In this document: positions 1 to 64,000 of the stretch, one piece after another | Layout: each line of letters begins with the position of its first letter | Numbering within the stretch: the stretch's first letter is position 1 | NCBI GenBank assembly: GCA_943736015.1 | Contig: OX031063.1 | Span: 42,424,672 to 42,488,671, forward strand | Length of the DNA stretch: 64,000 nucleotides | From: Tridacna crocea | Taxonomy: Eukaryota; Mollusca; Bivalvia; Cardiida; Cardiidae | Reading direction: 5' to 3' | Program-made: the position numbers and the translations under genes | The notes under the pieces: generated by a model | What the model was told of the DNA's origin: nothing | Database searches by the model: none | What the model saw: the letters and a program-made list of their open reading frames with translations, nothing else

Positions 1-276
1 TTGTTCATTATCAATTGTCCATTATGGGAAGAGTTAGAAAGATGTAACATAAATTGCAGGTTTTCTCCTTTTCCCATCATGGCTTCAGAACCATTTTTTT
101 CTCAAAGTCATAAAAATGGAATCATTTCATAGATGGTTAAAAGTATCATTATATTTAATTACATATAATGACTGCCCTGTGAATCAAAGAGAAACATCCG
201 AAAATAAACTCTATAATAATAAATGTCACTGAGTGCTGTGTATATTTTTGCATAATGGCACCATCAAACTCTTGTA

Positions 277-498
277 GTAACTCTTTAACAAAAACAAAAT
301 TTTAGACTAGTCCAAATAAGAAGCATTTATAGACAACAAAATTAATGTGGCTCAGAAATTAAAATTTGTTTTGGGAAGGGTAGAAAATATTTTGGGAGAA
401 GGCGAAAATGCTATTTATTTTCTATGTTTCCCACAAACTATTTCAGAAGGCGTCTATTTCTGGGTCGTTAAAATCTGGGATGTTTGGCAAAGGGTTAA
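277..498 (-). mobile_element. MITE A
   Basis: Degenerate left TTAA; right TTAA at 495-498 is shared with the next copy. Confidence 0.8.
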
Positions 499-721
499 CT
501 CATTACCAAATGACAAAATTTTAGGTTTGTCCAAATCGAAAGCATTTGCAGACAACAAAATAAAAGTTACTGAAAATTTGAAATTTGTTTTTGTGAAGGG
601 TAGAAAAAATTGTGGAAAAAGGTAATGCTGGTTAGCAGCCTTTTCTCCTTTTCCCACAATGTTTTCTAAAGGCTTCTTTGTCTGGGTTGTCAAAAGTAGG
701 GATTGTGTGGTAATGGGTTAA
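495..721 (-). mobile_element. MITE A
   Basis: Full length; one hairpin arm is shortened (loses AGAAAAT next to the apex). Confidence 0.85.
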
Positions 722-754
722 TTCTTTACAAAAGAATTTTTGACCCTGCCAAAT

Positions 755-1050
755 TTAACCCAATACCACACAATCCCTATTTTTGACGCCCCTGAGAAAG
801 AAGCCTTAATTTAGAAAACAATGTGGGAAAAGGAGAAAATGCTGGTAACCAGCATTTTCTCCTTTTTTCCACAATATTTTCTCGTCTTCCCAAATAAAAT
901 TTCGATTCTTCAGTCACATTTATTTTGTCTTCTGCTGTTTTATACCCTATGAAAGACAAATTTTTATGGTTTTTGTAACAATTAATTTGTTGTCTACAAA
1001 TGCTTTGAATACGGACAAGGTTAAAATTTCGTTATCTGGTACAGAGTTCA
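755..1050 (+). mobile_element. MITE A with two long-arm segments
   Basis: Normal to about 935, then a second long arm (TTGTTGTCTACAAATGC..) follows, so either two copies fused or one inserted into the end of another. Confidence 0.7.
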
Positions 1051-1148
1051 GGGTTGGCTCTTTATGATTTTTGTGTTTGTCATGTGATAATAGTAATTGC
1101 TATGCTCTCATCTCAGGAATGTTTCATGAAAGTATATACTGCTGTCCT

Positions 1149-1351
1149 TCTCTTTACAAAATAACAAGATTTTAGACTTTCCCAAATTGAAAGTATCTGC
1201 TGACAAGTAAATAAGTGTGACTCAAAATTTTAAATTCATAATATAATTCATAAACATTGTGGGAAGAGAAGAGAAGAATATGCCATGTACCAGCATTTTC
1301 TTTTTTTCAGACATTTTTTTTCCCAAATGCTTTCTTCCTCAGCATTGTTAA
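1149..1351 (-). mobile_element. MITE A, degenerate
   Basis: Long arm and apex remnants (CCATGTACCAGCATTTTC) are recognisable; ends at the TTAA shared with the following B element. Confidence 0.6.
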
Positions 1352-1576
1352 CCCTTTACTCCATAAATACTCATTTCTACGCATTGCTTGTAGGAGCCTT
1401 TGGAAAACATTGTGGCAAAAGGTGAAATTGCTCGTAATGAGCAATTTCACCTTTTGTCACAATGTTTTCTATGCTATCAAATGGTGTCATATACCCATAA
1501 AAAACGGCTTCATCCTTGCTGTTATTTAGGGTCAGTTAGAGATACCATAGAAATGCCCTATGGGGTAAAGGGTTAA
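1348..1576 (-). mobile_element. TTAA foldback MITE family B
   Basis: Starts TTAACCCTTTACTCCATA and ends GGGGTAAAGGGTTAA; hairpin GAAATTGCTCGTAATGAGCAA flanked by CATTGTGGCAAAAGGTG. A short A-like fragment follows to 1602. Confidence 0.88.
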
Positions 1577-1741
1577 AGTCAGGATTCCATGGTAAATGGT
1601 TAAAACTCCCTATCTTCCAACAGATGTACCCTATTGCTGAATGTTTATGACAGCTGGAAAAGTAATGACACAGCATATAAAGCAACTTCTGATCTGTAAA
1701 TCTTTCAAGCACCTTTTAAAATCATAGCTGCCATTGCAGCC

Positions 1742-1788
1742 AGGGTAAATCAAGATCAGGCTGCACAAAATATGCACTCTTATCTTCA
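1742..1788. repeat. Hairpin repeat family D
   Basis: Degenerate: AATCAAGATCAGGCTGCACA, spacer, TGCACTCTTATCTTCAAT. Confidence 0.45.
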
Positions 1789-1825
1789 ATTAACATTGTT
1801 TGCTTTGCTTTACCAATCCCATGTT

Positions 1826-2070
1826 TATCTCTTTACCACACAATCCTGACTTTTCCAGACCCTGAAAGAGAAGCCTTCTGAAAACATTGTGAGAAAAGGA
1901 GAAAATGCTGGTAAGGAGAAAATGCTGGTAACCAGCATTTTCTCCTTTTCCCACTATGTTTTCTACCCTTTCCAAAACAAATTTAATTTTCTGAGTTACC
2001 TTAATTTTGTCATCAGCAAATGCTTCCAGGTTGGACCAGTGTATATTTATGTCATTTGGTAAAGAGTTAA
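1826..2070 (+). mobile_element. MITE A with duplicated hairpin arm
   Basis: Contains AGGAGAAAATGCTGGTA twice in tandem before the palindromic partner, making an 18-bp unpaired insertion at the apex. Confidence 0.82.
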
Positions 2071-2098
2071 ATAATCTTGTGGAAGATGCTGAAAAGCA

Positions 2099-2264
2099 TT
2101 TTACCCTGTACCACACAATGTTGGTAACCAGCTTTTCTCCTTTTCCCACAATGTTTTCTACCCTATCATAGACAGAAATTATTGTTCAAGTTAGATTTAC
2201 CTTGTCGTCTGCAAATGCTTGGTCCAGTCTTACTCTAAAAAATTGTCATGTGTTAAAGAATTAA
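2099..2264 (+). mobile_element. MITE A, lacking left hairpin arm
   Basis: Terminal ACCACACAATG runs straight into the apex TTGGTAACCAGC; long arm retained; ends TTAA at 2261. Confidence 0.7.
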
Positions 2265-2269
2265 AGACT

Positions 2270-2501
2270 TTAACCCATTACCAAACAATCCCTACGTTTG
2301 ACGCCCCTGGAGAAGAAGCCTTTTGAAAACATTGTGGGAAAAGGAGAAAATGCTGGTAACCAGCATTTTCTCCTTTTTCCACAATGTTTTCTACCCTTCA
2401 CAAAACTAAATTTCAAATTTTCAGTCACTTTCATTTTGTCGTCTGCAAATGCTTTGGATTTGGACAAGCCTAATATATATTGTTGTTTGGTAATGAGTTA
2501 A
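2270..2501 (+). mobile_element. MITE A
   Basis: Full length with TTAA at 2270 and 2498. Confidence 0.88.
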
Positions 2502-2614
2502 TCAATAAAATCAGCCATGAAAAAATTGTTGTCTATTTGGGTCTTATTTCAAGACAGTATTTCAGATTCTATCAAATGCAAAGAATTTTGCATATAAGAA
2601 ACAAAGTATAACTT

Positions 2615-2677
2615 AGATCTTTACCAAACAATAAATTTTTGGAGTCCACCAAATTGAAAGAATTTGCTGAAGACTAA
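2615..2677 (-). mobile_element. MITE A fragment, long-arm end
   Basis: ATCTTTACCAAACAATAAAT to AATTTGCTGAAGAC; cut at the next element's TTAA. Confidence 0.55.
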
Positions 2678-2905
2678 TTAATCCTTTACCACACATTCCT
2701 GAGTTTTTACAATCCTGACAGACATGGCAAATGAAAACATTGTGGGGAATGGAGAAAATGCTGGTAACCACTTTTTCCACAATGTTTTCTACCCTACCCA
2801 AATCAAATTTCAAATTTTCAGTCACTTTTATTTTGTTGTCTGCCAAATTAATGCTTTTGATTTGGACAAGCCTAAAATAATTACTGTCGTTTGGTAACGA
2901 GTAAA
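2678..2905 (+). mobile_element. MITE A
   Basis: Hairpin right arm partly deleted (ACCACTTTTTCCACAATG); long arm carries an 8-bp insertion near 2846. Confidence 0.78.
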
Positions 2906-2975
2906 ACATATGTTTCTGGCTGTTCAAAATGTTGTAAATGTATGTATGTAATTACCAGAAATATCATGTAATCCT

Positions 2976-3186
2976 TTAATTCTTTACCAAACGACAAAAC
3001 TTTGGACCAGTTCAAATTGAAAGCATTTGCAGACACAAACTAAATGTGAATCAAAAATTGATCTTTTACTTTTGAAGGGTTGAAAACATTGTGGGAAAAG
3101 GAGAAAATACTGGTTTACCCAAAATGTCTTCTTAAGGCTTCTTTCTCAGGGTCGTTAAAAGTCGGGATTGTGTTGTAAAGAGTTAA
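2976..3186 (-). mobile_element. MITE A
   Basis: Left hairpin arm complete, right arm mostly deleted; TTAA at both ends. Confidence 0.78.
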
Positions 3187-3302
3187 TTCTTTATCATGTC
3201 ACATTTGTAAATTATAGAATCGATCATTAACTGCAGTAAATGCTTATGATCATCAGTTGCTGGCAAAACGCAGCGAGGGGGAAAAATGCCTAGAGCATCT
3301 AC

Positions 3303-3456
3303 TGACTCTTTACCAAACAGTCCTCTGTTCATTTGACCTCATAGAAATGCACCTTTAAAACATTATGGGAAGATGGAGGGAAGATAGCTTATAACCAGCA
3401 CTTTCTCCTTTCTTCCACTGTTTTAAACCCTATCAAGACAAATCACATTATTTTAA
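3303..3456 (+). mobile_element. MITE A, truncated
   Basis: Short arm and degenerate hairpin only; interrupted at 3453 by the TTAA of the next copy. Confidence 0.6.
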
Positions 3457-3682
3457 CCCATTACCAAACGACAATATTTTAGACTGGTCTAATTTTGAAA
3501 GCATTTGCAGATGACAAAATAAAAATGACAGAAAATTTGAATTTTGTTTTGTGAAGGGTAGAAAAGATTGTGGGAAAAGGAGAAAATGCTGGTTACCAGC
3601 ATTTTCTCCTTTTCCCACAATCTTTTCTAATGGCTTCTTTCTCAAGGGCGTCAAAAATAGGGATTGTGTGGTAATGGGTTAA
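3453..3682 (-). mobile_element. MITE A with matched arm substitution
   Basis: Both hairpin arms carry the same change: GAAAAGATTGTGGG pairs with CCCACAATCTTTTC where other copies have ACATT/AATGT. Confidence 0.88.
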
Positions 3683-3689
3683 GCACATA

Positions 3690-3755
3690 TATGTTGTTAT
3701 CTGCATATGCTTTCAATTTGGATAAGTCAGAAATTTTGTCATCTGGTAAAGAGTT
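3690..3755 (+). mobile_element. MITE A, solo long arm
   Basis: TTATCTGCATATGCTTTCAA to GGTAAAGAG; no hairpin. Confidence 0.55.
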
Positions 3756-3971
3756 TATACAAGTGCAATTCACCAAAGAGATGTCAATTATCATCTATAT
3801 ATATTTTTATGACAAAATTCATGTATTTTGCCGGAAGTTGTCTATACATGTATTATAAAGATATAATTACCTTGTTAAGTGTTTTGTCAACATGTGAATA
3901 AAGTGTGAACTTAAAATGTTTAGCTTGCCTTTCATCTTATTTCAAGTTCTTTGTTTCATGCATTACTTGTA

Positions 3972-4066
3972 CTGGTTAACAGCATTTTCTTCTTCTCTCA
4001 CAATGTTTCCAATAGCCTTCTTCTTCAAGGGCATTAAAATTGGGATTGTCTGATCAAGTATTACAT
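3972..4066 (-). mobile_element. MITE A fragment
   Basis: Half hairpin (ACAGCATTTTCTTC) and short arm. Confidence 0.5.
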
Positions 4067-4118
4067 AAGGTATTCCACATGAAAATGGTGTTAAATTAAC
4101 TCGTATGGTTGATAAAGA

Positions 4119-4350
4119 GTTATCTCTTTACCATATGACAAAATTTTAGACTTGTCCAAATTGAAAGTAATTGTAGAAAACATAATAAAAGTGACTCTAA
4201 AATTGAAACACGACTTATAAAAAGCATAGAAAATATTATGAGAAAAGGAAAAAATGCTGTTTACCAGCATTTTCTCCTTTCCCCACCATGTTTTCAGAAG
4301 GCTTCTTCCTCTTGGTTGTAAAAACCTGGGATTGCTTGGTCAAGGGTTAA
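4119..4350 (-). mobile_element. MITE A
   Basis: Full length, left TTAA mutated, right TTAA at 4347. Confidence 0.8.
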
Positions 4351-4647
4351 TACAAGTTTCAACATCATTTCAGTTTCATCATGGAAGGCAGTTCACCAAT
4401 CCATCTTTTCCAGGAGTTACTTTTACTAGTGCTTAGCACTATTTTCTTCCCACATGGCTGCTTTCCCACATGTCTATCATAGAAACAATGTTCAGTGGCG
4501 AGAGATGAATGAATCCTATACCAATGACCATCATCAAGCCTCTGTAAGAAATATGCCAAGTTGGAGATTCACACCAACAACCTCCTGATTTCAAGTACTG
4601 TATGCTATAGACTGCTTACCAGTCTGCAGAAATTTTGGCAGAGAACA

Positions 4648-4849
4648 TTAACCCTTTACCAAACAATCCCTGAGATAGAAGCCTTTTGAAAACATTGTGG
4701 GAAAAGGAAAAAATGCTGGTAACCAGCATTTTCTCCTTTTCCCACAATGTTTTCAACCCTGTCCATTATTGGAGTCACATTTAAATTGTCGTCTGCAAAT
4801 GCTTTCAATTTGGACAAGTCTAAAATTCTGTTGTTTGGTAAAGAGTTAA
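4648..4849 (+). mobile_element. MITE A, short-arm deletion
   Basis: TTAA at both ends, 202 bp; short arm lacks about 20 bp. Confidence 0.86.
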
Positions 4850-5173
4850 AAAGACATGGTGACATGACTCTTCAAACAGATGAACTAATTCAGACAACAT
4901 AGCCAAAAAATTACTAGTATCAATAATTTTTTTCAACAGACCAAAATATTTTCAACAGTCCTACACAACAAGAAAGGTCTGTCATCTGTAAAGGGTTTCA
5001 TTTGGACAGTGCTTATGTTTTGTTGTATGAAAAAGAGATTTTGTATATAAAAGAAATGTTCACATGTATATAGCTTTTAGTTTTCCTGCTTTCAATTTGA
5101 TAAAGATCAACCCATCCTAAAATACATTTATCTTGGTGGACTATCTTATCATCAGACCTGACTCTGCATGTAT

Positions 5174-5395
5174 ATTAACTCTTTACCAGAGGACATAGGG
5201 AAACAGACGAAAGCCCACTGGGACAAAAACCCTGAGTTGAGAAAAGCCCACTGCTAATTTTGGCAGGGAGAACAAAAGCCCACTGCTTATAAAAAAGAGT
5301 TAGAAAATAATTTTTTTATCATTTTTGTGAGACCAGCATTTTCTGCTTCCCTCATAATGTTTTCTACTCCTCTAAAGCAAAAACTAACATAATTA
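5174..5395 (+). mobile_element. MITE A, highly degenerate
   Basis: TTAACTCTTTACCAGAGGAC end and right hairpin arm (CCAGCATTTTCTGC). In between, AAAGCCCACTG occurs three times. Confidence 0.45.
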
Positions 5396-5616
5396 TAACT
5401 TTCTATAAGCAGGAATAAAAATTTCCCAATCATGATCGTGTGGATCCAGGATTAGACTTAATTTTAGTAGAGTATGACCTGAATCTACAATGCCTGCTAA
5501 AAAGTACTGAGTTTATCCTGCTAAATAACTAAACTGAATTTTTTAATTCAATATCAATAACCCAAATATTGCTGTTTCAAAGTTATGATTCAGGGAAAAT
5601 ATCTCGGTATCGGACA

Positions 5617-5692
5617 GTGAAGATTAAAGATCATACTGCACATTCTGTGCAGTCTGATCTTGATCTACACTATCCGCAAAAGGTCAGCAAGA
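5617..5692. repeat. Hairpin repeat family D
   Basis: Palindrome: GATCATACTGCACATTCTGTG folds on CACTATC-side partner GCAGTCTGATCTTGATCTAC. Other members lie at 1742, 7205, 13317, 26204, 33498 and 42298. Confidence 0.65.
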
Positions 5693-6085
5693 CACACTTA
5701 GCAGCCAAAGGGTTAACAGCCTTTCAGTTCAGAAGCATTTATTATTTGGTATGAAATAAGTTCAGATTTGCCAACCAAAAATCCTGATAAGCAAGCAACA
5801 TTTGTCTGTTTATTTTCCTATAACAGGTGTATAATTGGTCAAACAAGATTATTTTATCTTATAAAACTTCCTGGCTGGCATTGGTATCAATTGATTTACC
5901 TTTAACTGTGCAAACATGACTTTTCATACCGATACAATTATCTGCCTTCGAAAACATGGTGGAAAAAGAGAACAATTTACAATAAACTATAACTCTTTTT
6001 CTCATTATTTTTACCATTCTTATGAAAGCACTTTCTGTCAAATAAAAATCCTTTGCATAAATTTTAAAAAAATTTTGTCTATCTA

Positions 6086-6317
6086 AGGCTTATCAAATAA
6101 ATATCTATATTTACAGTTTCCCGACCCTACCCAGAAAATAAAGGCTTACGACCCAAACTTTTTACGCTGTAATTGAAAAAATTTATGATCTGTTGGGTCT
6201 GATTTTGGTACATGGTCCATGTAAAAATATTCTTGAAAAAAATCCCTACCTAACCTACCGGTACCTACAGCATCCCAGACCAAAACCCTAAACACAGATT
6301 TTGTTTAAAGGCCTAAC
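6086..6317 (-). mobile_element. TIR MITE family F
   Basis: Ends in inverted AAATCTGTGTTTAGGGTTT (right) and degenerate ATATCTATATTTACAGTTTC (left). Internal CTTTTTACGCTGTAATTG matches the copies at 42013 and 49510. Confidence 0.65.
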
Positions 6318-6339
6318 AATGCTGAAACAAAGTTGAACG

Positions 6340-6477
6340 TCAGCCCTTCATCAAACAATTTAGCTTCAGAAAACATTGTGAAAAAAGAAAATGCTTGTAA
6401 CCAGCACTTCTCCTTTTCCAACAATGTTTTGCTATCTTTGTAAAGACAAGTCTAATGATATGAGCCACATTAACACT
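6340..6477 (+). mobile_element. MITE A, truncated
   Basis: Hairpin AACATTGTGAAAAAAGAAAA with partner, followed by partial long arm. Confidence 0.55.
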
Positions 6478-6539
6478 GTTATATTGCAATTATTGCTTGG
6501 TCTATTGAAAAACCTAAAATATTAAGTCTCAGTACAGAT

Positions 6540-6756
6540 TTAATCCTTATTGCACAATGCTGACTGGGAAAAAAGCCTCTTGAAAACACTGTGGGAAAAG
6601 GAGAAAATGCTGGTAACCAGCATTTTCTCCTTTTCCCGCTATGTTTTTTACCATATAAAAGAAATAATTGCACCATTGGAGCCACAATGAAATTATCGTC
6701 TGAAAACACTTTCAATTTGGACAAGGCTAAGATTATGTTGTCTGGTAAAGAGTTAA
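6540..6756 (+). mobile_element. MITE A
   Basis: TTAA at both ends; long arm close to reference. Confidence 0.85.
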
Positions 6757-6930
6757 CCTCCACAGACTTATCTGTAGTAATATTCCTCTCTCCCTCAGAC
6801 ATGAAAGGTAAGTTCATTTTAATTTTCCAGAACTCTAACAGCTTCTGAGAGTTCAAACAGTCTTTTTCTATTTTAAATAGCAAGATCTCACAGATGAAAC
6901 AACATTTCTTGCTGAAATTAACACCTAAAA

Positions 6931-7169
6931 TTAACCCCTAAACCACACAATCCTTACTTTTTACGACCGTGAAAATTAGAAGCCTTTCTTTCAATAGCAC
7001 TGTGTGAAAAGGAGAATATGCTGGAAACCAGCATTTTCTCCTTTTCCAACACTGTTTTCTACCCTTAACACAACAAATTTCAATTCTTCAGTCATATACT
7101 GTATATCTAGTCGTCTGAGAATTCATTCAAGTTTAACAGATTTAAAATTTTGTCATTTGGTAGAGTTAA
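6931..7169 (+). mobile_element. MITE A
   Basis: TTAA at both ends, short arm with an 11-bp expansion before the hairpin. Confidence 0.83.
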
Positions 7170-7204
7170 ACCATGTCAATTTTTCAAACCCTTTCACAGT
7201 TTTA

Positions 7205-7340
7205 GTAGCAGTAAGTCAAGATCAAGATAAGATTACACAAAAGCACGTGATTAAATTTGCAGCCATTGAAGATCAAGATTATACTGTTCCAAGTTATGTA
7301 TTTATTCTAATCTTGAATCTACACTATCTACTATGCTAAT
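7205..7340. repeat. Hairpin repeat family D, long spacer
   Basis: GTCAAGATCAAGATAAGATT and GATCAAGATTATACTGTTCC, then a third related block TCTAATCTTGAATCTACACT. Confidence 0.45.
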
Positions 7341-7535
7341 CCTTTACCATAGAGCCCTGAGTTTTAATGAACCTGTCAGGAAGAAAGCCTTTGAAAACAT
7401 GAGAGAAAAGAAGAAAATGTTGATAACCATCATTTTCTTTTTTTCCTTCAATAATTTCTACCTTGTGAAAGACAATTTCATATTTTGACTAACATTCAAT
7501 TTATTGTCTGCAAGTGCTTTCAACTTTAACATGCA
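7336..7535 (+). mobile_element. MITE A, right end lost
   Basis: CTTTACCATAGAGCCCTGAG start, hairpin with apex TTGATAACCATC; the right TIR is not recognisable. Confidence 0.6.
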
Positions 7536-7592
7536 AAATTAATGCAGTTCTTTCCCAAAATTGAAAATTTTCTATTTGATTTTTCAGGAACT

Positions 7593-7822
7593 GTTAACTC
7601 ATTACCACACAATCCCTACTTTTGATGCCCCTGAGAAAGAAGCCTGTTGAAAACACTATGGGAAAAGGAGAAAATGCTGGTAACCAGCATTTTCTCCTTT
7701 TCCCACAGTGTTTTCTATCCTTTCCAAAACAACTTCCTATTTTTTTGGTCACCTTTATTTTGACATCTGCAATGCTTTCAATTTGGACCACTCTAAAATT
7801 TTCTCACGTGGTAAAGAGTTAA
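7593..7822 (+). mobile_element. MITE A
   Basis: Full length; hairpin uses the CTATGGG/CCCACAG variant of the arm. Confidence 0.88.
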
Positions 7823-7907
7823 GCTAGATAATTTTTCCTTTGCTCTGATATTTTCAAACAGCATTGACAGCTCTACTGAATTCTTTTTCACATAAAACCA
7901 ATTCTAA

Positions 7908-8059
7908 TTAACCCTTTACCAAACAACCCTTGGTTTCATGACCCTGAGATAAAAGCCTTTGGAAAACATTGTGGGAAAAGAAGAAAATGCTGGTAACCAG
8001 CATTTTCTCCTTTTCCCACCATGTTTTCTACGTTGCTGAAAACATATTTCAAAAGGAAA
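7908..8059 (+). mobile_element. MITE A, 5' part adjoining pearl-like element
   Basis: TTAA, short arm and complete hairpin, then cut at about 8059 where the element of 8060 begins. No long arm remains on its far side. Confidence 0.78.
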
Positions 8060-8125
8060 CAAGAGCGGCAAATTGTCGCAAGATACGCCCATCTTACCCC
8101 AAGTTGTAAAGGTGGGGCATGCACC

Positions 8126-9372
8126 GGACAAAATTCAAGTATGAAAAACGACAAAGGGCAATAACTAAAAAATAAAGCAAGCAAGAGTTGTGATTCCTGT
8201 GCACTGCACTCCCCATGGATGAGATCTATCCACCCATGAAATTTCATAATCCTAGCTACTATAGTTTTGGAGATATGCTCCGTACAAAAATCAAGTATGA
8301 AAAACGACAAAGGGCAATAACTCAAAAATTAAGCAAGCAAGAGTTATGATTCTTATGCACTGCACACACCCTCGGTAAGATCTATCCAGCCATGAAATTT
8401 CATAACCCTAGCTAGTATAGTTTTGGAGATATGCTCCGGACATAATTCAAGTATGAAAAACAACAATGGGCAATAACTCAAAAATAAGCGAGCAAGAGTT
8501 ATGATTCCTGTGCACTGCACTCCCCGTCAATGAGATCTATCCACCCATAAAATTTCATAACCGTAGCTAGTATAGTTTTGGAGATATGCTCCGGACAAAA
8601 TTCAAATATGAAAAACGACAAAGGGCAATAACTGAAAAATTAAGCAAGCAAGAGTTATGATTCCTGTGCACTGCACTCCCCCTCGGTGAGATCTATCCAT
8701 CCATGAAATTTCATAACCCTAGCTACTATAGTTTTGAAGATATGCTCCAGACAAAATTCAAGTATGAAAAACGACAAAGGGCAATAACTCAAAAATTAAG
8801 CAAGCAAGAGTTATGATTCCTGTGCACTGCAATCCCCCTCGGTGAGATCTATCAACCCATGAAATTTCATAACCCTAGCTAGTATAGTTTTGGAGATATG
8901 CTCCGGACAAAATTCAAGTATGAAAAACAACAAAGGGCAATAACTCAAAAATTAAGTGAGCAAGAGTTATGATTCTTGTGCACTGCACTCCCCGTCAATG
9001 AGATCTATCCACCCATGAAATTTCATAACCCTAGCTAGTATAGTTTTGGAGATATGCTCCGGACAAAATTCAAGTATGAAAAACAACAAAGGGCAATAAC
9101 TCAAAAATTAAGCGAGCAAGAGTTATGATTCTTGTGCACTGCACTCCCCCTTGATGAGATCTATCCACCCATGAAATTTCATAACCCTAGCTAGTATAGT
9201 TTTGGAGATATGCTCCGGACAAAATTCAAGTATGAAAAACAACAAAGGGCAATAACTCAAAAATTAAGCGAGCAAGAGTTATGATTCTTGTGCACTGCAC
9301 TCCCCCTCGATGAGATCTATCCACCCATGAAATTTCATAACCCTAGGTAGTATAGTTTTGGAGATATGCTCC
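8126..9372 (+). repeat. Tandem array, eight units of about 156 bp
   Basis: Units begin at about 8126, 8281, 8438, 8593, 8749, 8905, 9061 and 9217. Markers in each: AAGTATGAAAAACGACAAAG, GGGCAATAACTCAAAAATTA, GAGATCTATCCACCCATGAA, TTTTGGAGATATGCTCCGGA. Very similar to each other, so recently homogenised. Confidence 0.93.
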
Positions 9373-9471
9373 GGACAAAGAACTGGACGCCGCCCGCCCG
9401 CCCAGACGCCCGGACGCCCGCCCGCCACGGGTGATCCCATAATACGTCCCGTCTTCGACGGGCGTATAAAA
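9373..9471 (+). repeat. GC-rich 3' terminus of pearl-like element
   Basis: CCGCCCGCCCGCCCAGACGC and related C/G runs followed by a CCCGTCTTCGACGGG hairpin: an abrupt GC island in an AT-rich window. Confidence 0.7.
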
Positions 9472-9657
9472 AGGGTACAGCATGCCGGTTCCAACACTCG
9501 GCCACAAGACTATGTCAAAGTATATTTTGAAAGTTACATGTATTTCCTACGGTCGTATGAGTTCCCTTTTTGACAGAAATGGCAACTTTCTCCAAGTTTG
9601 ACTTAAATATCTTCAGTAACAAAAGCTGTCATGGTTGGTCAAAGGGGAAGTTTACAA

Positions 9658-9862
9658 TACAGTAAACCCCTTTTTCCATGACACAGCCTCAAATTCAAAA
9701 ACTGGGAAAATCACATCAGCGCAATATCCTATAGAGTTCATAATATATGAAGTTTCATCCAATTTGGTAAGGGGGTTGTGGAGAAACAGATTTGGACAGA
9801 GGGACAGACAGATAGATGGAATGATGAAGCAGTGACTATATGCTAGCCCTGCGGGTAGCATA
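9658..9862 (+). mobile_element. 3' part of a second pearl-like element
   Basis: ACCCCTTTTTCCATGACACA, TGAAGTTTCATCCAATTTGG, then GCCCTGCGGGTAGCATAG. The same order and wording as the end of the element at 17368-18636. Confidence 0.65.
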
Positions 9863-10038
9863 GTAACTGAGATATTACAAAATGTCAAAGATTTTGCATG
9901 GTAACAATGACAACAATGCAGATGAATCCGCCAAGACTATAACATTAATTATTTGCTGTTTTGTTTTTTTTTTCATTCAAAAGCAGCCGAGCTAAAAAAG
10001 CCTGTTACTAGCATTCTCACCTTTTACTCACATTGCTT

Positions 10039-10264
10039 CTCCCATTACAACACAATCCCTACTTTTGACGAGCCTGAAAAAGAAGCCTTTAGAAAACATT
10101 GCAGGAAAAGGTGAAAATGCTAGTAAACAGCATTTTCTCCTTTTCCTACCACGTTTTCTACCCTTCACAAAACAAATTTCAAATTTTTAGTTACTTTTTT
10201 TTGTTGTCTGCAAATGCTTTCAATTTGGACAAACTTAAAATTTTGTCGTTTGGTAATGAGCTAA
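10039..10264 (+). mobile_element. MITE A
   Basis: TIR and arms clear, TTAA mutated on both sides; a hairpin fragment precedes it at 9985-10038. Confidence 0.78.
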
Positions 10265-10442
10265 ATAGTTCAGTTATTTTTTTCTATCTTCAGCTGGCTA
10301 CATAGCTACTTTTTTCTGGCTGAGATTATATTGAACTGAACAGTTATTGTTTCTTGTTTTCTGTCAGAAATTTGCCGTGGTTCATTAACAAACAGGTGAA
10401 AAGTCAATTTCTGTATGTGTGAGGCATACAAATCATTCACCT

Positions 10443-10671
10443 TTAACTACTACAGGTAGCAACTCTTCTCAATGCTGAGACAGAAGGCTTTCAAAAACAT
10501 TGTGGGAAAAGGAGACAATGCAGGTAACCAGAATATTTTCCTTTTCCCACAATTTTCCCCACTATTAATTAAAGACAAATACCAGCCAAATTTTAGCAAA
10601 TTTAATTAGTTGTCTGCAAATGCCTCCAGTTTTGGGCTAGTCTAAAATTTTGTAGTTTAGTAAAAAGTTAA
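10443..10671 (+). mobile_element. MITE A
   Basis: Degenerate short arm; right TTAA shared with the copy at 10668. Confidence 0.75.
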
Positions 10672-10896
10672 CCCTTTACCACATGATCCCCAGTTTTAAA
10701 GACCCTGTGGGAGAAGCCTTTTGAAAACAATGAGAGAAAAGGAGAAAATGCTTGCAACCAGCATTTTCTCCTTTTCCCACAATGTTTTCTATCATACCAA
10801 AGACAAATTCCATGGTTTAAACCACATTTTAATTGTCCTCAGCAAATGCTTTTAATTTGAACAAGTCTAAATTTTTGCCATGTGATATAGAGTTAA
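10668..10896 (+). mobile_element. MITE A
   Basis: Full length, same orientation as its left neighbour with a single TTAA between them. Confidence 0.86.
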
Positions 10897-10931
10897 GGCT
10901 GATAAGCACTGTTACTCTCAGTCTGGGGAAT

Positions 10932-11160
10932 TTAACCCTTTACCCCATAAGGCATTTCTATGGTACCTCTAATTGACCCTAAATAACAGCAAGGATGAAG
11001 CCGTTACTTATGTGTATATGACACCTTTTGATAGCATAGAAAACATTGAGGCAAAAGGTGAAATTGCTCGTCACGAGCAATTTCTCCTTTTGCCACAATG
11101 TTTTCCAAAGGCCCAAACAAGCAATGCGTACAAATGAGTATCTATGGAGTAAAGAGTTAA
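10932..11160 (+). mobile_element. MITE B
   Basis: TTAACCCTTTACCCCATAAG start; hairpin GAAATTGCTCGTCACGAGCA; TTAA at both ends. Confidence 0.88.
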
Positions 11161-11286
11161 GATAAAGATACTTTTTTCCAACCCTTTCAAAAACAAATCC
11201 CTTTAATTTAGTGACAGGACATTTTTCATCTGTAAATGCTTACAGCATAGGTGAGTCTAGTATTATGTCACATGGAAAAGGAGCTA
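11161..11286 (+). mobile_element. MITE A, solo long arm
   Basis: CCAACCCTTTCAAAAACAAA to CATGGAAAAGGAGC. A weaker hairpin remnant follows at 11411-11500. Confidence 0.55.
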
Positions 11287-11499
11287 AATGACTTCTTTGT
11301 TCCTGCCTGAAGACCACTTTTGAAATCACCATAAGCTTATACAACAAGCAATTTCACTTTCTGATGAAAACACCAACACACCTCTCCCTGTACATTGATG
11401 TTTTCACAGTCATGTATCTGTGAGGCAGGAGACCAGTATTTTCTTCTTTTTTGAAAATGGTTTTAAAACCCCATTTTCTTGGGTCGTTACATGACAAAA

Positions 11500-11841
11500 T
11501 TTTTATTTCGTAATAAAAACTGATTTGTATATAGAATTAAAACTGTTACAGTGTAAGCAGCAACGAACAATGGAATATAATACAAGTACTGGCTTTTAAT
11601 AATTCATCTTAAAAACCATCAATCTGTACATCATTAATGTCTATCTTTGGGGATAATAAAGTTAATATTATCTCTACATTGGGAGCAATTAGAAGGAAGA
11701 TAACCTCTTGGCCCCAGAGGCAACATTTGGATCTACTGCAATCTCCAATAATATATATTTCCAGACAACCTTTTTTTTATTTCTCAAAACACATAAATTT
11801 TAAAAATATCTTGGCAAAAGAAAGAACTATGGTAGCTTGCA
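11500..11841. other. Intergenic/intronic stretch, nothing recognised
   Basis: AT-rich sequence inside YIPF5 downstream territory; no exon, repeat family or RNA gene recognised. Confidence 0.4.
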
Positions 11842-12033
11842 TTAACTCTTTACCACACAATCCCGACTTTTCACGCCCCTGAGAAAGAAGCCTTGCTAGT
11901 TACCAGCATTTTCTCCTTTTCCCACAATGTTTTCTCTGCTTTCCAAAGGAAATTTCAAATTTTCTGTCTCTTTTATTTTGTTGTCTGCAAAATTTGAACC
12001 AGTCTAAAATTTTGTCCTTTAGTAAAGAGTTAA
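11842..12033 (+). mobile_element. MITE A, left hairpin arm deleted
   Basis: Short arm jumps from AAGCCTTG to the apex TAGTTACCAGC; TTAA at both ends. Confidence 0.82.
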
Positions 12034-12069
12034 ACAAATTTATCCTTTCTCCATGACATGAATGAATGT

Positions 12070-12311
12070 ATCAATCCTTTACAAAGACAATATTCGTATT
12101 TAACATGCCATATAAAAGGTTTCTGATGCAAAAACATAGGAAAAGGATACAATGCTGGCAAACTAACAATTGTCTCCCTTTCCACACAATGTTTTCTATA
12201 ATTTCAAAGACAAGTACCATTACCTAAGGTAATACCGGTATTTAACATACTGTCTATAAATGCTTTCCATTTGAGCAACTGTATAATGTTGTTGTCTGGA
12301 AAAAAGTAAAC
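12070..12311 (+). mobile_element. MITE A, degenerate
   Basis: Hairpin apex reads CAATGCTGGCAAACTAACAA; long arm has an insertion with CTAAGGTAATACCGG. Confidence 0.6.
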
Positions 12312-12535
12312 TCTTTACCACACAATCCCGACTTTTAATGACCCTGAGAAAGAAAGGCTTTGAAAACGTTGTGGGAAAAGGAGAAAATGCTGGTAACCAG
12401 CATTTTCTCCTTTTCCCACAATGTTTTCTATCCTTTCCAAATCAAGTTTCATTTTTTGATTCACATTTATTTTGTCGTCTGCAAATGCTTTCGATTTGGA
12501 CAAGTCCAAAATTTTGTTGTTTGGTAAAGAGTTAA
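12307..12535 (+). mobile_element. MITE A
   Basis: Near reference; abuts the preceding copy. Confidence 0.87.
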
Positions 12536-12614
12536 ATATTGCTTCATTTTGGCCATCTTAATCCTAGAATGATGCTTTCACAGTCATCAGCTGCAAGGGT
12601 GTGTCTAGATAGGA

Positions 12615-12822
12615 TTAACTCTTTTTACCCTGAGAGAGAACCTTTTAAAAATATTGTAGGAAAAGGAGAAAATGCTGATTACCAGCATTTTCTCCCTTTC
12701 CTGCAATGTTTTCTACCCCCATCAAAGATAAATCACATCTCTTTAGCCCTTCTGATATTGTCATCTGCAACTGCTTTCAATTTTAGCTGGTGTGGAATTT
12801 GTCAAGTGGTATAGAGTGAACT
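12615..12822 (+). mobile_element. MITE A
   Basis: Short-arm deletion; right end overlaps the start of the next, opposite copy. Confidence 0.8.
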
Positions 12823-13038
12823 CTTTACCACACAATGAAATTTCATACTTGCCAATATTGAAAGTATTTTAAGATGACAAATAAAAGATGGGTTGAATGA
12901 CAACAGTTGTCTTTGAAAGGGTAGAAAACATTGTGGGAAAAGGAGAAAATGCTGGGTACCAGCATTTTCTCCTTTTCATACAGTGTTTTCAAAAGCCTTC
13001 TCTATCAGTGTTGTTAAAAGTCAGATTGCGTAGTACAG
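12819..13038 (-). mobile_element. MITE A
   Basis: Tail-to-tail with the previous copy; apex is GCTGGGTACCAGC, a shorter loop. Confidence 0.78.
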
Positions 13039-13316
13039 GAAAAATTATTCACAAATTCAAAACCTTCAATTATCACTGAGTATTTCTGACCCCCTGTACA
13101 TTTTTGTTGGCCAGCAAGCTTCTTTCACACTGAACAATTCATCAATAAAATAATTTTCAGTAGTCCAACTTGTGCATTAGAAGGAAAATCATACCTGGTT
13201 CACCTATGAATGCAGAGTGAATCTAATTAGACATTTTCAGTCTAGAGATAAAACCAAAGTACATAATAGGAATTTCAAAGTTACTTCAGTCTAGGATGTC
13301 TAATTGAAGCATACAG

Positions 13317-13378
13317 TGTAGATCAAAGATCAGACTGCACATTTTTGTAGTCTGATCTTCATCTGCATGGGCCACATT
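13317..13378. repeat. Hairpin repeat family D
   Basis: GTAGATCAAAGATCAGACTG and TAGTCTGATCTTCATCTGCA around a short loop. Confidence 0.65.
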
Positions 13379-13383
13379 AGCAG

Positions 13384-13612
13384 CTTAACCCTTTCCCAAA
13401 CAACAAATTTTGGACTCTTCCAAACCAAAATAGTTTGTAGACAACGATTTAAGATTTGGAGAAAACGGCAGAAAGTTCTCAAAAAGGGTAGAAAACACTG
13501 TGGGAAAAGGAGAAATTGCTCATTACGAGCAATTTCTCCTTTTCCCACAGTGTTTTCAAAAGACTTTTACTGCAGACAAGTAAAAACCAGGGCTTGTTTG
13601 GGAAAGGGTTAA
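13384..13612 (-). mobile_element. TTAA foldback MITE family C
   Basis: TTAACCCTTTCCCAAACAAC at one end and TTGGGAAAGGGTTAA at the other. Hairpin ACACTGTGGGAAAAGGAGAA with apex TTGCTCATTACGAGCAA. Confidence 0.88.
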
Positions 13613-13852
13613 GTTGTAAAAGGCTCAACAAGGGTTAATTAACAAAATTACCACAATTACAGCATTCAGTACAAGACAGATGTTTATCAAGTATAAGATT
13701 ATTAAACAGAGGTTGTTGAATTACTATCAGACATTCACCCCACATGCCATACTTCATGATCACTTGTGTGATTATCAAAAAATGTTATCCTCTATACCAA
13801 CAAGCTCAAGGCAGGCCAAAAGTAGGCTTAGGCTATACAGGTATTCACTTGA

Positions 13853-14062
13853 AATTCTATCAAATTCTAGACTTGTCTGCACTGAAAGCATCTGAAGATG
13901 ACAAATTAAATTTAGCCTAAAATATGATGATTTCTATCATTGATTGGGTTGAAGATATAAAGGGAAATAGAGAAAATTATTGTCACCACCATTTTCTCCT
14001 TTTCCCACAATATGTTCAAAAGACTTCTTTCTCAGTGTTGTTAAAACACAGGATACCTGAAA
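13853..14062 (-). mobile_element. MITE A, degenerate
   Basis: Long-arm AAATTCTAGACTTGTCTGCA, hairpin reduced to one arm. Confidence 0.55.
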
Positions 14063-14350
14063 TGGGAGTGACAGGTTCATCAGATTTGTAGGCCTACTTT
14101 GTGCCAATCCTGAACAATTTTTTTTGACCCTATTTAGACTTACTGGTACTTGGCAGAACAATACAAACTGACATCTAACAAAATTCAATTAAACTGGCAT
14201 ATTGTTGTGGATAGCATTTGTTGACCCACTGTTTTAAACTTGGAAATCGTTACATATGGGCCATTTCACAAGATTCAAAAGTCTCTTTGCTGTTTCTTAA
14301 TTTATCTTTCATTGTTCATTGGTCACTGAAGGCATCTTCTAAATCACATA

Positions 14351-14577
14351 TTAACCCTTTCCCAAACAAGCCCTGGTTTTTACGTGTCTGCAGTAAAGTC
14401 TTTTTGAAAACACTATGGGAAAAGGAGAAATTGCTCATAACGAGCAATTTCTCCTTTTCCCACAGTGTTTTTTACCTTTTTGAGAACTTTCTGCCATTTT
14501 CTGCAAATCTAAAATTGTCGTCTGCAAACTCTTTCGGTTTGGAAGGGTCCAAAATTTATCATTTGGGAAAGGGTTAA
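14351..14577 (+). mobile_element. MITE C
   Basis: Opposite orientation to the copy at 13384; TTAA at both ends; long arm CTGCAAACTCTTTCGGTTTG. Confidence 0.88.
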
Positions 14578-15205
14578 AATCATGTATCAAATAGATATCA
14601 TAATTACTAAACAATGGATATTCAAAGACACATCATTCATCAGTGTCCCTTCTACAACCAGCCACAACTACTACAGTTTACTATTATTAAAGAAAAGAAA
14701 TCAGGTTATGCTTCAATATCTTATTCATAGTAAATGCACAAGAATCTGGTACTAATCTTCATTGCATATCATATGAACAAGGGAGATTATCCAAAGGAAT
14801 CAAGGACTTATAAGAGTTCTCTCTCTTGTCTTCTTACACATGCATATTTTAACAAGTAAAAAGTTTGTTTTCATAAAATCAAATTACACCTAAAAATTCT
14901 ATCCTACGTAGATCCATCTTTGATTATACTCCATTGACTGTTATGTACAGGGGAGATAATTCAAAGAAATTTACAATTAATGACGAGATTTATCTACCCA
15001 GTCTCCTTAGTTGTGCATTTGACACTCATGGGAACACTATGAAAAAAATACTTTTTTGGGAACAGCACTGTCAAACTCTCAAAACCTGTCCTTTTCTGAC
15101 AGTGCATTCCATATTGCGCAAACTCTATTTCATTCAGTTCATAATTTACATGTACAGTTTTGTTTACTGTGTATTTTGTAATAATAATGTTTGTAGGCCT
15201 GAATT
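14578..15205. other. Intronic/intergenic stretch, nothing recognised
   Basis: Unique-looking AT-rich sequence with two GGGAGATTATCC/GGGGAGATAATTC boxes but no coding evidence. Confidence 0.4.
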
Positions 15206-15316
15206 TGTTACCACTCATTCCAAAGTTTTAATGACCCAGTGAAAGAAGCCTTTTGAAAACATTGTGAGTCAGGGAGAAAATGCTGGTAACCAGCATTTTC
15301 TATTTTTCCCACAAAG
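15206..15316 (+). mobile_element. MITE A, truncated
   Basis: Short arm plus hairpin; long arm lost at the junction with the tRNA-like sequence of 15343. Confidence 0.65.
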
Positions 15317-15342
15317 TCTGCAACAAAGGAACAAATGAATAG

Positions 15343-15440
15343 ATGCGTGGCAGAAATACAGGAACCGGCCAGGATTCGAACCTAGAATACCCAGACAAAA
15401 GGCCAACAATATAACCACTTTCCTTACTAGGAATGAAATG
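15343..15440 (-). mobile_element. tRNA-like SINE head fragment
   Basis: On the minus strand an A-box-like AGTGGTTATATTG precedes a B box GGTTCGAATCC. No folding tRNA with a CCA-side stem was found, so SINE-derived is preferred over a tRNA gene. Confidence 0.5.
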
Positions 15441-15449
15441 AAATCTTAC

Positions 15450-15484
15450 CTTTTGTATGATGTGGTCAAAGTTTATACCCAATT
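15450..15484 (-). CDS. YIPF5: YIPF5 coding exon 3 (35-nt microexon)
   Basis: Only 35 nt: completes E and encodes LGINFDHIIQK, with acceptor TTTTGCAG and donor GTAAGAT. The peptide matches the invariant ELGINFDHI motif of vertebrate YIPF5. A tRNA-like SINE head begins about 10 bp beyond the donor. Confidence 0.9.
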
Positions 15485-18400
15485 CTGCAAAAGAAAAAAG
15501 ATGAAGAAAAATGAGAAATATTAAATGTTACAGTAGATGACTTAACCCTTTACCACACAATGCCAACTTTTAACCACCCTGAAGAAGTAGCCTTTTGAAA
15601 ACATCATGGGAAAAGGAGAAAATGCTGGATACCAGCATTTTTTCCTAGTCCCACAATGTTTTCTACCGTATCAAACAAAAATTGCATCATTAAGCCATAT
15701 CGAAATTGTCATCTGCAAATGCTTTCAATTTAGACAGGTCTAAGATATTGCTGCGTAGTAAAGGCTTAACCCATTACCAAACGACAATATTTTAGACTGG
15801 TCCAAATTGAAAGCATTTACAGACGACAAAATAAAAGTGACTGAGAATTTGAAATATGTTTTGTGAAGGGTAGAAAACATTGTGGGAAAAGGAGAAAATG
15901 CTGGTTACCAGCATTTTCTCCTTTTCCCACAATGTTTTCTAAAGGCTTCTTTCTCAGGGGCGTCAAAAGTAGGGATTGTGTGGTAATGGGTTAAAAAAAA
16001 ATACTATTTCAAAATCAGATTCATCGACAGGAATTATGGACAACTCTTTACCGAACGACAAAATTTTAGACTTGCCCAAACTGAAAGCATATGCAAACAA
16101 CAAACTGAAGATGAATTAAAAATTGAATTTGTCTTGGGAAAGGTAGAGGACATTGTAGGAAAAGGAGAGAATGCTGGTTACAAGCATTTTCTCCTTTTCC
16201 CACATTGTTTCCAAAAGTCCTTTTCTTCAGTGTCATTAAAAATCAGGATTGATTGACGAGCAATTTGTCCTTTTTCCACAGTGATTTCTACCCATTTGGA
16301 GAACTTTCTGCCATTCGTATCAAATTTGAAATTGTCGTCTGCAAACTCTTTCAGTTTGGAAGAGTCTAAAATTTGTCGTTTGGCAAAGGGTTAACTAAAG
16401 TGAAAGCAAGTGGGCAACAGAAAAAATTGCTAGTGACGAAAATCCCTATCAGCTACAATGTTTTAAAAAATGGTTTGCATCCAGACACAAAAAACTATAT
16501 GTGTGGGCAAATGATGTCAAAGGAGTCCAAACGACTCTATCTTTTGTGCCTGGTTTTTGTTTCAGTGTCTTCATCCTTACTGTTAGACGCATCTTTACTC
16601 ATTTTTATCTTCTTTCAAAAAATTTTATCTGCATTTTGTGAAAGTTTAATGCCTTACCACACGACAAAATTTTAGACTGGTTCAAATTGAAAGCATTTAC
16701 AGACGACAAAATAAAAGTGACTGAAAATTTGAAATTTGTTCTGGGAAGTGTAGAAAACACTGTGGGAAAAGGAGAAAATGCTGGTTACCAGCATTTTCTC
16801 CTTTTCTCACAGTGTTTTCAAAAGGCGTCTCAGGGGCGTCAAAAGTAGGGATTGTGTGGTAATGGGTTAATTAATCACTCTTGTATCTTTATACCAAATG
16901 TTGCTCCTGACCATAGCAAGGTTGCACAGATTTCGAGTACCAGAAAATGGATTTCATTCTCTGAAGACCATTACTGACATAACCATGATTGTTTCCGTAA
17001 ATTGATCCCCTCGGTATCCTCATCCTATATATCTTATATCTTCTTTTTTATCTATGCTTATACGACTGACTAGATTCTGCACACTATCAAGTTTTGACAG
17101 TGTTTGTATACTCTCTGGCTGTAAAGATGCTACTTCAATATTCATGCAATACTGTACCAAATAATCCCAAGTTTCAGCAACCCCGAGCAAGACCCCTTTT
17201 GAACACATTATAGGAATTTGTTGGTGCATGTACAAGCATTTTCTCAATTTCTTGCAATGTTTTATAACCTTTTCTAACCTTTGACCCATATTTAATTTGT
17301 TGTCTCCCAAAATGATTTGAATAAAGAAGATTTAAAAAAAGTTTTATCTGGTCAATACTTAAAAAAACAAGAGCCGTCAGAGACGGGTTATGCTCCCCGA
17401 ACAAGTGATTGTCATAAAATATAAGACACTGATATATATATACTTCTTTTATCCCAGAAGAACCTGTTCATGCCCCCAAAAATTTGAAGTGAAAAGGCAA
17501 ATACTATCTTAGAGATAGCCAACACAAACTTGTAGAGGACAATAAGCCCAATAAGCCCCCTTTAAGCCCCCTTTTCCCATAAGACAATATTGGATCATTG
17601 CAATAAATACAATGGGTGTGTGGTTTGTGGCATTTTTTAATAATAATTCAAAATTTGAAATTTCATAAAATTTAGAGCAGTCATGTATTAAATATTACAT
17701 AAAACATTTTTTTACATGAAGCCCCCCAGCCCCCTTTTTCCGAGACGCAGCCTGAAATTGAGAAAAAGGAAGAGAGGTACCTGGGCAACGTTCCAACAAG
17801 TTCAGATTTGAAATTTCACAAAGTTTTGAGCTCTGATAACGGAGAACCTAGTGAAAAACAATTTTTTCCATGAAGTCCCCTTTTTCCGTGACGCAGCCTT
17901 AATTTGAGAAACCAGGAAAGATGTATATGCATAGTAATAATTCATAGATTGCAAAAACAAAGGGCACATGTTGAAACTTGTAAAACAAGATATAACTATG
18001 AAATGTTGATAAAAACTGAACAAGTATTACAGTAAAAATTGCAATTTTGCATTAGAGCCCCCCCTTTTTTTTTTTTTTACAAGAAACCCCCTTTTTCCAT
18101 GACAAAGGGTCAAATTGAAAAAACACATAGATAAAGAAACAAGAGCACATTGTGAAACTTTGAAAAAACAATATAATCATGAAGTTTAATGAAATTTTGA
18201 CCAAAACTGAATGAAATATTAGTAAAAATTGGAATTTTGCAAGAAGCCCCCTTTTTCCATGACAGAACGTCAACTTAAAAAATGCCCAGATTAAAAATAG
18301 CAAGGGCACATGCTAAAACTTTCCATAAACAATATAACCATGAAGTTTCATGATATTCTGACAAAAACTGAATGAGATATTGGTAAAAATTGCAATTTTG

Positions 18401-21400
18401 CATTAAGCCCCTTTTTTCTATGACACAGGGTCAAATTAAAAATCCGGGAAAAGTATATCCGCGCATTACCCTAAGGAGTTCATATATGAAGTTTCATCCA
18501 ATTTGGTCCAAGGGTTGTGGAGAAATGGCTTCGGACGGACGGACGGACGGACGGACGGACGGACGGATGGACGGACGGACAGACGGACGGACAGACGAAG
18601 CGGCGACTATATGCTCGCCCATCGGGGAGCATAAAAAGGAAATAACTCTTTACCACACAATCCCTACTTTTAATGATCCTGAGAAAGATGCCTGTAGAAA
18701 ACATTGTGGGAAAAAGAGAAAGTACTGGTAACCAGCATTTTCTCCTTTTCCCACAATATTTTTACCTTATCAAAGTCAGAAATCCTAATATTACCAAAGG
18801 TGAATTTGTTGTCTGCAGATGCTTTGAATTTGGTGCAGTGCAAAAATTTGTCCTTCGATAAAGAGTTAAGCCATCATGTCCCTGGCCATCTTTGCAAGCC
18901 AAGGATACTAAGGTAGTACCCTTGGCCACTCGCCTCTTTAAAAATCCAAGCTCCCGCTTCCACAAAGTGGAGTTAGTATCCTTGGCTTGCAAAGATGGTT
19001 CCTGGCTGGCTCATCAGAAACTTTGTACCCAAGAGAGAAAAAAAGATATCTTCGTCAAAGCTCAGAAATGAAAAAGAAAAAGACTACCTTCCATAAGGGG
19101 TGGTTCATCTTCAAAATTATCACCAGGCGGAGCTGCGTAAGACTGTGAGAGGTCAGGGGTCATTATTGTCGGGTTGTAGGATGAAGGTTGCTGTGCACCA
19201 TAGGAGCTGTCCATGTATCCAGGCTGTTGGCCATAGTCAAACTGGCCAAACTGTCTGCAAGATATATACTGAGGTATGAAATTGACAAGTTCCTTTCGAA
19301 GACTACTAGTAAGATAGCAAAGGGAGATAAATAGTCATAAACTGTCACAAAAATGATTTATTTCCCTTCATTCACTCACATTTTGATGAAAGATAACTGC
19401 AACAATATCAAATTTTATGATGGACTTGAAATTTGGAAAAGGTGTAAGGAAATATACCATTTTGCCTGATTTTCAGTTTTGGAGAAGAAGACATTAAGAA
19501 AATTTTCACTACACATGCATAACTCTACAAAATAAAAACCATTATTTTTCACATTTTAAAGCATTTTCAGACGACATACAAAACTCCTTTTACACTTTAT
19601 CACACAATAGAAGTTTAGACAGATCCAAATTAGAAGATTTTAAAAGATGTAGTAAATATGGCACAAGTAATGCGATTTGCCTATAATAGAAAAGAAAACA
19701 TTGAGGGATACTGAGAAAATGCTGGTTCCCAGCATTTTCTACTTTTTCCATGATGATTTCAAAAGCTTTCTCAGAGTCAGTGTTGCCACAAAAGAACCAG
19801 GGAGAGCTCCCGACAGAGGGAGTGATTTGGATTCCAAAATTAAAAAAATGTCTTCTTCTCAACTAAACCCTATGGTGTGGGTACTCACTAGAATCGTCTC
19901 ATCATGACAATTCTAATAAGTAACCACAAGCATTTGGACAAGAAAAAATGGATTTAGAATACCATCACTCCCTCTTATCTGAAGCCCTGACCAGGGATCC
20001 AAATTTAAGTGAAACTAGTGTTAGAAGTACAAGCTGGTTAAAAACAGGCTTTGCTCAGAGTCAAAAGCTACAAATAAGCATACCCATCTGAAACTTGAGG
20101 ATACTTTTTTAAAGAAGAACTTCTACTTTTTTCACAAGGTTTTGAACACTTTCACAGGCATTAATTACCATAATTTCAGCCACATTCAATTTGTCATCTG
20201 CAAATGCTTTAATTTGACCCAGTCTAAAATCTTAAAATTTGGTAACCAATTAAACATTTTACAAAACAATCCCTTGTCTTAACAACCTTTGGGAAGAAGT
20301 TTAACCCTTTCCCAAACAAGCCCCTGTTTTTAAGTGTATACAGTATAAGTCTTTCGAAAACACTGTGGGTAAAGGAGAAATTGCTCATAATGAGCAATTT
20401 CTCCTTTTCCCACAGTGTTTTCTACCCATTTGGAAAACTTTCTGCAATTTTTGTCAAACCTGAAATTGTCGTCTGTAAACTCTTTGGGTTTGGAAGAGTC
20501 TAAGATTTGTCGTTTGGAAAAGGGTTAACTACTAGTATTTGACTCTATACAATTTACACAATTTATGCTTGTCCAAATTAAAAGCATCTGCCATCAACAA
20601 ATTCTATATGGCTTAAATGATGGGATTTTTCTATGAAATGTTACAAAACAATGTGGGAAAAGAAAAAATTGCTGGTTACCAGCATTTTTCTTCTTTTCCC
20701 GCATTGGTTTTTAAGGTTCACTTTATTAGGGCCAGGACTGTGTGGGAAAAGGAGTAAATCATATTTGGTTACAGTACTGGTCTTTGTCTTTTAACCAGAG
20801 AGTTTCTCATTTAAATTACTAATCCATATTAAAAGCATTAACCCATTACCCCATAAGGCATTTCTATAGTATCTCTAATTGACCTAAATAACAGCAAGGA
20901 TAAAGCCGTTTCTGATTTGTATATGACACCTTTTGATAGTACAGAAAACATTGTGGCAAAAGGTTAAATTGCTCGTCACGAGCAATTTCACCTTTTGGCA
21001 CAATGTTTTTCAAAGGCTCCTACAAGCAATGCGTAGAAATTAATATCTATAGAGTAAAGGGTTAAAAATTTATGTGGCTTAGATTATGGGATTTATCCCT
21101 GAAAGCATTATAAAACACTGTTTTAAACATAAAAAGATTCTGTTAACTCTTTACCGCACAATCCAGACTTTTGTCGACGCTGAGATAGAAGCCTTTGAAA
21201 ACATTGTGAGAAAAGGAGACAAGAGGGCCATGATGGCCCTGAAATCGCTCACCTGAGTTTATTGACCAAACATGCACCATCTAGTTTCCCAGTGACCTAG
21301 TTTTTTATCAGACATTACCCATCATCAAACACTTTTGAGATATCAATAAGACAAACATTCTGGCCAAGTTTCATGAGTATTGGACTGAAAATGTGGCCTC

Positions 21401-24400
21401 TACAGTGTACAAAAGGTTTTTCTAAGATTTCATCAAGTGACCTAGTTTTGGACCCGACAAATACCCATTATCAAACTCTTTTGAGACATCACCAAAACAA
21501 ACATTCTGACCAAGTCTGAAGAGTATCAGGCAGAAAATGTAGCCTCTGGAGTGTACACAAGGTTTTTGTAATATTTGACCCATTGACCTAGTTTTTGACT
21601 CCACATGACCCATTTTCAAACTCATTCAAGGTATCACCAGGACAAATATTATGAACAAGTTTTAGGAGTATCAGACTGAAAATGTGTCCTCCAGAGCATA
21701 CAAAAAGTGTTTATAACATCTGACCTATTGACCCAGTTTTTGACCCAACATGACCCATTTTCAAACTCATCCAAGATATTATAAAGGCAAACATTCTGAC
21801 TAATTTTCAAGAGTGTTGGACTGAAAATGTGGCATCCAGAGCATATACACGGTTTTTCTAAGATTTGACCTGGTGACCTAGTTTTTAACCCCCAATGACC
21901 CATTTTCAAACCTGTCTGAGATATCATCAAGACAAACATTCTGACCACCTTACAAGAGTTTCGGACTGAAAATGTGGCCTCTAGAGCCTACAAAAGGTTT
22001 TTCTAAGATTTGACCTAGTGACCTAGTTTTTGACCCCACATGACCCATTTTCGTTCTTGTCCGAGATATCATCCAGGCAAACATCCTGACCAACTTTCAT
22101 GAGTATCCAACTGAAAATGTGGCCTCTAGAGCGTACAAAAGGTTTTTCTAAGATTTGACCTAGTGACCTAGTTTTTGACCCCACGTGACCCATTTTCACA
22201 CTCGTCCAAGATATCATCCAGACAAACATCCTGACCAACTTTCATGAGTATCCGACTGAAAATGTGGCCTCTAGAGCCTACAAAAGGTTTTTCTAAGATT
22301 TGACCTAGTGACCTAGTTTTTGACCCCACGTGACCCATTTTCAAACTCGTCCGAGATATCATCCAGACAAACATCCTGACCAACTTTCATGAGTATCCGA
22401 CTGAAAATGCGGCCTCTAGAGCCTACAAAAGGTTTTTCTAAGATTTGACCTGGTGACCTAGTTTTTGACCCCACGTGACCCACTTTTGAACTCGTCCGAG
22501 ATATCATCCAGACAAACATCCTGACCAACTTTCATGAGTATCCGACTGAAAATGTGGCCTCTAGAGCCTACAAAAGGTTTTTCTAAGATTTGACCTGGTG
22601 ACCTAGTTTTTGACCCCACGTGACCCACTTTCGAACTTGTCCGAGATATCATCCAGACAAACATTCTGACCAACTTTCAGGAGTATCTGACTGAAAATGT
22701 GGCCTCTAGAGCGTAGACAAGGTTTTTCTAAGATTTGACCTGGTGACCTAGTTTTTGACCCCAAGTGACCCATTTTCGAACTTGTCCGAGATATCATCAA
22801 GACAAACATCCTGACCAACTTTCATGAGTATCCGACTCAAAATGCGGCCTCTAGAGCGTACACAAGGTTTTTCTAAGATTTGACCTGGTGACCTAGTTTT
22901 TGACCCCACCTGACCCATTTTCGAACTCGTCCGAGATATCATCAAGACAAACATCCTGACCAACTTTCATGAGTATCCGACTCAAAATGCGGCCTCTAGA
23001 GCATACACAAGGTTTTTCTAAGATTTGACCTAGTGACCTAGTTTTTGACCCCACATGACCCATTTTCGAACTCGTCCGAGATTTCATCGAGACAAACATC
23101 CTGACCAACTTTCATGGGTATCCAACCAAAACTGTGGCCTCTAGAGCGTACACAAGGTAAAAAGTTGACGACGCACGACGGACGCCGGACACAGCACGAT
23201 CACAATAGCTCACCATGAGCACTTTGTGCTCAGGTGAGCTAAAAATGCTGGTACCCAGCATTTTCTCCTTTTCCTACAATGTTTTCTTCCCTGCTGGAAA
23301 CAAATTTCAATTTTTGATTTACATATAATTTGTCGTCTGCAAGTGCTTTCAATTTGGACCAGTCTACAATTTTGTCATTTGGTAAAGAGTTAACCAGTAT
23401 CATTTCCATTAACAGCAATGTTTTCATATGCCTTCTTCACCAGTGCTGTTGAAATATGGAATCATATGGTATTAAAAAGGTTATGTTGGCTGCACTATAC
23501 ATGTACTACTCATGATATTTATACTATGAGTTACTGCTGAGTACTTTCTATATAGCACACTTACCCATCTCCTTGGTTATATTGAAAATGAGCGAAACGT
23601 CTGAAATTATGTTAAACTGGTGTTGCATTTTGTGAACAATAGAAAAAGGTACAATAAAGATTTGAGATGATAAAAGTTTATCTAACTCCACACATTCTTT
23701 TGTTTAACCTATTACTACACAATCCCTACTTTTAATGACCTTGAGAAAGAAGCCTGTAGAAAACATTGTTGGAAAAGGAGAAAATGCTGTTAAACAGTAT
23801 TTTCTCTTTTTCCCACGATGTTTCTGCCCTTCACAAAAAAAAAAATGTTCAGTCACTTTTATTTTGTCATCTGCAAATGCTTTTGATTTAATTCAACAAA
23901 GCTAAAATTTTGTCGTTTGGTAATGAGTTAAGTCTTTACCACACAATCCCAGATTTAATTCTTCCTAAAGATCACTTCCATTACATGCCAAATAGCTGCT
24001 AAAAGTAAAAATATGGGTGCTAAATGCATTGAACTTAAATCATGCCATTTAACCCATTACCAATTGACAATATTTTAGACTGGCCAAAATTGAAAGCATT
24101 TGCAGATGACAAAATGAAAGTGGCTGAAAATTTGAAATTTGTTTTGTGAAGGGTAGAAAACATTGTGGGAAAAGGAAAAAATGCTGGTTACTTGCATTTT
24201 CTCCTTTTCCCACAATGTTTTCTAAAGGCTTCTTTCTCGGGGGCATCAAAAGTAGGGGTTGTGTGGTAATGGGTTAAAAGTATGAAAATCATTGTGAGGG
24301 TGACACTTTCAAGTTTGTTATTGTATGGTCGGTCCAAGTGTTAATCTCTGGCAGAAAAAGGAATTCTAAAACCACGAAAAAGCAAAAAAAAAATAAAATA

Positions 24401-25708
24401 CAGTGACTTGGAAACTTTTTACATAGTTTTAAAAGTAATTTAAGTTAAATTTGCTTGACACCCACATTATTTACTTTTGGATGCCACAATGGCTTTAACC
24501 CATTACCAAATGACAATATTTTAGACTGGTCCAAATTGAAAGCATTTGCAGACAACAAAATAAAAGTGACTGAAAACTTGAAATTTGTTTTGTGACGGGT
24601 AGAAAACATTGTAAGATAAGGAGAAAGTGCTGGTTACCAGCATTTCTAAATTATTGTCTTTTGGGAATGAGTTAAGCTACTGGTCTATGTTAATCCCTAA
24701 TCATAGAATCTTGCGTTTCATTGACCCTAAACGGAGAAGGCTTTTGAAAACATTGTGGAAAAGGAGAAAATGCTGGTAACCAGCATTTCCTCCTTTTCCC
24801 ACAATGTTTTTAACCATGTCACAGATATCTATCATAATTTTAGCCATATTTAATTCTTCATCTGCAAGTGTTTTTAAGACAGAAAAGTCTGAACTTTTGT
24901 TGTCTTGTAAAGTGTTTCCTCAGTTCAGAGCAATACACAGAAACTGTCTTTTGTGTTCTCAGTTCAGAGCAATACACAGAAACAGTGTCTTTTGTGGACT
25001 ACATAGATCAGAATCTGTCCATGCAATATTTGCAGTCTACTCTTGGTTCTAATTCTATCCTGTAGAGCTATTTATTTTATAAAGCGTTTAGAGGATAAAA
25101 GTCAATCTGAGATTCTGTGAATTGCATTTTCAGATGTCAAACAAGGTAATGTCTAAAGAAATGTGGCATTATTTCCAGTATGTAACTTTAAGCCAAGACT
25201 TTTTTACATGTTTCTTTGGTGCGTATGGCCGTTTTTCAGTATCATTTCAGTGATACTGCAGTCACTGCACCTATCTATGTCTTCTTACAAGCCTGTCTGT
25301 ATTTTGCACATTACTCTCTCTAAGCAACTAGGTGCTTTCCCATCGAAACAAAGTCAAATTAAAAATTAGCAAAGAGAATGAGCAAAGAGAAACAAGCCAA
25401 TTCTGTCACAATTAATTTCAATTTGACCAACCCTGTATTTCTGTAGTGTACTAAAAGTTAATGTGTCATCTGCAAATCCTGTCAATAATGGACAAGCCAA
25501 AGTTTTTTTATGTTGGCTCCAGAGATATGTGAACAATATTGTGAGCAAAGGGGCAATGGCCTGTTACATAAGCCCCAATGTATAAATTACAAAAACTTTT
25601 TACTTACTGATCTTGTCCATATCCTGTCTGTACATAGCCAATATCTTGATTCTGGTTCTGGTCATCATAATCAGCAGAATAAAAGCTATCTTGTCCAAAA
25701 CCAGACAT
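15450..25708 (-). CDS. YIPF5: YIPF5 (Yip1 domain family member 5), 5' three coding exons; gene runs out of window
   Basis: YIPF5/Yip1A is a five-pass membrane protein of ER exit sites and ERGIC that acts in ER-Golgi vesicle traffic; its known partner is YIF1A. Exons seen on the minus strand are 25708-25608, 19254-19088 and 15484-15450, joined in phases 2 and 1 and leaving phase 0. The product starts MSGFGQDSFYSADY, runs through a Gln/Tyr/Gly-rich cytosolic segment (GQFDYGQQPGYMDSSYG), and reaches the family hallmark FEDEPPLMEELGINFDHI. These 101 residues are the whole N-terminal cytosolic domain. No exon for the membrane domain was found below 15450, so the third intron is longer than 15.4 kb. 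Introns are full of MITEs, and a 2-kb pearl-like element lies in intron 1. The start is set by MSGF and by an acceptor-like stretch just upstream, which hints at a noncoding leader exon. Confidence 0.92.
15542..15769 (+). mobile_element. MITE A
   Basis: Full length; shares TTAA 15766-15769 with the following inverted copy. Confidence 0.87.
15766..15994 (-). mobile_element. MITE A
   Basis: Near-reference copy, perfect hairpin. Confidence 0.9.
16039..16256 (-). mobile_element. MITE A, right end replaced
   Basis: Runs into the right half of a C element at about 16256, in the sequence GATTGATTGACGAGCAATTT. Confidence 0.72.
16256..16394 (+). mobile_element. MITE C, right half
   Basis: Starts mid-hairpin (GACGAGCAATTTGTCC) and ends GGCAAAGGGTTAA. 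Confidence 0.75.
16646..16870 (-). mobile_element. MITE A
   Basis: ACACTGTGGG arm pairs with CTCACAGTGT; TTAA at both ends. Confidence 0.87.
17151..17362 (+). mobile_element. MITE A, degenerate
   Basis: Short arm CCAAATAATCCCAAGTTTCA, long arm TTTGTTGTCTCCC; the hairpin no longer pairs well. Confidence 0.6.
17368..18636 (+). mobile_element. Pearl/helitron-like element with degenerate 155-160-bp core units
   Basis: Starts CAAGAGCCGTCAGAGACGGG, with a stem matching the 3' end CTCGCCCATCGGGGAGCATA. Core units marked by CCCCCTTTTTCC..TGACGCAG recur near 17721, 17875, 18083, 18243 and 18405. A (GGAC)n tract and a CGAAGCGGCGACTATATGCT block lie before the terminal hairpin. Confidence 0.72.
18533..18600 (+). 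repeat. (GGAC)n microsatellite
   Basis: GGACGGACGGACGGACGGAC continues with GGAT and AGAC interruptions; part of the pearl-like 3' end. Confidence 0.9.
18641..18869 (+). mobile_element. MITE A
   Basis: Begins directly after the pearl-like end; right TTAA at 18866. Confidence 0.84.
18886..18998. repeat. Short foldback with perfect 26-bp inverted ends
   Basis: Left CCATCTTTGCAAGCCAAGGA and onward to TACTAA is exactly reversed at 18973-18998; about 60 bp lie between (ACCCTTGGCCACTCGCCTC..). It sits in YIPF5 intron 2, 90 bp from exon 2. Confidence 0.9.
19088..19254 (-). CDS. YIPF5: YIPF5 coding exon 2
   Basis: 167 nt with acceptor TTGCAG and donor GTAGTC. Encodes the Gln/Gly/Tyr-rich segment and ends in NFEDEPPLMEE, the conserved stretch just ahead of LGINFDHI. 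Confidence 0.92.
19593..19790 (-). mobile_element. MITE A, degenerate
   Basis: CACTTTATCACACAATAGAA end; hairpin apex ATGCTGGTTCCCAGCAT is still perfect. Confidence 0.6.
20100..20304 (+). mobile_element. MITE A fragments (long arm, then short arm)
   Basis: 20100-20254 is a right part ending GGTAACCAATTAA. 20251-20304 is a left end (TTTTACAAAACAATCCCTTG) cut by the C element's TTAA. Confidence 0.55.
20301..20527 (+). mobile_element. MITE C
   Basis: TTAA at both ends; apex TTGCTCATAATGAGCAA is a perfect palindrome. Confidence 0.88.
20557..20752 (-). mobile_element. MITE A, degenerate
   Basis: Long arm CTTGTCCAAATTAAAAGCAT and hairpin AATTGCTGGTTACCAGCA. Confidence 0.6.
20838..21065 (+). mobile_element. 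MITE B
   Basis: TTAACCCATTACCCCATAAG; hairpin CTCGTCACGAG; TTAA at both ends. Confidence 0.88.
21220..23242 (+). mobile_element. Pearl/helitron-like element, boundaries set by host MITE
   Basis: Begins CAAGAGGGCCATGATGGCCC (stem GGGCCATGATGGCCC) and ends with GAGCACTTTGTGCTCAGGTG followed by AGCTAA. The core is a 145-bp tandem array. Near the 3' end lies GACGACGCACGACGGACGCC. Lies in YIPF5 intron 1. Confidence 0.78.
21380..23160 (+). repeat. Tandem array, about twelve 145-bp units
   Basis: Markers in each unit: TTTTTCTAAGATTTGACCTA, GTGACCTAGTTTTTGACCCC, GAGATATCATCAAGACAAAC, TGACCAACTTTCATGAGTAT, GGCCTCTAGAG. Units right of about 22020 are nearly identical and exactly 145 bp apart, while the left ones have diverged, so homogenisation is one-sided. 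Confidence 0.93.
23704..23931 (+). mobile_element. MITE A
   Basis: TTAA at both ends; apex CTGTTAAACAG. A further left-end fragment follows to 23960. A partial copy without long arm lies at 23395-23480. Confidence 0.82.
24050..24277 (-). mobile_element. MITE A
   Basis: Full length with TTAA at both ends. Confidence 0.88.
24495..24675. mobile_element. MITE A chimera with two long-arm termini
   Basis: Left end is the normal long arm (TTAACCCATTACCAAATGAC). After the apex it passes directly to AAATTATTGTCTTTTGGGAA and TTAA, a second long-arm terminus; no short arm. Confidence 0.7.
24690..24917 (+). mobile_element. MITE A
   Basis: Left TTAA kept, right end eroded to CTTGTAAAGTGTTT. Confidence 0.78.
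24919..25000 (+). repeat. 39-bp direct duplication
   Basis: CTCAGTTCAGAGCAATACAC with AGAAAC and TGTCTTTTGTG occurs twice, 39 bp apart. Confidence 0.85.
25608..25708 (-). CDS. YIPF5: YIPF5 coding exon 1
   Basis: ATG at 25708 followed by SGFGQDSFYSADYDDQNQN; 101 nt ending in phase 2 before the donor GTAAGTA. The bases upstream read as a pyrimidine stretch and AG, so the ATG exon may itself be internal. Confidence 0.9.
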
Positions 25709-25771
25709 CCTGAGTTATGTAAAAGTTTTCCAGTGAATATGTATTCCTAAATGAACAAAAGAAATTTATTT

Positions 25772-26001
25772 TCAAACTCTTTAACAAACAACAAAATTTT
25801 AGACTGTTCCAAATTGAAAGCACTTGCAGACAACAAAATAAATGTAACTGAAAAATTGAAATTTACTTCCAGTAGGGTAGAAAACATTGTGGGAAATGGA
25901 GAAAATGCTACTAACCAGCATTTTCTCCTTTTCCCACATTGTTTTCAAAAGGCTTCTATCTGGGGGTTGTATAAACCTGGGATTGTTTGGTAGAGGGTTA
26001 A
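25772..26001 (-). mobile_element. MITE A
   Basis: Lies just upstream of the YIPF5 start; right TTAA at 25998. Confidence 0.83.
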
Positions 26002-26203
26002 TCCTTAGAGCACCAAATAAAACCAACATACATGTTGCAATCAGTCTGAAGGGTTACTCCGATGTTATTTTTTCGACTGGGTCTCCACATCGAAACTATC
26101 ACAAAAATAACTTCAGAGTGAGCCCCCGAATCAGGGGTAGTTGCAATAGAACTTAAATTTCATGGTTGCTTTTGTCTACAATGTTTCTGCAGAGCAGACA
26201 GTG

Positions 26204-26272
26204 CAGATCAAAATTCAAACGGCACATTTTGTGCAGTGTTATTTTGATCTACACTGGCTGCAAAAGCAACTA
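26204..26272. repeat. Hairpin repeat family D
   Basis: GTGCAGATCAAAATTCAAAC and GTGTTATTTTGATCTACACT. Confidence 0.6.
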
Positions 26273-26289
26273 TAGCTGTGAAAGGCACT

Positions 26290-26460
26290 TTAACTCTTTA
26301 ATAAACAATACCGGGTTTTGAAGATTCTGAGAAAGAAGTCTCTTTAAAACGTTGTGGGAAAAGAAGAAAATGTCGGTAACAAGCATTTTCTTTTTTTTTT
26401 TTTTTTTAACAATGTTGTTCAACCTTTCCTGAACAAATTTCAATTTAAAAAAAAAAAGGG
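26290..26460 (+). mobile_element. MITE A, right end lost in poly-A
   Basis: The right hairpin arm has a run of about 17 T; the long arm ends in an A-rich tract near 26450. Confidence 0.65.
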
Positions 26461-26554
26461 GGAAATAAATTTATATAATTTGTAATTATGATGATAGGGC
26501 TATTCCTTTTGTCCCTGTATCAAAAAAAGTACTGTATCATACTTGTATCTTAGT

Positions 26555-27095
26555 CTCAATAATGAGACGCCCCGGTGATCTTTTTCATATTTGGACATTT
26601 ACTGTACACCGTACCGTCTCAAGTCCATCGTCAATTTTCCAGTAGCAAATATAGGGGGCTATACTGACTTTCAGTTTCGTCGATTTAACTGTTTCGCAGC
26701 GAAATGCAAATAACTTTTAATAATAAACATGACCAAGAACAAATTGTTAAACTATTCATGAAGAGGTTATAGAAGTCCTTTATAACATGTTTATCTCGGA
26801 AAAATCACGGATGAAATCTATCGTGCGTGGTGGCCATTTTGTATGTTTTCGGGAACATAAACAACACAAGTAACTGATGAAATGCACCGTGTTTTCTTAC
26901 GATCAGCGTTTAAATTGAAAATATTTGTATTTCAAACGAAAGAATGTTGAATACCCAAGGAACAGGTATGTTTAAATCCTAGTTGTGTGCTCTATTAGCG
27001 AAATTATGGGAATTCAAACTTGCGCACAAAATCTGTGCAGAACTTTCAACTGATTTTGTCCAGATTGTCTCTGTACCCAGAGGCGACCAGTTGAA
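26555..27095 (+). repeat. Dispersed repeat, inverted partner at 50163-50690
   Basis: Shares in reverse TGTCCAAATATGAAAAA, TTTTGTGCGCAAGTTTGAA, CAGAGACAATC and CTCGCCTCTGG with 50163-50690. The order is preserved with indels. It lies between YIPF5 and RPL9. Confidence 0.75.
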
Positions 27096-27714
27096 AAATA
27101 ACATCGCCTTTGGGGACAGTTATCTGTACTAACTTGTATCTCAGCCAATAATAAATTACTTAATATCATTGATAAAAATAGAGTGTTCCTACCATCCCAT
27201 GAAATGTGGTTTTTGAGAATACTGTTTGAAAAGATGTTAGTAGATCTATCTCCAAGTAAACCTTTTTCTTCACTATTTTCAACTTCTTTAGAAATGCATT
27301 CTATCATTCGTGCTTCTTGTCACTGGTCTTCTGCGAATACTTTCATTTTGGACAAATGCACTTTCGTTTTGGACAAATGTCAAGTTTTGTCACTTCCTCC
27401 AGTTAACCTATACGATACAATTCTGGTCTAACATTACTTTTTAACAGCCAAGATGAAGAAAAGGCGAACTTTCCGGGGGACGAATCCTTGTGAATATTCT
27501 GAGACCGTGAATTTACCAGCTCAAAATGTACTGTGAACAAAAATATATAAAGAAAATTGCAAAAAATTAACGAATTATATTAATACAGGTCTTACTATTT
27601 GTTTCTAGTGCCACACAATAGACAAACCTGAAAAAATGACTAGTTGAAGAATTATGACTATGTGGCGAAGAGTACGACTAACTTTATTACTCTCTAGCTT
27701 TGATCTGTCAATTT

Positions 27715-27763
27715 TGCTCGCTTCCGGTTTTGCAGCCTTTTCCGGTAGCCTTTCCATAGTGTA
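27715..27763 (+). promoter_or_regulatory. RPL9: Candidate RPL9 5'TOP start and noncoding leader exon
   Basis: RPL9 needs an upstream noncoding exon. At 27736-27743 there is CCTTTTCC, the pyrimidine tract typical of ribosomal-protein mRNA starts. It follows CTTCCGG, an ETS-like box, at 27721-27727. Possible donors are GTAGCC at 27745 and GTGTCT at 27764. There is no transcript evidence; this is the best candidate in the 1.5 kb ahead of coding exon 1. Confidence 0.35.
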
Positions 27764-28061
27764 GGTGTCTGTAGTGATATCTTTTGAGTATCTATCGAAA
27801 TCATGCCATTATGAAAATCAATGTCATCTCATACAATTCAAAGAAGATTAACGCTTTATTAACCGCAATTTTTCTTTTCAAATTTTTGTCTTAAACTGAC
27901 TGCTAATAATATTATTCAGAAACGACTTTATACATGAACTTAAATATAAACCTGAATGTTTTCTCTCTATTTTCCCCCAAAGCTTTTTGTAGAAATTTAT
28001 TTTTTGGAACCGACACACTTATGAAGTGTATTTAACAGCCTTGTAGAGAGTTGCCTCTGCT

Positions 28062-28165
28062 TAACAAAGAAGATCTCAACGTGTCCAAGGTGAAAGCATT
28101 TGTAGACGACAGATGTCTTGAACTGTGGTATGAAATTATAAATGGGTAGAGAGCATTTTGCTAAC
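28062..28165 (-). mobile_element. MITE A, long-arm fragment
   Basis: GTGTCCAAGGTGAAAGCATT and TGTAGACGACAGATG. Confidence 0.5.
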
Positions 28166-28647
28166 TGCCAGTATTCGCATAATTGTTCGATATTCGACTA
28201 AGTCTGAGGCATTGTGACATTTATGATTATGTTGATAGACAACAAGTATGGTCTTTTTCTAATAAAAGACTGCCATATACTCTGAGAAGGTCCTAAGTGA
28301 TAATGTTAACAGTTTGACAGTCCAACTGGAGCAAACCCTAATAAGTGAAGGGCCTGAGGTTCTTTCAGTCACTCACAGGCCCTAGATGTTGCTACAAAAT
28401 TACTGTAGTGTGACAACCAGAACCACTTAACTTCATTGCAATGATGTATCACTTTATTTCTAAGGATGGATGCAAACTTTTTTTTCCTCTTGTGCATAAT
28501 ACATTTCTGCTGATTTTGTTTTGGTATGTAATGTATGATTAAAATCTGTTGTGAAGACCATTCTGAGGCAAGATCACTGGTAAATATATATTTACTGGCC
28601 ATATTAAAAAAACATAGGGTATTGTATGGCAATTTTCCAAAAGCATA

Positions 28648-28877
28648 TTAACCCTTTACTCCATAGATACTCATTTCTACGCATTGCTTGTCAGGAACCT
28701 TTGGAAAACATTGTGGCAAAAGGTGAAAATGCTCATGATGAGCAATTTCACCTTTTGTCACAATGTTTTCTGGGCTATGAAAAGGTGTCATATACACATA
28801 AGAAATGGTTTCATCCTTGCTGTTATTAAGGGTTAATTAGACATACCACAAAAAAGCCTTATGGGGCAAAGGGTTAA
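28648..28877 (-). mobile_element. MITE B
   Basis: TTAA at both ends; hairpin apex GCTCATGATGAGC. Confidence 0.88.
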
Positions 28878-28907
28878 TTTTTTGTTCTTACCGTGTTTTC
28901 ATTCATT

Positions 28908-29128
28908 ATCTCTTTACTAGATGACAAATTTAAATTTAAAAAAACTGTCCAAATTTAAACAATTTTGCAGAGGACAAAATAAATGTTACTTTTGTTTTGC
29001 TTTTTTAGGCAAGAAAATGTTAGGAGACAATGCTGCCAACCAGCAATTTCTCTTTCCCCACTAAGTTTTCAAAAGACTTATTTTCTAAGGAGTTCCTAAA
29101 ATATAGGACTGTTTGCTAGTTGCTTAAC
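28908..29128 (-). mobile_element. MITE A, degenerate
   Basis: ATCTCTTTACTAGATGACAA end and apex ATGCTGCCAACCAGCAA; 135 bp before RPL9 coding exon 1. Confidence 0.6.
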
Positions 29129-29266
29129 TTGAACCAATGTACCAAAACCTCAATGGCTTGACATTGTGTAGTCCAAAAGCTGTATGTTTCTTACCAAAAT
29201 CTCTTTAATATTCATCCAAGGTATTGAATAGAATTGATCATATTTCTTTTCTGTCATTCCAGGAGG

Positions 29267-32945
<3,679 letters not shown>

Positions 32946-32977
32946 ATTGTTTGTATTGACTGTAAGAAACAGAAAAA

Positions 32978-32983
32978 AATAAA
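32978..32983 (+). terminator. RPL9: RPL9 polyadenylation signal
   Basis: Canonical AATAAA 33 nt downstream of the RPL9 stop, within an A-rich stretch. Confidence 0.75.
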
Positions 32984-33156
32984 AGGAAAAAAAACTAAAC
33001 AGGATTAAGTTAGTTATTTACAGTTTTAAGCATTAATGTTTGTGAAGAAAACATCAGGGTATTGTCTGTACCCCTATTGCCATTTGCAAGAATATTTTAG
33101 ATTCACCCTCCATGAAAAGAAAATGCAGACTTTAAATGTATGCCAAATATCTTGTT

Positions 33157-33385
33157 TTAACCCTTTACCCCATAAGGCATTTCTATGGTATCTCCAATTA
33201 ACCCTAAATAACAGCAAGGATGAATCTGTTTCTTATGTGTATATGACACCTTTTGATAGTGTAGAAAACATTGTGGCAAAAGGTGAAATTTTTAATCACG
33301 AGCATTTTCACCTTTTGCCACAATGTTTTCCAAAGGCTCGTACAAGCAATGTGTAGAAATGAGTATCTATGGAGTAAAGGGTTAA
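33157..33385 (+). mobile_element. MITE B
   Basis: TTAA at both ends, 210 bp after the RPL9 stop; hairpin apex degraded to TTTTTAATCACGAGCA. Confidence 0.86.
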
Positions 33386-33497
33386 ATGATAAGGTAAAAA
33401 ATATGGTGGAAATAGGAGAAAATGCTGATAATCTTTTCCATCCATATTTTTTACCCTTAGGGTTCTAAGCATGTCACGCACACCTTTTGAAGAAAGT

Positions 33498-33557
33498 GTA
33501 GATCAAGACCAGACTGCACAGAATGTGCCTTCTAATGTTGGATCTACAGTCCGATAT
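33498..33557. repeat. Hairpin repeat family D
   Basis: GTGTAGATCAAGACCAGACT with TTCTAATGTTGGATCTACA. Confidence 0.5.
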
Positions 33558-33792
33558 TAAGATGTCCTTACCCAAAACAACATTCAAATAGCAATATTGA
33601 GGTTTCTGATTATCAAATGTAAAAGTTCAGTTTAGTTACCCCGCAGGATAAGGGTAAAACCCTTTTATCTTAAGAGTCATTAAAACTCAAGAATGTGCGG
33701 TTAGCGGTAAAACTGACACCGTTATTTACCTCTCACTTAGACCAGTTGATAACTATCTCAAAGGAAACCTCTACCTTTAGGGCAAATAACCT

Positions 33793-34017
33793 TTAACCTA
33801 TTACCGCACAATCCCTACTTATGACGACCCTGTGAAAGAAGCCTTTAGAAAACATGGGAAAAGGAGAAAATGCTGGTAACCAGCATTTTCTCATTTTCCC
33901 ACAATGTTTTCTACCCAACCAAAGGAAAGTAATTTGTATGAGCCACATTAAAACTGTCATCTGCAAATGCTTTGAAATCAGACAAGTCTAAAATTTTACT
34001 GGGTGGTAAAGGGTTAG
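33793..34017 (+). mobile_element. MITE A
   Basis: Left hairpin arm has lost TTGT next to AAACATGGGAA; right end GGTAAAGGGTTAGA. Confidence 0.8.
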
Positions 34018-34199
34018 AATACATTGGGCACAGTAAAGGCACTTTTTCAACTGCATTTTCCAAAAGGGCAATTGTGGGGTGAAGATGGATGCATTCAGTG
34101 CACTTTGTAAATCTTTTTCGTAACTCCATCTTTGGATAACCAGGGAAAAATTTTGACAAGGTCAAGAAGCATATTGCCACATTTTATTGCTGGTGATTT

Positions 34200-35440
34200 T
34201 ATGTTGGACATCAGCTGTACTGTAAATTCTAGACAGAGTATTTTACGATGCCAATAACTACCTCTACATATTCGTTTCGAAAATTCACTGTCAATGATAC
34301 ATTATATATAGCCAAATTTATAAGTTTTAAATCTGATGAATATGACTTGAAAGCATACCATGATCGAATTGTAAAAATTTGACAAAGCTTGAATGTGCTC
34401 AAATACAAACAAGAACCCAACAAATGTGTTTAGTGGGGCTGAATATAACGAACTGAATACAAATTTGAAACGACACCAAACAAGTTCATAACTACATATC
34501 AAGTTAACAAACCAGAGCAAATGCCAAACGTTTATCAACATACGTCGACTATCTCTCATCGAACGCCTACCATATTGTGCATGCACTCCATGTTAAGTGT
34601 ATGTTGTCAAACCAATACATGACTTACAGGTATCTAATCACTTAATTCACTTCAACCAATCATTCTGCACTAGAAGATGGGCAAGACACATAAGCTGAAG
34701 AATTACTGAAATCCTCCTGGGGCAGAGGCAGGGTAAAGAGGGCGGAACCCCCATTGCATCCACCTTTAGTTCAACCAGATGATGAAATAAACAACCATAG
34801 GTCTCACAAAGATCTTGATAAGGTCTTCACCACCAGCAGAGATGTATCACAAAGTAGCACTAAAGTATGTTTTGTATGTATACCTAAATGAGAACAGCAA
34901 GTCGAAAGCTACCTATATGGTACTCGCGAGTTTCAGCTGGCAAAGCATGGAATTCAATCAATCAGAAGTTGCAGCAGCAAAGGTAATGAAAAGGTTGTCA
35001 CATCATAATCAGTACACAATCTATTTTATACATGATCAATACACACAAAGAAAGTTGAAAAAATGCCGTTAATTTGTAATTGATACACTGCCAGTTTGTG
35101 AAAATTTTATTAAGAAGTCCCTTCATTTTGGTTGAACGAAGGCCAACATAGAGATAACCAACTGTTGTGCAGATCATAGGAGTTCTATTCATGCACGAAG
35201 GCGCTGCGTTTTGGCTATTCAATGGCATATATCGAGAATTTTGTGCATGCACAATAACTTGCAATGTACTTAGCAACCAACAACATACAAGAGCGACCAA
35301 CAACATACAAGAAAGTACTTCAACTAATGTAAAATGATGAGCAAACAAACTTCAGGATATTCTAGCGTGTACCAGCAAAAGCAAATACCTCTTTACACTG
35401 GCATCCCTGGGCCATTTTGTAATAGTATAAAAGCACCTTG
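34200..35440. other. 1.2-kb stretch, nothing recognised
   Basis: Longest interval without a family hit in the middle of the window. Two minus-strand ORFs of 94 and 116 codons (34302-34586, 34998-35348) show no motif or composition that supports coding. Confidence 0.4.
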
Positions 35441-35537
35441 AATGTTTTTGTTATAATTTCTGTTGGATTTTCTGGTTATAACCAGATGTATTTATACACA
35501 GGAAAAACTATCCTTGTATCTGCTTCTAATAAGCAAA

Positions 35538-35660
35538 TAACCCTTTACCAAATAGTTCCATTTCATGATCCTGAAAAATCAGGATTTCAAAAATACTGTG
35601 GGTATCCAACGTTTTCTGCTTTTCTCAGTGTTTTCTATCCTTTATCCTCAAATCCCACTA
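35538..35660 (+). mobile_element. MITE A, truncated
   Basis: AACCCTTTACCAAATAGTTC and a worn hairpin. Confidence 0.55.
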
Positions 35661-35661
35661 A

Positions 35662-35875
35662 TTAATTCATTAGAATACAACAATATTTTAGGCTTGTCCA
35701 AATAGAAAGCATTTGCAGACAAAGTAAAAGTGACTGGAAATTTGTGAAGGGTAGAAAACATTGTGGGAATAGGAGAAAATGCTGGTTACCAGCATTTTCT
35801 CCTTTACCCACAATGTTTTCTAAAGTATTCTCTCTCAGGGTCGTCAAAAATAGGGATTGTGCGGTAATGGGTTAA
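35662..35875 (-). mobile_element. MITE A
   Basis: TTAA at both ends; a right-end fragment follows at 35893-35944. Confidence 0.85.
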
Positions 35876-36051
35876 AGAAGGTACATTTGCCTTCAAAGGC
35901 TTCTACCTCCAGTTCATCAAAAGTCATTGTGTGGTAAAGGGTTAATAAAAGTTGACTAATTTGAGAATCTGTGGGAAAAGGTAAATACAGGTTTAGACTG
36001 TCCTTATACGTGTATTTGGTATTGGTCCCTGATAATACAAGTAATCCTAGC

Positions 36052-36228
36052 TTAACCCATTACCACACAACCCCTACTTTTGCCTTTTGAAAATACTGTG
36101 GGAAAAGGAGAAAATGCTGGTAACCAGCATTATCTCCTTTTCCCATTGTTTTCTAACCTTCCCAGAATTTTGTTATCTGCAAATGCTTTGGACCAGTCCA
36201 AAATTTTCTCGTGTGGTTATGAGTTTAA
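36052..36228 (+). mobile_element. MITE A, internally deleted
   Basis: 177 bp with TTAA at both ends; the right TTAA touches the pearl-like element start. Confidence 0.8.
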
Positions 36229-36229
36229 A

Positions 36230-37570
36230 CAAGAGGGCCATGATGGCCCTGTATCGCTCCACTGGCTTTTTAACCCTTTACCACACAAATTGAAGAGTTC
36301 ATGACCATGAAAAAGACGGCCTTAAAGAAGAATGAACACTGTCAGGCAATACAAGCAGATAATTCATTAGCATGAAAGGTAAAATCCTTGGAAAAATAAG
36401 CTGAATGATAGAAACCTTACTCTGAATTTATTATTCACCTCATGTGAGCATAACTATTAGCATCAAAATGAATCACACTCCTTGAAAACAGAGTATTTTC
36501 TATCAAAAAACTTAATGTCTAGCACCAATCATGTTTCAATGCAGTTTCATAATCAAGGGAGGTAAATAGTACCAAACTTTATCTTTCATGAAGAGTTATT
36601 TCCCTTGATTAATGTTTAAATTGAAGTGACTATGTTTTGAAGCCCATGTTAAATTTGTGATCCCTGGAATGGAGCCAATTTTGACCCCAGACCTACAATA
36701 TGAAACTAGAATGTGTGGTTATAAACAAGAAGATTTTTTAATCTTGCCCAAAAAAAAAAAGCCCTGTCAAACAAGTTGGCTGAATAAAAGGCCCTCTAAA
36801 ATATGTGACCCATGAGACAGGTTTATCAAGTTTTCACTATAAAAGCCAATCTAAAACCTGTGACCCCTAGGGTGGGTTCAAACTTGACCCCCAAAGCTAA
36901 AATTTCGGCCCTCTTGGTAGAAGCCCATAAGATAAAGCTACAGGCAAAATTTGGTAGCCCTAGGCCTTATGGCTATGTACGAGTAGATTATTAAAGTTTC
37001 CCTATATAAGCCTATGTAAAACTTGTGACCCCCTGGGACGGGGCTAAATTTGACCCCAGGGCTATAATTGGGGCACCATTTGATAGAGACCCCCTAGATA
37101 AAACTACATGCAAAATTTGATAGCCCTAGCCCTTATAGCTAGGTGCAAGCAAGATTTTGAAAGTTTTCCCTATATAAGCCCATGTAAAATTTGTTACCCC
37201 CCGGCAGGGACCAAATTTGACCCCCGGGCAATAATTTGGACACCCTTGGTAGAGGTCCACTAGATAAAGCTACATGCAAAATTTGGTAGCCCTAGGCCTT
37301 ACGGTTTCAGACGAGAAGATTTTCAAAGATTTTCAATATTTTTCAGTTTTGTTGCCATGGCAACCAGAGTTTTTGAAGGAATTAAATTCTTTCAAGAAAT
37401 TCTGAAGAGGACCATGGCAGGATCATTTCTGTGAAGTTTCATCAAAATTGGATGGGTAGTTTCAGAGAAGATGTTTAAAGAAAAAGTTAACGCACAGACG
37501 GACACACGGACGGACGGACGCACGATGGACAACAGGCCATGACATAAGCCTGCTGGCCTTCGGCCAGTCA
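36230..37570 (+). mobile_element. Pearl/helitron-like element, 166-bp core units
   Basis: CAAGAGGGCCATGATGGCCC start; three core units at about 36852, 37018 and 37184 sharing TAGATAAAGCTACATGCAAA and TTTCCCTATATAAGCC. The end is GCCTGCTGGCCTTCGGCCAG. Carries a MITE-like segment at 36270-36310. Confidence 0.72.
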
Positions 37571-37571
37571 A

Positions 37572-38262
37572 ACGTGGGCCATCATGGCCCTGTATTGCTC
37601 CACTGGCATTTTACTCCTTTACAACACAAATTTAAGTGTTCATGACCACGATAAAGAGGGCCTTCAAAAACAATGAATGGTGTCAGGCAATACAAGTGGG
37701 TTAATTCATTAGCATGAAAGGTAAAATCCTTGGGAAAAAAGCTGAATGATAGAAACCTTACTCTGAATTTATTGTTCAACTATGCTCATGTGAGCATAAC
37801 TATTAGCATCAAAATGAATCTCACTCCTTGAAAACAGAATATTAAAATGAATCTCACTCCTTGAAAACAGAATATTTTCTATCAAAAAACTTGATGGCTA
37901 GCACAAATCATGTATCACTGAAGTTTTGATATCAAGGGAGGTAAATAGTAACAAAAAAGTCATAAAAAGAGTTATTTCCCTTGATTAATGTTAAAATTGA
38001 AGTGACTATATTTTGAAGCCCATTTAAACTTGTGATCCCTGGAATGAAGCCAATTTTGACTCCAGACCTACAGTATGAAACTAGAATGTGTGGTTATAAA
38101 CAAGAAGATTTTTTTAATCTTGCCCAATAAAAAGCCCTGTAAAACAAGTTTGCTCAATAAAATGCCCTGTTTTTAAAGATGTTTTTAAAAGTTACTGGAT
38201 GGACGCATGATGGACAACAGGCCATGACATGAGCCTGCTGGCCTTCGGCCAGTGGAGCTAAA
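37572..38262 (+). mobile_element. Second pearl-like copy, core deleted
   Basis: GGGCCATCATGGCCC start and GGCCTTCGGCCAGTGGAGCT end. The 5' part parallels 36250-36780 (TCATTAGCATGAAAGGTAAA, GGGAGGTAAATAGTA), with an extra 39-bp local duplication near 37830. Confidence 0.72.
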
Positions 38263-38614
38263 TATCAGATGAAAGGGTGTGGAATTTATTGTGTAAACAA
38301 CGATGAGCTGATGAATGGAAACCATTCAATATTTGTCCCTGATGATACAAATAATCCTAACTTCTAACAATTCCAAAGAAAAAGTGCAGACTATACCGTG
38401 TAAAGATTAAAGAGGAATGAGCCCATGGATGGAAACCATGCAATGACATGACTTTGTCTTGCCCATAGCCAGAAGAGTTTTAACTTGAAAAAGAAATAGT
38501 TGTTTTTTTCTACCAAATATGGTTGAAAGAAAAAGAAAAATTCAGGTATCCATACCAATTTTATTTTTCACCAGAATTGATTATCTTAAAATCTTCACCT
38601 CACTAGCAGGTTAA

Positions 38615-38875
38615 TGTTGGTTGTATTGGGGTTTAACGCCACTTTAACAGCTAAGGTCATATCATGGCGGTCGGTGACGCACATGTGTTTCCTGGCTTTC
38701 TCACACCGGTACTAACTCAACTTTCTTTCCAAAGCCACCGACTACTTTTCTCACGTGCTTCTGCAGAGGTGAGAGCAAAAATACGCCGGAAAGAAAGTTC
38801 GCCTCAACCGGGTATCGAACTCATAACCACCAGGTCATGAGTCCGACACGCTCACCACTGAGCCACCCGGGTGGG
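38615..38875 (-). mobile_element. Full-length tRNA-derived SINE with target duplication
   Basis: Minus strand: A box TGGCTCAGTGGTGAGCG, B box GAGTTCGATACCC, body, then a 3' end GGCGTTAAACCCCAATACAA. Flanked by the 14-bp duplication CACTAGCAGGTTAA at 38601 and 38876. Confidence 0.88.
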
Positions 38876-39020
38876 CACTAGCAGGTTAAATGACAACGAG
38901 AATATAAAACACAGAGGTACAACCAATTTTGTTGAAATGATAACCCCGCAAAAAAATTTACTTGACCTCTTAGCTTAAAATTGCCCCAAGTAAACCATTT
39001 TTCATCAATCAAAAAATAAA

Positions 39021-39918
39021 CAAAAGGGCCATGATGCCCATGTATTGCTCCACTGGCTAATAAGTCAAAACAATACAAGCCAAACATAACAATACTTGGC
39101 TAATTGGTTTTAAACAGAAGATATTTAAAATTTCCTTCCATAAAATCTTTTGAGAAAGTTCTGATCCCAGGCCAAAGCAATGTTTGGTCACAAAGCTACA
39201 ATTATTTGAATCCTTGTGAAGGTCCACAAGATACAGCCCCTTACAAATAAAACAGGTCTAGAATGTGTGGTTATAAACAAGATTTTCGAATCTTGCTCAA
39301 TAAAAAGCCCTGCAAAACAAGTTTGCTCAATAAAAAGCCCAGTAAAACATGTGACCGGTTTATCAAGTTTTAACTATAAAAGTCAATGTAAAACTTGTGA
39401 CCCCTGGGGTTGGTCAAACTTGACCCCAAAGGTCAAAATTTGGGCCCTCTTGGTAGAGGCCCATTAGATAAATCTACATGCAAAATTTGGTAGCCCTAGG
39501 CTGTATGGCTTCCTACGAATAGATTATTAAGGTTTCCCTATATAAGCCCAGGTAAAACTTGTGCAACCCCCCCACCCCTCAAATTTGACCCCAGGGCTAT
39601 AATTTGGGCACCCTTGGTAGACAAGCCCCTAGATAAAACTACATGCCAAATTTGGTAGCCCTAGGCCTTGTGGTTTCAGTCAAAAATTTTCAAAATTTTT
39701 CAGTTTTGTTGCCATGGCAACCAGAGTTTTTGAAGGAATTAAATTCTTTCGAGAAATTCTGAAAAGGACCAAGGCAGGATCATTTCTGTGAAGTTTCACC
39801 AAAATTGGCTTCATAGTTTCAGAGAAGATGTTTAAAAAAAAAAGTTGACACACGGACGGATGCACGGAGGACATCAGGGCATGACATAAACCCGTTGGCC
39901 TTTGGCCAGTGGAGCTAA
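39021..39918 (+). mobile_element. Pearl/helitron-like element, two core units
   Basis: Same family as 36230: core units at about 39391 and 39553, TTTTGTTGCCATGGCAACCA before the 3' end, GGCCTTTGGCCAGTGGAGCT terminus. Confidence 0.7.
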
Positions 39919-39924
39919 AAAGAG

Positions 39925-40070
39925 TGTATCAGTGGAATGGGTTATTGTACACATGTATAAAGTTTCAGGAAATTCTGTCAAATGGTATTGGTGATATTCT
40001 CCTGGACAGACACACTAGGACAGTCTGACAACGCTAAAACTACATCCCTCAGCCTTTGGCGGGGGATAAA
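39925..40070 (+). mobile_element. 3' end of another pearl-like element
   Basis: AAGTTTCAGGAAATTCTGTC, CTCCTGGACAGACACACTAG, and a terminal CCTCAGCCTTTGGCGGGGGA hairpin. Confidence 0.5.
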
Positions 40071-40074
40071 AATG

Positions 40075-40219
40075 AGTAAGCAACATTTTCTCCTTTTCAA
40101 ACAATTTTTTGTACTCCTTTGAAGAAAGACAATAAAACATTAACAAAATACAATATGTTGCCTACAAATGCTTTTAATTTGCATGAGTAAAAAAAAGAAA
40201 ATGTGAAGAATAGAGTTAA
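40075..40219 (+). mobile_element. MITE A, right half
   Basis: ACATTTTCTCCTTTTCAAAC then a long arm ending AATAGAGTTAA. Confidence 0.6.
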
Positions 40220-40261
40220 GAATGAAAACAGAAATAACTACCAGCTGACCATGGTACATGT

Positions 40262-40412
40262 ATGTCTTTGGTTTCACCAGTATTAGGCAAGGGCTTTGAA
40301 GTATCTTGCCCAAGAACACTCCCACAAAAGACTCAATGCTCCAAATGAGGACTGAACACAGAGTCACCAAGGATAGAATTATACACTTTACCACGGAGCC
40401 AAGGAGGCCTTC
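40262..40412 (-). mobile_element. tRNA-like SINE
   Basis: Minus strand: TTGGCTCCGTGGTAAAG (A-box-like), GTGTTCAGTCCTC (B-box-like), then TTGGGCAAGATACTTCAAAG. Confidence 0.5.
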
Positions 40413-40487
40413 AGTCAATAGAGCAACCGAGACAAAGAACTGTGTCTATGGAGACATTTATTTGTCAAAAGATGAGGCTTATTGCAT

Positions 40488-40556
40488 CTGCAAAAAGTAT
40501 CGACCCAGGTCTGCCTGCGCAATTCACACATGCTGACCTGGGCCGAAACTTTTCAC
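40488..40556. repeat. Hairpin repeat family E
   Basis: CGACCCAGGTCTGCCTGCGC and GCTGACCTGGGCCG pair across a short loop. Confidence 0.65.
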
Positions 40557-40628
40557 TACAGGTGAATTATCTTTATCCCCAAGGACTAGTCTAACTTATG
40601 ACTCAGTAGATTATTGGACAAGATGGAT

Positions 40629-40857
40629 TTAACCCATTACCACACAATCCCTACTTTTGACGCCCCTTAGAAAGAAGCCTTTTGAAAACCCTGTGGGAAA
40701 AGGAGAAAATGCTGGTAACCAGCATTTTCTCCTTTTCCCACAGCGTTTTCTGCCCTTTCCAGAACAAATTTCAATTTTTCAGTCACATTTATTTTGTTGT
40801 CTGCAAATGCTTTCAATTTGGACCAGTCTAAATTTTTCTTGAGTGGTAATGGGTTAA
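40629..40857 (+). mobile_element. TTAA foldback MITE family A, reference copy
   Basis: Best copy for describing the family. A single TTAA lies at each end (target site of piggyBac-type elements), with TIR TTAACCCATTACCAC. Next come a 55-bp short arm (ACAATCCCTACTTTTGACG..GAAAGAAGCC), a near-perfect 66-bp hairpin (GAAAAC..CTGTGGGAAAAGGAG, apex ATGCTGGTAACCAGCAT), and a 105-bp long arm with the motifs TTTTGTTGTCTGCAAATGC and AATTTGGACCAGTCTAAA. 229 bp, no coding capacity; superfamily inferred from TTAA and CCC termini only. Confidence 0.9.
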
Positions 40858-40867
40858 TGTATAAATG

Positions 40868-40970
40868 ACCATGTGATGATGTACTAGGTGCCATGCATCA
40901 CTGAGATGCATCAAGCCCCCTTTTGCCAGAGCATGGCTCATATACATGTATTGCGTTGCATACCAAGATT
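40868..40970. repeat. Family E end fragment
   Basis: Contains ATGCATCACTGAGATGCATC and AAGCCCCCTTTTGCCAGAGC, the terminal block of the copies at 49708 and 62083. Confidence 0.5.
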
Positions 40971-41025
40971 CCATTTAGAAATCTAGGGTTATATACCCAA
41001 TCAATTCTAAATTGCACTCTTTCTC

Positions 41026-41228
41026 TTAATCCTTTACTACACTATCCAAACTCGGCAATTCTGAAGAAAAGGGCTTTTAAAAAACAATGTGCAGAAATAC
41101 ATGCTACTTGCAAGCATTTTCTCCTATTGCTGCAATGTTCTCTACCTATTCTTAAACTACCATCAATAACACATTTGTTGATTGCAAATGCTTCTGATTT
41201 CGACAAGTCCAAATGTTAGTCATGTACC
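41026..41228 (+). mobile_element. MITE A, degenerate
   Basis: CCTTTACTACACTATCCAAA start; apex TGCTACTTGCAAGCA. Confidence 0.62.
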
Positions 41229-41458
41229 AACTCTAACCACACAGCTAAAATTTGGACTTGCTCAACCCAAAGTATTTGCAGATAACAAATTTAATGTGGC
41301 TAAAGTTGAGAAAGTTGTCTTTTACAGTGTAGAAAACATTGTGAGAAAAGGAGGATATGCTTCTTACTAATATTGCCTCCTTTTCCCACAAGATTTTCAA
41401 AAGTCATCTTCCTCAAAGCCATTATACATGTACATTGGACAGTGTGGCAAGGAGTTAA
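41227..41458 (-). mobile_element. MITE A
   Basis: Degenerate hairpin; shares TTAA 41455 with the next copy. Confidence 0.7.
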
Positions 41459-41684
41459 ACTCATTACCAAACGACAAAATTTCAGGTTTGTCCATATCAA
41501 AAGCATTTGCAGAAGACAAAATAAAAGGGAGTGAAAATATGAAATTTGTTTTATGAAGGGTAGAAAACATTGTGGGAAAAGGAGAAAATGCTGCTAACCA
41601 GCATTTTCTCCTTTTCCCACAATGTTTTCTAAAGGCTTCTTTCTCAAGGGCGTTGAAAGTCGGGATTGTGTGGTAAAGAGTTAA
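41455..41684 (-). mobile_element. MITE A
   Basis: Near-reference; perfect arms, apex ATGCTGCTAACCAGCAT. Confidence 0.88.
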
Positions 41685-42012
41685 GAGTTAGGTTTACCGA
41701 ATTTCAAAGGAACCTAATTTCCAATAATTGGCTCAACAAATGGTTAACACAACAGATCAATAAATATATTTACATAAATAATAATGTGTAAAAAGAAGTG
41801 CTAAGGTACAAATAAATAGAGTTTTACAAAATGCTTAAAGCAAGCAGTCATAGCTTTATAACACAGTAGAAATTTATAGTCGGGATGAAGCATTCTAGAA
41901 AACATTTTAGGTAGATGAAATTATTCGACCACAGTACCATGCATTAATTTCAGTATAATACGGTTTTTATCTTGCTGATTGGAGAGTACATGTACATCCA
42001 TTCATGCTAATT

Positions 42013-42234
42013 AGGCCTAAAATAAAATATCTGTGTTTAGGGTTTCCGTCCGAGATACTGTAGGTAGGGATTTTTTTTTTTTTCAAAAAGCTTTTTACAT
42101 GGAACATAAAAATTACAGTGAAATCACACCTGACAGGTAATTTTGTTTTTTCAATCATAGCAAAAAAAGTTCAGGGTAAGCAGCATTCTCTAGGTAGGGT
42201 AGGGAAACCCTAAACACAGATATTTTTTTAGGCC
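42013..42234 (+). mobile_element. TIR MITE family F, best copy
   Basis: Inverted termini AGGCCTAAAATAAAATATC..TGTGTTTAGGGTTTCC and GGAAACCCTAAACACAGATA..TTTTTTTAGGCCT; internal GCTTTTTACATGGAACATAA. Confidence 0.78.
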
Positions 42235-42297
42235 TTGTCAATATTTAACCTGATCAGCACAATAGGCAAAAATGCATACATGTACATGTATTTGCAG

Positions 42298-42364
42298 AAG
42301 ATGTAGATCAGGACCAGATTCACAAAATGTGCAGTCTGATCTTTGATCTACATTGTCTGCTAAT
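42298..42364. repeat. Hairpin repeat family D
   Basis: GATGTAGATCAGGACCAGAT with CAGTCTGATCTTTGATCTAC. Confidence 0.65.
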
Positions 42365-42432
42365 ATAGTCAAGCCTTTCAGGTCAAAACCTTACTGAAAT
42401 TCAATGGTATGTTATTTGAAGTATCAAACAGG

Positions 42433-42659
42433 TTAACTCTTTACCACACAATGCTGACTTTTCGCGAACCTGAGAAGGAACCCTTTAGAAAACCTTGTAG
42501 GAAAAGAAGAAAATGCTGGTAACCAGCATTTTCTCCTTTTCCCACAATGTTTTTTACCATTACCAAAATAAATTTAAATTTTTCAGTCACATTTCCTTTG
42601 TTGTCGGCAAATGCTTTCAATTTGGACAAGCCCACAATTTCATCATATGGTAAGAATCA
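42433..42659 (+). mobile_element. MITE A
   Basis: Left TTAA at 42433; right end worn (ATATGGTAAGAATC). Confidence 0.82.
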
Positions 42660-42708
42660 AATAAGTATATTTGATGCTGAAAGAGTTAACAAGGATGTTG
42701 AAAACTGT

Positions 42709-42938
42709 CTAAACTCATTACCAAATGACAAAATTTTAGGTTCGTCCAAATTGAAAGCATTTGCAGACGACAAAATAAAAGTGAATGAAAATTTGAAATT
42801 TCTTTTGTGAAAGGTAGAAAACATTGTGGGAAAAGGAGAAAATGCTGGTTACCAACATTTTCTCCTTTTCCCACATTGCTTTCTAAAGGCTTCTTTCTCA
42901 GGGGCGTCAAAAGTAGGGATTGTGTGGTAATGGGTTAA
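42709..42938 (-). mobile_element. MITE A
   Basis: Full arms; right TTAA at 42935. Confidence 0.85.
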
Positions 42939-43029
42939 AATAATTCTGATGACCTCATACAGCATTAGTTTTAGAATGATAATTCATAATTATTAAAAAC
43001 GAACTCAAATAGTTTATCTGGACCTCTGT

Positions 43030-43175
43030 TGTGCAATTTGTTGATTTACAGTATGTCCAAGGACCATTCTACCTCATGATTTGGTTGGTTTTTAGACAAA
43101 ACAAAGTTTATGGATCCATAACTATATGATGCCTTGCTTGGTATCATGTACAAGAGAGATGCATAAAACCACCTT
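43030..43175 (-). repeat. Family E, partial, reversed
   Basis: GTCCAAGGACCATTCTACCT, GTTTATGGATCCATAACTAT and GATGCATAAAACCACC match the copies at 49708 and 62083 in reverse. Confidence 0.55.
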
Positions 43176-43306
43176 TTGCCACAATTATTATGTACAAATA
43201 ATAAAATGCTTTGTAGACCCTCCAGATCATTTTCTCATGAAACACCTAGTCTCAAGTTTTCTGGGAGTCAGACCCATATGTCTTGTAATCCTTCGCAGAT
43301 AAATAT

Positions 43307-43425
43307 TCATGAATGTGTATGAGATATAATTAACCAGCTGATCACAAAATAAAACAGGAATATTGGATACATTGCAAGGACTTTTCTGGACGGAGGCTGA
43401 CTCTCTGCCAAAAATCCTGTCGAAG
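43307..43425 (-). CDS. YIPF6: YIPF6 terminal exon
   Basis: Acceptor CTATTGTAG; encodes STGFLAESQPPSRKVLAMYP, then IFLFYFVISWLIISHTHS and TGA at 43309-43307. Matches human ADSQPPNRRALAVYPVFLFY. Confidence 0.95.
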
Positions 43426-46400
43426 CTACAATAGAGAAATAAACAGGTATAAAAATCTAGATACCCTTAAAGCTTTGTAGAAGACAATGGGCAAATAACT
43501 GCTCAAATACAGTTCTTTAGACCTATGGTCATAAATTTTAGTCATCTAGGCAATCTCTCCTTCATGTAAATGTAAGTACAGACATTGTATCATTAACAGC
43601 TTCCAAAACAAGTATATGTAAGGTAGTTTCTCTATGTTCCTAGTGGTCACAATTATGTTCATTTAATGTTAAGTGTCATCTTAACATTATTTCAGACATA
43701 TCAAGGTGGCCAGAGCACCTATCCTTATCTCCCTACAGTATGATTTACTTCTAATTGGCTGCTTTCCCACATGAAAACCACAGTACAATGGTCAGTAAGA
43801 GAAAACAAATGCTGTCATAATGGCTATCAATCTGGTCCAGCAACAATTTGATCTGATTATTTCTAGCCCTATATGCCACGAACCGAGCTACCACACTCAC
43901 TTAAAAGGCCTCTGGCTGCTTTCCCACAAGAACACTCTGGAGCCACTTTCAGCTACATGAGAGGTAGAAGTACTGTCACAATGACCATAATCAATCATCC
44001 ACAAAGAGTATGATTGACTTAGGACTTGATCTTATTGATTAAATTTGACTCAAATTATAGATTTTGTCTTCGATATGGTAGTCAAGATTATGAGTAAAGG
44101 AGAAAATGCTGATCACCAGTATTTTCCCATAATTTTTCCAAAGGGCTTCTTTCTTTGGTCTAAAAATCTCCGGACTGTGTAGTAAAATTGTTGTCAGCAA
44201 AAGCCATTGAAATGTGTTAATTTGAAATTTCATTATCTGTTAGTCAAAGATGGTAGGAAACAATGACAAGAACTTTATAAATAGGACTAGTATACTCACC
44301 AAAAGTGGACCAACCAAACCCTAAGACAACTGCTACAAATCTAATAGCAAATAGCACTGTTGTCTGCTCTTCTACCATGAGAATTAGTCGACACAGAATC
44401 AAAGATACAGTTAGCGGGAAAACACAGTATCCTAATACACAGACACTCTGGAATATTGAGCTGAAAAAAAATATATATATAACCATTCATTAATAAGATC
44501 AAACATTAATCTTTGTGATAAGTTAACTCATTACCAAACAACAATATTTTTAGGTTTGTCTACATCAAAAGCATAATTTGCAGACAACAAAATAAAAGTG
44601 ACTGAAAATTTTAATTTTCTTTTGTGAAGGGTAGAAAACATTGTGGAAAAAGGAGAAAATGCTGATTACCAGCATTTTCTCTTTTTCCCACAATGTTTTC
44701 TAGAAGCTTCTTTCTCATGGTCATCAAAAGTAGGAATTGTGTGATAATTGGTTAATGACCTCAAGAGTGTAAATAATTATAAACTGCTGCATTTTCTTAA
44801 ATAAGTACAATTTATCCTTTTTGCACAAATGAGAATCAAACGCTCTGAATGTTGTTTCATCAAGGTGCACAAATGTTTTAAAAAATACTGTCACATCAGA
44901 CAGGCTGGACAGACAAACAACAGATGGAAAGACGGCCAGCAATAGTACATAATACTCATACATGTCAGGATTGTGTGTTAGAGAAATCATACAATTGCCT
45001 TGGTCTAAAACCCATACTTACATATCACCTCCAAGTAACTTTGTGTTGAGTGTCACAACAAAAGCCCCTACCCAGTATATCACAAACACCTCTGCAAACT
45101 GTGGTCCTCCGTCCCCCATCTTGTCTCTATCTTCTGACCCTTGTAAAATCCTGTATGATAACAATAACACTGATAGCCAATCAGAAGTTGTGTTTGTTTC
45201 ATATCTAGAAAAATTCTTGAGAAATGGATATATGTTATTTTTAAGAATGGTTGGTGAATACCAAATGGTTTGAATTACTTCATTTGCAAATCAAAAGACA
45301 TGTTTCAAGCAAAATCATTAGTAAGATGATGATGATAAGTAGGAGGAGAAGGAGGATCCTTGAACACATTAATGCCTGTTGCACTTTCTTCAAATGATAT
45401 CAATTTTATTTTACACTGTGGATGATTATCTCAAAAGATATCAATTTTATTTTACACTGTGGATGATTATCTCAAAAGATATAGTGACATGAATATCAGC
45501 TAATCATATTTAGGAAAACTCACATTGCCATGAATACACAAAGTATCAATGGTCCCCACAGATCCCCTGTAAGAGCAGAAAAATAGTAAACATTTGTTCA
45601 ACAGTTCGCCACACAACAGTAGTTTGTACTTGATCGAATTGAAAGCATTCGCAGATAATGACTTAATTATTGATAAAATGTTCATTTTTGTGCATGGTAA
45701 GTAACAAACATTGTGGGAGAAGGAAAAATGCTACCTACCAGCATTTTCTCCTTTCCCAACAATGTTTTCAAAAGCTTTCTGCAGCGCCATATTGTTTGGC
45801 AAGGCTTAAAAAAAGAGGATATCTGACAAAGAAATATGACTATCTATATCAAAATAATGTCTGAATCAAATCTAAAAAGCATTCTAAATCTTGTTCTTAA
45901 TCAGTGTTCACTCAATAAATTTTAACCCTTTACTAATTAATCCTGGATTTTAACGACCCTAAGAAGGCTTTTGAAAATTTTGAGATAAAATGCTGATGAA
46001 CAGCACAATTCCTTTTCCCACAATGTTTTCTATCCTTGCAAAGAAAAATTCATCATTTGAGCAACAATTTCCTTATTTTTAGCAAATGCTTTAAAAAAAA
46101 ACACAAGCTTAAAATTATGTCATTTGGAGATGGGTTAAGGAAGAGGTATTTCCCCCACCATAAAAAAAAAAAAAACAATAATTCTAGTAATAGTATTGGT
46201 AAAAACTTAGAATTAAGACTGATTACCAGCATTCTCTCCTTTTCCAAAATGTTTCCAATCAAAGATATTGCACCTCAGTTATTACTAAATGTATTTGGTG
46301 AGGAGGTTAACAGAAAACAGGACAAACATACATTCTCTTAATAAGGCACTACTCTTCTTAGGAATTAAAACATGCCAGAACTTTACAGCAACGGCTTTCA

Positions 46401-49400
46401 AATCTCTCATCTGTAAAGAAAATGATTTTCTAGAATAAAATCAATATCTTGCATAAGATTTGAGTTTAACCCTTTATTCCATAGATACTCATTTCTACAC
46501 ATTTCTTGTAGGAGCCTTTGGAAAACGTTGTGGCAAAAGGTGAAATTGCTTGCAACAAGCAATTTCACCTTTTGTCACAGTGTTTTCTTTCCTATCAAAA
46601 TGTGTCATTTACACATAACAAATGGCTTCATCTTTGCTGTTATTCAGGGTCAATTAGAGATTTCATAGAAATGCCTTATGGGTAAAGAGTTAAAACCAAT
46701 AGAACAAATACTTCAAAAATCTTATCAGCAAAATATTACAACAAGCAGCCAATTTCTACAGGTCTACAAGTTATCTAGGAGATTGAATCTACCTTTTTAT
46801 CCTTCATTAGTCCTTTACCAAATAATCACGAGTTCAAACAAACCTGAAGAAGATGGCTTTTTAACTCTTTACCACACAAGAAAATTTTAGACTGGTCCAA
46901 GTTGAAACCATTTGCAGATGACAAAATAAAGGTGACTGAAACATTGAAATTTGTTCTGGGAAGGATAGAATACACTGTGGGAAAAGGAGAAAATGCTGGT
47001 TACCAGCATTTTCTCCTTTTTCCACAGTGTTTTCAGAAGGCTTCTTTCTAAGGGGCGTTAGAAGTAAGGATTATGTGGTAATGGGTTAAAGCATTGCAGA
47101 ACAAGAGTTTTGCGAAGTGTCGCATACTATCATACACACCTAAAGGGCCTTGTCAGTGACATGGGTTAGCATCTAAAAAGCCCAGAGAGATCCAAATTTT
47201 AAAAGTCAAATGCACTGCTACACATCACAGAGATTCATTGTGGTAAGTTTTAAATAATTGTGATGGAAAGCGTAGGAGGACTTGGCAAACACAAGAAATT
47301 GCTAACAGATGAACAACAGGGACCACAATATAATACGACCCTTGGAGTGTATAAAGAGGAGAAAATGCCAACCTATCAGGTACAAACTTCAGTTTTGAGT
47401 CCCATTTAGAAGTGTTGTATGCAAAATTTAATGTTTTCAATTTAAGCAAGTCAATCTTTATGTTGTTATGTAAAAGGTTAACAAGGATCCTTCATAAATG
47501 TTTGCTGTGAATCTGTCTTCAAAAAAATGGTAAAAATAACAGTAAGTAAATAATCCTTTACTATGTGACAGACTTTAAGACCTGCCCAAATTGAAACTAT
47601 TTGCAGATCCAGGGCAAATCAAACTCACACTCATATGATAGGACCTGTCTTTCAACGGTGTGAAGAACTTTGCAGGTCATGGATAAAACACTGAAAAATA
47701 CTTTGAATTAATTTTGATCTTCATATTCATATTGTGTGAAAATGAGAAAATGCTGGTATTAATATTTTTAGTAGTAATATTTTTACACTCAGAAAAACTA
47801 AATTTAATTTTTCTGTCACATTTATGTTGTAACTCATCAATTTCTTTCTATTTTGATGGGTCTTAAACTTTGTCATCTGGAAAAGAGCTAAAAGCCCAAA
47901 AATGAAAATTCATCCAAACTGGTTAAAGGGTCTTGGAGGAGGAAAGAAAACAACACTTAATTTGTAGACCAGTGGAAAGCCAAATAGATTCCAGTATACC
48001 TTCTTTATGACAATTTCTCGTCTTACAAACTATTTTCAGAAAAGTTCAGCTGTAAGACGAACAAGTTGTTCCCAGGTAGTAATCAGTGAAAAAGAAGGAG
48101 CATAGTCATACTATAGTATCTTTAACAGGTTCATCTAATGTTGAGATTTCATCATCATCTGTCTTAAGGCCAGGGACAGTGATATCCCCTTCCAATGGTA
48201 CTTCATTGAGAGTCTGAAAGTAGAATGACAAAAACTTTAACTTACTCTGTAGTCTATACACATTTGCACACAGGGAAATGTACAAATTTTGATAGAACAC
48301 ACTATCAATCTTGTGAATTACCTTAAATGCAACCTAGTTACCTGTCATTATTTCAGGGATGATTTATTTTACATCTTCAATAATAATGAAAAAAAAAAAA
48401 CATTCACAAGTCTAAATTGACAGCATTTATAGATTACAAATCTAATTTAGCTACAATCAAGGTTTTGTCAAAGGGTGAATGTCTCAAGATGTAAGAATGC
48501 ACAAATAATCACCTATAAATCTACATTCAAATAACATTGATCTGTTTAGCATATATATGAATCAAAATGTCTTATGAATTTTTTTTCCGTTTGAATCATC
48601 TCATTTCATCATTATTTACATGGTATACTAGATCTTTCTTCCTAAACATTTGGACTTGTCTGTATTATATATAAAACTTACAAAAATAGAAAAGCATATT
48701 TTGGTCCTAAATGTATGCAAAAATCTTTGGGAATACTTTAACAGGCATCAGGTATGGTACCTCACTGATTTCAGAATTAATCACCAGTTAATCTCTTACC
48801 AAACAACAATATTTAAAGCATGTCAAAATTGAAAGCATTTTGCAGACAACAGAGAAAAGTGACTGAAAATTTGAAATTAGTTTTGTGAACAGTAGAAAAC
48901 ATTGTGGGAAAAGAAGAAATGCTGGTTACCAGCATTTTCTCCTTTTCCCACTGTGTTTTCAAAAGGCTTCGTCCTTGGGATTGTTTAAAGTCGGGATAGT
49001 GTGGTAAAGAGTTAACTCATTACCACACGAGAAAATTTTAGACTGCTCCAAATTGAAAGCATTTGCAGACATCAAAATAAAGGTGACTGAAAAATTGAAA
49101 TTAGTTCTGGGAAGGGTAGAAAACACTGTGGGAAATGGAGAAAATGCTGGTTACCAGCATTTTCTCCTTTTCCCACAGTGTTTTCAAAAGGCTTCTTTCT
49201 CAGGGGCGTCAAAAGTAGGGATTGTGTGGTAATGGGTTAAGCAGAGTCTGGCATTTGAGCCCTGCAAAGGCCTCACATTGTTTCCCCTAGAAAATATAGA
49301 TCAGATCAGGTAATAGGACTTAATATAATGGTCTAATGACACAGACAGTATAAAGAAAAGGAATTTCATAATATGTGTAGTGGTGGAAACATTGCAGCTG

Positions 49401-52400
49401 GCTGCAGTAGAAACTGTCCCTGTAAGAAATCATCCATAGAGAAACTGTCTCCAAATTATTATCAAAGAAATCACATTCAGTGGTTTCCTGTTGCAGTTCA
49501 ACATGAAAAAGGTAGGGTAGGAAGGGATTTCTCTTTTTCATTTCCAGAAACTTTTTACATGGACCACTTACTAAAATCACATCCAACAGATTTTTTTTTT
49601 AAATCATAGTGTAAAAAGTTTAGAGTCGGCAGCATTTTCTAGGCTGGGTAGGGAAACCCTAAACTGAGATATTTTCTGAGCCTACTGATCAAAATTCATA
49701 TAAGAGCCATCTTCTGGCAAAAGAGGCTTACTGCATCAAGCAAGCCATCATATTGTTATGGATCCATATAGACACTTTTTTTTTTAAGCAACCAACTTAA
49801 ACATGAGGTAGACTGGTCCTTAGACATCCAAAAAGTTTATCAGTGGTGAAAAGTCTCAGCCCAGGTCAGCCTGTGCAGACTGTACAGGCTGACCTGGGTT
49901 GATACTTTTTTGAGATACATTAAGCCCCCTTTTCACAGAGCATGGCTCATATATAAATTATGTTTTATTGTTAAAGTTGTCTTTGAAAAGTAAATGAGCT
50001 CTGTTTTGCTTGAATATGAATAATTTGTACGGTTTTCTTAATTCTACAGCTATTTTATTTCACTGTCATTGTTTATACTACAAATTTTATACTAACAGGT
50101 TGTTGTTCACACCTGACACCCTTGTCACAGGTGGCTCATAGTATTTCTGACTACTCGCCTCTGGATACAGAGACAATCAAGACAAATCCAGTTGAAATTT
50201 GCACGTAGATTTTGTGCGCAAGTTTGAACTCTCATAATTTCACAAATAGAGCACAAATCTAGGATTCAAACATACTTGTTGCTTGTGTATTTAATAATCC
50301 TTTGTTTGAGATGCAAATATTTTCAATTTAAATGCTGAACATATGAGAAAACCATGCATTTCATCTCTTACGCAAGATATTTACATTCCCCAAAACACTC
50401 AAAATGGCTACCACGCATAATAAATTTCGTTAGTTTTTTTTTCAGAGATTATCATTTTATAAACGACTTCTACAAGCTTTTCAGGTAATGAAAGGTTTAA
50501 TAATTTGTCTTTGGTCATGTTAGTTACTTAAATTGCATTTCACTGCAACACAGATTAAACCAACGACACAGAGAGGCAGTATAGCGCTTTATCTTTGCTG
50601 CTGGAAAATTTACGATGGACTTGAGGTAGTATGGTGTACAATAAATGTCCAAATATGAAAAAAAAATCACTGTAGAGTCTAATCATTGAGAATAAACAGT
50701 CATTCTCAAAAAATGGGTACAATTATACTTGAAAAAATGTCCAAATTTTTAGTTTCTCAAATGATTATCATATTTACAGGATAGTAAAATTCAACTATCG
50801 AGTAAATTATCTGCAAAGTTTGACACACTTGAGTGTATCTCCGAGAAATGTGCCGGCAAAATAATCAAGCGTCAGGCTCTGTTACGGATGTTAGAAAGAC
50901 TACCTTAACATATGTTGGGTAATATAAATCTACTTTTATGACAAATAGATGTTGTTTAAGTTTGAGATTTTGAAAGATAATTTCATAACCTTTACAGAGA
51001 AAAGCAAATATTTGGCCAAGTTTTGCGAGAACATCAAAAATGCATTATCATACAAATTGATATTCTGAGAAAACATATATTTTAATAAAACATTGTCCAA
51101 TGTTGGTAATTTAAGTACTCTAAATGAGTGATGGAACACGTTTTTAATATAAAAGTGGAGCCAATAAACTGCAAAAACATTTCACTGACATATGCTATAA
51201 CATCACATATGTATATACCAGTATTCCTGGTATGAATCAAGCCAGTGCTTTTGTTACGGAGGTTAGCAAAATGTGTTCATTTAAATGAAACAAATAAATC
51301 TAACATTATCGCTGCACCAACAACATGATACCATTAGCAAGTAGCCATTATTTCTTTCAGGATACTAAGTTATTAAGAGTATTCTCAGAAACTAAAATGT
51401 TTAACCTAGTTCCGGACAATATTTACACCAGAAAATGGGTTAAGTATTAAGGTGTATTAAACAGTATATGCTCTTTTTATTTAACAAATAATGGAACCCA
51501 CACAATAATAACATATAAACATCTTGAGAACCGTACGGAATGACATCACTGACATAAACACCAGCATTGCTGGTAGAAAACTAATTAATAATTTTGTTAT
51601 GGATATTAACAAAAATGGAAAAATAGCCAAATAAGAAATATAAAACTTTCCTTTGTATAATTATGCAAAATTAGCATACAACTTTGATTCTTATAAGACA
51701 CTATAAGTTATTTTGTGCCTTATCGGGATCCAGGCTCTTTGACTTTTAAACTGTTGTACTAGAAAACCTAACTGGTTAGCTAAGATGCTGATGAGAGAAT
51801 GTATGCTTAATCACTTTCTGCCTTTAGTTAACTGGATCGCTCTCTTTCATCTTTGTTCTTTCTTTTTTAAAAGTCTTTATTTTTCCTTTCAGCCTTTAGG
51901 TCAATTTATTATGCCTTTCAACGTTTATGACTGTCATTTGGCAACAAAAATCATGTGTTCGGATGTGGGACTTTGAAGTAATATTAATGCCAGCATGACG
52001 TTACCGAATTTATCAATTTTTAACCAAGCTTATTTTTTTTTCAAACCTCCACTGACTTCTAATGTCCGTAACGGCACAATTCATTACTATCAAACATTAT
52101 TTACGTTAATTTCTTTTTCTAATTTTAACATTTATCTAAGTCATAACTCGACTGAACAATATTCAATCCATTTATGTCAGGCTGACTTAGAAAAATCACA
52201 GATTGAGAAACAATAATTACATCATCTAACCTCCGTTACGGTTTAGTACCGTTTACATAAATTTTTATCATCCATTTTTGCTCTTTTCACATTTCACACA
52301 GTATGTGACATCTTCACAGACTGTAAAACATGATTTCAGAAATTCGAAACGGATCTAAACTGATTTCATGAAATAAAATGCATATGTGTCGGCGAGTCTA

Positions 52401-53872
52401 ACCTCCGTAACAAAAAGGGAAGGATTTGATTGTTCAGGAATATTCAATGTTGACACTGGTATTAATACGGCAAATTTATTTTGAAAGACACATTCCTAGT
52501 GCTTATGATGCATATCTACAATAATCATTTAGTGGAAACATAACCGTTTAATAGTATGTTTAATATTACAAGAGAACTCATTTGGCACCTCCTTTCAACC
52601 CCCAGCATGGGTCCCAGACACAACACTTGCGGCCGTTTGTTTTTATTTTGAAAATATACATTGGTGGTGGTGTCAAAATAGGTCATACCCTCAAGATAAC
52701 ATCTTAAGTGAAGTCACTTTTGTCAGAAAAAATATTTCGTTACGGATGTTAGTCGTTACGGATGTTAGAAATATTTCATTGAAAGTGACATTTAGCGTAG
52801 GAGATGCAGGAGAGACTCACATGCACTTTTTCAATTATCTATCCTTGATTGTGTCCAAACTAAAACGGTGTCAATTTCACAGGGACCAATCAATTTATGG
52901 TAGAAAAGAATTTTTCCCAAATAGCTTTTTTGTATTTCATATGTATCAGTCAGCTCAACTTTAAGGGAATGTTAAAAATTATCGAAGGGTTGTGAGCTCT
53001 ATTCATTCCACAACTGAAAAAAGGTATTTTAGAGTACATGTCACAGTTCAAAAGACTTGCAATAAATTGATCAAAATGTGTTACGGACGTTAGGTATGAT
53101 TTTGCGACAAATGATTTTGGATGAAGGAATATATAAGCTCTGGATATAATTAAGAAAAGTATCCAAATACGGAAGATATTAGTTGTGTCAATTGAAAAAA
53201 TAAAGTATACGACCCGATTCTTCCTAATCTTAAGATACAGCATAAGTACACATACTGTGTATAGTACCTGCGACAGGCAAAATTTAACAATATCCATCCA
53301 ATTAAAAGGATACTATTGTCACAAAAATGAATCTGATGACTTTCAAAGTATACTTATTTTAGACTAGTATCATCAGTGATATAAAAATAATTGGTCTGTC
53401 TGTCATTTGTATGTAATCATTAGAGTAATTCACGTATTTATTGTTGCGACAAGCATTTTTCGTAATTGTACCCATTTTTGGAGAATGACTGTAAAGTGGC
53501 TCACAACTGTAATAACTGCTCTTATTTGTATTATTCTGAATTTAAACCATGTGTATTGATAAGACAGTTGTCATTCAGCCATTAGCATTTTTTTTTTGCT
53601 TCTGTCATGTGTAGAGATATATTTGAGGGAAAAAAATTAATTCCACATCAATTTAAGGTCGATATTTATAGGGGCCGACTTAACGCAATCAGGCCAATTG
53701 GCCAACTTAGGTTTGCAAGAAACGTAAAAGCAAAAGTAGTAAATTCTCTTTTGTCGAGTAATTCGAATTTTTATTCAAAATCTATGAACGTTGTCGATTT
53801 GTATCGATTTACCGAGGTTTCTTCGTGAAACTCAAGTTCATCTTTTGGTGTTTGTTTCTCCACGTCAGTCAT
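43307..53872 (-). CDS. YIPF6: YIPF6 (Yip1 domain family member 6), near-complete, seven exons
   Basis: YIPF6 is a five-pass Golgi membrane protein of the Yip1 family, reported to pair with YIPF1 and YIPF2. Exons read on the minus strand: 53872-53813 (likely first), 48213-48112, 46410-46332, 45566-45524, 45150-45022, 44460-44300 and 43425-43307, all GT-AG with matching phases. Together they give about 230 aa (human 236). Landmarks: EVPLEGDITVPG; VKDTI-MRDLKAVAVKFWHVL; the Yip1 hallmark DLWGPLILC; GGPQFAEVFVIYWVGA; LNTKLLGGDMI; FQSVCVLGYCVFPLTVSLI; the AESQPPSRK loop; and a last membrane segment YPIFLFYFVISWLIISH ending in HTHS. Hydrophobic segments fall in the last five exons, as expected. The 4.3-8-kb introns hold MITEs, and the first holds a 2.8-kb TIR element. 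It lies divergent to CCDC134. Confidence 0.93.
43700..43980 (+). repeat. Dispersed repeat with GGCTGCTTTCCCACA boxes
   Basis: The box occurs at 43759 and 43915 and again at about 4460, with similar surrounding text (CAATGACCAT, TTCAGCTAC), so a low-copy family; identity unknown. Confidence 0.4.
44085..44187 (-). mobile_element. MITE A fragment
   Basis: Apex ATGCTGATCACCAGTAT and short arm ending GTGTAGTAAA; close upstream of the YIPF6 last exon acceptor side. Confidence 0.5.
44300..44460 (-). CDS. YIPF6: YIPF6 exon 6
   Basis: Acceptor with a long T tract, donor GTGAGT. Encodes SIFQSVCVLGYCVFPLTVSL, the GY..P Yip1 motif, and a second hydrophobic segment FAIRFVAVVLGFGWSTF. Confidence 0.95.
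44523..44755 (-). mobile_element. MITE A
   Basis: TTAA at both ends; inside YIPF6 intron 5. Confidence 0.86.
45022..45150 (-). CDS. YIPF6: YIPF6 exon 5
   Basis: Acceptor CATACAG, 129 nt, donor GTAAGT. Encodes ILQGSEDRDKMGDGGPQFAE and VFVIYWVGAFVVTLNTKLLG, matching human GGPQFAEVFVIVWFGA. Confidence 0.95.
45396..45482. repeat. 41-bp tandem duplication
   Basis: GATATCAATTTTATTTTACA through ATTATCTCAAAA occurs twice back to back in the YIPF6 intron 4 region, without differences. Confidence 0.92.
45524..45566 (-). CDS. YIPF6: YIPF6 exon 4 (43 nt)
   Basis: Acceptor CTTACAG, donor GTGAGT. Encodes WDLWGPLILCVFMA, the conserved DLxGP start of the first membrane segment. Confidence 0.94.
45600..45809 (-). 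mobile_element. MITE A, degenerate
   Basis: ACAGTTCGCCACACAACAGT end; apex ATGCTACCTACCAGCAT. Confidence 0.65.
45922..46138 (+). mobile_element. MITE A
   Basis: TTAA at both ends; hairpin eroded. A further apex fragment lies at 46215-46258. Confidence 0.72.
46332..46410 (-). CDS. YIPF6: YIPF6 exon 3
   Basis: Acceptor TTTACAG, 79 nt, donor GTATGT. Encodes MRDLKAVAVKFWHVLIPKK and SSALLRE, matching human MRDLKAVGKKFMHVLYPRK. Too short to appear as a sizeable ORF. Confidence 0.94.
46466..46693 (-). mobile_element. MITE B
   Basis: TTAA at both ends; apex TTGCTTGCAACAAGCAA, a matched change in both arms relative to CTCG/CGAG copies. Confidence 0.88.
46861..47089 (-). mobile_element. MITE A
   Basis: TTAA at both ends; a left-end fragment of another copy precedes at 46807-46862. 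Confidence 0.87.
47100..47365 (+). mobile_element. Pearl-like family G copy
   Basis: Shares with 55110-55370: AGAGATCCAAATTTT, GATTCATTGTGGT, GGAGG, GAAATT, and an end AATACGACCCTTGGAGTG against AATACAACCCTTCAGGCG. Confidence 0.62.
47385..47892 (+). mobile_element. MITE A fragments
   Basis: Long arm 47385-47480; opposite left end 47550-47609; hairpin-less right part 47735-47892 ending GGAAAAGAGCTAA. None is complete. Confidence 0.5.
48112..48213 (-). CDS. YIPF6: YIPF6 exon 2
   Basis: Acceptor CTTTCAG, 102 nt in phase 0, donor GTATGA. Encodes TLNEVPLEGDITVPGLK through DEPVKDTI, matching human DIPVEGEITIP and ESVRNTI. Confidence 0.93.
48788..49015 (-). mobile_element. MITE A
   Basis: Shares TTAA 49012-49015 with the next copy; right arm uses CCCACTGTGTTTTC. 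Confidence 0.86.
49012..49240 (-). mobile_element. MITE A
   Basis: Both arms carry the ACACTGTG/CACAGTGT variant. Confidence 0.88.
49510..49690 (+). mobile_element. TIR MITE family F, left end lost
   Basis: AACTTTTTACATGGACCACT and GGGAAACCCTAAACTGAGAT align with the copy at 42013. Confidence 0.6.
49708..49966 (+). repeat. Family E, long copy
   Basis: AAAGAGGCTTACTGCATCAA, TTATGGATCCATATAGAC, then a hairpin CCCAGGTCAGCCTGTGCAGA with CAGGCTGACCTGGG, then AAGCCCCCTTTTCACAGAGC. Confidence 0.7.
50163..50690 (-). repeat. Dispersed repeat, inverted partner of 26555-27095
   Basis: Runs up to the TIR element of 50697, which appears to have inserted in or next to its end (GTCTAATCATTGAGAATAAA). Confidence 0.75.
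50697..53491. mobile_element. 2.8-kb TIR element with iterated GTTACGGANGTTAG
   Basis: About 30-bp TIRs starting CAGTCATTCTC(A/C)AAAAA and continuing TGGGTACAATTA, one mismatch between the two ends. Flanking TAAA at 50693 and 53492 may be the target duplication. The interior has no transposase-like ORF. It carries nine copies of the 14-bp motif: plus at 50881, 51253, 51596; minus at 52059, 52226, 52398; plus at 52739, 52755, 53080. It lies in the proposed first intron of YIPF6. Confidence 0.82.
53813..53872 (-). CDS. YIPF6: YIPF6 likely first coding exon
   Basis: ATG in context AAAATGACTG at 53872, then TDVEKQTPKDELEFHEETS, and a donor GTAAAT in phase 0 that fits the phase-0 acceptor of exon 2. 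An acidic soluble N-terminus of this length fits the family, but the sequence there is not conserved, so the call rests on start, phase and position upstream. Confidence 0.55.
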
Positions 53873-54430
53873 TTTGGAAAACTTGGGACGAAGTAAACGC
53901 TCATAAAAACAAGTTGGAGAAAGCGCCTGAGAACAAGGATGACAATCGGATCTATTCGGATTTATGCCTTACAAACCGAAAAAAGGGATTTTCACTAATA
54001 CATGTGGAAAGGCTGAAATATTAAGTAATAGATCTCTAGATAGTAGGTTTATATAAATTTCATTTACATTTGCTTTTCTTATCATCGTATCACAGCGGCT
54101 GATTTTCCACTGGCAGTTTTATAAAAAGTTAGCAAAGTAAATCAAACACCTTCGCAAGCTCAATGCTGTTTTATTTATCTAGACAGCTTACACTGAACAA
54201 GAACATTACAGGTCTAATTATTATTAGGCTCCGCCCACCATTTTACATTAGTATTCTTTATTTTGCTCTGCTTTGAAATTTTCAAGGCAAGCTGTCTAAT
54301 TTGCTGAAATCAGTAGGTAGTCATTTAATTTTTTTAATGTAGAATGCTTTCAGAAGAATTCATTCCACACCTGTGATGTAAGCAAATTTCCAAATCACAT
54401 TACAATGATCTTTAACAAGGTTGAAGTATC

Positions 54431-54562
54431 ACTAACTCTTTACTACACAAATATGAGTTTTAAAAATCATGAGGGAGATAGTTTTTGTAAAACAATTTGG
54501 GAAAATGAGAAAAATCTGGTAACCAGCATTGTCTCCTTTTCATACAATGTTTTCCACCCTTT
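54431..54562 (+). mobile_element. MITE A, long arm replaced by C element
   Basis: CTCTTTACTACACAAATATG start; hairpin with apex AATCTGGTAACCAGCATT; cut at the next TTAA. Confidence 0.62.
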
Positions 54563-54788
54563 TAACCCTTTCCCAAGCAACAAATTTTGGGCTCTTCCAA
54601 ACTGAAAGAATTTGCAGACGACAATTTTAGATTTTGAGAAAATGGCAGAAAGTTCTCAAAAAGGGTATTAAACTCTGTGGGAAAAGGAGAAATTGCTTGT
54701 TACGAGCAATTTCTCCTTTTCCCACAGTGTTTTCAAAAGACTTTTACTGCTGACACGTAAAACCCAGGGCTCGTTTGGGAAAGGGTTA
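54562..54788 (-). mobile_element. MITE C
   Basis: Ends about 50 bp before the acceptor of CCDC134 coding exon 1; right TTAA mutated to TTAT. Confidence 0.85.
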
Positions 54789-54855
54789 TGTATCGTATTC
54801 ATCATTTGAACCACATTGTTTTTTATACATATTTTTCAGACACAGCAAAAATAAT

Positions 54856-55030
54856 ATGTATGTCAAACGTCTGATGCTGACCTATATTGTATATGCAGTT
54901 GTAGTAGTTGGCTTGCTTCGTATCAATGTTGTGTTGACAGAGGAGGCAGAAGTCACAGTTGAAACCACAGAAAACCCAGATGGAACAGTCACAGGGACTC
55001 TGCCAGAAACACATAAATCTGTAGAAACAT
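54856..55030 (+). CDS. CCDC134: CCDC134 coding exon 1 (signal peptide)
   Basis: Acceptor TTTTTCAG ends at 54839; the first ATG is 54856. Encodes MYVKRLMLTYIVYAVVVVGL, then an acidic linker, ending HKSVETY with the splice after the first base of TAT. The next bases, ATATCCTTTT, are a textbook U12 5' site. An alternative in-frame GT donor is at 55061. Confidence 0.85.
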
Positions 55031-58000
55031 ATATCCTTTTTTCTTTTATAATGTCAGAGGGTATAGCACCAATAAAATACTGTAAAGTATTGTGTAACAA
55101 GAACTTCGCAGAGTGGTGCATATATGCCCAAAGGGGCTCGTCAGTGAAATGGGTTTATATCAAGCATGCCTAAAGAGATCCAAATTTTGAAAGTCACACA
55201 TACAGCTACATATCGGAGATTCATTGTGGTTAGCTTCAAGTTATTGCGATGGAAACTGTGGGAGGAGGTGCGCGCACGAGAAATTACTTACAGACAGACA
55301 AACAGAAGGACGGACGACAAGGGCCATTACATACATGTAATACAACCCTTCAGGCGGTTAAAAAGAGCTGAAGATGAGGTGTTTGTTATTTCAGAGAATG
55401 ATATATGTCAGTAATATTGAAAATTCTTTAAGAAACAATCCTGTTTTATAACAACCTGGTGGAAGAGAAGATTGTTGAACTTCGAAAACATTGTTTGAAA
55501 AAGGAGAAAATGCTTGTAACCAGTAATTTTTCCTTGTCCCACAGCTTTTTCTTTTTTTTTTTCAGAGAAAATACATGTACCATCATTTGCCTATAGTTTT
55601 GGTAACTCTTCACCAAATGACAAATTTTAGACTGGTCCAAATTGAAAGCACTTGCAGATGACAAATGTAACTCAAAAATTGAAATTAGTCTCCAGCAGGG
55701 TAGAAAACATTGTGGGAAAAGGACAAAATGCTTTTTCTTAGCATTTCCTCCTTTTTTCCGCAATGTTTTCAAAAGGCCTCCATCTCAGAGTTGTACAAAC
55801 CAGGAATTTGTTGGGGAAAGGCTTTAATTAAAGTCTTAGATTGCATCATGACTGTATAATTTTGTTACTCCCCTGATGTCCGTAATCCTAGATACATCTG
55901 TACTATTCGTTTTCATTTGGCTTTTTTAACCAATTTCATCTTTATTTTATGAACTATAATCACCCTTGTATGTTGAGTTGTATCTTCATGCCAAGTATTG
56001 CCCTGATAGTTGCAAGGTTTTACAGATTATGATGGATAGAAAATGTATTCTTAATTGGAGACATATAGCAAGAGTTTCTTTATACCGTACACTTCATATA
56101 GTGATTATTTATCTCTTTACAAAACTATAATTTTGAAAAAAGGTAGAGTTTTACCATTGAATAGTTCTCTTTTTGAATGGAAACATTTTCAAAAACCTAC
56201 ACATGTGCTTTGAAATTCTGACCACATATGTTACAAAGTAGTGTGGTAATACATATGCATAAATTCTGTGATTCTTTAACCTCATGTTCAGATATAAGAT
56301 TGTTTAAACAGCATAGAGCTATACAGTTAGATGCAGTGAAGTCAATACAGAAGTTTAGCAGCAGTTATGAGAAACAGTACAAGTTGGTCAAGACCATAGT
56401 CCAGCAGCTTTTCAACGTATGATAACTTTTTACCAAACAACAAAATTTTAGACCGGTCCAAATTGAAAGCAGTTGCAGACAACAAAATTAACATAACTCA
56501 AAAATTGCAATTGGTTTCAGGCAGGGTAGAAAACATTGTGGGAAAAGGAGAAAATGCTGGTTACCAATGTTTTCTAAAGGCTTCCATCCCAGGGTGGTAA
56601 AAACCAGGGATTGTTTGGTAAAGGGATAGATGAATATTTTACTTGTTCTGAAGTTACCTAAGCATAACTTAGCCCTGTACCACACAATCCTCGATTTTAA
56701 CAACTCTTAGGAAGAAGACTTTTGAAAACATTGTGGGAAAAGGAGAAAATGCTGGTAAGCACCATTTTCTCCTTTTTCCTGCTATGTTTTCTACCTTTCC
56801 CATAACAAGTTTTAATTTTTGAGTTATATTTAATTATGTCGTCTGCAAATGTTTTGGATTTCAGCAAGTCTAAAATTTTGATGTCTGGTAGAGGGTTAAG
56901 ACGCTTTTCGAGAGATCACTCTGCTCAGAGTATTTCTTTCATTTCAAAATGAAAATGTCTCAGGTTTTGCTAAATTAATTTAGAGTCCAATGGGAGAGCG
57001 GCTTTTAACAACCCTGAAAAAGAAAGCCTTTAAAAACAATATGGGAAAAGGAGAAAGTGCTGGTAACCAGCATTTTCTCCTCTTCCCACAATGTTTTCTA
57101 CCCTTTCCTGATAAAATTTCAATTTTTGATTCACATATATTTTGTCTTTTGCAAATGCTTTCAATTTGAACTAGTCCAAAATTTTGTCGTTTGGTAAAGA
57201 GTTAACCCCTATTCCAAAAAGCATTCTTCACTTACTTTTTTGCATTTTAACCCTTTATCCAAAAATGCACTTTAAGAGAGAAGCTCTTGGAAAACGTTTT
57301 GGGAAAGGCTGAAAATGCTGTTTATCAGTATTTCTCCTTTTTCCTCGTTGTATTCTACCTACAGAACATCAGTTTATTAGTACCACTTAAGGATTTATTT
57401 GCTGCAGATGCTTTGAATTTGGAAGAGTCTAAAATTGTCATTTAATTGTATTCAAAAGTTTGAAATATTTCAATAGTGAAACTATTTGGGGTGTCTTGAA
57501 ATTCAGCAACATTTTATTGGCAATGTTGGAATGAATGCCAACAAAATGTTTGTTTGTGTCTCACTGCCTTTTCTGTATCAGTCAAGACACAAAGAAGGTA
57601 AAACCCTTTTCCTTTTTCCACAATGTATTTAAAAAGTTTTCTATTTCAGGGACATAAAAATTGAGCCTTGCCCAGTGAAAATAGGTGTAACTCATTACCA
57701 AACAACAATATTTTAGACTGGTCCAAATTGAAAGCATTTGCAGACGACAAAATAAAAGTGACTGAAAATTTGAAATTTGTTTTGTGAAGGGCAGAAAACA
57801 TTGTGGGAAAAGGAGAAAATGCTGGTTACCAGCATTTTCTCCTCTTCCCACAATGTTTTCTAAAGGCTTCTTTCTCAGGGGCGTCAAAAGTAGGGATTGT
57901 GTGGTAATGGGTTAATGCTTACGCAAAGAGTAGTGACCAAGGTCACTATGCACAGTATATGCAGGGTGACCTAGGCTAAACTTGTTTCCTATTGGTAACC

Positions 58001-61000
58001 AGCATTTTCTTCTTTTCCAACAACGTTTTTTACCCTATCCGAAACAGATTCCGATTTGAGTCATGTTTATTTTGTCATCTGTAAATGCATTCAGTTTGGA
58101 CCAGTGTAAAACTGTGTCGTTTGGTAAAAAGTTAAACCCAGAACGCTTCTCAAATTATTATACATGTATTTGGATTGTAATGCGGTACATACTCATCATT
58201 TTTGCTTCTTGTGCGCCATGTTTCTATTCCTTTTTACTAAATGTTGTTGTATTTTATTCCAGGTTATATCAGATTCAAAACTAAAATTGGTAGATTTTGG
58301 TTACATTCCTGGAGATCCTTTCCCAGAAAATGATACAGTCAGAGAAGGTAGAATTTAAGTACTACAGATTGATATCAGTCTATTATGAAATTTACAAGGC
58401 TTTTTTCCTTGGCTCACAGTGTTTTCAAATCTTCTTAGCATCTTCTATTACAAATAAGATATTGATTTATAAATGAAATTACATCACTGAAATTGTTTGA
58501 AGGGTATATAACAAATGTTGGAGAACGAGAAAATGCTGGTCACTAGGATTTTCTCCTTTTTCTCAGATTTTCAAAAGTAAGACATTAAAATTTTGTTGTT
58601 AATCTAAACCAAATAATTTAACCACTGAAAAAAAAAGATACTTTCAAAATCAAGAATATGACTAAGGAAGCAACTTAATAGAAGTGACCTTGCATATTTG
58701 ACTATACTTTGCAATCAAACTTTCTCTTAATTTGTTGCTAAAATTTCTAAAATTATTTGAAAACTGTACAGAAATCAGTTAAGGAAATCAGTTAAGGATT
58801 TGATTTACATACACCAACCATATTCTGTTGCAGCCTTGTCAAAAGTACTGGAAAATACAGCAATGTTTGGTGACTTGATTCTACGCTTACCAGATATTAC
58901 ACATGCTGTTTACAAGAAAAATAAGGAATGGGAGTTTCTGATTGGATGGTCAGTTTGGACAGCAATAGAATCAAAAATATTTCAAGGTGCAGATGGGAAA
59001 ATGTTGAATCTGGTGAGTATATGTATTCAAGAGATTCTATCTCTTTTATAGGATCTATTTTCAGCTTGAGTAGGTCATATCAACTCTTTACGGTTACCAA
59101 ATGACAAACTTTTGGACATGTCCAAACTGAAAGCATTTGCAGACCACAAATTAAAGGTGGCTCAGATGGCAAAGGTAGTCCTTGATAGGGTAGAAAACAT
59201 TGTTGGAAAAGGAGAAAATGGTGGTTACCAGTAACCATTCCCTGCAATGTTTTCTACTCTTCCAAAGACATCTCCAATCACTTGAGCCATACCTAATTTT
59301 TCATCTGCAAGTGCTTTTCAGTTTTTCTTTGAGAAAGAAACCTTTTGAAAACATTGTGGTGACCGGCATTTTCTCCTTTTCCTACTACGTTTTTTACCCT
59401 AGGGAAGAAAAATGTCACGATTTGAGCCACATTGAAATTATCTGCAATTGCTTATAATTTTGAGAAAGCTAAAATTTGTCTTGTTAAAGGATTGATGACT
59501 GTCTTTGTGACAGAGTTTATTCGTCATCTCTTTACTCACTCACATATTTCACCATAAATAAAGAGCAAAAGACTCATTCTTTTGCTGATAGCAAGGAGCA
59601 AATGCTATGGATTTAATTGTTGATTCGACCTCACAATGTAACAACAGAAACATGATTAAATCTATTAAATCAAAAACATATCATCCACGTCATAGCCAAA
59701 ACCACGACGTCTAGCCAAAAAACAGAGAATTCACTCTGAAAAAGATGTATCCCAGAACAGTAAAGCAGGTATGTGGAATTTCATAGGAACTACCAATGTA
59801 GGAGAAATATTATTACATAACTGAACACAGTGTACCTGTCGTCAAGGCGTACTTGGTAGAACTGACTCCTTCTCGGTCCATCTACCCGTACTTTGTTTGT
59901 GCTCTCATCTGATTGGTCAATCCTTCGTAAATGTGTCATAACAACTTTGTAGCAGGTGCGTATCAAGAAGACAAAGCTTTTTCGCTATACTGCATACTGC
60001 GGAAAAGAAATATTCTCTCACCTCTCACCATTGAATGTTGTTTTAATAAATTCATATGGCAATTGTAGCAAGTGAGTTGGAAAGAGTCTTCTGCAAAGTG
60101 TTAATAAAACACTGAAAACACTGAGACAGTTGAAATGTTTTTGTTATGAGGGAAACAAGGTTAGAAACAGCAGAAAATCATTTGATGCTCCTAGTTTATA
60201 TGTAGATGAGTAGATTTATGGTGGTTTTAATTTTTGTTTCTTTTGTTTTAGATGTCACAAGAACTTGGATTAATACCAAAAGAAGAAGATTACGTGAACC
60301 CATACAAAGAGGAGGAATCATTGAAAGTAGGATAGATGTAAAACTTCTTTCATAGGTTATTCTGAATAGCATTATCAAACAACAAAACAAAAGTCTAGTT
60401 CATTTTGCAGATGACTAATTCAAACAAGTTCATAAGATAGGATGTCTCTGAAACCCTTTACCACATAATCCGGACTTTTACTGACCTGACGTAAAACAGC
60501 TTTTGAAAACATTGTGGAAAAGGAGAAAATGCTGGTTACATGTATTTTCTCCTTTACCTACAAAGTTTTCCACCCTTTCAAGGACAAACTTCTTAATTTG
60601 TGCAACTTTTTTGTAACAAAAGTCTACAAATGCTTTCAATTAAGATGACTTCAAATTTTTGTCGCTTGGTAGAGTTAAAGGGGAAGAAAATATTGGTTCA
60701 AAAGGAGAAAAAATGATGTTTTCCCACGGTGTTTTCAGAGGCTATCTTTTCCAGCATTGTTAAAACTTTGGATTGTTTGGTAACAACTGAACATAGCTGC
60801 AAAAAGATAGCCCATTGCTTTACAGATTAATTTGAGACCCATCAAATACTTCTACAAATCAAGTGAAGAAAAAGCGTTTGATGGAAGAAATACATCTATA
60901 ATTATACTAATTTTGTAATATTTTCATGAAAATATTGCTACTTTTGCAACAAGCACTGAATAAATCAAGAAACAGAAAGACTGATGTTGCTAAGGTAGTG

Positions 61001-61542
61001 CTGGCTGTCAATAAATTCTAGTTTTTGATCCTTACTTTGTCCCAGTCTTTTCATAAACCATTTCCTCTGAGTTCTAACTTCTTAACGCTGTACCAAATGC
61101 CAAAGTTTTAATTTGGTCCAGCATTTGATGAAAAATTAATGTGACTCAAAAATTGAAACTTTTACTGTCTGGGTATAAAACATTATGGGAAAAGGAGAAA
61201 ATGCTGTTTACCAGCATTTTCTCCTTTTCCCACGATGTTTTGAAAAGGCTTCTTTCTCAGAGTTGTGAAAACCTGGGATTGTTTGGTAAAAAATTAAATT
61301 AGGTTTTGTTTGGTAAGGTAATGAAATGACATCAGTTTCTTTCCTTTCTATAAAAGCAATTTGCAGATTTGTCATGGCATCTTTTTTTGATACATGTAGT
61401 GGTAGTTTTATATTATTTGCAGAAGATGGAAAGTCCAAAAGGAACAGATCAGGATAAAAAGAAGAAATCCAAGGAGAAAAAGAGAGTCAAAGAGAAGAAG
61501 AAAGGACCAAGACTAAGTGGAACATCTCATACAGAGTTATAG
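54856..61542 (+). CDS. CCDC134: CCDC134, complete coding sequence in six exons
   Basis: CCDC134 is a small ER-luminal/secreted protein; the vertebrate protein ends in an ER-retention-like QSEL and acts with the HSP90B1 chaperone. Join 54856-55030, 56292-56416, 58263-58347, 58834-59012, 60252-60326, 61423-61542 gives 759 nt, 252 aa (human 229). An N-terminal hydrophobic signal sequence (MLTYIVYAVVVVGLL) is followed by an acidic Thr/Glu linker. The conserved core has ETYIRLFKQHRAIQLDAVKS, SYEKQYKLVKTIVQQLF, LENTAMFGDLILRLPDITH, MSQELGLIPKEEDYVNPY, a Lys/Glu-rich tail, and KKGPRLSGTSHTEL (human KGPRISRSQSEL). HTEL at the C-terminus is KDEL-like. Intron 1 appears to be AT-AG U12-type; the others are GT-AG. 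The acceptor at 54839 means a noncoding exon lies upstream. Confidence 0.94.
55110..55370 (+). mobile_element. Pearl-like family G copy in CCDC134 intron 1
   Basis: TACTTACAGACAGACAAACA, GGACGGACGACAAGGGCCAT, terminal CAACCCTTCAGGCGGTTAAA. Confidence 0.62.
55430..55545 (+). mobile_element. MITE A, degenerate
   Basis: Hairpin TTCGAAAACATTGTTTG with partly deleted partner; no long arm. Confidence 0.5.
55601..55827 (-). mobile_element. MITE A
   Basis: Apex degraded to AATGCTTTTTCTTAGCATT; right TTAA at 55824. Confidence 0.78.
56292..56416 (+). CDS. CCDC134: CCDC134 coding exon 2
   Basis: 125 nt after TTCAG; encodes (Y)IRLFKQHRAIQLDAVKSIQ and KFSSSYEKQYKLVKTIVQQL, ending FN before GTATGA. A MITE TIR begins only about 5 bp past this donor. 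Confidence 0.93.
56421..56630 (-). mobile_element. MITE A directly after a splice donor
   Basis: Its TIR (TAACTTTTTACCAAACAAC) starts about 6 bp after CCDC134 exon 2; right hairpin arm deleted. Confidence 0.78.
56668..56898 (+). mobile_element. MITE A
   Basis: Right TTAA at 56895; apex CTGGTAAGCACC. Confidence 0.8.
57002..57467 (+). repeat. 466-bp duplicated block, copy 1
   Basis: Identical in length to 62329-62794 and differs by one base by eye (CTACCTAC against CTACTTAC). Contains most of one MITE A (to 57205) and a second, diverged one (57247-57445). In CCDC134 intron 2. Confidence 0.95.
57247..57445 (+). mobile_element. MITE A, diverged
   Basis: TTAACCCTTTATCCAAAAAT start; hairpin CGTTTTGGGAAAGGCTGAAA poorly paired; ends CATTTAATT. 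Confidence 0.65.
57686..57915 (-). mobile_element. MITE A
   Basis: Near reference, right TTAA at 57912; preceded by a fragment at 57595-57685. Confidence 0.87.
57993..58135 (+). mobile_element. MITE A, right half
   Basis: TTGGTAACCAGCATTTTCTT, then the long arm to TTAA at 58132; a family-E-like hairpin fragment (CAAGGTCACTATGCAC) precedes it. Confidence 0.7.
58263..58347 (+). CDS. CCDC134: CCDC134 coding exon 3
   Basis: Acceptor TATTCCAG, 85 nt, encodes VISDSKLKLVDFGYIPGDPF and PENDTVRE, donor GTAGAA, phase 1. Matches human DGPFPQDEKLKDA. Confidence 0.93.
58495..58578 (-). mobile_element. MITE A fragment
   Basis: Hairpin only: AACGAGAAAATGCTGGTCAC and partner. Confidence 0.5.
58834..59012 (+). 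CDS. CCDC134: CCDC134 coding exon 4
   Basis: Acceptor TGTTGCAG, 179 nt. Encodes ALSKVLENTAMFGDLILRLP through ADGKMLNL, donor GTGAGT. VLENTAMFGDLILRLP is the most conserved block of the family. Confidence 0.95.
59079..59495. mobile_element. Two MITE A copies, recombined
   Basis: 59079-59310 has long arms on both sides of an eroded hairpin; 59325-59495 is a plus copy with the left hairpin arm cut. In CCDC134 intron 4. Confidence 0.6.
59500..60245. other. Intronic stretch, nothing recognised
   Basis: CCDC134 intron 4; no repeat family, exon or RNA gene recognised. Confidence 0.4.
60252..60326 (+). CDS. CCDC134: CCDC134 coding exon 5
   Basis: Acceptor TGTTTTAG, 75 nt, encodes MSQELGLIPKEEDYVNPYKE and EESLK, donor GTAGGA, phase 0. 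Confidence 0.94.
60449..60789 (+). mobile_element. MITE A followed by opposite half copy
   Basis: 60449-60678 is full length ending TTAA; 60675-60789 is a minus-orientation right half. Confidence 0.75.
61082..61297 (-). mobile_element. MITE A
   Basis: TTAA at both ends; ends 125 bp before CCDC134 exon 6. Confidence 0.85.
61423..61542 (+). CDS. CCDC134: CCDC134 terminal coding exon
   Basis: Acceptor ATTTGCAG; encodes a Lys/Glu-rich tail, then KKGPRLSGTSHTEL and TAG at 61540-61542. The C-terminal HTEL resembles an ER-retrieval signal. Confidence 0.95.
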   Translation, partial: KMESPKGTDQDKKKKSKEKKRVKEKKKGPRLSGTSHTEL

Positions 61543-61686
61543 AACCTTTCTGTTACACTCTATTGAAAAAAGAAAAATAGTTTTTTCCAGATTTTTAAAC
61601 ATTATTTTGCAGAGGAAAATGATTCTAATTTTTTTTTTTTAAAAATTGCAAGAGGACAAATTGCTTGGGATGAACATTATCTCTTT

Positions 61687-61702
61687 CCCCCCCCCCCCCC
61701 CC
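61687..61702 (+). repeat. Poly-C run of 16
   Basis: Homopolymer C tract 145 bp past the CCDC134 stop. Confidence 0.95.
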
Positions 61703-61842
61703 AGTTTTTTCACATGTTTTCATGTATTAAAGGTGATTTCATCTTAAATAACCATAGTTGAGTTAACAAGAATGTTTTTAAAGTCGCCTTTTATAATTTT
61801 GTTACCGAAAGTAATATATGTGGTTCTGAAGGTTTATGTTTA

Positions 61843-62067
61843 TTAACTTTTTCCCAAACAAGCCCTGGTTTTACGTGTCTGCAGTAAAAGTCTTGAAAAC
61901 ACTGTGAAAAAAGGAGAAATTGCTCATAGCGAGCAATTTCTCATTTTCCCACAGCATTTTCTACCCTTTTTGAAAACTTTCTGCAATTTTATCCAAATCT
62001 GAAATTGTCGTCTGCAAACTCTTTTGGTTCAAAAGGGTCCAAAATTTATCATTTGGGAAAGAGTTAA
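61843..62067 (+). mobile_element. MITE C
   Basis: TTAA at both ends; apex TTGCTCATAGCGAGCAA. Confidence 0.88.
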
Positions 62068-62082
62068 ATTGAGTCATGCTCA

Positions 62083-62303
62083 GAAAAAAGGGGCTTTATT
62101 GCATCACTGTGATGCATAATACTAAGCAAGTCATCATATATTCATGGATCCAAGAAACCTTTTTGGTCTAACAATAAACTAAATCCTGAGGTAGATTGGT
62201 CCTTGGACATGTAGAAAATTTACCCATACCAAAAAGTTTTGACTCGGGTCAGCCTGTGCAGTCCAGACAGGCTGACCTGGGTCGATACTTTTAGCAGATG
62301 CAT
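62083..62303 (+). repeat. Family E, full copy
   Basis: GGGGCTTTATTGCATCACTG, ATTCATGGATCCAAGAA, hairpin GGGTCAGCCTGTGCAG with CAGGCTGACCTGGG. Confidence 0.7.
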
Positions 62304-62532
62304 ATAACTCTTTACCACACAATCCCGACTTTTAACAACCCTGAAAAAGAAAGCCTTTAAAAACAATATGGGAAAAGGAGAAAGTGCTGGTAACCAGCAT
62401 TTTCTCCTCTTCCCACAATGTTTTCTACCCTTTCCTGATAAAATTTCAATTTTTGATTCACATATATTTTGTCTTTTGCAAATGCTTTCAATTTGAACTA
62501 GTCCAAAATTTTGTCGTTTGGTAAAGAGTTAA
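62304..62532 (+). mobile_element. MITE A (complete version of the duplicated copy)
   Basis: Has the TIR ACTCTTTACCACACAATCCC that the copy at 57002 lacks; right TTAA at 62529. Confidence 0.86.
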
Positions 62533-62794
62533 CCCCTATTCCAAAAAGCATTCTTCACTTACTTTTTTGCATTTTAACCCTTTATCCAAAAATGCACTTT
62601 AAGAGAGAAGCTCTTGGAAAACGTTTTGGGAAAGGCTGAAAATGCTGTTTATCAGTATTTCTCCTTTTTCCTCGTTGTATTCTACTTACAGAACATCAGT
62701 TTATTAGTACCACTTAAGGATTTATTTGCTGCAGATGCTTTGAATTTGGAAGAGTCTAAAATTGTCATTTAATTGTATTCAAAAGTTTGAAATA
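62329..62794 (+). repeat. 466-bp duplicated block, copy 2
   Basis: Partner of 57002-57467. This one has an intact left MITE end, so the donor more likely resembles this copy. Confidence 0.95.
62574..62772 (+). mobile_element. MITE A, diverged
   Basis: Duplicate of the element at 57247. Confidence 0.65.
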
Positions 62795-63072
62795 ATCATA
62801 AACTATTTTTAAGTTTTAACGTTTTTGACACAGGTATATATTCACCTATAAGGTAGATTGAGTCTAATTATATGTTAAATTAAAATCTGTCAAGGTACCA
62901 TTTCCAGGCAGAAAAATGTATTTTAAAATTAAAACAAAAGTTGTCAGCTTGAACTTTTGCAGATTGTATTGCAACACATTTTATCTAGACTCCTAATGAT
63001 ACCCATACTTTTATACTGTATGCTTTAAATTCAATTCGACCCCATATTGTTTACATTTGGCCACCAGTGACT

Positions 63073-63297
63073 TTAATTCATTACCAAATGACAATATTAT
63101 AGGCTTGTTAAAATTGAAAGCATTTGAAGATGACAAAATAAAAGTAACTGAAAATTTAAATTTTGTTTTGTGAAGAGTAGAAAACATTGTTGGAAAAGGA
63201 GAAAATGCCGGTTACCAACATTTTTTTTTCCACAATGTTTACTGAAGGCTTCTTTCTCGGGGTCTTCAAAAGTAGAAATAGTGTGGTAATGGGTTAA
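63073..63297 (-). mobile_element. MITE A
   Basis: Shares TTAA 63294-63297 with the B element on its right. Confidence 0.85.
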
Positions 63298-63522
63298 CCT
63301 TTTACCCCATAAGGTATTTCTATGGTATCTTTAATTGACCCTAAATAACAGCAAGGATGAAGCTGTTTCTTATGTGTATATGACACCTTTTGATAGCATA
63401 GAAAACATTGTGGCTAAAGGTGAAATTGCTCGTCACAAGCAACTTCACCTTTTGCCACAATGTTTTCCAAAGGCTCCAACAAGCAATGCGTAGAAATGAG
63501 TATCTATGGAGTAAAGGGTTAA
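63294..63522 (+). mobile_element. MITE B
   Basis: TTAA at both ends; hairpin CTCGTCACAAGCA with one mismatch. Confidence 0.88.
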
Positions 63523-64000
63523 AGTTCCACAGTGGAGAATTTTTTAGATGTCCTAGAACAGGGAAATAGGTAAAAAAGTTCTGTTTTGAGACAACTGTTT
63601 TGGGGAAAAAAAGTATGTACAATAACTGCTCTCTCATGACTCTTCTTAGGGCCTGTTTTATTCAACACAACAATGTTCTATTTAGATGAAATTATAACAA
63701 AATGACAGAGTTTAATATCTGTGCATCAGTCATTAGTTGTGCTAATAATCTTGCTAGTTTGATCGAAAGAAAAGGAACGTTCTCTTTCTAATGGTTAGAC
63801 AAAAACAAATGGAGAAAAAGGATCAGTAGGATCAATAGTTGTTTGTAGGAAGCAATTGCACCTCATCCTTTTAAAATGAAGACTTGACTTGTTAACTTTT
63901 TTACAATTTGCCCATCTCATCCGAAATTTTCTATATGAATTAATTTGTAAATTGCAAATTTGTGAAGAGATGTGTAAACCCATTTTTTCATAATGCAATG
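63523..64000. other. Window end, nothing recognised
   Basis: AT-rich, no family match or exon recognised. Confidence 0.4.

Follow-up and report, generated by a model that had tools for sequence, protein, structure and literature searches.

The locus raises the question of which spliceosome joins the first two coding exons of the Tridacna crocea CCDC134 gene, as the predicted intron between them would begin with AT and end with AG. The window, i.e., the whole stretch of 64,000 nucleotides that was analysed, lies on contig 8 of a host genome of 1,048,827,098 bases in 31 contigs, and in the spliced model its + strand carries a CCDC134 gene with six coding exons between positions 54856 and 61542. 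The identity of the gene, proposed in an earlier note on this DNA, is borne out: the spliced product of 252 residues matches the PF15002 (ERK-JNK_inhib) profile with 204.1 bits at a cut-off of 27 and thus belongs to this family, and human CCDC134 (PDB 9n9j_B) aligns to it with 129.1 bits. CCDC134 is an endoplasmic-reticulum protein and acts as an ER-chaperone cofactor. The features of the gene are as follows.

54856..55030, + strand: CCDC134 coding exon 1, with start codon, hydrophobic N terminus and a phase 1 end inside the Tyr codon of SVETY (translation and PF15002 match)
55031..56291, + strand: predicted U12-type AT-AG intron of 1261 nt (donor matched at 8/8 and branch site at 9/9 positions; protein joined without a gap)
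55031..55040, + strand: U12-type 5′ splice site ATATCCTTTT, exact match, complementary to the genome's U11 and U6atac
55061..55066, + strand: rival U2-type donor GTATAG, in frame, adding ILFSFIMSED (score -1.51)
56272..56280, + strand: U12-type branch site TTCTTTAAC, exact TTCYTTRAC match, branch A at 56278 or 56279
56290..56291, + strand: 3′ splice site AG (intron end TTCAG), the only gapless in-frame acceptor from donor 55031
56292..56416, + strand: CCDC134 coding exon 2 (spliced model, PF15002 match)
58263..58347, + strand: CCDC134 coding exon 3 (spliced model, PF15002 match)
58834..59012, + strand: CCDC134 coding exon 4 (spliced model, PF15002 match)
60252..60326, + strand: CCDC134 coding exon 5 (spliced model, PF15002 match)
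61423..61542, + strand: CCDC134 coding exon 6, ending in ...SHTEL and the stop codon (spliced model; the PF15002 match extends into this exon)

Searching the whole genome with PF15002 at E<=10 yielded six matches, four of which fall on exons 2-5 of the CCDC134 gene described here. The loci L018 and L019 were considered as CCDC134 retrocopies that would record the spliced junction, and were rejected: their PF15002 scores fall below the cut-off, stops lie inside them, and comparison with the spliced product gave nothing significant (best blastn E 0.17, best tblastn E 4.6). A second CCDC134 copy was found in the genome neither by the PF15002 profile search nor by blastn and tblastn of the spliced product. 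The accessible portions of PMC11607015, PMC12804085 and PMC9413927 held no exon boundary of use for CCDC134.

The junction between exons 1 and 2 is set by homology. Exon 1 ends with ...GTAGAAACAT (...GAAACAT) at 55030 and exon 2 starts with ATATAAGATTG at 56292; when 55031-56291 is taken out, SVETY is joined directly to IRLFKQH in phase 1 with the frame kept, and the junction product SVETYIRLFKQHRAIQL (svetyirlfkqhraiql) aligns without gaps to SLEIYKKMFEVKRREQL of human CCDC134. We scanned GT, GC and AT donors in combination with AG and AC ends over donors 54981-55125 and first exon bases 56255-56311. Among the 26 frame-keeping pairs, only 55030/56292 retained both SVETY and IRLFKQH with zero additions, in line with the earlier claim that the protein reads without a gap only if exon 1 ends at 55030. 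When donor 55031 was combined with each of 57 acceptor positions (56255-56311), whatever their last two bases, 15 were in frame, and solely the AG at 56291, which is also the only AG or AC end among these 15, yielded the gapless SVETYIRLFKQH. Other ends tried from this donor were discarded: an AT end at 56285, just 6 nt past the branch A, is in frame and gives SVETCSDIRLFKQH with two extra residues and loss of the Tyr, an AT end at 56300 loses residues, and AC ends do not keep the frame.

Since ATAT is common to the start of the intron and the start of exon 2, a cDNA would fit five registers (shifts of 0 to 4 nt) and alone cannot fix the register. Only the register given by the U12 motifs has AT-AG ends, and in this motif-fixed register the sequence agrees with the proposed assignment of the intron to the AT-AG subtype.

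The signals themselves are complete; the earlier note had pointed out both, and had called the donor at 55031 a full consensus. ATATCCTTTT matches the donor consensus RTATCCTT at 8 of 8 positions, whereas the other four CCDC134 introns match at 5, 5, 3 and 4. Correspondingly, the branch consensus TTCYTTRAC is matched at 9 of 9 positions, as compared with at best 6, 6, 6 and 7 of 9 within the last 40 bases of the other four introns, and A 56279 lies 12 nt before the final base of the intron, as claimed. Neither motif is enriched in the window, with five branch motifs against 5.55 expected and five copies of RTATCCTT against 4.92 expected, and in the genome ATATCCTTTT occurs 5817 times on both strands (2926+2891), i.e., at ~2.8e-6 per position and strand. 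The joint chance of finding ATATCCTTTT within 31 nt of the homology-set junction together with TTCYTTRAC in ~10 pre-acceptor positions is ~4e-8, a figure that depends on two ranges chosen by the analyst after the site was seen. Unanchored pairs of donor and branch motifs number three in the window on both strands, including this intron, at a simulated mean of 2.0 (60 windows). Motif pairs are thus not rare without a protein anchor, and the weight of the signals rests on their placement at a junction fixed by homology.

The genome also encodes the RNAs that would read these signals. Matches over the Rfam cut-offs were obtained for U11 (four matches, two of them in one cluster, best 91.2 bits), U12 (one match, 105.4 bits), U4atac (one match, 93.9 bits) and U6atac (90.1 and 39.7 bits), so that all four minor-spliceosome snRNAs are represented at the level of genes alone; across the window, Rfam gave nothing above the gathering scores. 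On contig 1 (L009, near 5836296-5836548), a second U11 match of 47 bits lies 22 bases past the best one and is either part of a tandem U11 gene pair or a decayed copy beside the gene. By raw complementarity, ATATCCTTTT forms 7 pairs, one of them G-U, with nucleotides 2-8 of the genome's U11, TCCTTTTTT from intron position +4 forms 9 Watson-Crick pairs with nucleotides 8-16 of U6atac, and TTCTTTAAC forms 8 pairs, one of them G-U, with nucleotides 18-25 of U12, leaving one A bulged. As far as the sequences go, U11, U12 and U6atac can therefore pair with the signals of the intron. In addition, PF14968 (CCDC84/CENATAC) matched contig 10 four times, in the order of the profile and always above the cut-off; in two of these matches, the frame contains one stop. 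According to the accessible text of PMC8280824, CENATAC acts in human cells to promote the removal of AT-AN minor introns.

As a control in the same genome, we examined a gene at loci L035/L036 that contains a zf-Di19 match and which we take to be KCMF1. One exon of this locus alone showed just a U2-like donor, and the U12-like intron was seen in the wider region. Here, ...HVTDDFAAHLTLEHRAPREF (HRAPREF) is followed by ATATCCTTTT, the same donor 10-mer as in CCDC134, and the intron ends with GTCCTTAAT TCATAATCAC, after which the frame continues with DEPTGIRHVRR. By our reading, this would be an AT-AC intron with a donor identical to that of CCDC134; its branch element matches at 7 of 9 positions. 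In the accessible part of PMC2831892, a table row gives the KCMF1 AT-AC intron as U12. The two introns thus have the donor in common, and their branch elements end 11 nt (CCDC134) and 10 nt (KCMF1) before the intron end, whereas they differ in their last bases (AG versus AC), in the branch match (9/9 versus 7/9) and in phase (1 versus 0).

The GT at 55061 is indeed in frame, and in the spliced model its use adds the ten residues ILFSFIMSED, as had been noted. These residues would, according to the earlier note, fall within a conserved helix, a region with which the accessible text of the CCDC134 structure paper PMC12804085 does not deal. It is very improbable that a U2-type GT-AG intron 55061-56291 is the true one and that the U12-like motifs are chance matches or relics. 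This reading keeps the frame, and pyrimidines at 13 of the 17 positions from -20 to -4 of the intron end suit U2 splicing, this stretch starting with the branch motif itself. The donor scores -1.51, lower than the other four CCDC134 donors (-0.32, 0.48, 6.43 and 0.94), of which all except the third are likewise weak, and stands at the 81st percentile among the 3240 + strand GTs of the window. The homology speaks against it: compared with the AT-AG product, the PF15002 score drops by 8.5 bits from 204.1 (profile 7-200) to 195.6 (profile 18-200) and the score against human 9n9j_B by 9 bits from 129.1 to 120.1, and both alignments of the GT-AG product start only past the ten-residue insert. The joint chance of ~4e-8 for the U12 motifs counts against it as well. 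It is also highly unlikely that the true first base of the intron is a G, which would make it a GT-AG U12 intron, and that the A read at 55031 stems from an error in the assembly or from a private allele. The sequence itself gave no hint of such an error. A single base separates AT-AG from GT-AG, and GT-AG is given as the commonest U12 subtype, with 69% of minor introns as against 24% for AT-AC, in the accessible text of PMC8280824.

A twintron or a pair of alternative isoforms, in which splicing mainly removes the U12 AT-AG intron but occasionally starts from the U2 donor at 55061 with the common acceptor and so adds ten residues, is unlikely, yet compatible with the minor-class reading rather than exclusive of it; GT 55061 would perhaps be used more if minor splicing were limiting. 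The in-frame nested layout resembles that of prospero as described in the accessible part of PMC3564746, which also reports 18 human twintrons. As in those U12/U2 twintrons, an in-frame GT donor lies just within the U12 intron, whereas in CCDC134 both putative introns would have one common acceptor. On the other side, the GT donor is weak, and in-frame GTs that arise by chance are not unusual: with 55061, 55082 and 55094, three frame-keeping GT donors exist within 65 nt for the acceptor at 56292, which counts against the AT-AG reading too. That the twintron is regulated, with a poorly spliced, CENATAC-dependent AT-AG U12 intron set against a nested U2 donor of common acceptor, is quite unlikely. 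If it were true, the state of the minor spliceosome would set the ratio of 252- to 262-residue CCDC134, or the level of retained intron, and the AG end would be an intermediate caught between the AT-AC and GT-AG subtypes.

Taken together, the gapless join, the complete donor and branch site, the snRNA genes and the KCMF1-like control indicate that 55031-56291 is very probably a minor-class U12-type AT-AG intron (A type) in the single CCDC134 gene found. The signals, the frame, the homology and the snRNA genes are direct observations. The prior for AT-AG ends is low, because the accessible text of PMC3584512 calls AT-AG a disfavoured combination, a poorly spliced, inefficient intermediate of the AT-AC and GT-AG forms.

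For the minor-class AT-AG intron, we infer splicing as such, the spliceosome used and the exact ends from the DNA. The U11/U12 di-snRNP would read ATATCCTTTT and TTCTTTAAC jointly, U6atac would then take the place of U11 at the donor, and the lariat would form on an A of TTTAAC. The 3′ end would be the first AG downstream, 12 nt on, and the outcome would be the 252-residue protein that is ungapped relative to human CCDC134 at the junction. If the intron remained unspliced, exon 1 would read into it and meet a stop after about 105 residues.

The surroundings of the gene show several further features. A gene divergent from CCDC134 starts at 53872 on the minus strand and runs toward 44247, the two starts lying about 1 kb apart; with the pieces MTDVEKQ..., MGDGGPQFAEVFVI... 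and SVCVLGYCVFPLTV..., it is presumably YIPF6. Three peptides from neighbouring genes, two exon ORFs of this gene among them, had no Pfam match. Also on the minus strand, a U12-like GTATCCTT at 53313 was left as chance; by eye, its flanks did not resemble the end of an exon in the adjacent gene. Throughout the window, a palindromic element with the core GGAGAAAATGCTGG/CCAGCATTTTCTCC recurs (e.g., 57790-57860; 27 and 34 exact + strand copies of the two cores, respectively), which looks like a MITE family, and the predicted U12-type intron contains inverted arms resembling this element (55481-55552/55702-55773 and 55703-55720/55753-55770). Moreover, a stretch of 469 bases in intron 2 (56999-57467) recurs beyond the 3′ end of the coding region (62326-62794) with 99.6% identity and looks like a recent duplication. 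On the minus strand, 22026-23111 holds a tandem array whose repeat unit measures about 145 bases, visible as overlapping similar ORFs (KLVRMFV...).

With regard to novelty, no literature linking CCDC134 with a minor intron was found in a search that had supplements and most subscription papers outside its reach. CCDC134 was not among the matches listed in broader searches of the minor-intron literature, where gene lists may sit in supplements, and the matches listed for molluscs and U12 contained nothing relevant. The accessible portion of PMC10639083 cites molluscs as an example of a group relatively enriched in minor introns; it places AT-AT, and not AT-AG, among the two non-canonical pairs of ends that animal minor introns show most often. 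The kind of intron is known, since AT-AG is described in the accessible parts of PMC3584512, of PMC8280824, which names it among human A-type termini, and of PMC2846911, which mentions a weak candidate for T. pseudonana. Thus, the rare subtype is already documented, and the CCDC134 instance may be new. Because AT-AG is the disfavoured in-between form in PMC3584512, as far as its accessible text goes, a natural candidate with complete donor and branch consensus would provide a usable test of the role of the last base in minor splicing. In practical terms, a gene predictor restricted to GT/GC-AG introns could misplace the end of exon 1 and insert ten spurious residues into the predicted CCDC134 protein.

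Among known systems, the predicted intron is comparable to the A-type (AT-AN) human introns that depend on CENATAC, as presented in the accessible text of PMC8280824. It shares with them the AT start and the U12 donor and branch consensus, whereas it lies in another gene of another species and the CCDC134 case is drawn from sequence alone.
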